The notes beneath the pieces are model-generated. The model was not told where the DNA came from and did no database searches. It was given only the letters and a program-made list of their open reading frames with translations. Both the position numbers and the translations under genes were made by a program. Of a DNA stretch of 64,000 bases, positions 1-64,000 are shown piece after piece. Source of the DNA: Clostridiaceae bacterium (GTDB lineage Bacteria; Bacillota; Clostridia; UBA1212; DUPL01); the NCBI GenBank assembly GCA_012838385.1, contig DUPL01000068.1:1-64000 (forward strand), read 5' to 3'. The first letter of the stretch is position 1, and the number at the start of each line of letters is the position of its first letter.

Positions 1-76
1 CATGGATGAGGCTAAAGAAAAAGCCGCAAAAATCAAAGAAAGCGTTATGGCTACCATAAAGAAATTATATGAATAA
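1..76 (+). CDS. C-terminal end of an unidentified protein (partial)
   Basis: An open frame enters from the left edge and ends with TAA at 74-76, 19 bases before dnaE. Only about 24 residues are visible. They are Lys/Ala/Glu-rich and end in IKKLYE, consistent with a C-terminal amphipathic helix. The fragment is too short to name. Its closeness to dnaE on the same strand suggests a shared transcript. Confidence 0.5.
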   Translation, partial: MDEAKEKAAKIKESVMATIKKLYE

Positions 77-95
77 ATCAGAGGGTGATAAATAG

Positions 96-3000
96 ATGAA
101 AAATGGTTTCGTACATTTACATGTGCACAGTGAGTACAGTCTTCTGGATGGCGCATGCCGCATAAAGGACTTGGTACCTGCATGTAAGGAATTGGGCATG
201 GACACAATTGCACTTACAGATCACGGTGTAATGTACGGAACCATAGATTTTTATGAAGAATGCAAAAAGCATGGTGTTAAACCCATAATTGGATGTGAGG
301 TTTATACTGCAAGGAGATCAAGATTTGACAAGGAAGGAAAGAATGACTCTGATTACGGTCATTTGGTTCTCCTTGCCGAAAACAACGAAGGTTACAAAAA
401 TCTCATAAAACTCATATCTGTTGCCTTTACCGAAGGCTATTATTACAAACCAAGAGTTGACATGGAATTGTTGAAAAAGCATTCCAAAGGACTCATATGC
501 CTTTCTGCCTGCATTGGTGGAAGTGTTCCCCAGTTGATTTTAAATGGTGAGTACGAAAGGGCGAAGAGTCTTGCTCTTGAGTATAATGATATCTTTGGGA
601 AAGGCAATTTCTTTTTGGAGTTGCAGAGTAATGATATGGAAGAGCAGCTTGTTGTAAACCAGAGCCTCATAAAAATGTCCCAGGAAACCGGTATTCCACT
701 GGTATGCACTAATGACGTACACTTCATACATAAGGAGGATGCCAGAACCCAGGAGATTCTTATCTGCATTCAAACCGGCAAGAGATTGAGTGATGGGGAC
801 AGGCTTGTCTTTAATTCAGACAAGGTCTATTTGAGATCTCCAGAGGAAATGTACAACCTTTTCAAAAATATACCGGAAGCACTATCCAATACTGTGGAAA
901 TTGCAAACCGCTGCAATGTGGAAATTGAGTTTGGCAGACCTGTTCTTCCGAATTTTGAAAAGCCTCAAGGTTATACTTCGGATGAATATCTGGAAAAACT
1001 ATGCATGGAAGGTGCATTGAAACGCTATGGCAGGATAAATGATGAAGTCAGGCAGAGGCTTGAGTATGAGCTTTCTGTTATTAAAAACATGGGTTATTCC
1101 GATTATTATCTGATTGTATGGGATTTTATCAAATACGCAAAAGACAATGGAATCACCGTTGGTCCTGGAAGAGGATCCGGTGCCGGGAGTCTGGTTGCAT
1201 ATTGTCTTGGCATTACAAATATTGATTCACTCAAGTACAACCTTGCATTTGAAAGGTTCCTAAATCCTGAAAGGATCAGTATGCCCGACTTTGATATTGA
1301 TTTTTGCGACTCTAGGCGTAAGGAAGTCATTGACTATGTCATATCCAAATATGGCGAGGACAGGGTTGCACAGATTATTACATTTGGCACTATGGCTGCA
1401 AGAGGCTCTGTAAGGGATGTAGGCAGGGTTTTGGATATACCCTATGCAGAGGTGGATGCGATAGCAAAACTGATTCCATTTGCTCCTGGAATGACAATAA
1501 AGCAGGCATTGGACAAGTCTACTGAGTTGAGGAAAAGATACGAAGAAGATCCTGTAGTAAAGGATTTGCTTGACACTTCCATGAAACTTGAAGGTATGCC
1601 AAGGAATGTGTCTACTCATGCTGCAGGTGTTGTTCTTACAAAAGAACCTGTTACGGACTATGTACCTGTTCAGCTTACACAGGACAGCAATACTGTTACA
1701 CAGTTCTCCATGAATATGCTCGAGAAACTGGGACTATTGAAAGTAGACTTTCTGGGTCTCAAAACCCTTACAGTTATAGATGATTCGGTCAATTTGATAA
1801 AAGAGATTCATGATTTAGACGTGGATTTTGATAATATGGAGATGGATGACCCGAATGTTTATAAAACAATATGTGAAGGAAAAACTGCGGGTATTTTCCA
1901 GCTTGAAAGTCCCGGCATGACCAGTTTCATGATGGAGTTACAACCGGACAAACTGGAAGACGTCATTGCGGGCATTTCACTTTACAGACCCGGACCCATG
2001 GATCAAATTCCAACATATATTGCAAACAAAAGGAATCCGGCTAAAATTAAATACGATCACCCCATACTGGAAGATATTCTGGATGTTACCTACGGCTGTA
2101 TGGTTTACCAGGAACAGGTAATGCAGATAGTAAGGGACATGGCTGGATATACAATGGGGCAGTCGGATCTGGTTCGTCGTGCCATGGCAAAGAAAAAGCA
2201 TGATGTCATGGAAAAGGAAAGAGAACATTTTGTTGACGGAGCATGTCAAAGAGGTGTAAGCAAGGAAGTTGCCAACAAAGTGTTTGACCAGATGACGGAC
2301 TTTGCAAGCTATGCATTCAACAAGGCTCATGCTGCATGCTATGCCGTTGTGGCATATCAGACGGCATGGCTGAAGACATACTATCCAGTTATATTCATGG
2401 CATGTCTTCTTAACAGTTACATGGGAAGTCCTGAAAAAATCACCCAGTATATAGGTGAGTTAAGGCTTATGAATATTGAGGTTATTCCACCTGATATAAA
2501 CAAGAGCAGGGCAGAGTTTACTGTAGTAGGAGATTCTATTCAATTCGGACTGATGGCAATAAAAAATGTTGGATTGAATGCAGTTGAGTCAATCGTCAGG
2601 GAAAGGGAGAGTAATGGAAAATTTACTTCCTTTGCAGATTTTGTCATGCGCATTGGTCCGGAGGTTAACAAAAGATGTGTGGAAAGCCTTATTAAAGCGG
2701 GAGCTTTCGATTCTTTGGGAGTATACCGCTCTAAACTGCTTGCTGTTTATGAATCAGTCATGGATATGGCAAGCAATATTAAAAAGAAAAGGGTTGTAGG
2801 TCAATTATCCCTGTTTGATTTGACAGATGATTTGGCAGAAAGCGACATGATTGAAGTGGATTATCCGGATATTAATGAGTTTGACAAGAACACTCTTCTC
2901 AGTATGGAAAAGGAGATGATGGGAATATACATATCCGGTCATCCTTTGTTTGATTATGAGGGAAGGCTCGCACTTATTAGAAACATAAAAACATCAGACC

Positions 3001-3512
3001 TGATGACAAACGAGGACAATACAAACCTCGAATCAGGTTTCCCTGAGAATGTTAAAGACAATATGAAAGTGACAATAGGTGGTATTGTAACGGATATTAA
3101 GAAAAAAACTACAAAAAACAATACCATAATGGCCTTTTGTACCATTGAGGACATGTATGGTCATGTAGAGCTGTTGGTTTTTCCAAAAATTTTGGAGAAA
3201 TACAGCCAGTTTTTGTACAATGAATCCATAATTATTGTAAATGGCAGACTGAGCCTGAGAGAAGATGAAAAACCCAATATAATTGTTGAACAAGTTACAC
3301 CAATAGATGTATATCTGAGTGAGAAAACAAAAGCGTTGAGTTACAGAACAAATACGAAGAATATAAATAGATTGCAAGCATTTGTCAAATACTTCAGTGG
3401 AAAAACTGAGGTAAACGTTTATGACGAAAAAACAAGCAAACTGCTTTTTAAAGGATTTATAAACGCAGACAGCAAAGTTATGAGTTATCTTGAAGAGATT
3501 CTTCGTTCTTGA
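96..3512 (+). CDS. dnaE: DNA polymerase III subunit alpha (DnaE type)
   Basis: Replicative DNA polymerase of the C family, 1138 residues, the usual DnaE length. The N-terminal PHP domain opens with HLHVHSEYSLLDG (residues 7-19). The catalytic palm shows PDFDIDF at 397-403, with D400 and D402 as metal-binding aspartates, and a GPGRGSGAGS motif before it. An OB-fold follows near residues 985-1065. There is no DEDD 3'-5' exonuclease insertion, so this is DnaE and not PolC. The ATG at 96 has GAGGGTGAT just upstream. In Firmicutes with PolC this enzyme usually extends RNA primers; whether PolC exists here cannot be seen. Confidence 0.97.
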   Translation: MKNGFVHLHVHSEYSLLDGACRIKDLVPACKELGMDTIALTDHGVMYGTIDFYEECKKHGVKPIIGCEVYTARRSRFDKEGKNDSDYGHLVLLAENNEGYKNLIKLISVAFTEGYYYKPRVDMELLKKHSKGLICLSACIGGSVPQLILNGEYERAKSLALEYNDIFGKGNFFLELQSNDMEEQLVVNQSLIKMSQETGIPLVCTNDVHFIHKEDARTQEILICIQTGKRLSDGDRLVFNSDKVYLRSPEEMYNLFKNIPEALSNTVEIANRCNVEIEFGRPVLPNFEKPQGYTSDEYLEKLCMEGALKRYGRINDEVRQRLEYELSVIKNMGYSDYYLIVWDFIKYAKDNGITVGPGRGSGAGSLVAYCLGITNIDSLKYNLAFERFLNPERISMPDFDIDFCDSRRKEVIDYVISKYGEDRVAQIITFGTMAARGSVRDVGRVLDIPYAEVDAIAKLIPFAPGMTIKQALDKSTELRKRYEEDPVVKDLLDTSMKLEGMPRNVSTHAAGVVLTKEPVTDYVPVQLTQDSNTVTQFSMNMLEKLGLLKVDFLGLKTLTVIDDSVNLIKEIHDLDVDFDNMEMDDPNVYKTICEGKTAGIFQLESPGMTSFMMELQPDKLEDVIAGISLYRPGPMDQIPTYIANKRNPAKIKYDHPILEDILDVTYGCMVYQEQVMQIVRDMAGYTMGQSDLVRRAMAKKKHDVMEKEREHFVDGACQRGVSKEVANKVFDQMTDFASYAFNKAHAACYAVVAYQTAWLKTYYPVIFMACLLNSYMGSPEKITQYIGELRLMNIEVIPPDINKSRAEFTVVGDSIQFGLMAIKNVGLNAVESIVRERESNGKFTSFADFVMRIGPEVNKRCVESLIKAGAFDSLGVYRSKLLAVYESVMDMASNIKKKRVVGQLSLFDLTDDLAESDMIEVDYPDINEFDKNTLLSMEKEMMGIYISGHPLFDYEGRLALIRNIKTSDLMTNEDNTNLESGFPENVKDNMKVTIGGIVTDIKKKTTKNNTIMAFCTIEDMYGHVELLVFPKILEKYSQFLYNESIIIVNGRLSLREDEKPNIIVEQVTPIDVYLSEKTKALSYRTNTKNINRLQAFVKYFSGKTEVNVYDEKTSKLLFKGFINADSKVMSYLEEILRS

Positions 3513-3543
3513 TTATTCCACAAAGAGTACGAAAACACAAATA

Positions 3544-3572
3544 TTGTAATCGAGCGTATATTATTGTATAAT
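3544..3572 (+). promoter_or_regulatory. Sigma-A type promoter of pfkA
   Basis: TTGTAA (3544-3549), a 17-base spacer and a perfect TATAAT (3567-3572) lie in the 122-base gap between dnaE and pfkA. It probably starts the pfkA-pgsA transcript. Confidence 0.65.
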
Positions 3573-3634
3573 ATTATTTATGTTGCATATTTAGTATTGC
3601 CCTTTATTAAGTATCATGCATGGAGGAAAATAGT

Positions 3635-4606
3635 ATGGAAAACATAAAAAGAATAGGAGTACTTACATCAGGAGGAGATGCCCCAGGAATGAATGCTGCC
3701 ATAAGAGCTGTGGTGCGTGCAGGAATATATCATGGTTTCCATGTATACGGTATTAGAAAAGGATTTGAAGGACTCTTGGAAGGAGACATACATGAACTTA
3801 ATTTAAGGTCCGTTTCCGATATTATGAGTCGTGGAGGGACATTCCTGCAGACATCAAGGAGTAAGGCCTTCAATACACCGGAAGGTGTTGAAAGAGGCTA
3901 TCGCATGGCAAAAGTATTTAAACTCGATGCCCTTATTGTCATCGGAGGAGACGGTTCTTTCAGAGGTGCAAGAGATCTTGCAAGAGTAGGTCTGCCTATG
4001 ATTGGAATACCCGCAACAATCGACAATGACATACACTGCACCGATTATACAATTGGATTTGATACTGCATTGAATACTGTGAAGGATTCAATAGACAAGA
4101 TTAAGGATACCGCCTTTTCCCATGAACGATGCAGCGTGGTAGAGGTTATGGGAAGAGATGCAGGATACATTGCGCTATACTGCGCTATTGCAGACGGTGC
4201 TGAAGCATGCATACTTCCTGAAAAGGAGTTCAACATAGATGAAGATATAATCAAGCCTATCCTTGGATGTAGAAACAGAGGAAAGCATCACTACATTGTA
4301 ATTATTGCAGAAGGTGTTGGAGGCACATTGGAGATTGCTGAGCAAATTAGACAGATAACAGGCATATCCACAACAACTACCATACTTGGACATCTGCAAA
4401 GAGGGGGAAGTCCAACTGTAAGGGACAGGGTTGCCGCAAGCCTGATGGGTGTTAAAGCCGTTGAGCTTTTGAAAAATTACGAAATTAACAAGATTGTTGC
4501 ATTAAAAGGTAATGAATATGTTGCATATGATATAGAGGAAGCATTAAAAATGAGAAAGCATATTGATGAAAACATGATAGCAACAAGTAAAATGCTGTCA
4601 CTATAG
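3635..4606 (+). CDS. pfkA: 6-phosphofructokinase, ATP type
   Basis: Phosphorylates fructose 6-phosphate to the 1,6-bisphosphate in glycolysis. GGDAPGMNAAIR near the N-terminus, GGDGS near residue 103, the catalytic TIDND motif and GHLQRGGSP are all present. The residues that separate ATP from pyrophosphate enzymes read GGDGS (not GGDDS) and PATIDND (no Lys before TIDND), so ATP is the expected donor. An upstream in-frame ATG at 3620 exists, but GGAGG at 3622-3626 lies inside that reading and is 8 bases before the ATG at 3635, giving 323 residues, the family norm. pgsA follows 11 bases later. Confidence 0.95.
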   Translation: MENIKRIGVLTSGGDAPGMNAAIRAVVRAGIYHGFHVYGIRKGFEGLLEGDIHELNLRSVSDIMSRGGTFLQTSRSKAFNTPEGVERGYRMAKVFKLDALIVIGGDGSFRGARDLARVGLPMIGIPATIDNDIHCTDYTIGFDTALNTVKDSIDKIKDTAFSHERCSVVEVMGRDAGYIALYCAIADGAEACILPEKEFNIDEDIIKPILGCRNRGKHHYIVIIAEGVGGTLEIAEQIRQITGISTTTTILGHLQRGGSPTVRDRVAASLMGVKAVELLKNYEINKIVALKGNEYVAYDIEEALKMRKHIDENMIATSKMLSL

Positions 4607-4617
4607 GAGATGATTTT

Positions 4618-5148
4618 GTGCTAAATATTCCAAATATTTTAACTTTGATAAGGCTGATGCTTGTTCCTTTGTGTGCCATGTATTTGTACAAGGAACAGTT
4701 TTTAGCTGCCTTGATTATATATGTGGTTGCTAGCTTGACGGATATTGCAGACGGATATATAGCACGACGTTTTGACATTGTAACAAACTTTGGCAAGGTT
4801 GTAGATCCTTTGGCGGACAAATTGTTGTCGCTTTCAACAATTACCATTCTTTCCTACAGGGGAAGGATTCACATACTTGTGCCAATACTTATTTTTGTAA
4901 AGGAACTACTAATAGGCCTTGGAGGTCTTCTATTATACAAGAAAAAACATCTTGTCAAGAGTGCCAAATGGTATGGCAAAGCTACTACAGTACTTCTTTT
5001 CGTTTCTATAGTATTGGTCATGTTTAAAGCAACGCTGTTTGTAGGCAGGGTGTTCATGGTAGTTGCGCTTGGTTTTGCATACTTTGCACTATTTATGTAT
5101 TTAAGGCAGTTTGTTGGAATAATGACCAGGGAAAAAGGAACAAGCTAA
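4618..5148 (+). CDS. pgsA: CDP-diacylglycerol--glycerol-3-phosphate 3-phosphatidyltransferase
   Basis: Integral membrane enzyme for phosphatidylglycerol phosphate synthesis, 176 residues. The CDP-alcohol phosphatidyltransferase signature (D-x2-D-G-x2-A-R-x8-G-x3-D-x3-D) is complete, running from DIADGYIARR to GKVVDPLAD. Several hydrophobic helices surround it. GTG start at 4618 with AGGAGA at 4605-4610. It follows pfkA closely and its stop is directly followed by the ribosome site of the next gene, so the three are probably one operon. Confidence 0.9.
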   Translation: MLNIPNILTLIRLMLVPLCAMYLYKEQFLAALIIYVVASLTDIADGYIARRFDIVTNFGKVVDPLADKLLSLSTITILSYRGRIHILVPILIFVKELLIGLGGLLLYKKKHLVKSAKWYGKATTVLLFVSIVLVMFKATLFVGRVFMVVALGFAYFALFMYLRQFVGIMTREKGTS

Positions 5149-5161
5149 GGGGGAAATAGCC

Positions 5162-6076
5162 ATATTTGGATACGTTACACCATACAGACCTGAGCTTAAG
5201 ATTAGGGAACACGACTGCTATAAAATGTACTATTGTGGTGTATGCAGGAGCATTGGAACGCACTTTGGCCAGATTCCCAGATTGGGTCTGACTAATGAAA
5301 CCGGCATGCTAGCCATGATTCTGGATGCAGTGTGTAAATCGAATAAGAATGTTAAAACAATAAGGAAACCTTGTGTTGCTCACCCTCACAAAAAGACTTT
5401 ATCTGTAACAAACAACGGCTGCGTGGACTATGCAGCCTTAGTTAATGTTTTGCTTGCATATCACAAACTGAAGGACAACTGGCTTGACGACAGAAATGTT
5501 CTTGCTCAGACAGGCTCATTAATGATGTTCAGAGCTTACAAAAAGGCTAAAAAGAAAAATCCCGAGCTGTCGGATACTATTCAAAAGCATTTGGACGAGC
5601 TGTCACAATTGGAAAAATCAAAGTGCTCATCCATAGACAGAGCAGCCGATCCTTTCTCAAGTTTGATGAGGATAATATTCACCAGTTACAACGCTCTTGA
5701 TGAAAATAAATTTGCTCTTATGGGCAAGTTAGGATATAATATCGGGAAGTGGATTTATTTAATAGATGCACTGAATGATCTTGAAGCCGACATAAAAAAG
5801 GGAAGTTACAACTGTTTGGTATACAAGTACGAGTATCAGGATAATGAAAACATAGAAGAGTTCAAAGCTAAAGTGTCGGAGGATTTTAGATTTTCACTTG
5901 AGATGTGTCTTGCATCAATTTCCGAGGCATGGGAAGGCTTGAAAGACGATTTAGATGACTTTACTATAACACAGGATGCAGAACATTTTTTAGATAATGT
6001 CTTTTATCTTGGGATGAGACAGAAAACAGATAATCACTTAAATGGCGGGATTAAGGGAGATGATGACAATGAATGA
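5162..6076 (+). CDS. DUF5685 family protein, probable AUA start
   Basis: Cytosolic protein of about 304 residues, function unknown. The family N-terminus is expected to read M-FGYV-x-PELK-x-RE. Here FGYVTPYRPELKIRE is encoded from 5165, in frame but upstream of the first ATG (5225). The codon where Met is expected, at 5162, is ATA. AAGGGGG (5147-5153) sits 8 bases before it, just after the pgsA stop. Visible motifs: CGVC (CxxC) near residue 25, a CVAHPHK segment, DNWLDD at 105-110, and NDLEAD at 205-210 followed by G214 and Y216. The two Asp-rich motifs recall class I isoprenoid synthases (inference). The last 8 bases overlap the J-protein start, suggesting translational coupling. With the first ATG instead, the protein would be 283 residues. 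Confidence 0.8.
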   Translation: MFGYVTPYRPELKIREHDCYKMYYCGVCRSIGTHFGQIPRLGLTNETGMLAMILDAVCKSNKNVKTIRKPCVAHPHKKTLSVTNNGCVDYAALVNVLLAYHKLKDNWLDDRNVLAQTGSLMMFRAYKKAKKKNPELSDTIQKHLDELSQLEKSKCSSIDRAADPFSSLMRIIFTSYNALDENKFALMGKLGYNIGKWIYLIDALNDLEADIKKGSYNCLVYKYEYQDNENIEEFKAKVSEDFRFSLEMCLASISEAWEGLKDDLDDFTITQDAEHFLDNVFYLGMRQKTDNHLNGGIKGDDDNE

Positions 6077-6668
6077 TCCATATAAAATTTTGGGTGTAAA
6101 AGAAACCGACTCTGATGAAGAAATTAAGAGGGCTTACAGGGAACTTGTTAAAAAGTATCATCCTGACCAGTATGCCAACAATCCCTTGTCCGAACTTGCC
6201 GACGAGAAAATCAAGGAGATTAATGCTGCGTACGATCAAATAATGCGCGAGAGACAAAATAAATCTCAAGGCACTTATTCCCGCAGCTCAACATATAACT
6301 CAGAATACGATGAAATATGGAATCTTATCCAAAGAGGAGAACTGGGACTTGCCGAAAGCAAACTACTTGACATTCCTGTAGAAAGCAGGGATGCCCATTG
6401 GTATTATCTAATGGGTGAAATAGCGAGGCAAAAAGGCTGGTATGACGAAGCAAGAATGAATTTCACAAGAGCTATCAACATGGATCCCAACAACATGGTC
6501 TACAGAAGAGCACTTAATTCAATGTATAATCAGGCAGGCAATTACAGAAGGACATCAGACAGATCCGGGTACAATCCTTCTTGTGATATGTGCGAGTTTT
6601 GTACTTATCTGTGGTGTGCAGACTGTTGTTGTGAATGTATGGGCGGAGATTTGATTACCTGTTGTTAA
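6069..6668 (+). CDS. J-domain protein with TPR-like repeat and Cys-rich tail
   Basis: 199 residues. An N-terminal J domain (residues 1-65) starts MNDPYKILGVKE and contains the HPD motif (YHPDQY) that stimulates DnaK ATPase. A central TPR-like helical pair spans roughly 110-150. The last 30 residues hold ten cysteines, including CCC and a terminal CC, which could bind metal or form disulfides. It lacks the Gly/Phe region and zinc-finger repeats of true DnaJ, so it is an accessory co-chaperone. Start at 6069 is chosen because AGGGAG ends 9 bases upstream and family members begin MNDPY; ATGs at 6060 and 6063 are alternatives. It overlaps the DUF5685 gene by 8 bases and probably works with it. 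Confidence 0.85.
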   Translation: MNDPYKILGVKETDSDEEIKRAYRELVKKYHPDQYANNPLSELADEKIKEINAAYDQIMRERQNKSQGTYSRSSTYNSEYDEIWNLIQRGELGLAESKLLDIPVESRDAHWYYLMGEIARQKGWYDEARMNFTRAINMDPNNMVYRRALNSMYNQAGNYRRTSDRSGYNPSCDMCEFCTYLWCADCCCECMGGDLITCC

Positions 6669-6682
6669 GTAAGGATATTGCC

Positions 6683-9046
6683 ATGACAGAAAAGGTTTTA
6701 CATGTACTTGAGTATGACACCATAATCAGTAGACTGGCTGATTTAACCACCTCCGAACTTGCCAAGGAGAAAGCGCTTAATCTAAAGCCGTCTACAGATA
6801 TTGAATTAATAGAAAGGCATCTAATTGAAACAATGGATGCCCAGACCCTCATATTCCAAAAAGGACTTCCTCCTATTTCGAGCATTAAGAATATAGAGAA
6901 TGCGGTACTTAGGGCTGAAAGAGGAGGAGTATTGAGCTTTTTGGAGCTTATCAATATTGCCCATTTGTTGAAATCTGCCAGAAGAACTATAGATTATGCA
7001 TCATACAGTGAGGAAAGTGATAATGTCATATGCAATATGATATCAAACTTAATAGCTATCAGAGGGCTTGAAGAAAGAATATGCAGGGCGATAATTTCCG
7101 AAGAAGAAATGGCGGACGATGCCAGTCCAAGGCTGTTTGACATAAGGCGTCAGATACAGTCAAGACAGCTGGCTATAAAGGACAAGCTTAATGATATTAT
7201 CAGGTCTTCCAAGTATTCGAAAATTATACAGGAACCTGTAGTTACAATGCGCAGTGACAGGTACTGCATTCCTGTTAAGATTGAACATCGTTCAGAGTTG
7301 TCTGGAATTGTGCATGACACATCCTCCTCAGGGCAAACGTTGTTTGTGGAACCTGCTTTTGTGGTGGAGGAGAATAATAAAATCAGGGAACTGAGGGTTC
7401 AGGAAAACGAAGAGATACAAAGAATACTGTATGAGTTTTCGCAGGAAGTTGCAGAAAACAGCCCTAATCTTATAAACAATATGGAAATATTGGCTTATCT
7501 TGATTTTACCTTTGCAAAAGCCAGGCTGGCCAATGATATGAAGGCTGTAAAACCTCGAATTAACGACAAGGGATGTATAAATATCATAAACGGCAGACAT
7601 CCTTTAATAGACAAAAAGATCGTGGTTCCAATATCCATTCATCTTGGAAAAGATTTTGATACCTTGGTGATTACGGGACCAAATACGGGTGGAAAGACTG
7701 TAACACTAAAAACAGTTGGGCTTTTCACATTAATGATGCAGGCAGGCTTGATGATACCTGCCGATGAAGGCTCCACATTGTGTGTATTTGAGAGAGTGTT
7801 TGCAGACATAGGTGACGAGCAGAGCATCGAGCAAAGTCTAAGCACATTTTCGTCACATATGAAGAACATAGTTGAGATACTAAACAAATGTGACGAAAGA
7901 TCCCTTGTATTATTTGACGAACTGGGTGCAGGTACTGATCCGACCGAAGGCTCTGCATTAGCAATGTCGATACTGGAATGCGTGCACCAAAGGGGAGCAA
8001 GAACCATTGCTACAACTCACTACAGTGAGCTGAAAATTTTTGCTCAGACCAACAAGGGTTATGCAAATGCCAGCTGTGAGTTTGATGTAAATTCCTTGCG
8101 TCCTACTTACAGATTGCTTATAGGGGTTCCTGGAAAGAGCAATGCTTTTGCCATTTCAAAAAGAATCGGTCTTGACGATAAGATTATTGAAAGAGCAAAA
8201 GAATTCTTGACCAGCGAGGATATCCGGTTTGAGGATATGCTTCTCAGCATAGAGACAAACAGAAAGATAATTGAAGAAGACAAATATGAAATTCAAAGAC
8301 TGAAGAATGAAGTAAAGAGGCTTGAGAGGGAAATCAGCCAGGAGAAGGAAAACATCGTAAAGACAAAGAACGAGATTCTTTCCAAAGCAAGATACGAGGC
8401 AAGAGAGATACTTAACAGAGCAAGAATAACATCCGACAGATTACTGGAGGATATTAGAAAAGCCTCAAAGGATATTGAAAAGGACTCTCTTAGAAAAGCG
8501 GAAAATTTGAGAACATCTCTTGTCGAATTACAGAACGAACTTGAAGGAAGTCTGGAAGTCAGCATTGTAAGAGATGAGTCTGAACCTCCTGACAATCTAA
8601 GGGAAGGCGATACAGTAAGAATTTTAAGTCTTAACAATACCGGGACTGTACTAAGCACACCGTACAGAGATGGAAAGGTTTATGTACAGGTGGGAATAAT
8701 GAAGGTTTTTGTTCCGCTGGAAGACCTCAGGCTTGCTGAAGAGAAGAAGAAAAAAGAAAAACCCACCATTTCAAGATCCAATGTAAGTACAAAATCACTA
8801 TATATAAAGTCAGAAATTGACGTGAGGGGACTTACTGTGGATGAGGCAACAGATATTATTGACAAACATATAGATAATGCCCTGGTTGCAAACCAAAAGC
8901 AGTTCAGCATTATACATGGAAAAGGAACTGGAGCGTTAAGAAGGGGTATCCACAAGTACCTTGAGACAAACAGTAACGTAAAAAGCTGGAGACTGGGCGT
9001 CTTTGGCGAAGGGGATACCGGAGTAACGGTAGTAACGTTAAATTGA
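6683..9046 (+). CDS. mutS2: Endonuclease MutS2
   Basis: 787 residues, typical for MutS2. A MutS-like ATPase carries Walker A GPNTGGKT near residue 332 and Walker B LVLFDELGAGTDP. A long charged coiled coil (about 515-640) is followed by a C-terminal Smr nuclease domain (about 713-787) with EIDVRGLTVDEA and HGKGTGALR. MutS2 acts on branched DNA and, in Bacillus, on collided ribosomes. No mismatch-recognition N-domain is present. The ATG at 6683 has AAGGA at 6671-6675 and matches family length; an upstream in-frame ATG at 6635 would lie inside the J-protein gene. Confidence 0.95.
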   Translation: MTEKVLHVLEYDTIISRLADLTTSELAKEKALNLKPSTDIELIERHLIETMDAQTLIFQKGLPPISSIKNIENAVLRAERGGVLSFLELINIAHLLKSARRTIDYASYSEESDNVICNMISNLIAIRGLEERICRAIISEEEMADDASPRLFDIRRQIQSRQLAIKDKLNDIIRSSKYSKIIQEPVVTMRSDRYCIPVKIEHRSELSGIVHDTSSSGQTLFVEPAFVVEENNKIRELRVQENEEIQRILYEFSQEVAENSPNLINNMEILAYLDFTFAKARLANDMKAVKPRINDKGCINIINGRHPLIDKKIVVPISIHLGKDFDTLVITGPNTGGKTVTLKTVGLFTLMMQAGLMIPADEGSTLCVFERVFADIGDEQSIEQSLSTFSSHMKNIVEILNKCDERSLVLFDELGAGTDPTEGSALAMSILECVHQRGARTIATTHYSELKIFAQTNKGYANASCEFDVNSLRPTYRLLIGVPGKSNAFAISKRIGLDDKIIERAKEFLTSEDIRFEDMLLSIETNRKIIEEDKYEIQRLKNEVKRLEREISQEKENIVKTKNEILSKARYEAREILNRARITSDRLLEDIRKASKDIEKDSLRKAENLRTSLVELQNELEGSLEVSIVRDESEPPDNLREGDTVRILSLNNTGTVLSTPYRDGKVYVQVGIMKVFVPLEDLRLAEEKKKKEKPTISRSNVSTKSLYIKSEIDVRGLTVDEATDIIDKHIDNALVANQKQFSIIHGKGTGALRRGIHKYLETNSNVKSWRLGVFGEGDTGVTVVTLN

Positions 9047-9088
9047 CAATTTAAAGGGTTGAACATACAATATTTAGGGAGGATTCAT

Positions 9089-10867
9089 ATGAGTGACACA
9101 ATGAAAGGTCTTAAAAGAACCATAATGAATGGACATATAGCTGAAAAAAATATAGGGGATACAGTTGTTCTGACAGGATGGGTGGCCAAGGCAAGAAATT
9201 TAGGCAGCCTGATTTTTGTAGACCTGCGAGACAGAACAGGCATAGTGCAGCTTGTATTTGACAGCACGGTGGATGAGGATGTTTTCAACAAAGCAGAAAA
9301 AATCAGGAATGAATATGTACTGTGCGTAAAAGGTGTTGTCAGACCCCGTGAAAAAGAAGCCATAAATACAAAAATGGCTACAGGAATGGTTGAGGTTTAT
9401 GTAAACGACCTCAGGATACTCAGCGAGGCAGAAACTCCTCCGATTCATGTTGATGACAAGGCTGTTACTGGTGAAGTCAACAGACTTAAGTATAGATATC
9501 TAGACCTAAGAAAGCCTTCCATTCAAAAAAACCTCATACTAAGACATGAGGTAGCAAGATATGCAAGAAACTTCTTTGCTGATAACGGTTTTTTGGAAAT
9601 AGAGACGCCTATGCTTTCAAAAAGCACACCTGAAGGAGCAAGAGACTATCTTGTGCCCAGCAGGATTCACCATGGCAAGTTTTATGCGCTTCCCCAGTCT
9701 CCTCAATTGTACAAACAGCTACTGATGGTGGCAGGTTTTGACAGATACATTCAGATAGTCAAATGTTTCAGAGACGAGGATCTGCGGGCAGACAGACAAC
9801 CGGAATTTACACAGATTGACCTTGAAATGTCTTTTGTAGACATGGATGACGTTGTGTCTATAAATGAAGAGTTTCTGAAAGGGCTTTTCAAAAAAGTGAT
9901 GGATGTTGATGTGGAAATTCCATTTAGACGAATGTCTTACAAGGAAGCCATGGATAAATACGGCACCGACAAGCCCGATACCAGGTTTGGCATGGAGCTT
10001 AAGGATATTTCTTCTTTTGCTGAAAACTGTTCTTTCGGCATTTTCAAAGATACTGTAAAGAATGGCGGCTGTGTAAAGTTAATATCCGCCAGCGGTGCAG
10101 GATCGTTTTCCAGAAAGGAAATTGATAAGCTTGTGGAGTTTGTAAAATTCCATGGCGGAAAAGGCATGGCATGGATTATTAATGGTGAGAATGAAACAAG
10201 GTCCTCATTAGGGAAAGTTTTGACAGAAGAGGAGATTAAAGAAATAATCAGACTGGCAGAAAGCAATGTAGGAGATTTGATTTGCATTGTAAGTGACAAG
10301 GCCGACGTTGTTAATACCGCATTGGGAGCGTTAAGATGCCATATTGCCGAGAAACTTGACATAATACCTGATAACTTTGAGTTTTTATGGGTAACAGATT
10401 TCCCACTTTTTGAATACAGTGAAGAAGAAGATAGATATGTTGCAAAGCATCATCCCTTTACAATGCCTGTTGATGAAGATATAGATATGCTTGAGACAAA
10501 ACCAGAAAGGGTCAGAGCTAAAGCCTATGATATTGTATTGAATGGTTATGAAATAGGCGGAGGCAGTATAAGGATATACGATAATGAGTTGCAAAAAAGA
10601 ATGTTCAAGGCTCTGGGATTCAGCGAGGAAGAAGCTTACGAAAGATTCGGATTCCTGCTGGATGCCTTCAGATATGGAACACCACCTCATGGTGGAATGG
10701 CCTATGGACTCGACAGGCTGGTTATGATTATGGCAAATTGTGATAATATAAGGGATGTCATTGCATTCCCAAAGGTGCAGAATGCATCTTGTCTTATGAC
10801 TGGAGCTCCAGGTATGGTTGAAGAGAAGCAACTTAAGGAGCTAAACATTAAAATAGAAGAAGAATAA
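9089..10867 (+). CDS. aspS: Aspartyl-tRNA synthetase
   Basis: Class II synthetase of 592 residues, the bacterial form with an inserted GAD domain. The N-terminal OB-fold binds the anticodon (VVLTGWVAKARNLGSLIFVD). Motif 2 is seen around KCFRDEDLRADRQPEFTQ, and motif 3 as GMAYGLDRLVMIMA near the C-terminus. ATG at 9089 follows AGGGAGG (9076-9082) by 6 bases; the in-frame codon at 9059 has no ribosome site. Without a GatCAB search it is unknown whether the enzyme is discriminating. Confidence 0.96.
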   Translation: MSDTMKGLKRTIMNGHIAEKNIGDTVVLTGWVAKARNLGSLIFVDLRDRTGIVQLVFDSTVDEDVFNKAEKIRNEYVLCVKGVVRPREKEAINTKMATGMVEVYVNDLRILSEAETPPIHVDDKAVTGEVNRLKYRYLDLRKPSIQKNLILRHEVARYARNFFADNGFLEIETPMLSKSTPEGARDYLVPSRIHHGKFYALPQSPQLYKQLLMVAGFDRYIQIVKCFRDEDLRADRQPEFTQIDLEMSFVDMDDVVSINEEFLKGLFKKVMDVDVEIPFRRMSYKEAMDKYGTDKPDTRFGMELKDISSFAENCSFGIFKDTVKNGGCVKLISASGAGSFSRKEIDKLVEFVKFHGGKGMAWIINGENETRSSLGKVLTEEEIKEIIRLAESNVGDLICIVSDKADVVNTALGALRCHIAEKLDIIPDNFEFLWVTDFPLFEYSEEEDRYVAKHHPFTMPVDEDIDMLETKPERVRAKAYDIVLNGYEIGGGSIRIYDNELQKRMFKALGFSEEEAYERFGFLLDAFRYGTPPHGGMAYGLDRLVMIMANCDNIRDVIAFPKVQNASCLMTGAPGMVEEKQLKELNIKIEEE

Positions 10868-10891
10868 AATTGATTAGGATGATTTGAATTC

Positions 10892-13800
10892 ATGAGGGAC
10901 ATTGTGCATATAGGGCTGGATGTAGGCTCTACTACTGTGAAAATTGTCATTTTAGATAGAGAAAAAGAATTATTGTACCACAAGTATCAGAGGCACTACT
11001 CTGATATTCGCCGTACAATTTACGATATGCTGAAAGAGGCTTTGATTAAGTTTAAGGACTATCATGCCACAATCAAGCTGACCGGTTCCGGCGGTATGTT
11101 GGTGGCTGAGTGGCTTGGTTTGCCTTTTGTGCAGGAAGTTGTTGCTTCATCCGAAGCAGTAAGGCGCTTGATTCCACAAACGAATGTTGCTATCGAGTTA
11201 GGTGGAGAAGACGCAAAAATAACGTATTTTGATGATCCTATAGAGCAAAGAATGAACGGTACCTGTGCAGGGGGAACCGGAGCCTTTATAGATCAAATGG
11301 CAATACTTTTAAAGACTGACGCTGCAGGGCTCAACGAGTATGCAAAGAATCATACTATAATTTATCCAATTGCGGCCAGATGCGGAGTGTTTGCAAAAAC
11401 CGACATACAACCTTTGTTGAATGAAGGAGCATTGAAGGAAGACATCGCAGCATCCGTATTTCAGTCAGTTGTAAATCAAACCATAAGCGGTCTTGCCTGT
11501 GGAAGACCTATCAGGGGAAATGTCGCATTTCTTGGTGGACCACTTAACTATTTGTCCGAGCTAAGAAAGCGCTTCATAGAAACCTTGGTTCTCAAAGATG
11601 AACAGATCGTTTTTCCAAAGAATTCCCATCTGTTTGTGGCTATGGGAGCTGCTTTTTCCTCAGAAGACATGGAACCTGTCGCAATAAAGGATATTCTTGA
11701 CAAACTTGAACATGTTTTGAATATCCAGGCCGATGAGATTACAAGGCTCAGACCTCTGTTTACAGATGAAAATGAACTCAACGATTTTTATGAAAGACAC
11801 AACAAGGAAAAAGCAAAACGTGGTGATTTAAGTACATATGAAGGTTTGTGCTACTTTGGCATAGATGCTGGTTCCACGACAACCAAGGCTGTTTTGATTG
11901 GAGAAGATGATGAGATACTGTATACATACTATGCATCTAACTTTGGCAGTCCATTTAATTCAGCGCTGAACATATTGAAGGATCTATACAGTAAAATGCC
12001 TCCTACTGCGAAAATAGCCAATTCCTGTGTAACTGGCTATGGTGAAGGCCTGATAAAAACCGCACTGAATATTGATATGGGGGAAATTGAGACAATTGCC
12101 CATTACAAGGCAGCAGAGAAATTTCTTCCCGGAGTTGAATTTATTCTTGACATAGGTGGCCAGGACATGAAATGTCTCAAGGTCAGTGACGGTGTCATAC
12201 ATAATATTATGTTGAATGAAGCTTGTTCCTCTGGTTGTGGTTCATTTATTGAAGCTTTTGCAACTTCTTTAGGAATGAGTGTCTCGGAATTTGCAAAAGA
12301 AGCACTGTCGGCCCAGAAACCTGTGGACCTGGGCTCAAGATGTACTGTATTTATGAACTCAAGAGTTAAGCAAGCTCAAAAGGAAGGTGCTTCAGTTGCG
12401 GATATTTCCGCAGGACTGTCCTATTCGGTTATAAAAAACGCACTGACAAAAGTTATTAAAATTAGATCTCCCGAGCAAATGGGTAAGAAGATAATAACTC
12501 AGGGAGGTACATTTCTTAATGATGCTATCCTCAGGGCGTTTGAGATTGTGTCTGAAAGGGAAGCGGTAAGACCGGATATAGCTGGTCTGATGGGTGCTTA
12601 TGGCTGTGCATTGATAGCCAAGGAACATTACATAGAAGGCAGGGAGTCCAGCATCCTTAGTGTGGAGGACGCTGAGAAAATCGAGGTGGACATAAGGAAA
12701 GCCAGATGTGGAAAATGTCCAAACAACTGCCTGCTTACCATAAACAGGTTTTCAAACGGTACCCGGTTCATATCAGGCAACAGATGTGAAAGAGGACTTG
12801 GAGCATCTGCAAGTTCATCTACGAGCCTTCCAAACCTCTATAAGTATAAATACGAACGCCTGTTCCAATACGAACCAATAAAGGATGCAAAAAGAGGCAG
12901 GGTAGGCATACCCAGGGTACTTAACATGTATGAAAACTACCCCTTCTGGTTCACTTTCTTCACATGCCTGGGGTATGAAGTGGTCATATCGGATCACAGC
13001 TCAAAAGAGCTTTATGAATCCGGAATGGAAACCATGCCTTCTGAATCCGTATGCTATCCTGGTAAAATTGTGCACGGACACATAATGAACCTGATAGACA
13101 AAGGTGTGAAGTTCATATTCTATCCTTGCATACCTTACGAACACAAGGAAGACGAGAAGGCTAACAATCACTACAATTGTCCAATCGTCACTTCTTATCC
13201 GGAAGTAATTAAAGCGAACATGGACATATTAAGTGAAAAAGGCATTACATTCATGAAGCCATTCCTGCCAATTTATGATCAAAAACGAATGGGCGACAGG
13301 CTTTACGAAGAATTGAGCCCATTGGGCATTGAAAAAGACGAGATAAGAAATGCTCTTGAAAAAGCATATGAAGAAGATGAATGTTTTAAGAATGATGTAA
13401 GGAAAAAAGGCGAAGAGACTCTCGAATACTGTCGTAAAAACAAAATAACTCCCATAGTTCTGGCTGGAAGGCCTTACCATGTGGATCCTGAAATCAACCA
13501 CGGTATCCCGGAGCTCATAAACTCCTTTGGATTTGCAGTAGTGACGGAGGACTCAATTTCGCATTTGGCCGAAATTGAAACACCAATCCGTGTTGTAAAC
13601 CAATGGACATATCACTCGAGACTATACAGGGCAGCCCACTATGTGAGAGAAAACAATGATGTGGAACTCGTACAGCTTAACTCCTTTGGCTGTGGACTTG
13701 ATGCCGTCACCACGGACCAGGTGGAAGAGATCCTTACATCCAATGGTAACATATATACCTGCCTGAAGATTGACGAGGGTACCAACCTCGGCGCAATTAG

Positions 13801-15127
13801 AATAAGGATCAGGTCACTCAAGGCGGCTCTTGAGGAAAGAAACAGGCATGGTTTTGAGATTAAGAAGAATGTCTCATATGCCCAAAAAAAGGTTCTCTTT
13901 ACGAAAGAAATGAAGAAGAACCATACCATATTATCGCCTCAAATGTCTCCGATACATTTCGATATACTTGAAGAGGCATTCAAGGCAAACGGTTACAATC
14001 TTGAAGTACTGCCATCCAACGATAGAGTAGCGGTGGACGAAGGACTCAAGTATGTTAATAATGATGCATGCTACCCTTCAATCCTCGTAGTAGGTCAGAT
14101 AGCCGAAGCTCTGAAATCAGGGAAGTATGACCTTGACAATACTTCCGTCATTATTACTCAGACTGGTGGCGGATGCAGGGCAACCAACTACATAGCCTTT
14201 ATTAGAAAAGCATTGAAAGACATGGGCTATGGCCATGTTCCTGTCATTTCACTATCTGCTTCAGGACTTGAGAAGAACCCAGGATTCAACATCACACTGC
14301 CGCTTATAAATTCTGCCATGATGGCAGTTTGCTATGGAGACTTGTTCATGAGGTTGCTTTACAGAACAAGGCCCTATGAAAAGGTTCCAGGTTCCGCCAA
14401 CAGGTTGCATCAGAAGTGGAATGAAAAGGTTAAGAAGTCTGTACATAATGGAAGAATACGAGAGTACATAGACAATATTAAAAGGATAATCCACGATTTT
14501 GACAACCTGGAACTTTTGGATATTAAAAAGCCAAGAGTCGGCCTGGTTGGGGAAATACTGGTCAAATTCCATCCAACGGCCAACAACTTTGTGGTGGACC
14601 TAGTTGAAAGTGAAGGAGCAGAGGCGGTAATGCCCGACCTTATGGACTTTCTTTTGTATTGCGCTTACAACCAAATTGCAAAAAGAGAGCTTCTTACAGG
14701 CTCAAGATCATCCGTATTTCTTGCGAAAACTGCAATTGGTGTAATTGAGAAGTACAGAAAGCCCATGAGAAAATATCTGTCAAGAAGCAAGCGCTTTACT
14801 CCGCCCAGCGATATATATGAGATGGCGGAAGCTGCCAACAAGATACTGTCAGTAGGTAATTGCACTGGCGAAGGATGGTTCTTGACGGCTGAAATGATAG
14901 AACTTATAGAAGCTGGAGTTCCCAACATTGTTTGCATGCAACCTTTTGCATGCCTGCCCAATCATGTAACAGGAAAAGGCATGATAAAGGCTTTGAGAAG
15001 GGAATATCCTGAGAGCAACATTGTGGCAGTGGATTACGATCCTGGTGCCAGTGAGGTTAACCAGCTGAACAGAATCAGACTGATGTTGTCAGCTGCATTT
15101 AGAAATCTAAATTTGGGTGAAGCATAA
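10892..15127 (+). CDS. Giant acyl-CoA dehydratase activase fusion (BadF/HgdC-type ATPase x2 + DUF2229 + HgdB-like region)
   Basis: 1411 residues. Two ASKHA ATPase domains lie in tandem: [13 protein letters not shown] at the N-terminus and [13 protein letters not shown] from about residue 322. Each has a Cys-bearing loop ([22 protein letters not shown]) that in HgdC-type activators ligates a bridging [4Fe-4S] cluster. A Cys cluster (KCPNNC) lies near residue 610, followed by a DUF2229-type region and a C-terminal region resembling the dehydratase D component, with [10 protein letters not shown]. Such proteins drive ATP-dependent low-potential electron transfer. The true partner is not visible: no free dehydratase subunits are nearby. 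It lies between aspS and spoIIP with tight spacing. Confidence 0.85.
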
Positions 15128-16387
15128 GTGAATAGAAGAATATACGATAGCTCGCATTTGTATTTAATAGAGAATAACAGATTACAAAAGAAGAAAAGAA
15201 TAAAAAAATACATGCTCCTCTTTATTATCATCGAAATTCTGGTTATCTCTATTCTTGTTGTATGTGCATTGGTAACCGTTGATAATAAAGGGAAAATTGC
15301 TTTGAAGGAACTTCTTGAAAACATGGACGAGGCAAAGACCCATAACTATAACGGAAGGTATCTGTCCAACAGAATATATGGGGTTGCCTCGCCCCTTGTA
15401 AAAAGAATTCATACACATGAGAAGCTGGTGGACTTGTATTTGAACGGGACAAGCCCAAGTGTAAGTAAACCACCAAAACCAAATAATACCCCTATGCCCG
15501 TTGAAGAGAACATAAAATACTATATGTTCAGTTTATATGACAATTCATACAAATATTCAGTATTCTACGATACTGAAATCTCCGTGGAAACGGGAATCAA
15601 GGATGATATTGAAAAAGAACTGGTGGCAGGCTACAAAAGTGAACTCAGGTATGGCTCCTTGAAGGTGGTTAACGACTATGTTCGAGATCCAATTAATATT
15701 AGGGAGATTCTTCAAGCGCCTCTGGTTATTAAAAAGCCTGAAAAAGGCAAATCCTCCATCCTCATATTCCACACTCATACAAGTGAAGGGTATTGTTTGA
15801 CTGAAGAAGATAAGTATAATAATGAAAACTTTACAACAGACACTGAGATGAATGTTGTGAAAGCAGGAAGCATAATTGAAAAAATTCTAAATGAAAAGTA
15901 TAATATTAATACCTTGCATGACAAGACAGTTCATGATCAAGGGTATAATCATAATATTGCTTATGATTTGTCTAAAAAGACTGTAGAATCAATTAAGGAA
16001 GAACATGATTCCATTCAACTGACTATCGATATACATCGAGATGGCGCTTTTGATGGAAGCAAAAAGTTTGATCCCACCGTTGAACATAACGGAAAAATGT
16101 TTGCCCAGGTGATGTTTGTTGTTGGATGCGATTATGATGTTAATAATCCTAATCCAAACTGGAGGGACAATTTCAAACTTGCCATGCTGATGTTGGAAAT
16201 GCTGGAAGAAAAGGTTCCAGGTATAACTAGAGGAATTTCCATGAGAAAAGATCCATATAATACAAACCTGGCAGACAGGGGAATACTTATTGAAATAGGA
16301 TTCAATGGAAATTTGATTTCTGAGGTTGTTAACACATCTGAAATTGTAGCGGATGTACTGGGTGAAATTTATTCATACGAAGAATAA
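15128..16387 (+). CDS. spoIIP: Stage II sporulation protein P-like amidase/endopeptidase
   Basis: 419 residues. One membrane helix near residues 27-50 leaves the rest outside, and the SpoIIP domain carries HTHTSE near residue 215. SpoIIP cleaves stem peptides and cross-links in septal peptidoglycan within the SpoIID-M-P engulfment complex, made in the mother cell. A Pro/Lys-rich linker separates the anchor from the catalytic part. GTG start at 15128 immediately follows the activase stop, with GGGTGA at 15116-15121. It sits before lepA, an arrangement common in clostridia. It supports an endospore-forming host. Confidence 0.88.
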   Translation: MNRRIYDSSHLYLIENNRLQKKKRIKKYMLLFIIIEILVISILVVCALVTVDNKGKIALKELLENMDEAKTHNYNGRYLSNRIYGVASPLVKRIHTHEKLVDLYLNGTSPSVSKPPKPNNTPMPVEENIKYYMFSLYDNSYKYSVFYDTEISVETGIKDDIEKELVAGYKSELRYGSLKVVNDYVRDPINIREILQAPLVIKKPEKGKSSILIFHTHTSEGYCLTEEDKYNNENFTTDTEMNVVKAGSIIEKILNEKYNINTLHDKTVHDQGYNHNIAYDLSKKTVESIKEEHDSIQLTIDIHRDGAFDGSKKFDPTVEHNGKMFAQVMFVVGCDYDVNNPNPNWRDNFKLAMLMLEMLEEKVPGITRGISMRKDPYNTNLADRGILIEIGFNGNLISEVVNTSEIVADVLGEIYSYEE

Positions 16388-16407
16388 ATAAAGATAGGGA
16401 GTAGCAT

Positions 16408-18213
16408 ATGAACAATCAGGATAAAATTAGGAATTTTTGCATAATTGCTCATATTGACCATGGAAAATCTACATTGGCTGACAGGATATTAGAACAGACT
16501 GGAGAGCTTTCCGAAAGGGAAATGGAGGAACAGGTTCTGGACAACATGGACCTGGAAAGGGAAAGAGGAATTACTATTAAGGCGCGTTCCGTCAGATTGA
16601 ATTATCTTGCCGATGATGGAGTTGAGTATATTTATAATCTTATTGACACCCCAGGTCATGTTGACTTTACTTATGAAGTATCAAGAACATTGGCTGCATG
16701 CGAAGGTGCAATCCTGGTGGTGGACGCAGCTCAGGGAATTGAAGCACAAACTCTGGCAAATGTTTATATGGCCATGGATCACAACTTGGAAATTATCCCG
16801 GTTATAAACAAAATAGATTTGCCTGCAGCGCAACCTGAAGTTGTAAAGAAGGAAATCGAGGAGGTAATTGGCATACCTGCATCCGATGCTCCACTTATCT
16901 CTGCAAAGGCAGGTATAGGCATTAAGGATGTCCTTGAAGAAATAGCAACCAGAATCCCATCACCATCAGGTGACAAGGAAGCTCCTCTTCAGGCACTGAT
17001 TTTCGACTCCGTTTATGACACCTACAGAGGTGTAATCATATATGTAAAGGTTGTAAACGGCAGACTCAAAAAAGGCGATACAATCAAACTCATGTCAACA
17101 GAGAAAACCTTCATTATTACTGAACTAGGGTGGTTCAAGCCAGGCACTTTCTACCCATGTGACTCCTTGGAAACAGGGGAAGTTGGGTATATTGTGGCAA
17201 ACATTAAAAACATACAGGATGCCAATGTTGGTGATACTGTTACCCTAGTAAGCAATCCTGCCAAGAATCCTTTGCCAGGATACAAGAAAGCAAAACCAAT
17301 GGTTTTTTGCGGAGTTTATCCTGTCGACGGTTCAGATTTTGAAGGATTAAGGGATGCTTTAGCTAAACTTCAGCTTAATGACGCATCGCTGGCTTTCGAA
17401 CCTGAAACATCAAAAGCATTGGGATTTGGTTTCAGATGCGGATTCTTGGGACTTCTTCATATGGAGATTATACTTGAAAGAATTCAGAGAGAGTTTGATA
17501 TCGACATCATTACCACAACACCAAGCGTTATATACAGGATTTACAAAACAAATGGTGAGGTTCTGGAACTGGACAACCCAACAAACATGCCTTCTGTAAA
17601 CATGATAGACCATATAGAAGAACCAATGGTGAAAGCATCCATACTGACTCCAGCGGAATTTGTCGGCAACATCATGGAGCTTACCATTGACAGAAGAGGT
17701 ACGTTCCTTAACATGGATTATCTTGAGCGTGACAGGGTACTGCTTACTTACGAAATACCTCTAAACGAGGTCATTTACGACTACTTTGACGCACTAAAAT
17801 CTAGAACAAAAGGCTATGCGTCACTAGATTATGAGATGACTGGCTACAAGGTTTCAAAGCTTGTAAGGCTTGACATATACGTAAATGGTGAAGTAGTGGA
17901 CGCTCTTTCCTTTATCGTTCATGAAGAGAAAGCATACCAAAGGGGAAGAAAGGTGGCTGAAAAGCTTAAGGAAGCAATTCCCAGACACCAGTTTGAAGTA
18001 CCTATTCAGGCATACCTTGGCGGCAAGATCATAGCAAGGGAAACTGTTAAGGCATACAGAAAAGACGTTACGTCCAAATGCTATGGTGGCGACATTTCAA
18101 GAAAGAAGAAATTGCTTGAAAAACAGAAGGAAGGTAAAAAGCGTATGAGGCAGTTTGGCAGTGTGGAAATACCTCAAGAGGCTTTTCTTACCGTACTAAA
18201 GTTGGATGATTAA
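16408..18213 (+). CDS. lepA: Elongation factor 4 (LepA)
   Basis: Ribosome-bound GTPase of 601 residues. G1 [14 protein letters not shown]3 DTPGHVDF and G4 NKIDLPAA are all present, followed by EF-G-like domains and the LepA-specific C-terminal domain ([14 protein letters not shown]). It is thought to back-translocate or remodel ribosomes and to aid 30S assembly. ATG at 16408 has GGGAGTAGC upstream. hemW overlaps or abuts the stop. Confidence 0.97.
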
Positions 18214-18214
18214 C

Positions 18215-19363
18215 ATGCATGCTGAAGATTTTGGCATATATGTCCATATACCATTTTGTGAAAGAAAGTGCATATATTGCGACTTTCTTTCATTTGGTAT
18301 TAATACTATTGGCAATGAAAGCGTAGAAAAGTATTTTGACACTCTCTATCTTGAAATGAATAAAAAGAAAGAAAGTGTCAATAAAACTATTACCAGCATA
18401 TTCATTGGGGGAGGCACTCCTTCCATTGTTGAACCGAAACTAATTCATTCACTTATTGAAAAACTTAGAAAAAACTTTGTAATTGCAAAGGATGCTGAAA
18501 TAACGATTGAAGCAAACCCTGGCACTGTAAAAAAAGATGATTTTTTAATGTATAAGGATGCTGGCATTAACAGAATTAGTTTCGGCATTCAGTCCTTGAA
18601 TGATGATCTTGCGAAATTTCTAGGCAGAATACATACAAAAGAAGATTCCATCAACGCCATCAGAAATGCTCAAAAGGCTGGATTTGAAAACATTAACGCT
18701 GATGTTTTAGTTGGTGTGCCCAATCAAAGCGTTGATGTATTCATGAGCACATTAATAGAGCTGGCAAATCTAAATGTTCCTCACATATCTGCGTACAGCT
18801 TGATTCTGGAGGAAGAGACTAGTTTGTATGATATGATTGATAAGGGAATTGTTAAGTTGCCAAAGGATGAATTGGACAGGCAAATGTACCATAAATGTTT
18901 GGAATATTTGATGTCCAAAGAATATATTCACTATGAGATATCCAATTTTGCATTAAACGGATATGAATGCAGGCACAATCTTCTTTATTGGCACTGCAAT
19001 GAATATTTGGGTCTTGGTCTTGGTGCATCTTCATACATAAACAGTATAAGATTTAGAAATACGAGTAATTTTAGAGACTACCTTAGTCTTGATTTTAACG
19101 TATTTAATGAAGAAGTATTAAGTGATACCGATAAGATGAATGAATTTATGCTCCTTGGCTTTAGATTAACAAAAGGACCTGATCCTAAGATGTTTTACAA
19201 GAGGTTTAACAAGTTTTATCATATTATATACAAGGAAGTCTTGGATAAGCTCGAAAGGTTGGGTCTTATACAGATTTCTAATGTGAAAGGCAAATTCATA
19301 TCCTACTGTTTGACTGGAAAAGGATATGATTTTGCGAATCAGGTTTTTATGGAGTTTGTGTGA
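18215..19363 (+). CDS. hemW: HemW-type radical SAM protein (heme chaperone family)
   Basis: 382 residues. HIPFC-x3-C-x2-CDF (C15, C19, C22) is the radical SAM cluster motif of the HemN/HemW family, followed by FIGGGTPS and a HemN C-terminal domain. HemW lacks the fourth cluster cysteine (CxC) of true coproporphyrinogen oxidase HemN; here the residue after CD is Phe, consistent with HemW. It lies directly after lepA, as in many Firmicutes. The start could also be ATG 18206, overlapping lepA by 8 bases; GGA at 18204-18206 favours 18215. Confidence 0.9.
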   Translation: MHAEDFGIYVHIPFCERKCIYCDFLSFGINTIGNESVEKYFDTLYLEMNKKKESVNKTITSIFIGGGTPSIVEPKLIHSLIEKLRKNFVIAKDAEITIEANPGTVKKDDFLMYKDAGINRISFGIQSLNDDLAKFLGRIHTKEDSINAIRNAQKAGFENINADVLVGVPNQSVDVFMSTLIELANLNVPHISAYSLILEEETSLYDMIDKGIVKLPKDELDRQMYHKCLEYLMSKEYIHYEISNFALNGYECRHNLLYWHCNEYLGLGLGASSYINSIRFRNTSNFRDYLSLDFNVFNEEVLSDTDKMNEFMLLGFRLTKGPDPKMFYKRFNKFYHIIYKEVLDKLERLGLIQISNVKGKFISYCLTGKGYDFANQVFMEFV

Positions 19364-19364
19364 T

Positions 19365-21704
19365 ATGGAAAAGTATGAAATCAGTATAAGAACATTGGTG
19401 GAGTTTATTCTCAGATACGGAGACATAACAACAAGCGACAAGCCGGGCCAAAATGTTGAAAGAGCCCAGTATGGTGCCCATATCCATAAAAAACTTCAAC
19501 AGGAATTTGAAAAAGAGAAAGATTACAACAAAGAAGCGTATGTAAGGCATACCTATGAAAAAAGTGATATATCCCTTACAGTCACCGGTCGTGCAGATGG
19601 CTGGTATATAACTGATGACAAATTGTACGTGGATGAAATAAAGACTGTGGAATTTGATTTGGAGATAATGGAGGAAATTGATCCATTGCATCTGGCTCAA
19701 GCCATGTGCTATGCATATGTTCTCTCATTAGATGAAAAGATGAATTCAATAGTTAATGTTATCTACTACAACATTCACACTGATGAGAAAAGAATAATGC
19801 AAAAAGAGTATACTTTTGCCGAACTTGAGGAATTCTTTCTAAATCTCTGCGAGAGATACATATCCTGGATTTCCTTCGACAGGGAAAGAAAAGTAAAATT
19901 ACATGTGCAGTTAAAAGAATTGAAGTTTCCTTTTCCCATGTACAGAGAAGGACAGAGACAACTGTGCACTGCTGTATACAGGACAATAGAAAGGGAAAAC
20001 AAGCTTCTTGTTCAAGCTCCTACCGGTATAGGAAAAACCATATCCGTATTGTTTCCATCTTTGAAAGCTGTAGCTGAAGGAAAGGGCGGGAGAATATTTT
20101 TTCTCACTGCGCGAAACGCAGGAGTTCTTGCCCCTCAGGATACGCTATTGATGCTTAATTCAAAAGCAAATGATTTGTCATTTATAGCGCTGACAGCAAA
20201 GGAGAAGATATGTCCCTTTGAGCTTGCATGTAATCCAGAGGATTGCGAATACGCAAAAGGACATTATGACAGAATAAATGATGCGGTATTTGAAAGCATC
20301 AATAATTACCGCCTATTTACAAGAGATGTTATTGAAAAGATATCGAAAAAACATAAGGTGTGTCCTTTTGAGTTTTCCTTGGATGTTTCCGAGTGGGTGG
20401 ATGTTGTTATTGGCGACTACAACTATCTTTTTGACCCCAGGGTCTACTTGAAACGCTTCTTTTCAAGCAAGCAGGACCATGTTTTTTTAGTAGATGAAGC
20501 GCACAACTTGATTGACAGAACTAGGGATATGTATACCCAGAAACTGTATAAAAAGTCGTTTTCAGAGGTTAGGAAGAAGTTTAAAGACAGAGAAAATGGC
20601 AGGAATGTATACAACAAAGCAGGCAAAGTCATTCGTTATTTTAATAAATTGAATAAAAGCCTTGACGACAAAGATTATGTCGTAACCGAAGAGTTTGACA
20701 ATACCATGTACATGCTCGTTAACGACTTCACGGTCTGTTTGACGGAGTTTCTTCATAAGGTGGGTAGTGACGACGAAAAAGTAACAGAGCTTTTCATGAA
20801 CTGTCTTTTCTTCTGCAAACTTTTAGAGATATATGATGAAAGGTTCTGCTATTACACACGAAAAGAAAATAGTGATATTTTTGCTTGCGTGTATCTTGCT
20901 GATCCTTCAAAAATAATTGGGGAGACACTGGAGCTTGGAAGAAGTGCAATTTTGTTTTCTGGTACATTGGAACCTCTTCAATATTATTATCAAGGGTTTG
21001 GAGTAAAGGAAGATGACAAAATATTTTCCGTTTCGTCTCCGTTCCCAAAAGAGAACAGAAAGGTCTTCATTTGCACGGATGTTTCGACCCGGTACAAAAA
21101 AAGGGCATTTTATTATGAATTGATTGCAGAATATATACTGGGGTTGGCATCTCTTCAAAAAGGAAACTTCATAGTTTACTTCAGTTCATACAGATATTTA
21201 AAGGATGTAGCAAATTGTCTTCCTGCCGAGCTTATGGATATAACTGTGTTTATACAACCCCAGACACAGGATCCTGATGAAAGAGAACAGTTTGTCCATG
21301 ATTTCAAATCAGAACCGGATGGTGTCAGGATAGGTCTTTGTGTTCTTGGAGGAATATATTCCGAAGGTATTGACCTTGCAGGTGACAGGCTTGGTGGGGT
21401 AATTGTGGTTGGAGTTGGACTGCCTCAGGTATGCTTGGAAAGAGATATTATTAAGATGGTGTATGATAGAAACCAATGGGGCAGCGGTTTTATGAATGCT
21501 TATGTTTTTCCAGGTATAAACAAGGTTCTTCAGGCAGCGGGAAGAGTTATTCGAACTGAAACAGACAAAGGATTTATTGTGCTGTTGGATGAAAGATTTA
21601 ATGAAAACCCGTATAAATCGTTACTGCCTGAAGATATGAAATCTGGATGTTTATACAATAAAAATGATTGTATTAAGGAAATAAAAAAGTTAATGGAAAG
21701 TTAA
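19365..21704 (+). CDS. DinG/XPD-type Fe-S helicase with N-terminal PD-(D/E)XK nuclease-like domain
   Basis: 779 residues. The N-terminal 200 residues hold VDEIKTV, and then HLAQAMCYAYV, resembling motifs II-III and the Gln-Tyr motif of RecB/Cas4-like PD-(D/E)XK nucleases. The helicase part has Walker A APTGIGKTIS (about 217), a four-Cys region of about residues 283-333 (CPFELACNPEDC, then HKVCPF) typical of the XPD/DinG Fe-S domain, DEAH in VDEAHNL (about 376), and motif VI QAAGRVIRT. It probably unwinds 5' overhangs or structured DNA. ATG 19365 has GGAG at 19351. It follows hemW by one base. Confidence 0.85.
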   Translation: MEKYEISIRTLVEFILRYGDITTSDKPGQNVERAQYGAHIHKKLQQEFEKEKDYNKEAYVRHTYEKSDISLTVTGRADGWYITDDKLYVDEIKTVEFDLEIMEEIDPLHLAQAMCYAYVLSLDEKMNSIVNVIYYNIHTDEKRIMQKEYTFAELEEFFLNLCERYISWISFDRERKVKLHVQLKELKFPFPMYREGQRQLCTAVYRTIERENKLLVQAPTGIGKTISVLFPSLKAVAEGKGGRIFFLTARNAGVLAPQDTLLMLNSKANDLSFIALTAKEKICPFELACNPEDCEYAKGHYDRINDAVFESINNYRLFTRDVIEKISKKHKVCPFEFSLDVSEWVDVVIGDYNYLFDPRVYLKRFFSSKQDHVFLVDEAHNLIDRTRDMYTQKLYKKSFSEVRKKFKDRENGRNVYNKAGKVIRYFNKLNKSLDDKDYVVTEEFDNTMYMLVNDFTVCLTEFLHKVGSDDEKVTELFMNCLFFCKLLEIYDERFCYYTRKENSDIFACVYLADPSKIIGETLELGRSAILFSGTLEPLQYYYQGFGVKEDDKIFSVSSPFPKENRKVFICTDVSTRYKKRAFYYELIAEYILGLASLQKGNFIVYFSSYRYLKDVANCLPAELMDITVFIQPQTQDPDEREQFVHDFKSEPDGVRIGLCVLGGIYSEGIDLAGDRLGGVIVVGVGLPQVCLERDIIKMVYDRNQWGSGFMNAYVFPGINKVLQAAGRVIRTETDKGFIVLLDERFNENPYKSLLPEDMKSGCLYNKNDCIKEIKKLMES

Positions 21705-21746
21705 CCACTAATGCTTATAATCCGGTGGGTTTTGGGTTCCATTTAA

Positions 21747-21775
21747 TTGACTTAATTTACTAGTTGTTATATAAT
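21747..21775 (+). promoter_or_regulatory. Sigma-A promoter of the transcarboxylase operon
   Basis: TTGACT (21747-21752), 17-base spacer, perfect TATAAT (21770-21775), 58 bases before the first gene of the operon. Confidence 0.75.
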
Positions 21776-21832
21776 TGAATAGATTTGGATTTAATTTAAG
21801 AATGATTATCTAAGAACTTTAGGGGTGTAGCA

Positions 21833-23221
21833 ATGGATATAAGAGAAAGAATTTTGGGCATTTTTGATGAAGCATCTTTTGTAGAAATAGATGCATTCCT
21901 CCAATCTCGTCAATCGACGTCTGATGACAGCGCCAAAGGTGACGGGGTATTGTCCGGATATGGTACTATAAACGGAAGACTAGTCTATGTGGCTGCACAA
22001 GACAGGAACTTCTTAGGAGGTGCATTGGGAGAGATTCATGCATCAAAAATTGCAAGAGCTATCAACATGGCAGTATCTGTCGGTGCGCCTGTATTCCTTG
22101 TATTTGATTCACAAGGCGCAAGACTAAAAGAAGGCCTGTTGGCACTCAATGGATATGGTGAAATAATGCAGGCTGTTTCAAACGCATCAGGAATGGTTCC
22201 TGTAATATCCGTTTGTTGTGGCAACGCATACGGATTGACATCCTACGCATTGGAAATGGCTGATTTTGTGATTATGACAGATAATGGCCGCATGGCTGTT
22301 ACTACTCCTGCTGTCATAAAGGCATCCGACAAAAATGCAGGCGACGAGGTTGGAAATGCAAACTTTAATGAAAAAGTCAGCGGCAACGCAGACCTTGTTT
22401 GCACCGACGCAGAATTACCTTATATTTTGCGCAAACTGGTTTCCTTGCTCCCTGACAACAATTTGACTGGTGCACCTCAAGTTGAATGTACGGATGATTT
22501 GAACAGAAGTTTGGATATAAATACTGATGACCTTGACATACGCAACTGGTTACTACAAATTGCTGATATTGATTCATATTTCGAACTGAAACAGAATTAT
22601 GCAACTGAAATAATTACAGCATTTATAAGGCTTAACGGAAGGGTTGTTGGAACTGTTGCCAACAATGGACTTCTTACCGGGGAAGCCATGAGCAAAGCTG
22701 CAAGGTTTGTGAGATTCTGCGACACATTTAATATTCCTGTGTTGACCCTGACAAATGCTGAAGGGTTTGTAAAAAACCAGGAAGAGGAAGAAAATGGAAT
22801 TGTAAGAAATGCTGCAAAACTTGCTCATGCTTTTGCTGGCTGCACTGTTCCAAAAGTGAATGTGGTTTTGAACAAGGCATATGGCGGAGCTTATGTTTTA
22901 ATGAACAGCAAGCACCTGGGCTCGGATTTGGTATATGCCCTTGAAAATGCAGTAATAGCTCCACTTTCCGATGTGGCATCTGCAGTTATGCTGTTCCAGG
23001 ATGAAATTGCAACAAGTGATGATCCTGTAAAAACCAGAGAAGAAAAGGCTCAGGAATATGCAGAAAAATATGCAAACCCATACGAGGCTGCAAAACTGGG
23101 TTATGTTGATGACATCATCAGACCAGAAGAACTGCGTGTGCGCGTGATTAGCGCATTTGAAATGCTTCTTGGAAAGAGAAAGCACTCCTTGCCAAGAAAG
23201 CACATTAATGTCAATTTATAA
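21833..23221 (+). CDS. Carboxyltransferase subunit (12S / acyl-CoA carboxylase beta-like)
   Basis: 462 residues of the crotonase-like carboxyltransferase family, with N and C domains. It probably moves CO2 between biotin and an acyl-CoA. The C domain keeps KAYGGAYVLMNSKHLGSD, which supplies an oxyanion hole. The N domain keeps FLGGALGEIHA and DSQGARLKEG, but the usual glycine-rich GPCAGGAVY-type segment reads CGNAYGLTSYAL. It is shorter than typical 510-residue family members. First gene of a three-gene operon with biotin carrier and 5S subunits. AGGGGTG lies 5 bases before the ATG. Confidence 0.85.
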   Translation: MDIRERILGIFDEASFVEIDAFLQSRQSTSDDSAKGDGVLSGYGTINGRLVYVAAQDRNFLGGALGEIHASKIARAINMAVSVGAPVFLVFDSQGARLKEGLLALNGYGEIMQAVSNASGMVPVISVCCGNAYGLTSYALEMADFVIMTDNGRMAVTTPAVIKASDKNAGDEVGNANFNEKVSGNADLVCTDAELPYILRKLVSLLPDNNLTGAPQVECTDDLNRSLDINTDDLDIRNWLLQIADIDSYFELKQNYATEIITAFIRLNGRVVGTVANNGLLTGEAMSKAARFVRFCDTFNIPVLTLTNAEGFVKNQEEEENGIVRNAAKLAHAFAGCTVPKVNVVLNKAYGGAYVLMNSKHLGSDLVYALENAVIAPLSDVASAVMLFQDEIATSDDPVKTREEKAQEYAEKYANPYEAAKLGYVDDIIRPEELRVRVISAFEMLLGKRKHSLPRKHINVNL

Positions 23222-23241
23222 CTTTAACGGAGGTAATATAG

Positions 23242-23649
23242 ATGAAAAAATATGTTGTTACAGTAAATGGCACTTCCTATGAGGTTATGGTAGAGGAAGT
23301 TTCTGATAGTGGTAATGTAGCTCCACAAGCAACTCAAGTTGTCAAACAAGAACCTGTTGCAAAGGCTGAACCTGCACCAGCTCCCGCACAACCGAAACCA
23401 ACAGCTCCAAAGCCGATATCAACAGGCACTGCAGGAGCAAAAGACTTGAATTGCCCAATGCCAGGCACTATCGTTAAGATTGCCGTTAAACCAGGGGATT
23501 CCTTGAAGAAGGGAGATTTAATTTTGGTACTGGAAGCAATGAAGATGGAGAACGACATTGTGGCTTCTGAAGATTGTGTTGTTGCATCTGTAAATGTACA
23601 ACAGGGTGCTTCCGTTAACTCAGGTGACGTTCTAATAACATATAACTAA
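23242..23649 (+). CDS. Biotin carboxyl carrier protein (1.3S-like)
   Basis: 135 residues. An N-terminal segment of about 25 residues is joined by an Ala/Pro-rich linker (about 27-62) to a biotinyl domain with the EAMKMEND motif. K101 is the predicted biotinylated lysine. It would shuttle carboxybiotin between the 12S-like and 5S-like subunits on either side of it in the operon. GGAGG lies upstream of the ATG. Confidence 0.93.
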   Translation: MKKYVVTVNGTSYEVMVEEVSDSGNVAPQATQVVKQEPVAKAEPAPAPAQPKPTAPKPISTGTAGAKDLNCPMPGTIVKIAVKPGDSLKKGDLILVLEAMKMENDIVASEDCVVASVNVQQGASVNSGDVLITYN

Positions 23650-23663
23650 GCGAGGGTTGATAA

Positions 23664-25061
23664 ATGGCTAAAGTAAGAATAACTGAAACAGTATTGCGAG
23701 ATGCTCATCAATCTCTTATTGCAACAAGAATGAAAACTGATGAGATGTTGCCAATCATTGAAAAGCTTGACAAGGTGGGGTACAACGCTCTTGAAGCTTG
23801 GGGAGGAGCAACCTTCGACGCATCATTAAGATTCCTGAATGAAGATCCTTGGGAAAGGTTAAGAAAATTCAAGGACCATGCGAAGAACACTCCGCTTCAG
23901 ATGCTGCTTAGGGGTCAGAACATACTTGGTTACAAACATTATGCGGACGATGTGGTTGAATACTTTGTACAAAAGTCTGTGGCAAATGGTATAGATATCA
24001 TAAGAATTTTTGATGCGCTTAATGACTTTAGAAATATAGAGAAGGCCATGAAGGCATGTATTAAAGAAGGTGGACACCCTCAAGGCTCTATTAGTTATAC
24101 GATAAGCCCATACCACAGCCTTGAAGTATTTGTTGAAGATGCAAAAAGGCTTGAAAACATGGGTGCTCAATCCATATGTATTAAGGACATGGCAGGTCTT
24201 CTGATTCCATACGAAGCGTACAACCTGGTTAAAGCCATCAAGGAAAATGTGTCTGTTCCAATAGAACTGCACACCCACTATACCAGCGGCTGCGGTAGCA
24301 TGACGTATCTAAAAGCCATTGAAGCCGGTGTGGACATAATAGACACTGCTATTTCACCTTTTGCATTGGGAACTTCACAGCCACCAACGGAACCAATAGT
24401 TGCAACCTTGAAAGGAACAGAATACGATACGGGGCTTGATTTAAATCTGCTCAGTGAGATTGCAGACTACTTCAGACCTATAAGGGAGAAGTATCTGGAA
24501 TCCAGCCAACTGGATCCAAAAGTGCTCGGCGTTGATATCAACACCCTTATATACCAGGTTCCCGGAGGAATGTTGTCAAACTTGGTTTCACAGCTCAAGC
24601 AGGCCAATGCCATGGACAAATTCAACGATGTTCTGAATGAAGTACCAAGAGTTCGTGAAGATTTAGGATTCCCTCCACTTGTTACTCCTACAAGCCAGAT
24701 TGTTGGAACGCAAGCTGTTTTGAATGTGCTTAGCGGTGAGAGATACAAGATGGTGCCAAAAGAAACAAAGGGGCTGGTAAAGGGTGAATATGGAAAAACT
24801 CCAGCACCAATAAAGGATGAAATTAAAGAGCTTATCTTAAAAGGTGAGAAGGAAATTACATGCAGACCTGCTGATTTGATTGAACCTGAGCTTGACAAGA
24901 TAAGGGAAGAAATCAAGGAATATATTGAGCAGGATGAAGACGTTCTCACTTACGCTCTTTTCCCACAGCCAGCAGTAAATTACTTTAAATACAGGCAGGC
25001 ACAAAAATACAACGTGGATGCGTCTGAAGCAGATTTTGAAAATTCAGTACATCCTGTATAA
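23664..25061 (+). CDS. 5S / oxaloacetate decarboxylase alpha-type carboxyltransferase
   Basis: 465 residues of the pyruvate carboxyltransferase (HMGL-like TIM barrel plus conserved carboxylase domain) family. It opens with ITETVLRDAHQSL; ELHTHYTSG and DIIDTAISPFALGTSQP mark the metal site and the barrel strand. It exchanges CO2 between oxaloacetate/pyruvate and biotin. It has no C-terminal biotin domain, because the carrier is a separate gene just upstream. This matches the 5S subunit of methylmalonyl-CoA:pyruvate transcarboxylase. No membrane OadB/GcdB subunit is nearby, so a sodium pump is not supported. Confidence 0.9.
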   Translation: MAKVRITETVLRDAHQSLIATRMKTDEMLPIIEKLDKVGYNALEAWGGATFDASLRFLNEDPWERLRKFKDHAKNTPLQMLLRGQNILGYKHYADDVVEYFVQKSVANGIDIIRIFDALNDFRNIEKAMKACIKEGGHPQGSISYTISPYHSLEVFVEDAKRLENMGAQSICIKDMAGLLIPYEAYNLVKAIKENVSVPIELHTHYTSGCGSMTYLKAIEAGVDIIDTAISPFALGTSQPPTEPIVATLKGTEYDTGLDLNLLSEIADYFRPIREKYLESSQLDPKVLGVDINTLIYQVPGGMLSNLVSQLKQANAMDKFNDVLNEVPRVREDLGFPPLVTPTSQIVGTQAVLNVLSGERYKMVPKETKGLVKGEYGKTPAPIKDEIKELILKGEKEITCRPADLIEPELDKIREEIKEYIEQDEDVLTYALFPQPAVNYFKYRQAQKYNVDASEADFENSVHPV

Positions 25062-25069
25062 GAAAAGAT

Positions 25070-25103
25070 TTGCGCTTATATTATTTTAAGCGCAATATTT
25101 TTT
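25070..25103 (+). terminator. Intrinsic terminator of the transcarboxylase operon
   Basis: Perfect 9-bp stem TTGCGCTTA (25070-25078) / TAAGCGCAA (25087-25095), 8-base loop, followed by TATTTTTT. It starts 9 bases after the 5S-like stop. Confidence 0.85.
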
Positions 25104-25114
25104 AGGGAGAAAAT

Positions 25115-26338
25115 ATGTACGATTGTATAATAATTGGGGCCGGTGCGGCTGGTCTATTTTCAGCTCTGTCCGCATCGGAAACAGGAAAAAGAGTTCTGAT
25201 ACTTGAAAAAAACAACATACCAGGTAAAAAGATAAGGATAACAGGAAAGGGTAGATGCAACATTACCAATTCCTGTTCTTTTGATGAATTGATTGAGAAT
25301 ATTCCCGGAAATGGTAAGTTTCTTTACTCAAGTTTATCAAGGTTCTCAAACTACGACATAATTGATACCTTTAATAGGCTGGGACTAGAGACAGTGGTCG
25401 AAAGGGGAAACAGGGTGTTTCCTGCATCCAATAAATCCATTGACGTTGTTAATGTACTTGTAAAAGAACTTGAAAGACGAAACGTTGAAATAAGATATAA
25501 CTCCTGCGTTTGCAAAATTGTTTATGAAAATGAATATGTTAAGAGCGTATATGTAAATGACCAATTCATTGAGACCAAGAATTTAATAATAGCTACGGGA
25601 GGCTTATCTTATCCCGGAACAGGATCCACAGGAGATGGATACAGATTTGCAATAGAAGCAGGACATACGATAGTTCCTACAAAACCTTCTCTTGTCCCAC
25701 TTGTCTCATCAGACCAATGGATTAAGGAGCTGCAAGGGTTGTCATTAAAGAATATAAGATTGTCGTTGATAAATAAGGATGGATGTTTTTACAGCGATTT
25801 TGGTGAAATGCTGTTTACTCATAACGGTATATCAGGACCTTTGGTTCTTACAGGCAGCCGACATTATATCTCACAACAATACAAAGAAATTATAGCCAGC
25901 ATAGACTTGAAACCAGCTCTTGATGAAGAAAAACTAGACACTAGACTATTAAGAGACTTTGAAAAATATTCGAGGAAACAGCTAAAAAATGCTTTCAATG
26001 ATCTTTTGCCTGCAAAAATGATTCCAGTTTTCGTAAACAGGCTTGATATTGATGATAATAAGACTGTAAACCAGATAACCAGTTATGAAAGAAAGCAAAT
26101 ACTAACACTACTAAAAGACTTCAGGATAAATATCATTAGTCATGGTAAAATGGCTGAAGCTGTGGTAACATCAGGTGGTGTATGCACGAAAGAAATTAAT
26201 CCTAAAACAATGGAATCAAAGATAAAGAAAGGATTATTCTTTGCAGGTGAAGTAATTGATGTTGACGGATATACCGGTGGATTTAATTTGACAGTTGCTT
26301 TTTCCACTGGATATCTGGCAGGCAAATCTTTAAACTAG
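25115..26338 (+). CDS. HI0933/BaiN-type FAD-dependent oxidoreductase
   Basis: 407 residues. Rossmann motif GAGAAGLFSALSASETGKRV at the N-terminus, then GKGRCNITN, which is characteristic of the HI0933-like flavoprotein family. A C-terminal second FAD-binding segment reads VDGYTGGFNLTVAFSTGY. Members are cytosolic flavoproteins of mostly unknown substrate; BaiN of gut clostridia acts on bile acids, but that role cannot be carried over. AGGGAGA (25104-25110) overlaps the terminator tail and serves the ATG at 25115. Confidence 0.85.
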   Translation: MYDCIIIGAGAAGLFSALSASETGKRVLILEKNNIPGKKIRITGKGRCNITNSCSFDELIENIPGNGKFLYSSLSRFSNYDIIDTFNRLGLETVVERGNRVFPASNKSIDVVNVLVKELERRNVEIRYNSCVCKIVYENEYVKSVYVNDQFIETKNLIIATGGLSYPGTGSTGDGYRFAIEAGHTIVPTKPSLVPLVSSDQWIKELQGLSLKNIRLSLINKDGCFYSDFGEMLFTHNGISGPLVLTGSRHYISQQYKEIIASIDLKPALDEEKLDTRLLRDFEKYSRKQLKNAFNDLLPAKMIPVFVNRLDIDDNKTVNQITSYERKQILTLLKDFRINIISHGKMAEAVVTSGGVCTKEINPKTMESKIKKGLFFAGEVIDVDGYTGGFNLTVAFSTGYLAGKSLN

Positions 26339-26394
26339 TGAATATATTTTTTATTTGCTCATAAAATTTATAAAGCATGATTTTTGGTGATATT

Positions 26395-26856
26395 ATGAGC
26401 AAATTCAAAGTATTTATTATATCTTTATGGATACTAACATTGATATTTGTTTTCAATGGCTTTGGTTATAAAGGCATTGAGTTTGATGACATTGTACAGA
26501 ATTATCCAGAAACAGAGCTGGCAAGCCTAAATGATGCGAGAATGAATTTTAAGGAAGGTCACGGTATCATACAGATTAAGGTAACCAACCTCAGCAGCAG
26601 TGGAAAGAAAAGAGGGGGAGTATACGTATCTGTAAACGGTACGATAAAGCTTAACATTACAACTCAGGATCCTAGAAACTTAAGAGTCAAGGCAAACGAT
26701 ATAATTATTGTAAAAGGCCATGATCTGGCTGGAAACGCAACAGTGACAATATCAGATGTTGCAGGATTCATTGAGCATGATGTAAAAGGTCAGACAATAG
26801 AGGTTGGAAATCTGGCAAAATATTTTGTTACAATCAAGCCTCAGCCAATGGATTGA
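26395..26856 (+). CDS. Small exported or membrane-tethered protein of unknown function
   Basis: 153 residues from ATG 26395 (an in-frame ATG at 26377 adds six). A hydrophobic stretch at residues 5-22 looks like a signal peptide or N-terminal anchor, with no lipobox Cys. The rest is predicted beta-rich (VYVSVNGTIKLNI, DIIIVKGHDLAGNATVTISD), resembling an Ig-like or carbohydrate-binding sandwich, but no family is recognised. It is 53 bases before the cyclophilin gene on the same strand. Confidence 0.65.
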   Translation: MSKFKVFIISLWILTLIFVFNGFGYKGIEFDDIVQNYPETELASLNDARMNFKEGHGIIQIKVTNLSSSGKKRGGVYVSVNGTIKLNITTQDPRNLRVKANDIIIVKGHDLAGNATVTISDVAGFIEHDVKGQTIEVGNLAKYFVTIKPQPMD

Positions 26857-26908
26857 CAATAATTTGGCGGGGATATATACTAATAAAGTTAATATGTGGA
26901 GGTAATTT

Positions 26909-27397
26909 ATGAAAGCAATAATTGAGATGGAAAACAAGGATAGAATCGAAATTGAACTATATGAAGATATTGCTCCAGTTACTGTTGCAAATTTTGTGAA
27001 ACTGGCTGAAGAAGGTTTCTACAATGGACTAATATTCCATAGAGTTATTAAAGACTTCATGATACAGGGTGGATGCCCTTATGGTACAGGAACAGGAGGT
27101 CCCGGATATACTATCAAAGGAGAGTTCAATGCGAATGGATTCCTGAACCCTTTGAAACATACACGCGGTGTTATCTCAATGGCAAGAGCCTTTGATCCTA
27201 ATTCAGCAGGCTCACAATTCTTCATCATGCACAAAGATGCACCTCACCTTGATGGAAGCTATGCCGCTTTCGGCAAAGTAGTGAAAGGCATTGAGGTTGT
27301 AGACAAAATTGCTGAAACTGAAACTGACATGAGGGACAAGCCTTTTGCAGATCAGAAGATAAATAAAATAATAATTGAGAGAGGCGATGTAAATTGA
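26909..27397 (+). CDS. Cyclophilin-type peptidyl-prolyl isomerase
   Basis: 162 residues without signal peptide, so cytosolic. [15 protein letters not shown] carries the catalytic Arg region; NSAGSQFFI and FGKVVKG complete the cyclophilin core. It catalyses cis-trans isomerisation at proline. GGAGGTAATTT precedes the ATG. Its TGA overlaps the TTG start of galE by 4 bases, suggesting coupled translation. Confidence 0.95.
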
Positions 27398-28398
27398 CTA
27401 TTCTTGTAACTGGTGGTGCCGGATATATCGGAAGCCACGCCTGCGTTGAGTTATTAAATAGTGGTCATGACATTGTTGTTTTTGACAATTTTTACAACAG
27501 TTCTCCAGAAGTTTTGGACAGAATCAAGGAAATAACCGGAAGATCATTTTTGGCATATGAATGCGACATGCTTGATGAAGAAGCCATGGAGAGAATTTTT
27601 TCCGAGAACAAGATTGATGCTGTTATGCATTTTGCAGGATACAAGGCAGTAGGGGAGTCCTGTGAAAAACCTCTCATGTATTATCACAATAATATCCAAG
27701 GAACCCTTACCATATTGAATGCAATGGCAAGACACAATGTAAAGAAATTTGTCTTCAGCTCCTCTGCAACAGTTTACGGTGATCCTCAAAGCGTTCCCAT
27801 AGATGAAACATTCCCTTTATCAGCTACAAATCCATACGGAAGAACTAAATTAATGATTGAGGAGATGTTAAGAGATCTCTATGCTGCAGACAATTCATGG
27901 TCTATTATTCTGCTTAGATATTTTAATCCTGTAGGCGCTCATGAGAGTTATATGATAGGAGAGAATCCGAAAGGAATACCCAATAACCTTATGCCAATGA
28001 TAAATAAAGTAGCGCAGCAAGAACTCCCTGTATTAAAGATTTTTGGTAATGATTACAATACAAAAGACGGAACAGGTGTAAGAGACTATATTCATGTTGT
28101 TGATTTGGCCAAGGGACATGTCAAAGCAATTGAATATATAGAAAACTACAATACAATTGAAAGCATTAATTTAGGGACAGGAAAAGGTTATTCCGTTCTT
28201 GAAATGGTACATACCTATATGAGGGTAAACAATGTTGCTGTAAATTATATATTTACAGATAGAAGACCTGGGGATATTGCGGAGTGTTATGCAAATCCTG
28301 AAAAAGCATTAAGATTGCTCAACTGGAAGGCTGAGTATGATTTGGAAAAAATGTGCCGAGACAGTTATCTTTGGAGTGTAAGCGCAACCAAGAGGTGA
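27394..28398 (+). CDS. galE: UDP-glucose 4-epimerase
   Basis: 334-residue extended short-chain dehydrogenase. NAD-binding GGAGYIGSH at the N-terminus, catalytic SSSATVYG and Y-x3-K in YGRTK, and the family C-terminal [11 protein letters not shown]. It interconverts UDP-glucose and UDP-galactose, for galactose use and envelope sugars. Start is TTG 27394, overlapping the cyclophilin stop. Confidence 0.95.
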
Positions 28399-28402
28399 TA
28401 TG

Positions 28403-28945
28403 ATGTTGAACAAAAAAAATACAGGAGGAATCTTTCTTTTCATAAACAGCATATTGTACCTGCTTCTTTCTGTGTTTTATATAGTAACACCGTTACACGA
28501 CTTTTTGTCACATATAATTGTAACCGGTACTGTGCTCATGGTCTGCGGTCTTGTATGTATTACCGCATTTATAAGTAATCCAAGAGCATATTTCAGACCT
28601 GGATGGATACTGTCTCAGGGATTTTTGCAAATCCTACTAGGATTTTATATCCTCTACAACAGACTTGTAACAAACTACGATTCGTATTTCATCATTTTTG
28701 GTCTTTGGGCATTGTTTACAGGAATTGCCCAAATATCGGTTTCAATTCAAATACGGGCTCTTGATATTAGCAGATGGCATTTTGTATTCTCAATAGGTCT
28801 ATTCAATCTGATAATAGGTATGCTTATGATGCTCAACTTGTTCAAATTTATTGATCTTTTGTTTGTTTACACCGCTATTTACTTGATGTCACTTAGTATA
28901 AGCTATGTATTGGAGTTCTTTGTATATAGAAAGGGTAGTGCATAA
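28403..28945 (+). CDS. HdeD/DUF308-like multi-pass membrane protein
   Basis: 180 residues with about six hydrophobic helices in three pairs and short polar turns, the pattern of DUF308/HdeD-like proteins. No catalytic motif is visible. AGAGG at 28391-28395 is 7 bases before ATG 28403; ATG 28400 is adjacent. It follows galE by 4 bases and probably shares its transcript. Confidence 0.7.
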   Translation: MLNKKNTGGIFLFINSILYLLLSVFYIVTPLHDFLSHIIVTGTVLMVCGLVCITAFISNPRAYFRPGWILSQGFLQILLGFYILYNRLVTNYDSYFIIFGLWALFTGIAQISVSIQIRALDISRWHFVFSIGLFNLIIGMLMMLNLFKFIDLLFVYTAIYLMSLSISYVLEFFVYRKGSA

Positions 28946-28948
28946 ACA

Positions 28949-29677
28949 TTGAATGAAAAGAATATTGATATCTTCAAATTAAAGATAATTGGAATGATTA
29001 CAATGACAATACTTAATCTGGCATTGTCAGGCATAATCAAGAATTATTATATTACAATACCAATGGGCATTATCGGTTGTATGTCCATTACCATTTTTGC
29101 TTTCTTAATCACCGAAGGATACAGGCATACATCTAGTTTGAACAAATACATGTTAAGAGTGCTGTTTGTGGCCGTAATATCCGCATATCCTTATCAATGG
29201 GTATTCGGCACAGCAAAATTCGATCCCAGGAACTTTTTCAACTCCGCTCTTACGGCATTCATTTGTCTTGGTTCTTTATACATGTACGACAGAATGAAAA
29301 GCAAAGAAACAAAGATATTTTTTCTCGTGTTCATTACCAGTATATCAATAATTCTCAGTTTTGAGTGGGCACCCTTTGCGATCCTGCTTACATTGATATT
29401 GCATATATACAAAGAAAAGGAAAAAATAATGTATTTCTACATCATCACAGGATACACGGTGCTTTTTATGGTTTCTCTTGTTACACTATTAATGAATCCC
29501 GAGTATTCCAATGAAGCCGAACTTGTTAATGGTATTCGCCAAATAGGTTGCATTTTTGCATTGCCTTTAATAAAAAAATATAACGGCAACCTTGGCAGAT
29601 GCTTCAAGTGGCCGTTATACTTCTATTATCCAATACTTTTGTTAACTCTATTCTTTATCAAAAATCTTCTTGTGTAA
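28949..29677 (+). CDS. TraX-like membrane protein
   Basis: 242 residues with seven or eight hydrophobic segments. The order K-x-IGMI at the start, FAFLITEGYRHT, YMLRVLFVAVISAYPYQWVF, and the C-terminal YFYYPILLLTLFF fits the TraX family (first known for F-pilin acetylation; chromosomal versions are probable membrane acyltransferases). TTG 28949 is the only plausible start preserving the first helix; the ribosome site is weak. The 3' end overlaps the convergent CNNM gene by 20 bases. Confidence 0.7.
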   Translation: MNEKNIDIFKLKIIGMITMTILNLALSGIIKNYYITIPMGIIGCMSITIFAFLITEGYRHTSSLNKYMLRVLFVAVISAYPYQWVFGTAKFDPRNFFNSALTAFICLGSLYMYDRMKSKETKIFFLVFITSISIILSFEWAPFAILLTLILHIYKEKEKIMYFYIITGYTVLFMVSLVTLLMNPEYSNEAELVNGIRQIGCIFALPLIKKYNGNLGRCFKWPLYFYYPILLLTLFFIKNLLV

Positions 29678-31034
29678 CATCATCATAGATGGTTGTATCT
29701 TCAATTAATTCCATTTTAACGAGCGTAATTCTCTTTTCGTTATTACCTTCCACTGTAAACCTCATGCCTTCATATTCGAATGAAGGGTGAGTGTTTTCAT
29801 CGGGAATTGAACCGAGATTACCAATGACAAAGCCACTGATTGTGTCGTATTCCTCAACAGGGAGATTGATATTGAACTCCTCGTTTACGACATCAAGTTC
29901 AGTGAGTCCTTCGATTATGTACGAATTATCACCAATTGCAACTATTTGCCTGTCATATTCGGCTTCTTCCTCTTCATCATACTCATCCATAATATTTCCA
30001 ACCAGTTCTTCCAAAATATCTTCCATAGTCGCAATGCCAGCAGTTCCGCCGTATTCATCAACAACAATTGCCATATGGTTCTTGGTATTCTTCAAGGTCT
30101 TGAACACTTCGTCAATCCTTTGAGTTTCAGGCACAAAGCAGGGCGCTCTCATGAGTTTCACAAGATCAAACTCACTCTCATTCTTTATATTTAGCAAATC
30201 CTTGATATGGATAACCCCTACTATATTATCTATCCTGTCCTCATAAACAGGGAAGCGTGAATACCTTGCGTTAGTTACAGTTTGCATGACAGTTTCATAG
30301 CCGCTATCGGCCCTGATACCAACAACTTCAGTTCTATGGGTCATGATGTCAGAAGCCGTCTTGTCATTCAACAGAAGCACATTGCTAATCATTGTGCTTT
30401 CTTCATTTCCAATAACACCTTTCTCCTGACCCTCATTTACCATGAGCAGTATCTCTTCCTCGGTCACTTCCTCATCGTCATCATTAGGATTAATGCCGAC
30501 TAATCTTAATACGCCATTAACTGACAATGTAAGAATTTTAATAAAAGGGGAGAAGACAGATGCAGTTACCCTGAGCGGTCCAATAACAAACAGGGCTAGT
30601 TTCTCACTCTTGTTCATGGCAATTCTCTTTGGTACAAGTTCGCCAAAGACAAGTGTGAAATATGATAGAATAAATGTGATAATAATTACAGATGCTGTTC
30701 TAGATACATTTACTATGGCCGGGGAAGCATTCTGAGCTTTTACAAACTCTACAATTCTTGTTGCAAAAGAGTCTGCTGCTACAGCACTTGATAAAAAGCC
30801 AGAAAAAGTCACACCAACTTGTATTGTAGATAATAATTTACTAGAATTCTCTAGAAACTTTACTACATGGCGTGCTTTCTTGTTCCCTTTTTCAGCCATT
30901 TTTTTCATTTTTGTCTCGTTTACGGAAAGTAAAGCAATTTCAGATGCTGCAAAAAATGCATTCAATAAAATTAAAATAAAAATTACTAGCAACTGCAAAG
31001 GAATACTTCCATCATCACTCATTCGGTTAATCAT
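29658..31034 (-). CDS. CNNM/CorC-type hemolysin-family membrane protein
   Basis: 458 residues. An N-terminal DUF21 (CNNM) transmembrane domain (about 10-190) starts LQLLVIFILILLNAFFAASE; two CBS domains (about 215-340) include DIMTHRTEVVGIRAD and VVDEYGGTAGIATMEDILEE; and a CorC/HlyC domain closes the protein. Bacterial CNNM homologues export Mg2+ with Na+ exchange. The start is uncertain: ATG 31034 has AAAGGAA almost touching it, while ATG 31022 is 14 bases from it. Its end overlaps the convergent TraX-like gene. Confidence 0.9.
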   Translation of the reverse strand: MINRMSDDGSIPLQLLVIFILILLNAFFAASEIALLSVNETKMKKMAEKGNKKARHVVKFLENSSKLLSTIQVGVTFSGFLSSAVAADSFATRIVEFVKAQNASPAIVNVSRTASVIIITFILSYFTLVFGELVPKRIAMNKSEKLALFVIGPLRVTASVFSPFIKILTLSVNGVLRLVGINPNDDDEEVTEEEILLMVNEGQEKGVIGNEESTMISNVLLLNDKTASDIMTHRTEVVGIRADSGYETVMQTVTNARYSRFPVYEDRIDNIVGVIHIKDLLNIKNESEFDLVKLMRAPCFVPETQRIDEVFKTLKNTKNHMAIVVDEYGGTAGIATMEDILEELVGNIMDEYDEEEEAEYDRQIVAIGDNSYIIEGLTELDVVNEEFNINLPVEEYDTISGFVIGNLGSIPDENTHPSFEYEGMRFTVEGNNEKRITLVKMELIEDTTIYDDVTQEDF

Positions 31035-31095
31035 TTCCTTTCAATAATAAAATACAAATAAATTATAATTAAATAAAATTAAATTGTCAACTTAA

Positions 31096-31129
31096 TAAAA
31101 AGAGAATGCGCTATGAAATGCGCACTCTC
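31096..31129 (-). terminator. Terminator of the EF-hand membrane protein gene
   Basis: Read on the minus strand: stem GAGAGTGCGC (31129-31120) / GCGCATTCTC (31111-31102) with one mismatch, 8-base loop, then TTTTTATT. It lies 46 bases past the stop of the minus-strand gene ending at 31175. Confidence 0.75.
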
Positions 31130-31174
31130 AAGGTATGGTTGTTATTATAATATTATTCTTTCAATTGTCTTGCC

Positions 31175-32668
31175 TTACTCATTATCAGGTTGTTCTGTAG
31201 TTGCCTCAGCTGGTGCGTCAACTGTAGCCGTGGTCTTCTTTTTCTTTGAAGCTACTACAACAATTATAATCACTACTGCGACTACTACAATTAATGCTCC
31301 GCCGCCTATTGCTCCAATTAATAACCAATTGGTTTCTTTCACTGGATCTTCATAAACTGGAGCAGTTACCTGTATACATACCAACTTCTCTGTCTGACTC
31401 TCGTTGAAAGCTTCCTCCGGTTGATGCTGATTAATCTTGAAGGTCAAGTAGATATATGCTTGAGGCGGTAACGAGTTAAGTTCCTCTTCCGTTAAATCCA
31501 GTTCAATACTCTTGTAGGTTGTAAGATCCTTATCTGTAAAGTTAGCGGAAGTCTTTGTAGTAATGGACTTTACAGAAGTCAAGATCTGACCTTTAATCTT
31601 TTCTGGTTCAAGGATGTTGCCCTTCTTATCCTTCTCGGCATTGTGTTGATCAGCCAAAATCTGCTCATACCAGCCGTCAAGAGTTAGAATGATTTCATTC
31701 TGCTGTTGTGGATCCTCTTCGATATTTCCTTCATAAAGCTTAGTTCCAAGAGCGTCAATTTCTATTGTAATCTTGGTAATTTTATTCTTTCTTGCAGGAA
31801 TACCGTTTACAGGTTCACCCTGAATCTTACGATCAAGTTCGTCAGTAAGGATTTCAGACTCGTCATAAGTACCGTCGCCGTTAAGGTCCTTAACTCTGTA
31901 TAGGAATAATTGGTCACCTGGTCTCAGGAACCTAATCCTGCCATTTTCATCAAATCTGTCCGCAAGAACCAGATTGAAGTCATCATCATATTCAAACAGC
32001 TCAATAATGTTGCCGTCAATATCTTTCCAAACATCGCCTTCATAGAGAAGATATCCGTTGATATCGATCTTGTATTCGCCGTCTGCAGTAGCAATATATC
32101 CATCATCTCTAACTATGTAGTTGGGATTGATTTGGCCTGCATCGTCGCTAACCCTTGTAATACCATAGAAGAATATTGACCTCTTGGTCAAAACAGTCGT
32201 ATCATTCTGAATATGGGTTAAGTAAGCGTATTTATGAGGGAACTTGGAATATAACGCCTTATTTTCGTAGCCGGGTGCTTCAAGTCCGACAAAGTTACTA
32301 ACTGTAGTAGTAACTCTCTCTTTGTACATGGTGTAACCTGTATCCCTTGTATCACCAGCGCGAAGAACAAATTTGTCTTGTGGTTCACCGAATACAAAGC
32401 CATCCTTGTATACCTTTTTACCCTTGTTGAAGTAATATACCAAATCTTGCTTCTGGGATTCACTTCTTGATACATAAGTGTAATCTACAACCGTGGGAAT
32501 GTCATAGTAGATGGTAATAGAGTAGAAATCCAAGCCACCAGGACCAACTTCCACTTCCTCACCATTACCCTCTGTATTTTCCTCATCTTCAGTAGCAATA
32601 ACAGGATAGAAAAAGGCGGATAAAATTACGACAAGTGTAAGAAATAATATAAAAAGCTTTTTACCCAT
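31175..32668 (-). CDS. Type I surface membrane protein with an EF-hand loop, function unknown
   Basis: 497 residues. Signal peptide at 1-25 (KKLFILFLTLVVILSAFFYP), a large outer domain, one membrane helix near 450-472, then KKKK and a 20-residue acidic tail inside. Around 261-272 the sequence DLNGDGTYDESE fits a canonical calcium-binding EF-hand loop (D-x-N-x-D-G-x-x-D-x-x-E). It is a single loop and not a dockerin pair. No enzyme motif or cohesin is recognised. A strong own promoter and terminator make it monocistronic. AAGGAGG (32682-32676) precedes the ATG by 7 bases. Confidence 0.8.
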   Translation of the reverse strand: MGKKLFILFLTLVVILSAFFYPVIATEDEENTEGNGEEVEVGPGGLDFYSITIYYDIPTVVDYTYVSRSESQKQDLVYYFNKGKKVYKDGFVFGEPQDKFVLRAGDTRDTGYTMYKERVTTTVSNFVGLEAPGYENKALYSKFPHKYAYLTHIQNDTTVLTKRSIFFYGITRVSDDAGQINPNYIVRDDGYIATADGEYKIDINGYLLYEGDVWKDIDGNIIELFEYDDDFNLVLADRFDENGRIRFLRPGDQLFLYRVKDLNGDGTYDESEILTDELDRKIQGEPVNGIPARKNKITKITIEIDALGTKLYEGNIEEDPQQQNEIILTLDGWYEQILADQHNAEKDKKGNILEPEKIKGQILTSVKSITTKTSANFTDKDLTTYKSIELDLTEEELNSLPPQAYIYLTFKINQHQPEEAFNESQTEKLVCIQVTAPVYEDPVKETNWLLIGAIGGGALIVVVAVVIIIVVVASKKKKTTATVDAPAEATTEQPDNE

Positions 32669-32753
32669 AATGTAGCCTCCTTAATAATATTTGAACCGGA
32701 GAAAACCGGTTAATACCTGAGTATTAAGATTTTATTCACTATTTTACTTTATT

Positions 32754-32782
32754 ATTGTAATATGATATTAACACTTTGTCAA
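32754..32782 (-). promoter_or_regulatory. Strong sigma-A promoter of the EF-hand membrane protein gene
   Basis: On the minus strand: perfect TTGACA (32782-32777), 17-base spacer, TACAAT (32759-32754). The leader before the ATG is about 80 bases and holds a repeated CCGGTT hexamer near 32696-32711. Confidence 0.75.
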
Positions 32783-32790
32783 TATGACAA
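32776..32790. promoter_or_regulatory. Dyad TTGTCA-ATA-TGACAA, candidate operator
   Basis: A perfect 6+6 inverted repeat with a 3-base centre overlaps the -35 box of the minus-strand promoter. It lies in the 353-base divergent spacer 32669-33021, which otherwise holds two promoters and AT-rich DNA. Confidence 0.35.
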
Positions 32791-32960
32791 TATATTTTTA
32801 TTAGCATCACCTATAATTTATCATAAATAAATCTGTTTGTCACTAGCAAAAATAAAATTTCATTGATATTTTTTGATCCATGCTTTACGAATATGAATCA
32901 TATGCATTAATTTTAACTTAAATGTGAATATATGCAAAATAATTATCAAGAAATCTAATA

Positions 32961-32989
32961 TTGATACTCATTAAAAATTTTGGTAATAT
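32961..32989 (+). promoter_or_regulatory. Promoter of the class II aldolase-domain gene
   Basis: TTGATA (32961-32966), 17-base spacer, TAATAT (32984-32989); ATG is 33 bases further on. Confidence 0.6.
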
Positions 32990-33021
32990 TAGAGAAAGAT
33001 ATAAAAAAGGAGCATGATTGT

Positions 33022-34308
33022 ATGAACTTTGACTTGCAACATCCTGCAGACCAATTGGTAATGATAATGGAAAGAATTTATGCCTATGGTATGACAACAA
33101 CATCAGGAGGCAATCTGTCAATCCTGGATGACAATGGAGATGTATGGATTACACCCGGTGGAATAGACAAAGGCTCACTGACAAGGAACGACATAGTTAG
33201 AATAAAAGCAGATGGTACAATTGAAGGAATTCACAAACCTTCAAGCGAACTTCCTGTTCATTTGGGAATATACAATACAAGAGGGGATATAAGGGCTGTC
33301 CTGCATGCTCATCCGCCATCACTTGTGGCATTCAGCATAGCCAGGAAGATACCAGAAACAAAACTGATACCTAATGTTGCACAAATCTGTGGGACGGTTT
33401 CAATGGCTCCTTACGATGTACCTGGTAGTACTGGATTAAGCAAGAAAATAGCTGCTGAATTTGAAAAGGGACATAATGTTGTAATGCTTGAAAACCATGG
33501 CGTTTTTGTTGGAGCTACAGATCTGTTTAAAGCATTCATGGCCTTTGAAACTTACGATTTTTGCGCAAGGCTTGAAATAGAGGGCAGATGCATAGGAAAC
33601 ATACGTGCCCTTTCGGACAAGCATATACAAATGTCGAAAGAAAAGCAGCATGTTAAAATGGACGAATTTGTAAACAAGAATGTAACCAGCGAAGAACGTG
33701 CTGTTAGAAGAGACATGTGCAAATTCATAAGAAGGGCGTACGACCAACAGCTGTTTACCAGTACCCAGGGAACTTTCTCTCAAAGATTAAACGATGACAG
33801 CTTCATAATCACGCCTTTTGCAAAAGACCGCAAGTATCTTGAAGAGGGTGATCTGGTTAAAATTGTAGGGAACTGGTGCGAATCAGGAAAGCTTCCATCA
33901 AGATCGGCACCTCTCCATCAAAAGATATACAAGAAACATCCATGGATTAACTCAATAATTATAGCACATCCGCCTAGCTGCATGGCATTTGCTGTTACTG
34001 ATACGGAGTTTGATTCCAGAATAATTCCCGAAGCATACATTATGCTGAGAGATGTCAAGAAGGTTCCCTTTGGAGCAAGCTTCATGCAGCAGGATATGGT
34101 AGCGGACATGTTTAATGACATGAACCAGATATTAATCATGGAAAACGACTGTGTTATTGTTACCGGTTCAAGTCTGCTGAATGCGTTTGACAAACTTGAA
34201 GTTATGGAATACAGTGCAAAAGCCATCGTAAGAACATCCCAGATAGGCAGAGTCGTTTCTATTAATGATGATGAAGTTGTGGATCTTAGAAAAGCTTTTA
34301 ATTTTTAA
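33022..34308 (+). CDS. Tandem class II aldolase/adducin-domain protein
   Basis: 428 residues with two class II aldolase domains. The first (1-210) keeps SGGNLS, PSSELPVH (E76), the zinc pair H95-A-H97 and ENHG (H159), as in fuculose-phosphate-type aldolases. The second (about 225-420) has the same fold order but reads STQGTFSQ, PSRSAPLH without Glu, IIAHPPS with only one His, and MENDCV instead of ENH, so it has lost its metal site. The substrate is unknown. ATG 33022 has AAAGGAG at 33007-33012. It is monocistronic, with its own promoter and a shared terminator. Confidence 0.85.
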   Translation: MNFDLQHPADQLVMIMERIYAYGMTTTSGGNLSILDDNGDVWITPGGIDKGSLTRNDIVRIKADGTIEGIHKPSSELPVHLGIYNTRGDIRAVLHAHPPSLVAFSIARKIPETKLIPNVAQICGTVSMAPYDVPGSTGLSKKIAAEFEKGHNVVMLENHGVFVGATDLFKAFMAFETYDFCARLEIEGRCIGNIRALSDKHIQMSKEKQHVKMDEFVNKNVTSEERAVRRDMCKFIRRAYDQQLFTSTQGTFSQRLNDDSFIITPFAKDRKYLEEGDLVKIVGNWCESGKLPSRSAPLHQKIYKKHPWINSIIIAHPPSCMAFAVTDTEFDSRIIPEAYIMLRDVKKVPFGASFMQQDMVADMFNDMNQILIMENDCVIVTGSSLLNAFDKLEVMEYSAKAIVRTSQIGRVVSINDDEVVDLRKAFNF

Positions 34309-34318
34309 CACAAAGAAC

Positions 34319-34353
34319 AAACTCCAACTTGTCAGTAAGACAAGATGGAGTTT
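34319..34353. terminator. Bidirectional hairpin between convergent genes
   Basis: A 15-base stem with one mismatch (34319-34333 against 34339-34353), 5-base loop, between stops at 34308 (+) and 34355 (-). U-tracts are weak on both sides. Confidence 0.6.
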
Positions 34354-34354
34354 A

Positions 34355-34975
34355 TTAGTCCCAAAAAAGAGTAAACAAGTTTTCACTGTCCATTATTTGA
34401 ACCATTTCATCTATGCCGTTTTCAAGCCTGTCTATTACTTCAGGCGAGAAAAACTTAACTCTGTAAGCAAGTTTTCTCAAATTCTTTGGCTTGGATATGA
34501 ATTCTAAATCCACTTGTTGCATATCCGCATATACAACCCTGTAATCGAAATTAAGTACTTTTTTCCATACGGTAAGTTTGTAGATTATCATATCATTCGT
34601 AATCCCGTCATTAAAGCCTGCAGTGCCTGCCGCGCGAACAATATCCATATCGTCATTGCCTGGAATGATTGCAATACAATCATTGCCCTCTGCAAGACCA
34701 ATAAAATACTCCGAGGCAAAAGCCATGCAGTTAATATTTTTTCTCTCCAGCTCTCTATTTATAGCAGAAACCTTGTTCCTTAAAAAACTACCAGGCAAAA
34801 GTTTTGAACCCAGTTCCACACATACGCCATCCTTTGGCACGTAATCCAACTCTTCCTCGCTATAACCAAAATATTGATAGAGCGGCTTTTTAAAATGACT
34901 TTTCAAAATCTCCAATGCCTCAACTGGCACGGAAGTCATGTCAAGCAGTTCAAGGTCCGAATTTGTCAGCCTCAT
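34355..34975 (-). CDS. Conserved-looking protein of unknown function
   Basis: 206 residues, no signal peptide or membrane helix, mixed alpha/beta, acidic. I do not recognise a family. It contains CIAIIPGNDDMDIVRAAG and a C-terminal MVQIMDSENLFTLFWD. ATG 34975 is preferred over 34990 because AGGGAG lies 5 bases before it. It stands alone, convergent to the aldolase-domain gene and divergent from the CapA-like gene. Confidence 0.6.
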   Translation of the reverse strand: MRLTNSDLELLDMTSVPVEALEILKSHFKKPLYQYFGYSEEELDYVPKDGVCVELGSKLLPGSFLRNKVSAINRELERKNINCMAFASEYFIGLAEGNDCIAIIPGNDDMDIVRAAGTAGFNDGITNDMIIYKLTVWKKVLNFDYRVVYADMQQVDLEFISKPKNLRKLAYRVKFFSPEVIDRLENGIDEMVQIMDSENLFTLFWD

Positions 34976-35037
34976 ATGAACTCCCTTCATTCTTTTTTAT
35001 ATATTCTACCACGAATACAGAACAATTTGAATTCCAT

Positions 35038-35065
35038 TTGACTAAATAAATGCAGAATATATAAT
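35038..35065 (+). promoter_or_regulatory. Promoter of the CapA-like gene
   Basis: TTGACT (35038-35043), 16-base spacer, TATAAT (35060-35065), 29 bases before the ATG. Confidence 0.65.
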
Positions 35066-35094
35066 ATTGATGTATCAAAACTTCAGGAGGCAGC

Positions 35095-36438
35095 ATGAAA
35101 AAAAGCTATATAATCATTATATCATTATTATTGCTAATAGTTTTGGGACTGGCCATATACCTAAATCTTAACCAACCAGAAGTATCTCCTCCGGTGTTGC
35201 AGGAAACACCCGTACCAACGGCTACCATAGAGCCAACGCAAAATCCAACACCAACACCAACTCCAACACCTGTCCCAGAGATAAAGATAAGTATAATATC
35301 CTGCGGTGACATAATGTACCATGGACCGCAGTTAAGGTCCGCTTTAAATGAAGAAACCGGTGAATACAACTTCATGGAAAATTTCAAATACATAAAGGAT
35401 ATTGTATCAAAGGCAGACTATGCTGTAGCCAACCTTGAAACAACACTGGCAGGTTCCGACAATGGATACAAGTATAGCGGTCATCCCGCATTCAACTCTC
35501 CTGATGCCGTACTTGACAGCATAAAGGATGCCGGCTTTGACATGCTTCTTTTGTCTAACAATCATATCTACGATACTAGAAGAGTTGGAATGGAAAGAAC
35601 ATTAATGAAAACCATGGAATATGGTTTTGATACCCTTGGATTGAAAGGGGAGGGCGTTCAAAGTTATTATGTGAAAGATATAAATGGTGTGAAGATAGGA
35701 TTTTTGAATTACGGATATGAATCTGCGGACTACAGAAAAGATGATGGGAAGTATATAAACGGCATCTTTGCAAAGAACGAGGATGCCAGACTCATAGATA
35801 CCTTCAATTACTCCATGAAGGACGAATTCTATAATGAAGTCGAAGAAAGAGTAGCTCAGCTAAAGCTGGACGGGGCGGATTTGATTATCCTTTACATACA
35901 TTGGGGCAATGAGTATCAGTTGAAAGAGAATTCTCACCAAAGGGAAATTGCTAGAAAAATGTGCGAACTTGGTGTGGATGTAATATTTGGTTCCCATCCG
36001 CATGTTATTCAGCCCAGTGAAATAATTACTGACGAGAATACTGGCAAAAGGACAATATGCTTTTATTCCCTTGGCAACTTCATATCAAACCAGAACAGGG
36101 TAACCCTGACAGACCCTTCCGTACCCCTGTCCGAGTATACGGAAAACGGCGTTCTTGTATGGCTTGACATTACAAAACTTCCAAGCGGGGAGACCTTTGT
36201 CAGCAAGATTGAGCTTGTACCAACATGGGTGCATAGATTCTTCAAAGAGGGAAGGACAAGGTATGAGGTGGTACCTCTCCCCATGGCATATGAAAAACCC
36301 GAATCATTCGGTCTTGAGCAATCAACCTTCGGTTCCGATCACTCAAAAGTTTCCTATGAAAGAACAGTCGCTGCCTTGTCCGAAGCGGTTGAAGCATACA
36401 ATGAATGGATAGGAAGCAGTTCTCCTGTTGCTGCATGA
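35095..36438 (+). CDS. CapA/PgsA-type extracytoplasmic phosphoesterase-fold protein
   Basis: 447 residues. A hydrophobic N-terminus (4-23) serves as signal peptide or anchor, then a Pro/Thr linker (33-61), then the CapA domain: CGDIMYHGP (D72), ANLETTLAG, LLSNNHIYD, IHWGNEY and GSHPHVIQP. These are the metallophosphatase-like motifs of the poly-gamma-glutamate capsule protein family. No capB/capC ligase genes are nearby, so the substrate is unknown and a true capsule role is not supported. AGGAGG lies 4 bases before the ATG. Confidence 0.87.
   Translation: MKKSYIIIISLLLLIVLGLAIYLNLNQPEVSPPVLQETPVPTATIEPTQNPTPTPTPTPVPEIKISIISCGDIMYHGPQLRSALNEETGEYNFMENFKYIKDIVSKADYAVANLETTLAGSDNGYKYSGHPAFNSPDAVLDSIKDAGFDMLLLSNNHIYDTRRVGMERTLMKTMEYGFDTLGLKGEGVQSYYVKDINGVKIGFLNYGYESADYRKDDGKYINGIFAKNEDARLIDTFNYSMKDEFYNEVEERVAQLKLDGADLIILYIHWGNEYQLKENSHQREIARKMCELGVDVIFGSHPHVIQPSEIITDENTGKRTICFYSLGNFISNQNRVTLTDPSVPLSEYTENGVLVWLDITKLPSGETFVSKIELVPTWVHRFFKEGRTRYEVVPLPMAYEKPESFGLEQSTFGSDHSKVSYERTVAALSEAVEAYNEWIGSSSPVAA
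35245..35270 (+). repeat. Hexamer repeat (CCAACA)4 in the CapA linker
   Basis: Four near-identical units (third is CCAACT) encode Pro-Thr pairs of the linker between anchor and domain. Confidence 0.7.
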
Positions 36439-36483
36439 ATTAATATTTGTCTTGTGAGCCAAAATATTGCAGGGGTGAATATT

Positions 36484-37029
36484 TTGCTCACATATTTCAA
36501 CTATTTTCTAACTTACAGTTTTTGTGGTTTCTTACTTGAGACAATATTTGCATTCATTGTAAAGGGAAGGCTTGAATCAAGAAAATGCTACTTGATAAGT
36601 GCCTTGTGTCCTGTTTACGGGCTTGGGGCTATTGCCATCAATGAAAGCACGAGGAAAATATCAGGCAGCAAGACAAAAACCTTTTTTGTTGGCATGCTTG
36701 CCGCAACGGTAGTGGAACTACTAACTGACTTGTTCTACAAACATGTATTGGGGATGCGTTTTTGGGATTACTCAAAAAGACCCTTCAATTTATGGGGCAG
36801 TGTGTGCCTCAAATATTCCTTGTTTTGGGGACTTTTGTCTTTGCTTCTGGTTTACGTGGTGCATCCATATGTTGAGAAGAATGCTAGAAAAATTAAAAAA
36901 GGCACTTCTTATGCGTTTATGCTTCTATTTATTGCAGATAGTATAATCAGTGCCTTTTTGTTAAGAAAATTCAAAACAAAGCACGCTGTGAATTATGCCT
37001 GGATTAGAAAAGCATTCAGGCGTTCTTAG
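36484..37029 (+). CDS. CmpB-like ABC-transporter-type membrane protein
   Basis: About 181 residues, four or five membrane helices. CPVYGLGAIA, FWDYSKRPFNLWGSVCLKYS and WGLLSLLLV match the putative ABC-transporter permease family (CmpB-like, PF06541 type). No ATPase gene is adjacent, so the transporter label is only the family name. AGGGG at 36471-36475 points to TTG 36484; GTG 36454 gives a 191-residue protein but has no ribosome site. The 3' end overlaps the convergent flavoprotein gene by 14 bases. Confidence 0.75.
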   Translation: MLTYFNYFLTYSFCGFLLETIFAFIVKGRLESRKCYLISALCPVYGLGAIAINESTRKISGSKTKTFFVGMLAATVVELLTDLFYKHVLGMRFWDYSKRPFNLWGSVCLKYSLFWGLLSLLLVYVVHPYVEKNARKIKKGTSYAFMLLFIADSIISAFLLRKFKTKHAVNYAWIRKAFRRS

Positions 37030-37873
37030 CATACTTTATCATGCCTCTTGCTGCCAAAGTTGCCTGTCCAACCGCTACGGATATCTGTTTGAAGTCTGAT
37101 ACGCAATCTCCTGCAGCAAAAATACCTGGGATGTTGGTCTGAAAATCCTCGTCTGTTTTTATTCTGTCGTTTTCAATTTCAATACCAAGTTTTCTTGCAA
37201 ATTCAGCTCCTGCAGGTCTGTCAAGGGCGATAAACAAACCCTGCAAATCTTCTTCCGTATCGTCTTCAAAAACTACTTTCTCAAGTACGTTTTCGCCCTG
37301 CAGGGCTTTGATTTTCTTTGTTATTACCCTGTACTTGCTTTTCTCCACTTCCAGCTCTCTGCCATTTGTATAAATCGTAATATTTGGTGTAAATTTCTCC
37401 ATTTCTTCCGCTTCGCTTATGGCATAGTCTTTGTTGCCCAGAATTCCAACCGCTTTCCCTCTGAAAAAGAAACCATCACAAGTTGTACAGTAGCTGACCC
37501 CTTTTCCTTCGAATTTCTTAATACCAGGAATTATTGCCGGAGGCAGTGGCTTTCCTGTAGCTATAAGTATTGTTTTTGCATTATATGTGTCGACATTGGT
37601 TTTTACATCAAAGCCGTTATCTGCATAGGATATGTTAAGAACGTGCGCAGTAAGTATCTTTGCGCCGAATCTCTTTGCCTGGCGCTCACCTTGTTCCAAA
37701 AGCTCACGTCCGCTGATTGTGTCCTCAAACCCAAAATAGTTGTCAACATGTATTGCCTTTAATAGAGCGGAATCGTTTTCACCTATTACTATTACGGACA
37801 ATCCTGCTCTTGCAATGTATATGGCAGCCTGCAAACCTGCGGGACCTTTTCCTACCACTATTGCGTCATACAT
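37016..37873 (-). CDS. Thioredoxin-reductase-like flavoprotein lacking a clear NADPH motif
   Basis: 285 residues. FAD motif GKGPAGLQAA at 8-17, redox pair C129-TT-C132 followed by DGFFF, and a C-terminal GIFAAGDCVSD. The NAD(P) region reads GILGNKDYAISEA where normal reductases have a GGGxSA loop, and the HRRxxxR phosphate-binding motif is absent (TIYTNGRELEVEKS). The electron donor may therefore be ferredoxin, as in clostridial FFTR-type enzymes (inference). AAGGAGG lies 6 bases before the ATG. No thioredoxin gene is adjacent. Confidence 0.85.
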   Translation of the reverse strand: MYDAIVVGKGPAGLQAAIYIARAGLSVIVIGENDSALLKAIHVDNYFGFEDTISGRELLEQGERQAKRFGAKILTAHVLNISYADNGFDVKTNVDTYNAKTILIATGKPLPPAIIPGIKKFEGKGVSYCTTCDGFFFRGKAVGILGNKDYAISEAEEMEKFTPNITIYTNGRELEVEKSKYRVITKKIKALQGENVLEKVVFEDDTEEDLQGLFIALDRPAGAEFARKLGIEIENDRIKTDEDFQTNIPGIFAAGDCVSDFKQISVAVGQATLAARGMIKYAKNA

Positions 37874-37948
37874 AAAAATTCCTCCTTTTAGAACTATTTT
37901 TAATTTTCCTACATATTATATACTAAAACATATCAGGAGGTAAAATTT

Positions 37949-38257
37949 ATGGCAAATTTATTTGACAGGATCGATGGAAAGATTATGGAGGCGAAAATAG
38001 ATCAGGGGATAGATATGCTGAAAAACAAAAGTCCTGACGAAATATCCAAGAAAATCTCAAAAATGGATAAGGATGAAATAATGCAGAAGCTGGATGAGTT
38101 GGATGAAAAAAGGATAAAGGAATTGAACATTGATCTGGACAAAATTAAAAAGAAGATTACACCGGAAGACATAGAAAAAGCCAAAAAGATTGCTGGCAAA
38201 GACGGCGAGGTAATTATTAATCGTCTGCTTGAATTGCTTAAACAAGGTGGTAAATAA
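37949..38257 (+). CDS. Small charged helical protein A of a three-gene cassette
   Basis: 102 residues, almost half Lys, Asp or Glu, with heptad-like helices (EIMQKLDELDEKRIKEL). No signal peptide. Function not recognised. AGGAGG precedes the ATG. The stop TAA shares its last base with the ATG of gene B, so the two are translationally coupled. Confidence 0.75.
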   Translation: MANLFDRIDGKIMEAKIDQGIDMLKNKSPDEISKKISKMDKDEIMQKLDELDEKRIKELNIDLDKIKKKITPEDIEKAKKIAGKDGEVIINRLLELLKQGGK

Positions 38258-38622
38258 TGGACAAGGAAACCGAAGAAAAGCTGAAGCAACTGGGGAGTAT
38301 GTTTGGAATAACTGAAATACCGGACAATTTGGGAGAAGTTCTGGAATCCTTTTTGTCAGGACAAAGCGATAATGCAAATGAAGAAAGTCAAAAAGAAGAG
38401 AAAAACGATACGGACCTGGGGATTGATATTGACGCGGATACTATAAGGTTAATTACTACTTTGAAAAAAAGCCTGGACAGAAATAAGAGTGATGATAAAG
38501 CCAGGCTTTTGAAAGCCTTGACTCCTTTTCTGAACGAAAAAAAACAACAGAAGGTGAATAATGCGCTAAAGCTGATTACATTTGCTGAAATTGCAAAAAA
38601 CAAGGATTTATTAGGTCTTTAA
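38257..38622 (+). CDS. Small helical protein B of a three-gene cassette
   Basis: 121 residues, acidic in the middle (residues 42-62), with a C-terminal helical block ARLLKALTPFLNEKKQQKV followed by NNALKLI. This LLKALxPFLxxxxQxKV pattern recurs, as far as I recall, in small clostridial proteins of unknown role. Coupled to gene A by a one-base overlap. Confidence 0.75.
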   Translation: MDKETEEKLKQLGSMFGITEIPDNLGEVLESFLSGQSDNANEESQKEEKNDTDLGIDIDADTIRLITTLKKSLDRNKSDDKARLLKALTPFLNEKKQQKVNNALKLITFAEIAKNKDLLGL

Positions 38623-38637
38623 CTGGGGTTGATAAAA

Positions 38638-38961
38638 TTGCCAGAAAACATCATAAATGACAATTATGAAAACAATCCAGAGGTTGTAATGGTATCTCCT
38701 CTGGATAACCCCTATGATTCCAAACCAGTACATGCTTCCAAAAAGAAAAAGCCAGGCGGCATTGGAAGCTTTATTGAAAACATACTGGACAGAATCAAAC
38801 AGATATTGTCAAGGTTTTTGGGCAGGGATGTAGGTACAGATGACTTGCTACTTCTTGGCCTTATTCTTGTGCTGTTTTTTGAAAAAAGAAACAAGGATTC
38901 CTCAGACAGCGACGATATCGACTTGTTACTGATTGTTCTATTGTATTTGCTGATATCTTAA
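38638..38961 (+). CDS. Small membrane-associated protein C of a three-gene cassette
   Basis: 107 residues. A basic middle (KKKKPGGIGSF, RIKQILSRFLGR) is followed by two short Leu/Ile-rich stretches (LLLLGLILVLFF and LLLIVLLYLLI) split by an acidic loop (SSDSDD), suggesting a hairpin in or on a membrane. Start is TTG 38638 with GGGG at 38625-38628; TTG 38629 touches that site. Function unknown; it completes the cassette with A and B. Confidence 0.7.
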   Translation: MPENIINDNYENNPEVVMVSPLDNPYDSKPVHASKKKKPGGIGSFIENILDRIKQILSRFLGRDVGTDDLLLLGLILVLFFEKRNKDSSDSDDIDLLLIVLLYLLIS

Positions 38962-38971
38962 TATCAAATTA

Positions 38972-39000
38972 TTGATATGGACGCTGCCATATGTTACTAT
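38972..39000 (+). promoter_or_regulatory. Promoter of the glycerol-1-phosphate dehydrogenase-like gene
   Basis: TTGATA (38972-38977), 17-base spacer, TACTAT (38995-39000), 35 bases before the ATG. The spacer includes a short dyad ATATGG/CCATAT. Confidence 0.5.
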
Positions 39001-39035
39001 TGTAAAGTAAGACAATGTAAAAAGGAGTTTAAAAA

Positions 39036-40220
39036 ATGGACAAGCCAAAAATATTGGACATGAATGTTGGTGAAATGCCAAACTACAGGTATCTTTGCAC
39101 ATGTGGCAGAGAACACGGCGTTGATATAAACAGGATTGAGATGGGGAAGGGTGTAATTGAAAAGCTTCCTGAAATCATTCAAAAGTTCAAAGACAAAACT
39201 GTATTAATAGTATGTGATGACAACACATTTAAGATTGCAGGCGAAAGAGTCCAGAATATACTCGAAAGCAATGGTTTTAAAACAAGAATACATGTTGCAT
39301 ACTCACTAGACTATCCAATATTGATTCCTGATGCTTTTACAGTTGGAAGATTAATGATTGCAGCTGAAGATGATACGGGTCTAATTCTTGGTGTTGGTTC
39401 AGGTACAATAAATGATGTTTGCAAAATCGTTTCATATAAAATGAAACTAGACAGCGTTATCGTATGTACCGCTCCTTCCATGGACGGCTATGCGTCAACT
39501 TTGTCTCCACTTATCGTAGACAAGCAGAAAATTACGTATCCATCCCATTATCCTTATGCAATAGTTGCTGATGTTGACATAATGAAGGATGCACCATTGG
39601 AAATGCTCAGAGCGGGTTTTGGTGATATTGTTGGCAAATATACCGCTCTTACAGACTGGAGACTTACAGTAATCGTCAACAAGGAGTACTACTGCGACAC
39701 CACTGCAAAGCTGATGCAGAATGCAGTGGACAAGGTGGTGGAGAATACTGAAAGGTATTTTGCAAGAGAAGCGGATGCCATTTACAATGTAACTGAAGCC
39801 TTGATGCTGGCAGGCATCTCAATGGGCCTTGTAGGCATATCAAGACCTGCTTCAGGAAGCGAGCATCATCTTGCTCACTTTTGGGAGCTTGATGCACTTG
39901 CCAAAGGAATAGAACATCCTCTTCATGGCAATTCTGTAGGTGTAGGCTCGATAATTACTTCGGAAGCGTACAGAATCATGAGCGAAAAGTTTGAGGAGCC
40001 GAAAGCTGCAAATCCGCCAAGTCCCGAGCTGCTAAGGGATATATACAGAAGAGCGGATATGCCTCTTACACCCAAGGAACTGGGCATTGAGAAGGACGTA
40101 TTCCATAACAGTATAAGAAACGCTTACAGAATCCGACCAAGGTATACGATTTTCAATTATACGAAAGACAGGGCTCTGCTGGACAAGATGGCAGATGACC
40201 TTACCGACATATTCTATTAA
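39036..40220 (+). CDS. sn-Glycerol-1-phosphate dehydrogenase family protein (AraM-like)
   Basis: 394 residues of the iron-alcohol-dehydrogenase/glycerol dehydrogenase superfamily. NAD-binding GVGSGTINDVCK, then CTAPSMDGYASTLSP, and metal ligands in the RAGFGDIVGK and SGSEHHLAHFWEL segments fit AraM/EgsA. An N-terminal C-x-CGREH element is family-typical. The reaction would reduce dihydroxyacetone phosphate to glycerol 1-phosphate, the archaeal-type enantiomer. No PcrB-like partner or arabinose operon is visible. Followed after 14 bases by the RluA gene. Confidence 0.88.
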   Translation: MDKPKILDMNVGEMPNYRYLCTCGREHGVDINRIEMGKGVIEKLPEIIQKFKDKTVLIVCDDNTFKIAGERVQNILESNGFKTRIHVAYSLDYPILIPDAFTVGRLMIAAEDDTGLILGVGSGTINDVCKIVSYKMKLDSVIVCTAPSMDGYASTLSPLIVDKQKITYPSHYPYAIVADVDIMKDAPLEMLRAGFGDIVGKYTALTDWRLTVIVNKEYYCDTTAKLMQNAVDKVVENTERYFAREADAIYNVTEALMLAGISMGLVGISRPASGSEHHLAHFWELDALAKGIEHPLHGNSVGVGSIITSEAYRIMSEKFEEPKAANPPSPELLRDIYRRADMPLTPKELGIEKDVFHNSIRNAYRIRPRYTIFNYTKDRALLDKMADDLTDIFY

Positions 40221-40234
40221 TTAAGAGGTGCTTG

Positions 40235-40972
40235 ATGACTGAAATCTACAGATTTGACGGAAAAACGACATCAAACGAAATAAAGATTATATACGAGGAC
40301 AACCATATAATCTCAGTTGTCAAGCCTGCAGGCATTTTGAGCCAGGGGGATGCGTCACAGGACACAGATCTCCTTTCCCTTTTGAAACAGGATTTGAAGA
40401 CAAGATACAACAAACCTTATGACGCTTTTGTAGGCCTTGTTCATCGTCTTGACAGAAATACTGGTGGAACCATGGTATATGCAAAGACATCCAAGGGAGC
40501 TTCAAGATTGTCAAAGCAGCTTAGAGACAAGGAATTCAAAAAAGGATACTTTGCCATAGTTGACGGAATTGTGAAAAAGGACGGCAGACTGACAAACAAG
40601 CTTGAAAAGGACAGTAAAACAAACAAGGTGTATGAATCCGACGAGGGGAAACTGTCAATACTTGAATACAAAGTTATTGATTGCATCGGAGATATGTCGT
40701 TGGTGTTTGTAATCCCGATTACGGGAAGAACCCATCAGATAAGGGCTCAGATGGCCTCTTTCGGTCATCCTTTAATAGGAGATGTGAAATATGGGTATAA
40801 AAAGAACATGGGAGATTTTTTTGCCCTGTGGTCTTCCTGTATCAAGATAAAACATGTTACATTAGACAAAAAACTTCTTTTGCAAAGTATACCTGAAAGG
40901 TCTAATGTATGGAGCAAGTTCAAGGAAAAAACATATATTGATGCATTAAACGAAATAGGAGATGTTTTATGA
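40235..40972 (+). CDS. RluA-family pseudouridine synthase
   Basis: 245 residues. Catalytic HRLDRNTGG motif with the nucleophilic Asp, TGRTHQIRAQMA, and HPLIGDVKYG are intact. There is no S4 domain before the catalytic part, so it is a minimal RluA-type enzyme; whether it acts on rRNA or tRNA cannot be told. ATG 40235 has AGAGG six bases upstream. Its TGA overlaps the next ATG by 4 bases (ATGA). Confidence 0.92.
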   Translation: MTEIYRFDGKTTSNEIKIIYEDNHIISVVKPAGILSQGDASQDTDLLSLLKQDLKTRYNKPYDAFVGLVHRLDRNTGGTMVYAKTSKGASRLSKQLRDKEFKKGYFAIVDGIVKKDGRLTNKLEKDSKTNKVYESDEGKLSILEYKVIDCIGDMSLVFVIPITGRTHQIRAQMASFGHPLIGDVKYGYKKNMGDFFALWSSCIKIKHVTLDKKLLLQSIPERSNVWSKFKEKTYIDALNEIGDVL

Positions 40973-42105
40973 AAGACAAAATGACTCTTGTTGCCACCGC
41001 TACATTTGGACTGGAAGCCATGGTGTCAAGAGAACTGAAATGGCTGGGATATACTGATCAGCATACTGATAACGGAAGAATATACTTTACCGGAGATGCC
41101 GAGGCCATATGCAAAACAAACATGTGGCTAAGATGCGCAAACAGAATATATTTGCAAGTGGGCAAGTTCAAAGCCGAGACTTTCGAAGAACTGTTTCAAA
41201 ACACCAAGGCATTGCCTTGGGAAGAATATCTTCCTGTTGACGCAAACTTTCCAGTGGATGGAAAGAGTGCAAAGTCAAAACTGTTCAGTGTATCCGACTG
41301 TCAGGCTATAGTTAAGAAAGCCATCGTTGAGCGATTGAAGCTTTTCTACGACAAGGAGATTTTCCCTGAGACGGGTGCAAGATATAAAATCGAGGTTGCA
41401 CTGCAGAAGGATATTGCAACATTGTCAATTGACACAACAGGACACAGTCTGCACAAAAGGGGATACCGTGAAGAAGTAGGGGATGCTCCAATCAAAGAGA
41501 CTCTTGCAGCCGGCCTTTTGTATGTAAGCAGGTGGAAACCTGACAGAGCTTTGTTGGATCCGATGTGTGGTACAGGCACAATTCCCATTGAAGCTGCATT
41601 AATCGGAATGAATATTGCACCGGGTTTGAACCAGACTTTTGACGCTGAAAATTGGAAGCAGATGGACAAGTCCTTGTGGAAGAAAACCAGGGAAGATGCC
41701 AGGAGCAGGATAAATCACGATGTCAACTTGCGCATCTATGCTTCCGACATAAACTACTTTGCTATTAAAAGTGCTATGGAAAATGCCAAAAGGGCAGGGG
41801 TGTTTGATAAAATCCATTTTCAGAAGATGGACTTTAGAGAGACCTCTTCCAGGTACAAATACGGATTTATTATCACCAATCCACCTTACGGCGAGCGACT
41901 GTCAAGAGACGACGATATAGTAAAATTATACAAAGATATGGGAAATCATTTTAAAACCTTTGAAACATGGTCATACTATATAATAACGCCGCACGAGAAA
42001 TTTGAAAGTCTGTTTGGAAGGAGGGCTGACAAAAAGAGAAAACTCTTCAATGGAAACATCAAGTGCGATTACTATCAATTTTACGGACCAAAGCCGCCTT
42101 TTTGA
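40969..42105 (+). CDS. THUMP-domain RNA methyltransferase (RlmL/YpsC-like)
   Basis: 378 residues. N-terminal ferredoxin-like plus THUMP region (about 1-160), then a Rossmann methyltransferase with DPMCGTGTIPIEAAL and the catalytic NPPYGERL, typical of N2-guanine methyltransferases acting on 23S rRNA (G2445-type). It lacks the RlmK half of the E. coli fusion, as is usual in Firmicutes. Coupled to the pseudouridine synthase by ATGA. Confidence 0.92.
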   Translation: MKDKMTLVATATFGLEAMVSRELKWLGYTDQHTDNGRIYFTGDAEAICKTNMWLRCANRIYLQVGKFKAETFEELFQNTKALPWEEYLPVDANFPVDGKSAKSKLFSVSDCQAIVKKAIVERLKLFYDKEIFPETGARYKIEVALQKDIATLSIDTTGHSLHKRGYREEVGDAPIKETLAAGLLYVSRWKPDRALLDPMCGTGTIPIEAALIGMNIAPGLNQTFDAENWKQMDKSLWKKTREDARSRINHDVNLRIYASDINYFAIKSAMENAKRAGVFDKIHFQKMDFRETSSRYKYGFIITNPPYGERLSRDDDIVKLYKDMGNHFKTFETWSYYIITPHEKFESLFGRRADKKRKLFNGNIKCDYYQFYGPKPPF

Positions 42106-42124
42106 TGCAAAATAATAATAAGGC

Positions 42125-42153
42125 TTGACAGTTTAAGTAAAATGGAATAAAAT
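42125..42153 (+). promoter_or_regulatory. Strong sigma-A promoter of the HU gene
   Basis: Perfect TTGACA (42125-42130), 17-base spacer, TAAAAT (42148-42153), 39 bases before the ATG. Confidence 0.75.
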
Positions 42154-42191
42154 GCGAAAAGTAAGTAAATTTTATTAAGGAGGAAATAAAT

Positions 42192-42470
42192 ATGACAAAA
42201 AGAGAATTAGCAGCGGCACTAGCAGAAAGAAACAATCTAAGTAAAAAAGATGCTGTAGATATCGTGAACTCTTTCGTAGATATTATTACAGAGGCATTGC
42301 AGAATGGTGACACCGTTCAGTTGACAGGTTTCGGTACTTTTGGCGTTAAGGACAGACCAGAGAGAGTCGGACATAACCCAAGAGAAAAAGGCTCAAAAAT
42401 CGTCATTCCAGCTAGAAAAAGCCCATTTTTCAAAGCTGGCAAATCCCTGAAGGATAGTGTAAACGAATAA
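42192..42470 (+). CDS. hup: HU-family DNA-binding protein
   Basis: 92 residues. Opens MTKRELAAALAER; the GFGTFGVKDRPERVGHNPRE segment is the DNA-embracing arm and its base, and the C-terminus ends with FKAGKSLKD. Binds and bends DNA as a dimer to compact the nucleoid. AAGGAGG is strong. Monocistronic between its own promoter and terminator. Confidence 0.96.
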   Translation: MTKRELAAALAERNNLSKKDAVDIVNSFVDIITEALQNGDTVQLTGFGTFGVKDRPERVGHNPREKGSKIVIPARKSPFFKAGKSLKDSVNE

Positions 42471-42488
42471 TATAATAGAAGGTAAATA

Positions 42489-42513
42489 AAAATCCCCGCA
42501 ATGCGGGGTTTTT
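42489..42513. terminator. Bidirectional terminator between hup and rplS
   Basis: GC-rich 6-bp stem CCCCGC/GCGGGG (42494-42508), 3-base loop, flanked by an A-run before and TTTTT after, so it can stop both hup (+) and rplS (-). Confidence 0.9.
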
Positions 42514-42516
42514 AAT

Positions 42517-42858
42517 TTATAACTTTTCTTTAATCCTGGCAGCTTTGCCCACTCTGTCGCGCAGATAGTAAAGTTTTGCTCTTCTGACTTTACCATGGCG
42601 AACAACTTCCACTTTTTCAATTTTTGGTGAATGTCTTGGGAAAACTCTTTCAACTCCAACACCGTAAGAAATTTTTCTTACTGTAAAGGATTGACCAAGG
42701 CCTTTTCCCTTGATTGCTATTACGGATCCATCAAAAATCTGAATTCTTTCACGACTTCCTTCTTTTACTTTAAAATGAACCCTAACAAAATCACCAACCT
42801 GAATAGGTTCCAGATCTTCTTTCATATAATCAGCTTCAACTGCTCTGATAATATCCAT
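42517..42858 (-). CDS. rplS: 50S ribosomal protein L19
   Basis: 113 residues. [32 protein letters not shown] and [18 protein letters not shown] are hallmark L19 segments at the 30S-50S interface. Starting at 42858 gives MDIIRAVE, with AAGGAG 9 bases upstream; ATG 42864 is only 3 bases from it. The gene stands alone; the usual rpsP-rimM-trmD neighbours are absent here. Confidence 0.96.
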
Positions 42859-42934
42859 CTTCATTCACTCCTTCTTCTTAGACGTTCATGCATGAAGCAG
42901 CAGCGGACCGTCCTTTTACTGTTTTTACACAGCA
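42859..42934 (-). ncRNA. Possible L19 leader (autoregulatory 5' UTR)
   Basis: The transcript from the promoter at 42941-42969 has about 75 leader bases. It includes a small hairpin CTGT-GTAAAA-ACAG near the 5' end and a 12-base palindrome (TTCATGCATGAA, 42885-42896 region) before the ribosome site. Firmicutes carry an L19 leader family controlling rplS; I cannot confirm the match without a covariance model. Confidence 0.3.
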
Positions 42935-42940
42935 TTGTCT

Positions 42941-42969
42941 ATTATACAATCTCAAACATTTATTGTCAA
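42941..42969 (-). promoter_or_regulatory. Consensus sigma-A promoter of rplS
   Basis: On the minus strand: perfect TTGACA (42969-42964), 17-base spacer and perfect TATAAT (42946-42941). Confidence 0.85.
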
Positions 42970-43011
42970 TAAATAATTTTTATAATAAATACTGCCGTTT
43001 GCTTTATTATT

Positions 43012-43809
43012 TTATCTTCTCTTTAGTAATATTGCATCCTTATTCCAGGCATTTTCATTTTTTATTTTTTCCCAGTTGGCGTTAAGTACTCTTAAATATC
43101 TGTTACGCCCAACTCGTTCCTGTTCTTGAGAGATATATCCGTTATCTATCAGCTCTGAGAGATTCCTTCTTACAAGTTCCAGGTCAACTGAATATTTGCT
43201 GGATGTCAATTCAACTGTTTTATTGAATGTCAGGTGATTCTTTGCCCTTTCATTCTCTTCAAGACATGTAAAGATATAATTCTGTATCGGCAAATCAAAG
43301 TCTTCTTCAGTTGGTACAACTTCTGTCCAATCAGCATTCTTAGCCAAGTTATGATTAAGACTGCCTTTTACAGCGTATATACCAACCTTTTTGTTACAGA
43401 AATTTCTTAAAAAGGCAACTACTGAACTGAAATGTCCATCACCTGAGAAAATTATAAACAGATTCACATCGCTGCTTGAAAGTGCTTTCTGATATATGTT
43501 GTCAAGGATTATGAAATCTGTATAGTCTTTCATGTAATATTGATCAGGATTGTAAGTATCTATAATCTTATTAGTAAAAGCACGTATTCTTTTTGTTTCA
43601 ACTTCTTTTTCCTTGAACTTTGAAAAGTTAGCAAAAAATATGACTTCCTCCAAGTTGCATTTTTCCTTTAAGTCGTCAAACCAGGCATCAATATTTGGTC
43701 TTAACCCGTGTATTCTCTCCAGAGATATATACCAATGTTCATAGTCGACAAAAGCCACTGCTCGTGGCAGGTTGTTCCTATTGGATTTTCGTTTTTTTCG
43801 AAATAGCAT
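43012..43809 (-). CDS. NYN-domain (PIN-like) putative ribonuclease with C-terminal winged helix
   Basis: 265 residues. The NYN/LabA-type fold shows AFVDYEHW (D22), the acidic run DYTDFIILDNIYQ, and FSGDGHFSSVV, the Asp set expected for a Mg-dependent RNase. Residues about 195-265 look like a winged helix (LELVRRNLSELIDNGYISQ). Targets are unknown. A basic stretch (RKKRKSNRNN) sits at the N-terminus. AGGAGG is 12 bases before ATG 43809, rather far. It has its own promoter. Confidence 0.85.
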   Translation of the reverse strand: MLFRKKRKSNRNNLPRAVAFVDYEHWYISLERIHGLRPNIDAWFDDLKEKCNLEEVIFFANFSKFKEKEVETKRIRAFTNKIIDTYNPDQYYMKDYTDFIILDNIYQKALSSSDVNLFIIFSGDGHFSSVVAFLRNFCNKKVGIYAVKGSLNHNLAKNADWTEVVPTEEDFDLPIQNYIFTCLEENERAKNHLTFNKTVELTSSKYSVDLELVRRNLSELIDNGYISQEQERVGRNRYLRVLNANWEKIKNENAWNKDAILLKRR

Positions 43810-43873
43810 TAAACAATCATTCCTCCTGCAAAATGGCAAACGGCAGTATTTGGTTGTCTAGGTTCACATGTAT

Positions 43874-43902
43874 ATAATACTACCAAGTCACAATAAAATC
43901 AA
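43874..43902 (-). promoter_or_regulatory. Promoter of the NYN-domain gene
   Basis: Minus strand TTGATT (43902-43897), 17-base spacer, TATTAT (43879-43874). Confidence 0.55.
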
Positions 43903-43917
43903 ATACCATATCAAAAT

Positions 43918-43946
43918 TTGCGTAATTGCGTGATTGATTGTATAAT
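43918..43946 (+). promoter_or_regulatory. Promoter of engB
   Basis: TTGCGT (43918-43923), 17-base spacer, perfect TATAAT (43941-43946). It argues against starting engB at the TTG at 43918. Confidence 0.6.
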
Positions 43947-43977
43947 CTCAATGAACAATTCAAGCAAGGAGAAAATT

Positions 43978-44559
43978 ATGGTAGTCAAGAATCCAAAATT
44001 CCTAATATCATGTGCAAATCCATCCCAATATCCGGACCTGGGAGTTCCTGAAATAGCTTTTGCAGGACGTTCCAACGTAGGCAAGTCCTCACTAATAAAT
44101 GCATTGTTGAACAGAAAAAGTCTTGCAAGGAGCGGTTCAAGGCAGGGGATGACCCGCCTTGTAAACTTCTTTAATATAGACGATGTTCTGTTATTTGTAG
44201 ATCTGCCCGGCTATGGATATGCTGCTGTTTCCAAGGAAGAGAGAAGGAGCTGGGGAAGAATTGTAGAGGATTATTTGAACAAAAGCAGAAATCTGCATCT
44301 AATCATCCTGCTTGTAGACATACGTCACAAACCTACACAAGATGATATTCAAATGATGACGTGGATAAGGGCAAACAATGTAAACCACATTATAGCTGCA
44401 ACAAAGGCGGATAAAATTGGGAAGACACAGTATCATAAGAACATCAACATCATCCGCCAGACTTTAAATACCGATTGCGAAATCATTCCTGTGTCGAACC
44501 TAAAAAAAACAGGCATCGACAGATTGTGGGAAGCTATTGACAAGTACATCCCGCTCTAA
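43978..44559 (+). CDS. engB: Ribosome biogenesis GTPase EngB/YsxC
   Basis: 193 residues. G1 GRSNVGKSS, G3 DLPGYG and G4 TKADK place it in the EngB/YihA family needed for 50S assembly. ATG 43978 has AAGGAG six bases upstream and gives family length. In many Firmicutes engB follows lon; here it stands with its own promoter and no lon. Confidence 0.95.
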   Translation: MVVKNPKFLISCANPSQYPDLGVPEIAFAGRSNVGKSSLINALLNRKSLARSGSRQGMTRLVNFFNIDDVLLFVDLPGYGYAAVSKEERRSWGRIVEDYLNKSRNLHLIILLVDIRHKPTQDDIQMMTWIRANNVNHIIAATKADKIGKTQYHKNINIIRQTLNTDCEIIPVSNLKKTGIDRLWEAIDKYIPL

Positions 44560-44567
44560 TTTCTCTA

Positions 44568-44596
44568 TTTACAACACACGCTGATTAATTTATAAT
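44568..44596 (+). promoter_or_regulatory. Promoter of the lysA-like gene
   Basis: TTTACA (44568-44573), 17-base spacer, perfect TATAAT (44591-44596). The leader ends with a three-codon ORF (44634-44645) abutting the gene start. Confidence 0.65.
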
Positions 44597-44645
44597 AATT
44601 TACTGTATATGTTTTAAGTCATTGTAACAGGAGATGAAAAGATAG

Positions 44646-45923
44646 ATGAAAAGACCATTTTTTACTTATGAAGAGATCAAGGAAATATGCAAAAAATATC
44701 CAACTCCATTCTATATCTACGACGAAGAAGGAATAAGACAAGGCATCAGAAATCTGCAAAAGGCCTTTTCATGGAATAAAAACTTCAAAGAATATTATGC
44801 AGTAAAAGCATGTCCGAATCCCACACTTCTTAGAATTATTAAAGAAGAGGGATGCGGACTTGACTGTTCGTCATACACGGAACTCATGCTGGCAGAAGCA
44901 ATTGGCTGCACTGGAGACGATATCATGTTTTCTTCAAACGTTACTCCAGCAGAAGACTATGTTTATGCCCGTGAACTTGACAGCATAATCAATCTTGACG
45001 ATTTTACCCATATAGAGTTTTTAGAAGAACATGCAGGTCTGCCAAAAAGAATTTGCCTAAGATACAATCCGGGTGGAGAAATGATGATAGGCAACACAAT
45101 AATGGGCAATCCCGGGGATGCCAAGTATGGGATGACAAAAGAGCAGCTCATACAGGGGATAAAAATACTTATGTCCAAGGGCGTTGAGGAGTTTGGAATC
45201 CACGCTTTCCTTGCCAGCAACGTACTTGACAACAACTATTATGTAAAACTGGCGGAAATGCTTTTTGAACTGGTTGTTGAAATAAATAATATTACAGGAG
45301 CAAATTTTACATTCGTCAATCTGTCAGGAGGAATAGGTATACCTTACAGACCTGGCGAAAAATGTGCCGATTTAATGTATATTGGGAAAGGTGTAAAAGA
45401 GGCATTTGAAAGAATTATAAAACCTTCAAATGTAAGTGACGACCTTGCAATAAAGACTGAGCTTGGCAGATACATTACAGGTCCGCATGGCATACTTGTA
45501 ACAAAAGCAATCCATCACAAGGATATATACAAAAACTATATTGGAGTTGACGCATGTGCTGCAAATCTTCTGAGACCGGCCATGTATGGAGCATACCATC
45601 ATATAACTGTAATGGGTAAGGAAGAAGAGCCAAATACCCATGTCTACGACATTACCGGCGGATTATGCGAAAACAACGACAAGTTTGCAGTAGACAGGGC
45701 AATGCCAGAAATTGAGACAGGTGACATCCTTGCCATACACGATGCCGGTGCACATGGGTTTGCCATGGGCTACAACTACAATGGCAAATTGAGGTCGGCA
45801 GAAATACTTCTTAAAACGGACAGGACCACGCAGCTCATTAGAAGAGCGGAAACACCAATGGATTATTTTCAAACCCTTGATTTTGACGAGGACCTGAGCA
45901 GGATAATTGAAAAAAGGAAATGA
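44646..45923 (+). CDS. lysA: Diaminopimelate decarboxylase-like PLP enzyme (fold type III)
   Basis: 425 residues. YAVKACPNP carries the PLP lysine, SGGIGIPYRPG the phosphate-binding glycine loop, and DITGGLCENNDKF the substrate-contact Cys-Glu. Usual LysA has HCHIGSQ in the barrel; this one has HAFLASN, marking a divergent subgroup. Meso-diaminopimelate decarboxylation to lysine is the likeliest role; other basic amino acids or amino-sugar analogues are possible. AGGAG is 12 bases from the ATG. The next gene starts 4 bases after the stop. Confidence 0.82.
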   Translation: MKRPFFTYEEIKEICKKYPTPFYIYDEEGIRQGIRNLQKAFSWNKNFKEYYAVKACPNPTLLRIIKEEGCGLDCSSYTELMLAEAIGCTGDDIMFSSNVTPAEDYVYARELDSIINLDDFTHIEFLEEHAGLPKRICLRYNPGGEMMIGNTIMGNPGDAKYGMTKEQLIQGIKILMSKGVEEFGIHAFLASNVLDNNYYVKLAEMLFELVVEINNITGANFTFVNLSGGIGIPYRPGEKCADLMYIGKGVKEAFERIIKPSNVSDDLAIKTELGRYITGPHGILVTKAIHHKDIYKNYIGVDACAANLLRPAMYGAYHHITVMGKEEEPNTHVYDITGGLCENNDKFAVDRAMPEIETGDILAIHDAGAHGFAMGYNYNGKLRSAEILLKTDRTTQLIRRAETPMDYFQTLDFDEDLSRIIEKRK

Positions 45924-45927
45924 TAGC

Positions 45928-48675
45928 ATGAAAGGTATTAAGCGACTTCTAATATATATAGTTACGGTCGTTATCTTGTCAAGTATGTTAACGACCGTAT
46001 CTGGATACGAATACGGAGACGATATTGAAAACTTTTTATACCCATCCATAGAAAAAACTGCAAGAGCTACATATGTGTTGAATGGAAAGATAAATAAGAG
46101 TGATTTCAATGACAACATCACAAAAGTATCCGAAACCAGTATGTGGAACGGATATGCTTTTTTATCTGATTTTTCAACAGAGCCGTATCCTGGAACCCAG
46201 GAGTTTGACTCTTTTTTCAGAAACATTCTGAATGTTGTAAATATGAATGATTCCAAAGTATCAATATACTTTGACTTTACAAATCTTGCTCATGTCACAA
46301 ACATCTTTCTTGAAAAATATGAGGAATACAGCATGGAGTTTCTGTTTTTGGAAGAACTTCCTCTATCGGATGGTGAAACAGTAGAATTTAAAGTACCTCA
46401 AGGAAAAGTCATGTCCATAGTTGGCATGAATATTGAAACAAAGGCACTGAATGACTTGACAGAGTTTGTACAGGACGGAAAACTTTCTGTAACTGCCCCA
46501 AAAGGTTCCGGTGATTGGAAGGTTCTGTTTTTTATGCTTAGAAAAGTGGAAAACGAGCTGCTTAAAAAAACCTGCTCCGTGAACTTTCTTTCAAATGATG
46601 CTTCCAAAAAATTTATAGAAGTCAGTTACAAAAATTTTGTATACAATTATCCTGAATATTTTCCTGATACAATAGACACTGCATACATGGCAAATATCAA
46701 TATAGCCAATATTGATGGCGGTATTGCATGGGCAGAAGACTATAACGAGAAATTTGAGGAAAAGTACGGATTCAAACCCACACTTCTTTATCCCGCCCTT
46801 GTTTATGACATAGGAGAAGATTATGCATCTTCCAAAACAGCTTTGTATTCCTTAAGAACCGAACTACTTATCGAAGGATTCCTTAAAGCAATGAATGAGT
46901 TTGCAAGCGACAGCAAAATCAGACTCATGGGGAACCCTTATGCGTTCGATTCTCTTGTGCCAACTGAATACTGCGGAGACTTTATCAAATTCTTCAAATA
47001 CATAGATGTGCCGGTATTTGATGGATTATCTAATTACGCAGTATCAAAAAAATATATTAAACTTGTAAGCTCCGCATCATACAATTATGGAAAGAACTTG
47101 ACAGGAGCAAATTTGTTCAGTCCGTATGAAATAATTGATAGAAATACAATGTACAGGACTATTCTGGAGACATACTCCAAGGGTATCAACCATGTTTATC
47201 TGAGTTCAATATACAACTCAAGTGAAAACATGAGCAACAACGATTTATTTAACAAGAGTCAACTGGCAAAGTACGTGCCAGGACTGAACACTCTCATAAC
47301 CAGACTGAATACCCTGCTTCAAAGAGGCGAAACCGTTGTTGACGTAGGAGTTGTTTATCCTATAGAAACCTTGAATTATGCATATACACCAGGCAACAAT
47401 TCAAGAGAAAACATCCCTTATGCCGACTATATTGACATAGGAGAGTTTCTACATCAGGATCTGCAATTGGATTTCATGTATCTGCATCCGGACTATATCC
47501 AGAAAAACGGTATAGACAAGTATTCACTCATTATCCTGACTGGATGTGAAGTAATTAGTATGGAAACATTGGATGTATTGAAAGAATACTACGACAAGGG
47601 AGGCAAAATTATTGCTACATACACACTTCCAACAAAAACCGCTGAAAAGGGAAAAGACAATGAAGCAAAGGAAATAATCGAACATATTTTTGGTACCGAC
47701 ATATATTCCACTTCAGCAAAGGGAAACATATACAAAAATACCAACAAAAATGGAGGACAAGCGTACTTCATATGTTCCTATGATTACGGAACTAATGACT
47801 ATTTTAAAAACATTGATTTGTTGGAGTTGGCTGTTAATGAGGCAATAAAGGTCAGGGATGTTGCAATTAATACGAATGATGATTCTTACAAAAGTATCGT
47901 TACATACATTCATAGGAAAACGGAAAAGGAAGACATCTACTTTATTGCAAACACAGGCAGCGACAATTTTTCAGGAAGCGTAGTCCTTAAAGGAAAACAC
48001 CATCCTGTTCTTTTGGATCCTCATACCGGTGAGATAACAGTCCCCGAGTACAAGAATCATAAACTATACGGGGAGAATGTTACTAGTGTAAAACTGGATA
48101 TTGAAACATTGAGTTCAAAGATAATCTACTGTGGAGACAAATACAAAAATATTAGAATGCCTTTGCTGTACAAAGGTGAACTTGAGACCTTTAATGAAGC
48201 TGGAATCGAATTTGACAATGGAACCATATCCTTCATATTTTCAATAGGCCAGGATGACAAGATTGAGCTGGCAGCAAGATTGGATGAAAACGACAATGGA
48301 TACATATTGGAAATAGAGGACGGAAGGATAAATCTTCTTAAAAAACAGGACGACAAGACTGACATAATAAACAGTGTTGTAGTTCCCATACATAGAAATA
48401 ATTTTTATCAGTTTACCATGACAGTGAATGAGGATGGTTTCGATGTGTTCCTGTCCGGTAGAAAGCTCTTTGAAGCAACTGACTCAACCTTCAAGCAGGG
48501 CAGGATAGCCTTTGGCAATATTGATGATTCCAGCATCGAAGTGTTTGACATTGTACTTCTGGGTGGACTTGAAAAGGTTGAGGTAGTCAATCATTCATAT
48601 ACAGTATATCTTGTTTTGTTTCTTTCCTTGATACTGTTAAGATTGTCTGCAATGTTACATAAAAAAAAGAAGTAA
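45928..48675 (+). CDS. Membrane-anchored surface protein, GH106-like glycoside hydrolase architecture (suspected)
   Basis: 915 residues. Signal peptide (1-26) and a C-terminal membrane helix (about 890-910) followed by KKKK. Between them: a region with DLTEFVQDGKLSVTAP reminiscent of GH106 N-terminal beta domains; a probable TIM barrel (about 225-470); a GATase-like/trimerisation region (VVDVGVVYPIE ... SLIILTGCEVIS); a beta domain with YFIANTG and LLDPHTGEI, a motif frequent in large glycosidases; and a LamG/DUF1080-like domain (about 755-880). The acid pair expected near residue 260 reads IDGGIAW, so activity is uncertain. Family assignment is inference. It may be co-transcribed with the lysA-like gene. 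Confidence 0.65.
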   Translation: MKGIKRLLIYIVTVVILSSMLTTVSGYEYGDDIENFLYPSIEKTARATYVLNGKINKSDFNDNITKVSETSMWNGYAFLSDFSTEPYPGTQEFDSFFRNILNVVNMNDSKVSIYFDFTNLAHVTNIFLEKYEEYSMEFLFLEELPLSDGETVEFKVPQGKVMSIVGMNIETKALNDLTEFVQDGKLSVTAPKGSGDWKVLFFMLRKVENELLKKTCSVNFLSNDASKKFIEVSYKNFVYNYPEYFPDTIDTAYMANINIANIDGGIAWAEDYNEKFEEKYGFKPTLLYPALVYDIGEDYASSKTALYSLRTELLIEGFLKAMNEFASDSKIRLMGNPYAFDSLVPTEYCGDFIKFFKYIDVPVFDGLSNYAVSKKYIKLVSSASYNYGKNLTGANLFSPYEIIDRNTMYRTILETYSKGINHVYLSSIYNSSENMSNNDLFNKSQLAKYVPGLNTLITRLNTLLQRGETVVDVGVVYPIETLNYAYTPGNNSRENIPYADYIDIGEFLHQDLQLDFMYLHPDYIQKNGIDKYSLIILTGCEVISMETLDVLKEYYDKGGKIIATYTLPTKTAEKGKDNEAKEIIEHIFGTDIYSTSAKGNIYKNTNKNGGQAYFICSYDYGTNDYFKNIDLLELAVNEAIKVRDVAINTNDDSYKSIVTYIHRKTEKEDIYFIANTGSDNFSGSVVLKGKHHPVLLDPHTGEITVPEYKNHKLYGENVTSVKLDIETLSSKIIYCGDKYKNIRMPLLYKGELETFNEAGIEFDNGTISFIFSIGQDDKIELAARLDENDNGYILEIEDGRINLLKKQDDKTDIINSVVVPIHRNNFYQFTMTVNEDGFDVFLSGRKLFEATDSTFKQGRIAFGNIDDSSIEVFDIVLLGGLEKVEVVNHSYTVYLVLFLSLILLRLSAMLHKKKK

Positions 48676-48682
48676 AGATATG

Positions 48683-48710
48683 TTAAGGAGCCCAAATTTG
48701 GGCTCCTTAA
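48683..48710. terminator. Perfect 28-base palindrome between convergent genes
   Basis: A 14+14 inverted repeat with a GGAGCCC/GGGCTCC core lies 8 bases after the + gene stop and 4 bases past the enolase stop. It can fold on both transcripts; U-runs are short. Confidence 0.8.
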
Positions 48711-48713
48711 TAA

Positions 48714-49949
48714 TCAGCATGGTCTTTTGTCTGCAATTCTTAAGAGTCTGTTGTACTTTGCAACCCTCTCTCCGCGGCTTGGGGCACCGGTCTTTATGAA
48801 ACCTGCGTTTGTTGCTACAGCCAAATCAGAGATGGTTGTATCTTCAGTTTCACCGGAACGATGCGATACGATTACATTGAATCCAGCATCCTGAGCAATC
48901 CGGATAGTCTTCAATGTCTCGCTAACAGAACCAATTTGATTCAGCTTGATAAGAATTGAGTTGCCTGCATTCAGTTCAATTCCTTTTACCAATCTTTCCG
49001 GATTTGTAACGAACAAGTCATCACCGACAACCATGATTTTATCACCAATGCGTTTTGTAAGTTCAGTAAAGGCATCCCAATCGTTTTCTCCCAATGGATC
49101 CTCAATTGACACTATGGGATAATCGCTTACTAGCTTCTCCCAATACGAAACAAGCTCTTCCACCGTCATTTCCTTGTTTTTCTTAGGGAACAAATATCCT
49201 TTGTCTGTTTTCCATTCACTCGCTGCTGCATCCAGTGCAATGTTGAAATCCTGTCCAACTTTGTAGCCTGCCTTTTCAACCGCCTGAAGGATAAGCTCGA
49301 TAGCTTCAGTATCATCGCTCAAATTCGGTGCGAATCCTCCTTCATCTCCAACAGCTGTGGACAATCCCTTTGACTTAAGTAGCGCTTTCAAAGTGTGGAA
49401 CACATTTGCACACTGCTCAAGAGATACCGTAAAATCCTCTTCTGTTGGAAGTATCATGAATTCCTGTATATCCACATTATTGTCGGCATGAGCACCACCA
49501 TTCAGAATGTTCATCATGGGTCTTGGAAGTTTCGTACCTGCAGCTCCGCCCAGGAATCTGTATAGAGGGATGTTCAAGCTCTTTGCAGCTGCGTGGCTGC
49601 AAGCAAGGGAAACAGCCAGGATGCTGTTTGCACCTAGTTTTTTCTTTTCTTTTGTTCCATCCGCCTCTATCATTAACCTGTCAATGGTGTATATATCTGT
49701 AACGTCAAGACCAACTACGGCATCTCTAATGGGGCCGTCAATATTCTTTACGGCCTTTTGTACACCTTTTCCGCCATATCTGGTTCCGCCATCCCTAAGT
49801 TCCAATGCTTCATATTCTCCAGTTGAAGCACCGGATGGCACCATTCCGGTAGCGACTGTACCATCATTGAGTATAACTACTGCTTCAACAGTTGGGTTTC
49901 CTCTGGAATCCAGTATTTCTCTACCGTAAACATCTTTAATTCTTCTCAT
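48714..49949 (-). CDS. eno: Enolase
   Basis: Converts 2-phosphoglycerate to phosphoenolpyruvate. [63 protein letters not shown] and [15 protein letters not shown] are intact. At 411 residues it is short: the chain ends [11 protein letters not shown], about 15-20 residues before the usual end, and the terminator follows at once, so the short end looks native. AAGGAGG precedes ATG 49949. Confidence 0.96.
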
Positions 49950-49983
49950 AGAACTACCTCCTTGAGATATGTTATTTGAGCAT

Positions 49984-50012
49984 ATAATAGCACTATTTTA
50001 TTATCAAGGCAA
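49984..50012 (-). promoter_or_regulatory. Promoter of eno
   Basis: Minus strand TTGCCT (50012-50007), 17-base spacer, TATTAT (49989-49984). Confidence 0.5.
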
Positions 50013-50030
50013 ATAATTGTAAAAACCATC

Positions 50031-50060
50031 TTGCAAATTACATATATTTCTGTGTATAAT
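50031..50060 (+). promoter_or_regulatory. Promoter of the DUF4091 lipoprotein gene
   Basis: TTGCAA (50031-50036), 18-base spacer, perfect TATAAT (50055-50060), 51 bases before the ATG. Confidence 0.6.
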
Positions 50061-50111
50061 TACTGGGGTTGCTATAAGAGTTAGTCAAGTAAAAAAAAGG
50101 AGAAGCGTAAA

Positions 50112-52427
50112 ATGAAAAAAATTTCTAGGGTTTTATGCATAATTTTTACCATTTTATTGGTTTTAACGGTTGGATGCACTAAAGAAGACGACAAACTTAA
50201 CTTTACGAAAGAGCAGCTAAGAAGAGTAAAATTTGATAACGACAAGGTTTTGGACAAACACATTTTTGGACATAACCAATGCTCGCATGATTTTACCAAG
50301 GATAGAAAAGAAGGCAAAGTCTTAAAACTATCCACATCCATAAATCAGGCTAATGATCCTTTCGTCAGTCTCAATCTGGGTGACTATTTGAGAGAAATTG
50401 GCGATGATAGCGTAAAAGGCGATGAATATAAGGTTGTACTTCTGAAGATAAAAGTTTCAGATATGATTTCATGCAACTTTGAGCTTTTCTATGCTACAGG
50501 AAACAGCACTACAATCGAAATAGGACATTCCAAAACATCAATATATGACAACAGTAGCGAAAAATGGCAGTATGTGTTGTTTGACATGACCAAGGACCCT
50601 AACTGGACTGACAGCATAAATGTTTTAAGATTTGACTTTGCTACTGCGGCAGTGTCAAAAGGCGAAACAATGTACATATCAGAAATAATGTTTGCAAAAG
50701 ATATGGATATTGCATGCCAGGTTATGGGACTTGATATTAGTACGGAGCTTGAAAACATTCTGGACGCTAAAACTGAAGAATACATAAAGAAACTATTATC
50801 CATCGAAGATCCGGAAACAGAATATTCAAAGTATGCACCTCTTACAGCAGCCAATGAGGATAAGAATATAAATATGTGGTTTAATCACACATATACAAGA
50901 ACTCCGGAAGGCGAGACAACTCCAGGAGATATGAAAACATACCAGCTTAGGCTTGCAAAGAACGAGCTGGAGGCCTGTCAGTTGATTTTCTCAACAAAAC
51001 AAGATTATTCAAACATGACTCTTGAGATAACCGACTTCACAAACAAGAACGGAAAAACTCTGAGAACCGAACTCTTGTACGGCTATTATTTCGAGGTCAG
51101 GGAAGAAATGATAATCGATCCACTTCCACCTCTTGACGGACCCTTTGACCTGAAAGCAAACAAGAGTAAAACCTTTGTAATAAAGGTAATGAGTACACTT
51201 GATAGCGAAGCAGGCGAATACGTTGCCACAGTTACCCTTAAAGACTCAAGCGGACAAGAGGTCAAAAAAGCAAAGGTGTTTGCATATGTTTGGGATTTTG
51301 AACTCCCTGAGGAAACATCATGCAAGACCCTAATGGATACGAGCTCCTTTGCAGTTTATACGTTGCATGGGGTTCACGAAGGAGATGACGAACAGCTTTA
51401 CAAAAACTATTATGATTTTCTGCTTGAAAACAGAATCAACTCATATACGCTTCCTTATTCCACCGAATACTATAGTGACCCAAGAATTGTAGAATACTTG
51501 GATAATCCACGTGTTAGAGCATTCCTCAATATGGGTTGGAAAAGAAAACTTACCGGAGATAATGTCAAACATTCCTATGATTTTCTCTCCCAGAAGCAGG
51601 AATGGCTTGACAAGACATACTTCTATCCGGTAGACGAACCTATTGATATCACCATGCTCGATCAGGTAAGAACCTTTGGTGAGATCATAAAGCAGAACTT
51701 CCCTAACCACAAGCTGCTTGTGCCTATGCATTTCAACTTGTCCATGAATCCGGAATCAACCATGGATCATTTTGAGTATGTGGCTGATTATGTAACAGCA
51801 TGGTGTCCAAAAACATTTTTCTTCAACACATATGAGGATTACAAAAAGAATCCTTACCTGACATACTACATGTCCGGAATGCTTGAGAAAAATCTTGGCA
51901 CATTCCCTGAGAGAATGGCAAAACACCAGGCAGAGGGTGACGATGTTTGGTGGTATGTAACACGTGTTCCCAACTATCCTGAAATCACTCTCACAATGGA
52001 AACCAAAGCAGTTAAGTACAGGGTACTGTTCTGGCAGCAGAAACTGTATAATGTGGACAATTTCCTCTATTACATGACAAATGACTGGTATCCAGAAGGA
52101 AACGATCTTGCTTGGAATGCAAAACACGAAAAGACACATCTGTACGATGTTTACGGAAATGGCGTTCTCGTGTACTGCGGTGCTTATGTAGGAATCTATG
52201 GTCCTGTAGGCTCCTTGAGACTTGAATGTGTAAGGGACGGAATAGAGGACTTCGAGTATCTTACCATCCTTGAAAAACACTATGGCAAGGAAACTGTGGA
52301 CAATGTAATAAGCAGGATTACCACATCCCTTTACAAGTACACTGAGGATGAGACGACATTTACAGAAGTGAAAATTGCACTCGGCAACCTTATTGAAAAG
52401 ACTATTAAAGAAGGTGTAATTAAGTAA
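50112..52427 (+). CDS. Surface lipoprotein with DUF4091 (GH123-like) catalytic domain
   Basis: 771 residues. A lipoprotein signal ends LTVGC, with C22 as the lipidated residue. Residues about 25-200 are a beta-sandwich, possibly carbohydrate-binding. The DUF4091 part (about 270-750) has a beta domain then a TIM barrel with FYPVDEP, D508-E509 being the candidate substrate-assisted pair of GH123-type enzymes, and ends with LECVRDGIEDFEYL, the family signature. The likely job is cleavage of an N-acetylhexosamine-containing glycan outside the cell (inference). It has its own promoter and terminator. Confidence 0.8.
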   Translation: MKKISRVLCIIFTILLVLTVGCTKEDDKLNFTKEQLRRVKFDNDKVLDKHIFGHNQCSHDFTKDRKEGKVLKLSTSINQANDPFVSLNLGDYLREIGDDSVKGDEYKVVLLKIKVSDMISCNFELFYATGNSTTIEIGHSKTSIYDNSSEKWQYVLFDMTKDPNWTDSINVLRFDFATAAVSKGETMYISEIMFAKDMDIACQVMGLDISTELENILDAKTEEYIKKLLSIEDPETEYSKYAPLTAANEDKNINMWFNHTYTRTPEGETTPGDMKTYQLRLAKNELEACQLIFSTKQDYSNMTLEITDFTNKNGKTLRTELLYGYYFEVREEMIIDPLPPLDGPFDLKANKSKTFVIKVMSTLDSEAGEYVATVTLKDSSGQEVKKAKVFAYVWDFELPEETSCKTLMDTSSFAVYTLHGVHEGDDEQLYKNYYDFLLENRINSYTLPYSTEYYSDPRIVEYLDNPRVRAFLNMGWKRKLTGDNVKHSYDFLSQKQEWLDKTYFYPVDEPIDITMLDQVRTFGEIIKQNFPNHKLLVPMHFNLSMNPESTMDHFEYVADYVTAWCPKTFFFNTYEDYKKNPYLTYYMSGMLEKNLGTFPERMAKHQAEGDDVWWYVTRVPNYPEITLTMETKAVKYRVLFWQQKLYNVDNFLYYMTNDWYPEGNDLAWNAKHEKTHLYDVYGNGVLVYCGAYVGIYGPVGSLRLECVRDGIEDFEYLTILEKHYGKETVDNVISRITTSLYKYTEDETTFTEVKIALGNLIEKTIKEGVIK

Positions 52428-52433
52428 AGTTTA

Positions 52434-52475
52434 ATGCGCATTGGGTAATGACCCGATGCGCATGTTTATTTTGTT
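52434..52475 (+). terminator. Terminator after the DUF4091 lipoprotein gene
   Basis: 13-bp stem (52434-52446 with 52451-52463, one G-U pair), 4-base loop, then GTTTATTTTGTT. Confidence 0.8.
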
Positions 52476-52505
52476 GGAAATAAATATTTTTTAGGAGGGA
52501 TAAAC

Positions 52506-54083
52506 ATGTATATCTGGACAGCATCTGCCAATGAAAGAGTTTACAAAAACACCCGCATAACAAGGACTTCAATGAGTTTTCTTGTTCTTGAAAGTGCGAA
52601 AAATGCGTATGTCTCAGGTCAAATCTTGCTTAGAAGTATTGAAGGCTTTGAGATATTGGATGTAAAGGCACATACGGAATTTCCTTGCGACATCTACTAT
52701 CAGCGATACAACGTATTCAACGATGGATTACCGTATCCTGATGAGCTGGTAGCTATAAAGCATGTGGGCAGGTTAAGCGTGCTTCCTCACAGCACTCAAG
52801 GAATATGGCTCAATTTTTTCATACCAAGAGATGTAAAAGAAGGCCGGCAAGATTTCTTTGTTGAGATCTTCACATCTCAAGGAAATTTCACCGTACCGGT
52901 ATACCTCCATATTTACAATGTGATTATACCTGATACCAAGGACTCGGAATTCAACCTCGAATACTTTTTCCTGCCCTTTGACTTTTTCCCGTATAAGGAT
53001 AAAAAGGAACAAAAGAACTTTGCTAATTACGAATATGAAAGGTATTCAGATAAGTGGTGGGAGCTTATGGACGAATATGCAAAGAGCTTTTTGCAAATCA
53101 GAAACAACTCTTTGGATATTAGAATCATGCCTCTGCTTGCAGACGCAGGTTCAAGGGAAGTTGAGAATAACAAATGGGAGTTTAACTGGGAACTGTTTGA
53201 CAGGTTCATCAAATTCTTTATTGATAGAAATGCTGTGAAAAGCCTTTCCTGTTGTTCAATAATTAATCCTGTAATGAATGACACGGTTTTGTGCCTTGAC
53301 GAAAACTCCAATATAGTGTCTGTAGAGATAGAGAGCGAAAAAGGGGAGGCCTTTACAGATGCATTCTACTGTGCTCTGTATGAGCATATCAAGGAACTTG
53401 GTCTTCTTGACAGATTCAGAATGAGACTTCAAGATGAACCGCATCAGGACAAATATTGGATATGGGCAAGAAAAAAGGTTGAAAGATTAATGCCCGGCGT
53501 TTTTTGCGGAGAGCCTTTGGATATGTTGTCAGTCTCAAAACTGTTAAAAGACTATTGTGATCAGTTCATACCCAGAATAGAAGTTTTTGAGGAAGGAGCG
53601 GACTTCTTCAGAGACATGCAAAAAGCTGGCAAGGAAGTCTGGGTGTATTCATGCTGCTTCCCTGAAGAACATTGGTACCTTAACAAGTTCATAGATCACC
53701 CCCATATACATTCCAGACTGATAACCTGGGCATGTTATACTCAAAACATTACAGGATTCCTGCATTGGGGCTACAACTATTTTGCAGGTAATGACCTTTA
53801 CAGCTGTCTTCCAAATGCCAGGTTCAAGGGTGACGGCCATATTGTTTATCCCAATGTGGAATACAATACAATAAATATATCCACAAGGTTCATTGCAACA
53901 AGGGACGGCATCCAGGATTATGAGCTATTAAAAATTGCTGAAAGAAAATTCAAGGATGCAACTTTTGCTCTGTCCAGAAAGATAGCTAGAAGCTTTTCGG
54001 AGTTTAATAATAATCCCGAGAGCGTTGACAATACTGTTTCAAGACTTCTGAAACTTGCAGAAGTATCTCAGAACATGGTATGA
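52506..54083 (+). CDS. Cytoplasmic DUF4091 (GH123-like) protein
   Basis: 525 residues, no signal peptide, so a cytosolic partner of the upstream lipoprotein. Beta domain (about 1-150), then TIM barrel with MRLQDEPHQDKY (D310-E311, the candidate catalytic pair), WVYSCCFPEEHW, GFLHWGYNYF, and the closing signature RFIATRDGIQDYELL. This suggests breakdown of imported oligosaccharides. AGGAGG lies before ATG 52506. A terminator separates it from the lipoprotein gene, so it needs readthrough or a weak promoter not clearly seen. Confidence 0.8.
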   Translation: MYIWTASANERVYKNTRITRTSMSFLVLESAKNAYVSGQILLRSIEGFEILDVKAHTEFPCDIYYQRYNVFNDGLPYPDELVAIKHVGRLSVLPHSTQGIWLNFFIPRDVKEGRQDFFVEIFTSQGNFTVPVYLHIYNVIIPDTKDSEFNLEYFFLPFDFFPYKDKKEQKNFANYEYERYSDKWWELMDEYAKSFLQIRNNSLDIRIMPLLADAGSREVENNKWEFNWELFDRFIKFFIDRNAVKSLSCCSIINPVMNDTVLCLDENSNIVSVEIESEKGEAFTDAFYCALYEHIKELGLLDRFRMRLQDEPHQDKYWIWARKKVERLMPGVFCGEPLDMLSVSKLLKDYCDQFIPRIEVFEEGADFFRDMQKAGKEVWVYSCCFPEEHWYLNKFIDHPHIHSRLITWACYTQNITGFLHWGYNYFAGNDLYSCLPNARFKGDGHIVYPNVEYNTINISTRFIATRDGIQDYELLKIAERKFKDATFALSRKIARSFSEFNNNPESVDNTVSRLLKLAEVSQNMV

Positions 54084-54090
54084 TTGTGAT

Positions 54091-54390
54091 ATGGGCGGAT
54101 TAACTTTGAAGCTAGTATTTATTGTGTATTATGCCATATTGAATATTGTGGGATTCCTTGTAATGCTCTCGGACAAAAGGAAGGCCATGTACCACAGAAC
54201 CCGTACCAAGGAATCCACTCTTTTCCTAGTATCCATACTAGGAGGAGCTTTAGGAGTGTTTCTTGCCATGCATATATTCAGACATAAAACAAAGCATGGC
54301 AGTTTCATTTATGGAATACCTGCGATATTAATTGTTCACATTCTTTTGATATCATATATAGCGTACAATTTTCCAAATCTATTTAAGTAA
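54091..54390 (+). CDS. DUF1294 small membrane protein
   Basis: About 99 residues with three membrane helices. SDKRKAMYHRTRTKESTLF, GGALGVFLAMHIFRHKTKH and GIPAIL are the DUF1294 signature. Function unknown. ATG 54091 gives family length but has a poor ribosome site; it is 7 bases after the DUF4091 gene. Confidence 0.8.
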   Translation: MGGLTLKLVFIVYYAILNIVGFLVMLSDKRKAMYHRTRTKESTLFLVSILGGALGVFLAMHIFRHKTKHGSFIYGIPAILIVHILLISYIAYNFPNLFK

Positions 54391-54408
54391 TGAAAGGTGG
54401 AAATTGAA

Positions 54409-55281
54409 ATGGTTATACAATGGTTTCCGGGCCATATGGCAAGGGCCAGACGAGTATTAAAAGAAGGGCTTGCCATGGTGGATGTTGTTGTAGAAATGGT
54501 TGATGCAAGAATACCTATAAGCAGCAGAAACCCGGAAATAGACAAGATAATAGGGAACAAGCCTAGAATCATAGCCTGCAACAAGGCGGACTTGGCAGAT
54601 GCAGAAATGAATAAGTATTATAAGAGATATTTTAACGAAAAAGGCATCAAAGTAATCTTTACCGACTCAAAAACAGGAAACGGTGTAAGGAATGTTTTAA
54701 AGGAAATAGAGAATGTAATGTCAGAAAAGATGGAACGACAAAAGGCCAAGGGACGCAAAGCCATGATTGTTAAGGCTATGATAGTTGGAGTTCCAAATGT
54801 GGGCAAATCCTCATTTATAAATCGCATTACAAAAAAATACTCTGCAGTTACAGGCGACAGACCCGGTGTTACAAGAAACAAGCAGTGGCTGAAGGCAAAT
54901 GACAATGTTTACCTCCTGGATACTCCAGGTCTTTTGTGGCCAAAACTTGAAGATCAGGATGCAGCAAAAAAACTTGCAATAACCGCTGCCATAAAGGATG
55001 ACATCCTGGATACCTCGCTTCTTGCGGTTTACCTCCTTGAGCTTTTAAGGGATAAATATCCTAACGCAATTCAGGAAAGGTACAAATTTGATCCGAAAGA
55101 CATGACAGGAGTACAAATGCTTGAGGAGTGCGGCAAAAGAAGAGGATGTCTTGTTCACGGAGGAGAAGTTGATTACCAAAGGGCTTCCACAGTGGTACTT
55201 GATGACTTTAGAAACGGAAGGCTTGGAAAAATTACTCTTGATCATGAAGTGGAAGAAGCAGGGGAGGAAACAAGTGACTGA
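54409..55281 (+). CDS. rbgA: Ribosome biogenesis GTPase RbgA/YlqF
   Basis: 290 residues with circularly permuted G motifs: G4 NKADLAD comes first, then G1 GVPNVGKSS, then G3 DTPG. WFPGHMARARR at the N-terminus is diagnostic. It is needed for late 50S maturation. AAAGGTGG is 8 bases before ATG 54409. The stop overlaps the start of rnhB, a conserved pairing. Confidence 0.96.
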   Translation: MVIQWFPGHMARARRVLKEGLAMVDVVVEMVDARIPISSRNPEIDKIIGNKPRIIACNKADLADAEMNKYYKRYFNEKGIKVIFTDSKTGNGVRNVLKEIENVMSEKMERQKAKGRKAMIVKAMIVGVPNVGKSSFINRITKKYSAVTGDRPGVTRNKQWLKANDNVYLLDTPGLLWPKLEDQDAAKKLAITAAIKDDILDTSLLAVYLLELLRDKYPNAIQERYKFDPKDMTGVQMLEECGKRRGCLVHGGEVDYQRASTVVLDDFRNGRLGKITLDHEVEEAGEETSD

Positions 55282-55894
55282 AGAGATAAACATGCTTGAG
55301 TATGAAAACAAACTGAAAGAAGAAGGAATATATATTGTAGGTGGAATTGACGAAGCAGGACGCGGTCCTCTTGCCGGGCCTGTTGTTGCAGCATGCGTTG
55401 TTTTTGATACAAGGAATCCTTTGCCTGAAGCAAGGGATTCCAAGAAACTAACAGAAAAGAAAAGAGAGGAACTTTTCGATAAGATAATTGAAAGCTGCCT
55501 TGCCTACGGTATAGGTGTTGTGGACAATGATGTGATAGATGAAATCAACATTCTTAATGCCACATACCTTGCAATGCAAAAGGCAGTGTTGGATTTAAAT
55601 GAAAAAAACCCAGAAGTGGTTCTGGTTGATCATGTACATATTCCTGATATGAATATAAAACAGATATCGATAACCCACGGCGATGCGTCAAGTCTCTGCA
55701 TAGCAGCTTCCTCAATTATAGCCAAAGTAACCAGGGACAGAATAATGAGGGAGCTGGATTCACTGTACCCTGGTTACGGCTTTGCAAGACATAAAGGTTA
55801 TGGTACGAAAGCCCATTACGAGGCTATTGAGACATTAGGCATCTCCAAGGTACATAGAAAGACTTTTCTGAAAAAATATATTACTACTTCATAA
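55274..55894 (+). CDS. rnhB: Ribonuclease HII
   Basis: 206 residues. GIDEAGRGPLAGP holds the first catalytic Asp-Glu, DSKKL and VDHVHIPD follow, and SSIIAKVTRDR closes the site. It removes ribonucleotides from DNA-RNA hybrids. Start is GTG 55274, with GGGGAGG six bases upstream inside rbgA, an 8-base overlap. The 3' end overlaps the convergent DUF4185-like gene by 11 bases. Confidence 0.95.
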   Translation: MTEEINMLEYENKLKEEGIYIVGGIDEAGRGPLAGPVVAACVVFDTRNPLPEARDSKKLTEKKREELFDKIIESCLAYGIGVVDNDVIDEINILNATYLAMQKAVLDLNEKNPEVVLVDHVHIPDMNIKQISITHGDASSLCIAASSIIAKVTRDRIMRELDSLYPGYGFARHKGYGTKAHYEAIETLGISKVHRKTFLKKYITTS

Positions 55895-56927
55895 TCAGTC
55901 TCATTCTCCGTACATTGGACCTGTAATATCCATTTTTCTGACCTTCGACACCCCAGCTTCCTGAGAACTGAAGCCAGCAGGTTACACCATCCGGTTCGAC
56001 CCACTTGAGAGGTAGTCTGGGGCAATACGGAGTAAAGTTTTTTCCTTCCCAATATTCCTCTACATGCACAAGGGAAAAGGGTCCGTATGGTTCGGGAGCT
56101 TCGATAATTAACAGGTCGGTACCATCTTCAGGCGAGAAGTCCTTATGGAATCTCCAGCTGAACATTAGGTATCTGTCAATACTTGCAAGATAAACCATTT
56201 CAGGCACTCCCATCCATTTGTGGATGCTGAGAATAGGAATTGATTCATTTAAATCATGACTCCAAACAGCCTCGTATGAAGGTGTGAAAGCACATACCCA
56301 TTCCCAGGATTCTTTTATAGTAATCTTGTCTTTTGGAACGCGGCCAAGTCGTATGTTGCTGCCGTTGTCCCATTGGTCGCTGGAGACCGCATAGACAAAG
56401 TCGTCTTTCGCATTTTCATTGTTTTTTCCGAAATTGACAAATGATGGACCTCCAAATTTGTGACCGGGAAACATAGGTTCTTTTATATTTTCAAAGGAGG
56501 GCACCCAGAAGAAACCCTTGTTTGCTGAATATACAATATAGGCATCGCTTCCATGCTGTGATGACAGACTATGAGGTGGCTTTCTGGCTCCTTTTAAGTT
56601 CTGGAAAGCAAGATACAAAATACCGTCAACACATATCATGCCAGTTGGCTTGGGTCCGTTTCCGCCCCATCCAATATATCCATCCATATTATTAATTCTG
56701 TCAATCCTATAATCGGTAGGTCCGCCAATTAACCTTTCAACGTCCAAACCATGCTCTTTTCCTCCCCAAAGTGGATCTCCTGAAGAGGTATAAATTGCAT
56801 CATCATCAGCCCATGTTACAGGATAAGTGTCTCCTTTAACACTATGATCAGGATAAGGTATTCTATCGCTCAGCCATTCAATACCTTTGATGTATGTGCT
56901 TTTAGGAATATGAGAAAAAACAGACAT
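55884..56927 (-). CDS. DUF4185-like beta-propeller protein, putative glycosidase
   Basis: 347 residues, no signal peptide. PVTWADDDAIYTSSGDPLWG near the N-terminus, GGPSFVNFG, and MVYLASIDRYLMFSW with a closing CWLQFSGSW give the bladed pattern of DUF4185 and GH43-like five-blade propellers. Substrate unknown; context suggests a cytosolic role in the same glycan pathway as the DUF4091 proteins. ATG 56927 has AAAGGAG 8 bases upstream; ATG 56981 lacks one. It has its own promoter with an overlapping dyad. Confidence 0.65.
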   Translation of the reverse strand: MSVFSHIPKSTYIKGIEWLSDRIPYPDHSVKGDTYPVTWADDDAIYTSSGDPLWGGKEHGLDVERLIGGPTDYRIDRINNMDGYIGWGGNGPKPTGMICVDGILYLAFQNLKGARKPPHSLSSQHGSDAYIVYSANKGFFWVPSFENIKEPMFPGHKFGGPSFVNFGKNNENAKDDFVYAVSSDQWDNGSNIRLGRVPKDKITIKESWEWVCAFTPSYEAVWSHDLNESIPILSIHKWMGVPEMVYLASIDRYLMFSWRFHKDFSPEDGTDLLIIEAPEPYGPFSLVHVEEYWEGKNFTPYCPRLPLKWVEPDGVTCWLQFSGSWGVEGQKNGYYRSNVRRMRLIMK

Positions 56928-56969
56928 GAAACAAGCTCCTTTCACTTGGTTCTTGCTAATGCTATATGT

Positions 56970-56998
56970 ATTATAAAGCATAATTCAAACTATTTGAA
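56970..56998 (-). promoter_or_regulatory. Promoter of the DUF4185-like gene
   Basis: Minus strand TTCAAA (56998-56993), 17-base spacer, perfect TATAAT (56975-56970). Confidence 0.55.
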
Positions 56999-56999
56999 T
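56983..56999. promoter_or_regulatory. Dyad ATTCAAA-CTA-TTTGAAT, candidate operator
   Basis: A perfect 7+7 inverted repeat with 3-base centre covers the -35 box of the promoter above, where a repressor would block RNA polymerase. Confidence 0.45.
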
Positions 57000-57064
57000 A
57001 CATGGAATAGAATTAAAGGATGTACAAATCCGATTTTTTTAATACATTTTTCAAGATTACGGGG

Positions 57065-57092
57065 TTGACTTTATTGTATTTTTGTATACAAT
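57065..57092 (+). promoter_or_regulatory. Promoter of the aminotransferase gene
   Basis: TTGACT (57065-57070), 16-base spacer, TACAAT (57087-57092). Confidence 0.6.
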
Positions 57093-57101
57093 GTTGTATA
57101 C
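57084..57101. promoter_or_regulatory. Paired GTATAC boxes, candidate operator
   Basis: GTATAC at 57084-57089 and 57096-57101, 6 bases apart, overlap the -10 box. The first lies in TTGTATACAA. A degenerate third copy (GCATAC) follows at 57104-57109. GntR-family sites often look like this, but the regulator is unknown. Confidence 0.45.
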
Positions 57102-57108
57102 TTGCATA

Positions 57109-57144
57109 CGCTTAATTCATAAAATGTGTATTAAGCGATTTTTT
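57109..57144 (+). terminator. Leader hairpin with U-run (attenuator-like)
   Basis: Perfect 8-bp stem CGCTTAAT (57109-57116) / ATTAAGCG (57130-57137), 13-base loop, then ATTTTTT. It lies between the promoter and the aminotransferase ribosome site. Confidence 0.55.
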
Positions 57145-57161
57145 GTATTATGGGGGTTATT

Positions 57162-58442
57162 ATGAAGTACTCGGAAATGAACAAGGAACAACTTTTAAAT
57201 GAACTAAAGAAGGAAAGAGAAAGATATAACTACTATCAAAGCAAAAGATTCTCATACGATATGACAAGAGGCAAACCTGCGCCTGAACAACTTGAACTTT
57301 CTAATGAAATGTGTGACATCAAATATCTTGGGGATTTCAAAGCAGAAAACGGCTTTGACTGCAGAAACTATGGAATACTGGACGGTCTTCCTGAAGTTAA
57401 GAAATTGATGGGAGATATCATGGGTGTCGATGCATCAAAAGTTATTGTATGCGGCAACTCCAGTTTAAATATAATGCACAATATACTTACAAAATTCATG
57501 TTAAGCGGCGTAGGAGGTGGCTGTACACCCTGGAGCAAGCTTGAAAAAGTAAAATTCATTTGTCCTGTTCCCGGATATGACAGACATTTTACCATATGCG
57601 AAAATCTTGGTATTGACATGATTCCTGTTGAGCTTAAGGAAGACGGCCCGGACATGGATTTGATTGAGAAGCTAGTCAGGGAGGATGAGTCTATAAAAGG
57701 CATGTGGGCCATGCCCAGATACAGTAATCCCGATGGTTGTACATATTCTGATGAAACCATAAGAAGAATCGCAAACATGGAATGTAAAGCCGAAGATTTC
57801 AGGGTTTTCTTTGACGATGCATATGCAGTACACTTTTTGGATAACGGACCAGAAAAGATTCTGAATATAGTTGATGAATGTCAAAAGAGCGGAAATGAAA
57901 ACAGGGCTTTTGTCTTCTGTTCTACTTCAAAGATAACCTTTGCCGGAGGGGGCATATCCGCTGTTGCCTCAAGTAAAGCCAATATCGAGTGGTACAACAA
58001 ATACTTGTTCATACAAACAATTGGCTTTGACAAATTGAACCAGCTTAGGCATGTAAAATTCCTTAAAGACTATGAAGGTATTATCGAACACATGAAAAAA
58101 CACGCAAGGTTGCTTAAACCAAAGTTCGATATTGTATTGAACAGCCTGGAAAAAGAACTGGAAGGTCTTGACATACTTGAGTGGAGCAAGCCAAAAGGAG
58201 GTTACTTCATTAGCATTAATACAATTGACGGTCTTGCAGACAAGGTTGTGTCCCTTGCCAAAGATTGCGGCGTACTGTTAACTCCTGCAGGTTCCACCTT
58301 CCCGTACAAAAAAGATCCGAGAAACAGAAACATAAGGATTGCACCTTCATTTCCTTCTGTTTCAGATTTGGCGGAAGCGGTCAGGGTGTTGTGTGTATGC
58401 GTAAAAATCTGCTCAATAGAATATTATTACGATAAACTCTAA
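57162..58442 (+). CDS. Class I/II aminotransferase (aspartate/alanine-type subgroup)
   Basis: 426 residues, PLP-dependent fold type I. MTRGKPAPEQLELS at the N-terminus, PRYSNPDGCTYSDE, FFDDAYAVHF and the PLP lysine in CSTSKITFAGGG are the marks of the subgroup sometimes labelled MocR-like or Asp_aminotransf. The amino donor cannot be read from sequence; aspartate or alanine is likely. ATG 57162 has GGGGG 5 bases upstream. An operator-like dyad and leader hairpin suggest tight control. Confidence 0.88.
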   Translation: MKYSEMNKEQLLNELKKERERYNYYQSKRFSYDMTRGKPAPEQLELSNEMCDIKYLGDFKAENGFDCRNYGILDGLPEVKKLMGDIMGVDASKVIVCGNSSLNIMHNILTKFMLSGVGGGCTPWSKLEKVKFICPVPGYDRHFTICENLGIDMIPVELKEDGPDMDLIEKLVREDESIKGMWAMPRYSNPDGCTYSDETIRRIANMECKAEDFRVFFDDAYAVHFLDNGPEKILNIVDECQKSGNENRAFVFCSTSKITFAGGGISAVASSKANIEWYNKYLFIQTIGFDKLNQLRHVKFLKDYEGIIEHMKKHARLLKPKFDIVLNSLEKELEGLDILEWSKPKGGYFISINTIDGLADKVVSLAKDCGVLLTPAGSTFPYKKDPRNRNIRIAPSFPSVSDLAEAVRVLCVCVKICSIEYYYDKL

Positions 58443-58460
58443 TAAATTGTGGTATAATAA

Positions 58461-58491
58461 TGTAACATCGATTTGGATGTTACATTTTTTT
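58461..58491 (+). terminator. Terminator between the aminotransferase and M18 peptidase genes
   Basis: Perfect 9-bp stem TGTAACATC (58461-58469) / GATGTTACA (58476-58484), 6-base loop, then seven Ts. Confidence 0.85.
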
Positions 58492-58512
58492 ATAGAAAGG
58501 AAATGTCAAGCT

Positions 58513-59931
58513 ATGAAAGATTTCAAGGATATTGAATACAATCCCAAAAGCTATTGGGAGACCATGAACGAAGAAGAAAAAAAGAAAGTCATGGAGTTCT
58601 CAAAAGACTATATTGATTTTATGAATGCAGGTAAAACGGAAAGGGAAGTAGTCGAACATATCGTTGATATTGTAAAGAATGTCGGTTATGAAGATTTTGA
58701 TGAAATTATTAAGCAGGGGAAGAAACTAGTACCTGGCCAAAAAATATATTCCGTATCAAATGAAAAGGCGCTTATTTTGGCGGTAATTGGGGAAAGCGGT
58801 CCAGAAAAGGGCTTCAGCATGATTGGATCCCATGTGGATGCCCCAAGACTTGACTTTAAACCGCTGCCACTGTACGAAGATTCATCATTTGCACTGGCAA
58901 AAACCCACTACTATGGCGGTATTAAAAAATATCAATGGGTTGCCATTCCTCTTGCAATGCATGGGGTTGTTGTCAAAAATGATGGAACGAAAGTCAGAAT
59001 AAGAATAGGGGACAAGGAAGACGATCCTGTTTTCACAATAAGCGACCTTCTGCCTCACTTGTCGCAGGAACAGCTTAAGAAAGAGGCTTCCAATTTCATT
59101 CCAGGAGAGAATCTGAATGTATTCTTAGGTTCCATGCCATTGAAAATGGATGAAGACTCAAAGGAAACCAACCTTATAAAAAAGAACATATTAAGATACC
59201 TGTATGACAATTATGGAATCCGCGAGATGGATTTTGCCACCGCTGAGATTGAAGTTGTGCCAGCATTCAAGGCAAAAGACGTAGGTCTAGACTTGAGCCT
59301 TGTTGGAGCATATGCACAGGATGACAGAATTTGCGCATACACTTCATTGAGAGCCATACTTGAAATTGAAAAATCTGAAAAGACATGCATCTGCTATTTC
59401 TCTGACAAGGAGGAAATCGGCAGTGTTGGAATAACCGGTGCAAGATCCAATCATTTTGAAACATTTATTTATGAACTATGCTATGCTCTTACAAATGATT
59501 CAAACCCATTGATTGCAAGAAGAGCATTAAAAGCAAGCAAAATGCTTTCTGCTGATGTTACAGCCGGATTTGATCCAACTTTCCCGGAGGTATCCGACAA
59601 AACCAATGCAACCTATCTGGGCAAGGGCGTCAGTATAGCAAAATACACCGGTGCAAGAGGAAAGAGTGGCGCAAGTGATGCAAATCCCGAGTTCGTTGCC
59701 GAGTTTACATCAATACTTAACAAGGAAAACATCCCCTGGCAAATTGGCGAAATGGGCAAGATTGATCTCGGAGGAGGCGGTACCATAGCCCAGTATATGG
59801 CTGACATAGGAATAGAGGTTCTTGACTGCGGCCCTGGAGTTCTTTCCATGCATTCTCCTTTTGAGATTACTTCTAAGGCAGATATTTATGGATGCTACAA
59901 AGCTTACAAATGTTTTTATGAAAATATATAA
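58513..59931 (+). CDS. M18-family aminopeptidase
   Basis: 472 residues. Zinc ligands lie in GSHVDAPRLDFKPLPLYED, DDRICAYTS and SDKEEIGSVG, with a final MHSPFEI. This is the aspartyl aminopeptidase/aminopeptidase I family, a cytosolic dodecameric enzyme that trims acidic or hydrophobic N-termini. AAAGG lies before ATG 58513; the longer in-frame start at 58447 would run through the preceding terminator. Confidence 0.93.
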   Translation: MKDFKDIEYNPKSYWETMNEEEKKKVMEFSKDYIDFMNAGKTEREVVEHIVDIVKNVGYEDFDEIIKQGKKLVPGQKIYSVSNEKALILAVIGESGPEKGFSMIGSHVDAPRLDFKPLPLYEDSSFALAKTHYYGGIKKYQWVAIPLAMHGVVVKNDGTKVRIRIGDKEDDPVFTISDLLPHLSQEQLKKEASNFIPGENLNVFLGSMPLKMDEDSKETNLIKKNILRYLYDNYGIREMDFATAEIEVVPAFKAKDVGLDLSLVGAYAQDDRICAYTSLRAILEIEKSEKTCICYFSDKEEIGSVGITGARSNHFETFIYELCYALTNDSNPLIARRALKASKMLSADVTAGFDPTFPEVSDKTNATYLGKGVSIAKYTGARGKSGASDANPEFVAEFTSILNKENIPWQIGEMGKIDLGGGGTIAQYMADIGIEVLDCGPGVLSMHSPFEITSKADIYGCYKAYKCFYENI

Positions 59932-59947
59932 ATAAAAACGCTCATGA

Positions 59948-59990
59948 AAGGGAGACACTACACAAGGATGTTGTCTCCCTTAATTTTTTT
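59948..59990 (+). terminator. Terminator after the M18 peptidase gene
   Basis: Perfect 10-bp stem AAGGGAGACA (59948-59957) / TGTCTCCCTT (59972-59981), then AATTTTTTT. Confidence 0.88.
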
Positions 59991-60014
59991 GTCACAATAT
60001 TTTATAATTTCTTG

Positions 60015-60039
60015 TGTAACGTTTTTGCTCTTTGTGTCT
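60015..60039 (+). promoter_or_regulatory. Possible ECF-sigma promoter
   Basis: TGTAAC (60015-60020), 15 bases including a T-run, then GTCT (60036-60039). This resembles SigX/SigM-type promoters of Bacillus and precedes the acyltransferase-sigma-anti-sigma unit, so autoregulation is possible. No good sigma-A site is seen here. Confidence 0.3.
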
Positions 60040-60046
60040 CTAATAT

Positions 60047-61048
60047 ATGATGATAGAGATAGTAAAATTAAGAGATGCACAATATTGCAATCTAAAACTT
60101 CTTCTAATTTTTCTTGTGATATATGGCCATTTAATCGAGTCAATGATTTGGCAATCTGAAGTGCTTATGGTGCAATACAGATGGATGTATTTGGTCCATA
60201 TGCCATTGTTCTGCTTCCTTTCAGGGCTATTTTTGAATAATGCAAAAGTCTGCAAGAAACAATTAGCAAGGATATTCCCATTATATATCCTGCTGCAAAC
60301 GTTTGCTGTGGTAATTGGTAATGGTGAGGTTAATCCGTTGACACCATATTGGCATTTGTGGTACTTATTGAGCTACAGTATATGGCTCTGCCTGGCGTAG
60401 ACTTGGTTTCGATTTTGTAATGGGAAAGGAAAAATCATAATACTTATATGTTCTATTGTGGTTGGTTGTGTTGCAGGACTTGTTCCGTTCATCGGGCGTG
60501 AGCTTTCATTGTCGAGAACTCTAGTGTTCCTGCCGTATTTTTGGACAGGACTGATATGCAATCCGAAGTTTCCCTGGAAAAAGTTGAGGTTGGCAGGAAT
60601 TGCAGCATTGGTAACTGCTTTCGCACTAATAGTTTGCATAGGTAATGATATCCCGGTTAAATTCCTCTATCAAGCTACTCCATACGAGCATATTGGAAAA
60701 GGTGTGTTGCTTAGGCTTGTTTGTTATCTACTTGGTGGATCACTGGGGTTATTCCTGCTTGCATTTATACCGACAAGAAGATTACCGTTTACAAAAGCCG
60801 GTGCTAATACAATGCCAGCTTATTTAATTCACGCACCGATTGTATTATACTTACGGGAATTGAACATTCAGTGGCCGTTATACATAATATTTACTGTTGT
60901 TTTTCTATATGCAATATATTTGCTTGTGCGGTGGCACAGCAGCTTATACGGAATCGTACCTACAGAGAGGAGGGATAGTAGGTGGCTACCTTTCAAAAAG
61001 TCTACGAAGAATACGCTCAGCCCGTTTATCGATTCCTATTATCCCTGA
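60047..61048 (+). pseudogene. Acyltransferase-3 family membrane protein, interrupted by an in-frame TAG
   Basis: Two open segments in the same frame (60047-60397 and 60401-61048) are split by one TAG at 60398-60400. Joined, they give 333 codons, the usual length of acyltransferase-3 (OafA/NolL-like) proteins with about ten membrane helices. LIFLVIYGHLIES carries the catalytic His region, and YLVHMPLFCFLSGLFL follows. Reading through the TAG continues sensibly into GKGKIIILICSIVVG. The 3' 67 bases overlap the sigma gene in another frame. The substrate would be an envelope sugar or lipid. A sequencing error is possible. Confidence 0.75.
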
Positions 61049-61467
61049 CAGGCAACGATGACTTGGCAGAGGAACTACTGTCAGAAACCTTTTACCAAGC
61101 GTTTAGGTATATTGACAGATTTGAAGGAAGATGCAACCTATATACATGGTTGTGTCAAATTGGAAAAAACGCTTGGAAAAAAGAGTGTCGTAGAAACAAA
61201 AGATACAGCGATATCAGATTGGAAGATTTGACAATTCCTGATAACAAACCTTCATTGGAAGAACAGAATATCAACAAGGAAATGTACTGCAAAGTTCTCA
61301 AGGCACTTCAAGACTTGGCTGATCCATACAGGGATGTTTTTATCCTTCACGCTATCGGTGAGGTCAAATTGAAGGAAATCGCCAGTATTTACGGAAAAAG
61401 CGAAAGTTGGGCAAGGGTTACATATTTCAGAGCAAAACAACAGATTGCACAGGAGGTTTTAAAATGA
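60982..61467 (+). CDS. ECF-type RNA polymerase sigma factor
   Basis: 161 residues with sigma-2 (YAQPVYRFLLSLTGNDDLAEE, split DLAEELLSETFYQAF) and sigma-4 (DVFILHAIGEVKLKEIA, then KSESWARVTYFRAKQ) regions and no sigma-3. GTG 60982 has AGGAGGG upstream. Its TGA overlaps the ATG of the anti-sigma gene (ATGA), the classic pair. Nearest resemblance is to SigM/SigX/YlaC-type envelope-stress factors. Confidence 0.92.
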   Translation: MATFQKVYEEYAQPVYRFLLSLTGNDDLAEELLSETFYQAFRYIDRFEGRCNLYTWLCQIGKNAWKKECRRNKRYSDIRLEDLTIPDNKPSLEEQNINKEMYCKVLKALQDLADPYRDVFILHAIGEVKLKEIASIYGKSESWARVTYFRAKQQIAQEVLK

Positions 61468-62258
61468 TATTGGATTGTAAGGTCATAGAGGATTTGCTGC
61501 CTCTATATTTGGACAATGTATGTTCTGACACAAGCAAACAACTGGTAGGAGAGCATTTAAAAGAATGTGAAGATTGTAGAAGGCTGATAAATACCACACA
61601 GGTGGTTGGTGTTCCGCACTTCGAACCGGAAAGACCAGCAGTAGATAATGCAGTAAGAAAGGGTTTAAAAAGAATTCGTTTTCGCTGGTGGGCATCCATT
61701 CTGATCGTGATTATCATTGTACCAATGGTATTTCTCGGTTGGAACCAGTATCATGGACGTGGAGTTCATTTTACCAATATTTATGAACTGCAAATCGGTA
61801 ATGCCTTTATGAAATATCTGGATGAAGGCAACTATGAGAAAGCATATAGCTATATTGATATCGCAGGTTTGAAGCAGGAATGGTTGAAACGTTGGTTTGA
61901 TGAAGAAAAGCTAAAAAATATTGAGGCGGACGGCCTTGCAAAATTCTGTGAATTAGGAGCCAAACTGGAGGAACACGGCGGTATTCAGGGCTATGAGTAT
62001 GTGGGAATATCCCATTACGGTCATGATAACGACGGTACGCCTATCTATCAGATGATATTTAAAGTCAACTATGCAGGCAAAGAAACCTTGTTTGATATTA
62101 TGGTTTCCAATGATGGCATCGAATATTTCAGCGGCAATGGAAGTTTCAAAACAGATCCGCTTGCACAATTTGCTATATGGAGTGAATATCTCTGGCAGGA
62201 TTATGAAGGATGTTACTATGATCCTGATTTAAATGAGTATGTTTACCCAAACAAATAG
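61464..62258 (+). CDS. Anti-sigma factor with zinc-finger (zf-HC2) and membrane helix
   Basis: 264 residues. N-terminal anti-sigma domain with H31-x3-C35-x2-C38 (HLKECEDC), a ZAS-type zinc site; one membrane helix at about 74-93; and a large outer domain (about 100-264) that probably senses the signal. Start ATG 61464 has AGGAGG (61451-61456) and overlaps the sigma stop by 4 bases. It would hold the sigma factor at the membrane until released. Confidence 0.9.
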   Translation: MILDCKVIEDLLPLYLDNVCSDTSKQLVGEHLKECEDCRRLINTTQVVGVPHFEPERPAVDNAVRKGLKRIRFRWWASILIVIIIVPMVFLGWNQYHGRGVHFTNIYELQIGNAFMKYLDEGNYEKAYSYIDIAGLKQEWLKRWFDEEKLKNIEADGLAKFCELGAKLEEHGGIQGYEYVGISHYGHDNDGTPIYQMIFKVNYAGKETLFDIMVSNDGIEYFSGNGSFKTDPLAQFAIWSEYLWQDYEGCYYDPDLNEYVYPNK

Positions 62259-62271
62259 TTGTTAATCAAGG

Positions 62272-62296
62272 GCAAATCCATTGGGTTTGCTTTTTT
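62272..62296 (+). terminator. Terminator of the sigma/anti-sigma operon
   Basis: 8-bp stem GCAAATCC (62272-62279) / GGGTTTGC (62283-62290) with one G-U pair, 3-base loop, then TTTTTT. The U-run reaches the stop codon of the convergent rarA. Confidence 0.75.
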
Positions 62297-63608
62297 ATTT
62301 ATCTCTGTTTCTCTTTTTCATTTCATCTACCCATTTCAGGTAGTCAGAAACTCTTTTTTCATAGCCGTTAAACGTAGGCTTATAGTATATTGTTCCTCTC
62401 ATAATATCGGGAAGGAATTCCAAATCTGCCACATTGCCTTCGTAATCATGGGCGTATTTGTAGCCTTCACCATATCCAATATCCTTCAATCCTTCAGCAA
62501 CAGGATTTCTAAGATAATATGGAACCTCTCCAGTATCTTTTTTAGAAACATCATCCATTGCCTTGTTTATCGCCATATATGCCGCATTTGACTTGGGACT
62601 TGCAGCCACAGTAATTGCAGCATGTGCAAGAATAATTCTTGCTTCAGGCATGCCAATCATGCGAACTGCTTCAGCTGCAGCGGTTGCGACCAGCAGCGCA
62701 GTAGGATTTGCAAGACCCACATCCTCGGATGCACAAATGACAATTCTTCTGGCAAGGAAGTTTATATCCTCTCCAGCATATAAAGCTCTTGCCAGATAGA
62801 ACACCGCCGCATCAGGATCACTGCCTCTCATGGATTTTATAAAAGCACTTATGTTGTTGTAGTGCTCCTCTCCAGACTTGTCAAACTTTATAGTCCTTTT
62901 TTGCATGCATTCACTAATTATATCCAAAGATATATTAAAGCCTTGGGTCATGTCGGTCTCCGTACTTAAAACCGCCAGTTCAAGAGCGTTTAAAGCAACT
63001 CTGGCATCGCCGTTGCAGTTGTTTGCAATGAATTCAAGGGCTTCATCATCTATTGTTATATTTAACCCCTTGTATCCTTTGGGACTTGTCAGTGCGTTGT
63101 TAATTATATCCTTTATGTCATTAGGTTCCAGAGGTTTGAGCTCAAACACAACAGACCTTGATATTAGTGCCTTGTTCACCTCAAAGTATGGATTCTCGGT
63201 AGTTGCACCTATTAATATGATAACGCCTTCCTCCACATAGGGAAGAAGGGCATCCTGTTGGGCTTTGTTGAACCTGTGTATCTCATCTACGAATAGAACC
63301 GTGCGGCCGGACGGATTCAGCAGCTGGTTCTGAGTTTCCTTAACAATATCCTTAATATCTGCTATCCCTGATGAAACGGCATTCAGTTTTCTAAAACCCG
63401 TTTTTGTGGTTTGTGCAATGATTCTTGCAAGGGATGTCTTTCCTGTACCGGGAGGTCCGAAAAAAATAAGAGATGAAAGCCTGTCCGACTTAATCATTCG
63501 GTATAACAGTTTTCCCGGTGCAAGAATATGCTTCTGACCGTAGAATTCTTCCAGGGTAGAAGGACACATTCTGTATGCAAGCGGTTCCTTTTTGCTTTCA
63601 TCCCACAT
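62295..63608 (-). CDS. rarA: Replication-associated recombination protein RarA (MgsA)
   Basis: 437-residue AAA+ ATPase related to clamp loaders. PSTLEEFYGQKHI, Walker A GPPGTGKTS (about 50), Walker B LFVDEIHRFNK, and the C-terminal tetramerisation region with MRGSDPDAA and KSNAAYMAI are all present. It acts at stalled forks, unwinding ends with SSB. GGAGGAATTGAA precedes the ATG. The downstream-facing glyA gene lies 20 bases upstream on the same strand, so the two may share a transcript. Confidence 0.95.
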   Translation of the reverse strand: MWDESKKEPLAYRMCPSTLEEFYGQKHILAPGKLLYRMIKSDRLSSLIFFGPPGTGKTSLARIIAQTTKTGFRKLNAVSSGIADIKDIVKETQNQLLNPSGRTVLFVDEIHRFNKAQQDALLPYVEEGVIILIGATTENPYFEVNKALISRSVVFELKPLEPNDIKDIINNALTSPKGYKGLNITIDDEALEFIANNCNGDARVALNALELAVLSTETDMTQGFNISLDIISECMQKRTIKFDKSGEEHYNNISAFIKSMRGSDPDAAVFYLARALYAGEDINFLARRIVICASEDVGLANPTALLVATAAAEAVRMIGMPEARIILAHAAITVAASPKSNAAYMAINKAMDDVSKKDTGEVPYYLRNPVAEGLKDIGYGEGYKYAHDYEGNVADLEFLPDIMRGTIYYKPTFNGYEKRVSDYLKWVDEMKKRNRDK

Positions 63609-63628
63609 TTCAATTCCTCCAATTATTA

Positions 63629-64000
63629 TTATTCATAAAGTGGATATTTTCCAACCAGCGCATCCACACGCTTAATTACTTCCTCTTTGTTCCTGTCAAA
63701 ATCTGAAAGAGTTAGAGAAATAAGTTCTGCTATCTCAGTCATGTCTTCCTCAACCATGCCTCTAGCAGTAACAGCAGGTGTTCCAAGTCTTATGCCGCTG
63801 GTTACAAAAGGACTTTGCGTATCAAATGGTATTCCGTTTTTGTTGCAGGTAATGTTAACCTGATCAAGCATATGCTGTGCTTCTTTTCCAGTTATGTTCT
63901 TGTTTGTAAGGTCAACCAGCATCAGATGGTTGTCGGTGCCTCCACTAACAAGCTCAAAACCACGATTCATAAGTTCTTCAGCCAGCTTTTTTGCGTTCTT
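63629..64000 (-). CDS. glyA: Serine hydroxymethyltransferase, C-terminal part (runs off the window)
   Basis: The last 124 residues or so are visible and continue beyond 64000 without a start. [32 protein letters not shown] and [10 protein letters not shown] are diagnostic of GlyA, which splits serine into glycine and methylene-tetrahydrofolate. The chain ends GKYPLYE, as in many bacterial GlyA proteins. Confidence 0.95.

Follow-up and report, generated by a model that had tools for sequence, protein, structure and literature searches.

A DUF5685 protein with a predicted class I isoprenoid-synthase fold and its Cys-tailed J-protein partner in a Clostridiaceae bacterium

Results

The window analysed here, a 64,000-nucleotide stretch of contig DUPL01000068.1 from a Clostridiaceae bacterium, carries near its start two overlapping genes on the forward strand, one for a protein of the DUF5685 family (PF18937) and one for a J-protein with a Cys-rich tail (Table 1). 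The frame of the first, 5162-6076 (+), is open, and the motif residues to which the initial annotation had drawn attention were numbered correctly within it. Its 304 residues match the PF18937 profile from the first codon onwards (E 1.3e-78; 264.6 bits against a gathering score of 26.7; profile positions 1-271 of 272), and we found just one DUF5685 copy in the genome. A Pfam search at E up to 5 returned DUF5685 and one chance DUF and nothing else, so that neither SQS_PSY (PF00494) nor polyprenyl_synt matched the window protein at that threshold. NCBIfam and PADLOC searches gave no useful match, PDB sequence searches with the single protein and with a 47-sequence profile returned nothing meaningful, and in the open-access literature we found a single paper that names the family, as an entry in a list.

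Table 1. Features of the DUF5685 locus in the window
Feature	Position	Strand	Evidence
DUF5685 protein, 304 aa, ATA start, predicted class I isoprenoid-synthase fold	5162..6076	+	PF18937 E 1.3e-78; AF2; PDB top 50
Non-canonical initiation codon ATA (inferred start), Shine-Dalgarno-like AAGGGGG upstream	5162..5164	+	Conserved [M/I/L/V]FGY N-terminus; ATA/ATT at same codon in 13 members of one clade including the window
C25-x-x-C28 (YCGVC), invariant Cys pair on helix 14-35	5234..5245	+	85/85; predicted secondary structure
C71, third invariant Cys, end of strand 65-70	5372..5374	+	85/85; predicted secondary structure
First Asp-rich motif D105-NWL-D109, C-terminal end of helix 86-110	5474..5488	+	D105 85/85, D109 83/85; aligns with first Asp motif of squalene/phytoene synthases
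E151, near-invariant acidic residue, end of helix 134-152	5612..5614	+	84/85
Second Asp-rich motif, D202-LIDALN region: D202-ALN-D206-LEA-D210-IKKGSY-N217	5765..5812	+	D202, D206, D210, N217 all 85/85; aligns with NILRDIGED of SQS_PSY
Partner: DnaJ domain + TPR + Cys-string tail	6060..6668	+	PF00226 E 1.4e-16, TPR_8; next gene in nearly all relatives
Cys-rich C-terminal tail of partner, 28 residues, CDMCEFCTYLWCADCCCECMGGDLITCC-COOH	6582..6665	+	Partner tails in 75/84 loci (loose count); exact core only beside DUF5685 (299 genomes)

ATA and ATT are rare start codons, and with the ATA that appears to open the DUF5685 gene of the window, automatic ORF calling begins at the next ATG, 5225. Such a call loses 21 conserved residues, the [M/I/L/V]FGY N-terminus among them. 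Within the clade around the window, 13 of 15 sequences begin with ATA or ATT (the window itself at 5162-5164; L005-L013, L015, L017 and L018), each time with a Shine-Dalgarno-like sequence within 18 bases upstream, and gene callers therefore truncate DUF5685 in this clade. As read from the sequences, these starts suggest translational control of DUF5685, possibly IF3-dependent; for Streptomyces sigR, IF3 has been described as repressing a non-canonical start (PMC5472188). Three genomes carry DUF5685 matches in two pieces or with a stop (G117:C14:41693-42430, G152:C16:25799-26512 and G165:C4:6175-6777), which are either divergent members or decaying copies; in G117 and G152 the Cys-tail motif still adjoins the broken match.

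We aligned 85 distinct DUF5685 sequences from Firmicutes and Actinobacteria, drawn from whole genomes, named genome contigs and plasmid or phage records. D105, D202, D206 and D210 are present in all 85 and D109 in 83; C25, C28, C71, G195 and N217 are likewise invariant (85/85 each) and E151 is kept in 84. The initial annotation had proposed DNWLDD and NDLEAD...G..Y as the two Asp-rich motifs of an isoprenoid synthase, with CGVC and CVAHPHK as a possible metal site. The first motif survives through D105 and D109 but not D110 (26/85), and the second through D206 and D210 but not G214 (40/85); the three Cys of the putative metal site stand, whereas CVAHPHK as a whole is partly conserved (H74, 61/85). 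D202, absent from that annotation, joins D206 and D210 in a D-x3-D-x3-D triad. Their conservation leads us to lean towards a predicted three-Cys metal site formed by C25, C28 and C71.

The protein is Asp-rich (26 D among 304 residues), and DxxxD followed by [ND]xxxDxxxD at 60-160 residues arises in 7.5% of shuffles of the window protein, so that taken on its own the bare motif carries little weight. The full NDx3Dx3GxY plus DxxxD pattern appeared in 0 of 20,000 shuffles, a figure that has to be read with the pattern having been picked after seeing the sequence. Because composition alone can produce the bare pattern, it is conservation and fold that carry the argument.

An AlphaFold2 (AF2) model of the window protein, built from a 47-sequence alignment, has a pLDDT of 92.7 and a pTM of 0.91. 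Every one of its 50 best PDB matches is a class I isoprenoid synthase (IspB/OPPS, FPPS, GGPPS or MoeN5; probability 0.97-1.00); TM-scores lie at about 0.35-0.57, and Foldseek E values start at 1.8e-3, none falling below 0.001. A second model, from the relative L041, which is 20% identical to the window protein, has a confident core (pre-tail residues mostly above 90), and its top 50 PDB matches are again only isoprenoid synthases, MoeN5 first (best E 1.7e-4; TM-score by target length against MoeN5 0.63-0.67, the GPP complex included). A viral structure library yielded only weak prenyltransferase matches. Asp motifs are expected at helix ends in the class I isoprenoid-synthase fold, and in the model of the window protein D105/D109 end helix 86-110, D202 ends helix 181-205 and D206/D210 lie just past the break (helix 207-213). 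From these helix positions and the fold match we infer that both Asp motifs face one cavity. Judged by the two models, DUF5685 very probably has a class I (all-alpha) isoprenoid-synthase fold. We also looked for the opposite outcomes, an unrelated fold or variable Asp, and found a fold that matches isoprenoid synthases and motif Asp that are essentially invariant.

Kinship with the squalene/phytoene synthases can also be seen at the level of sequence profiles. Aligned by HHalign with an SQS_PSY profile built from 12 Firmicute proteins, the DUF5685 profile gave E 0.0011 over profile columns 69-284 at about 12% identity, with both Asp motifs in register: the first Asp motif of SQS_PSY (YAFCRKVDDIVDE) lies opposite D105/D109, and the N-x3-D-x3-D of NILRDIGED opposite D202/D206/D210. 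A gap-trimmed repeat scored 31.7, whereas 400 column shuffles reached 25.4 at most (0/400 as high) and the reversed profile scored 17.3. The HHalign probability is just 20-24%, so homology to SQS_PSY is remote; taken together, fold, motif register and conservation make the case for it convincing. Similarity to the polyprenyl synthetase (PF00348) profile was not significant (71/400 shuffles as high), and in place of the DDxxD of PF00348 the first DUF5685 motif reads DxxxD. On these comparisons DUF5685 is a divergent branch of the superfamily, nearest by sequence to squalene/phytoene synthases and outside both the SQS_PSY and the polyprenyl synthetase family models. The class I likeness claimed in the initial annotation is thus borne out by two AF2 models and by the SQS_PSY alignment with both motifs in register. 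Invariant Asp and motif register together point to a Mg-diphosphate site that is probably intact, binding being predicted because the ligand positions are kept. The genome encodes its own PF00348 prenyl-diphosphate synthase; no match to a PF00494 protein was found in it.

The partner gene overlaps the end of DUF5685: the DUF5685 stop lies at 6074-6076, and the partner frame opens at 6042, with ATG codons at 6060, 6063 and 6069. Its J-TPR product terminates in the Cys-rich string CADCCCECMGGDLITCC-COOH. At 75 of 84 distinct loci the protein following DUF5685 has a Cys-rich C-terminus, by a loose count of at least four Cys in the last 40 residues that includes L046, yet that locus is tail-less on inspection; a frequent clostridial ending is CADCCCECMGGDLIxCC-COOH. 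Among 299 genomes of the phylum, three contain the exact DNA core of the tail, beside DUF5685 each time, and a related tail core searched in ten DUF5685-bearing genomes gave exact matches only beside DUF5685. The link to a J-protein neighbour drawn in the initial annotation was well placed, in that a Cys-tailed gene adjoins DUF5685 in nearly all relatives. Its link to pgsA fell away: pgsA adjoins DUF5685 in only a few window relatives, the upstream gene elsewhere being pfkA or unrelated, and we rejected it as a functional partner. The neighbours pfkA, polC, mutS2 and aspS are common to close relatives only, and pgsA to fewer still.

The domains that carry the tail vary. In L042 and L047 the partners are TPR-only proteins of 123-125 residues with the same ending (LDTCCECMGGDIIECC and LDTCCECMGGDFISCC), that of L076 is without a Pfam DnaJ match, and those of L031 and L025 have a J domain and tail without a TPR match. 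A J domain as an essential part of the partner is ruled out by L042 and L047 (TPR and tail, no J domain) and by L076; since J and TPR domains are each missing in some partners, what stays constant among the partners is the tail and not the J domain. In L041 (1501-2628) and in the actinobacterial L132, L133, L134 and L138, four plasmid-collection records that make up our picture of Actinobacteria, DUF5685 itself carries the tail, fused to its C-terminus. To account for this fused state the tree requires two changes, imposed by branches with good support, although the placement of the long L041 branch is uncertain. Tails also differ in composition, being acidic (CCCECMGGD), hydrophobic (LCFGLCIADLCCPFC) or metallothionein-like (CGNCGNCCSCC), and this variety would also fit metal binding. 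Members of the L043-L046 clade retain all Asp and Cys of DUF5685, but we could recognise no tail either in cis or in the several kb around the gene (wider context in L139-L142). The tail therefore cannot be the sole target, and the partner in this clade may lie elsewhere or have been lost. Across the loci, genomic association makes a functional link between DUF5685 and the Cys tail very likely.

The tail of the window partner recalls eukaryotic cysteine-string proteins, ends in CC like Rab proteins and is conserved across many Clostridia; our literature search turned up no paper combining all the terms for a bacterial cysteine-string J-protein. DUF5685 is also present on two unverified contigs from human faeces that are labelled 'Bacteriophage sp.' (L136 and L137), followed in L136 by a Cys-tailed J-protein gene. 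Their DUF5685 sequences group with Lachnospiraceae-like ones, and they may be bacterial contigs labelled as phage.

Discussion

Our reading of this locus joins an isoprenoid-synthase fold, an active Mg-diphosphate site and the tail as the partner with which it works, thiol prenylation being the leading candidate for the reaction; as a whole we put it forward tentatively, at somewhat less than even confidence. In such a reaction D105/D109 and D202/D206/D210 would hold Mg2+ together with the diphosphate group of a prenyl donor and bring about the ionisation of that donor, which would be FPP or similar, supplied by the genome's own IspA-type enzyme. The three invariant Cys would hold a Zn-like metal that activates a thiol, and the allyl group would pass to the tail cysteine(s) of the J-TPR or TPR partner, or of the protein's own tail in the fused forms. 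The outcome would be a lipid-anchored J/TPR protein.

Parts of this scheme have precedents. In the isoprenoid-synthase superfamily, ComQ prenylates the ComX peptide, whose gene adjoins its own (PMC5331326), and S-alkylating enzymes, farnesyltransferase included, share Zn-thiolate activation, MetH doing so with three Cys ligands (PMC539065). The characterised trans-IDS-like peptide prenyltransferases all modify Trp, not Cys (PMC13290415), and this Trp-only precedent, the metal-binding-like tails and the tail-less clade count against Cys prenylation. Taken by itself, prenylation of the tail thiols by DUF5685, argued by analogy, is a possibility that we hold to be unlikely. We would say the same of the proposal in its fullest form, which is speculative: that DUF5685 is a bacterial protein-cysteine prenyltransferase, with a squalene/phytoene-synthase-like fold and a three-Cys metal site, that lipid-anchors a Cys-string J/TPR co-chaperone and represents an independent invention of protein S-prenylation on a fold for which this reaction is not known.

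The same fold and motif evidence would serve an enzyme that makes a small isoprenoid by condensation or cyclisation of prenyl diphosphates, with the Cys-tailed J/TPR protein acting as chaperone, metal donor or membrane scaffold and not as substrate. The spacing of D202/D206/D210 is that of the second motif of the hydrocarbon-making SQS_PSY enzymes, the partner's domains are those of a chaperone (DnaJ) and a scaffold (TPR), and an accessory role of the tail would make the tail-less clade easier to explain. However, no terpenoid gene lies among the window's tracked neighbours, the Cys-tailed gene alone among them being shared with distant relatives, and the repeated fusion to the tail suggests tight coupling. 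We also know of no counterpart of the three invariant Cys among terpene synthases, and consider the production of a small isoprenoid rather unlikely overall. It may be instead that the fold has been reused for metal or sulfur handling, in which case the tail would be a metallothionein-like or redox carrier exchanging metal or thiols with CxxC...C, and the Asp cluster would bind metal and no prenyl diphosphate. The actinobacterial tails look metallothionein-like (CCGNCGNCCSCCSGEDGGCGCDGCSCGCD), three invariant Cys accompany a Cys-rich tail that is predicted to be disordered without ligand, and fusion in cis would suit an intramolecular carrier. We consider such a role rather unlikely as well. 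At the Mg-diphosphate positions of the fold essentially 100% of the sequences keep a correctly spaced Asp, whereas non-catalytic relatives tend to lose their motifs, as in the small subunit of a heteromeric prenyltransferase (PMC7839719).

All of these readings presuppose that the likeness to isoprenoid synthases is real. One might attribute it to coincidence in an Asp-rich, all-helical protein that in truth has nothing to do with isoprenoids in fold or function, given that DxxxD then [ND]xxxDxxxD arises in 7.5% of shuffles, that the TM-scores of the window model are only about 0.4-0.57 and that at E up to 5 the Pfam search matched neither SQS_PSY nor polyprenyl_synt. Yet two models each give only the isoprenoid-synthase fold in their best 50 PDB matches, 0/400 shuffled SQS_PSY profiles reach the real score and the Asp are invariant. 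By the fold matches and the shuffle control coincidence is largely refuted, and we regard it as very improbable.

DUF5685 is widespread, being found in Clostridia, Actinobacteria and Thermotoga maritima, and it gains here a testable biochemical identity. Together with its companion it would constitute an undescribed two-part module, a protein of predicted isoprenoid-synthase fold and a conserved Cys-rich C-terminal tail carried on J-TPR, TPR-only or fused proteins. Should the tail be prenylated, this would be bacterial Cys prenylation machinery on a fold known so far, for peptides, only for Trp; otherwise a new system that handles metals or terpenes, and has a J-protein dedicated to it, would still call for an explanation.

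Among known systems, the squalene/phytoene synthases (PF00494; CrtM, HpnC/HpnD and SQS) share with DUF5685 a DxxxD first motif and a second motif with acidic or Asn residues at 0, +4 and +8, followed by an aromatic residue, whereas the three invariant Cys, a beta-hairpin (65-83) ahead of the first motif and the Cys-tail partner set DUF5685 apart. MoeN5 and the trans-isoprenyl diphosphate synthases (PF00348) are the best structural matches of both DUF5685 models, but the first motif of DUF5685 is DxxxD and not DDxxD, and the sequence-profile similarity is not significant. ComQ, PalQ and the P-domain of ChrPC, trans-IDS-like peptide prenyltransferases, belong to the isoprenoid-synthase superfamily, and the ComQ gene directly precedes its peptide substrate gene (PMC5331326, PMC13290415). 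These enzymes act on peptide Trp, in contrast to the Cys-rich tail of the DUF5685 partner, and the second motif is degenerate in ComQ but complete in DUF5685. DNAJC5 (cysteine-string protein) and farnesylated Ydj1/DNAJA1 are J-proteins with a Cys-rich or prenylated C-terminal region; the partner described here differs from them in being bacterial, in bearing its tail at the extreme C-terminus and in its TPR linker, and we claim no homology of the tails and only propose a lipid. The eukaryotic protein farnesyl- and geranylgeranyltransferases have a different fold, and homology with DUF5685 is not claimed; as proposed, the resemblance would lie in the use of a metal-activated Cys thiol and a prenyl-diphosphate donor.
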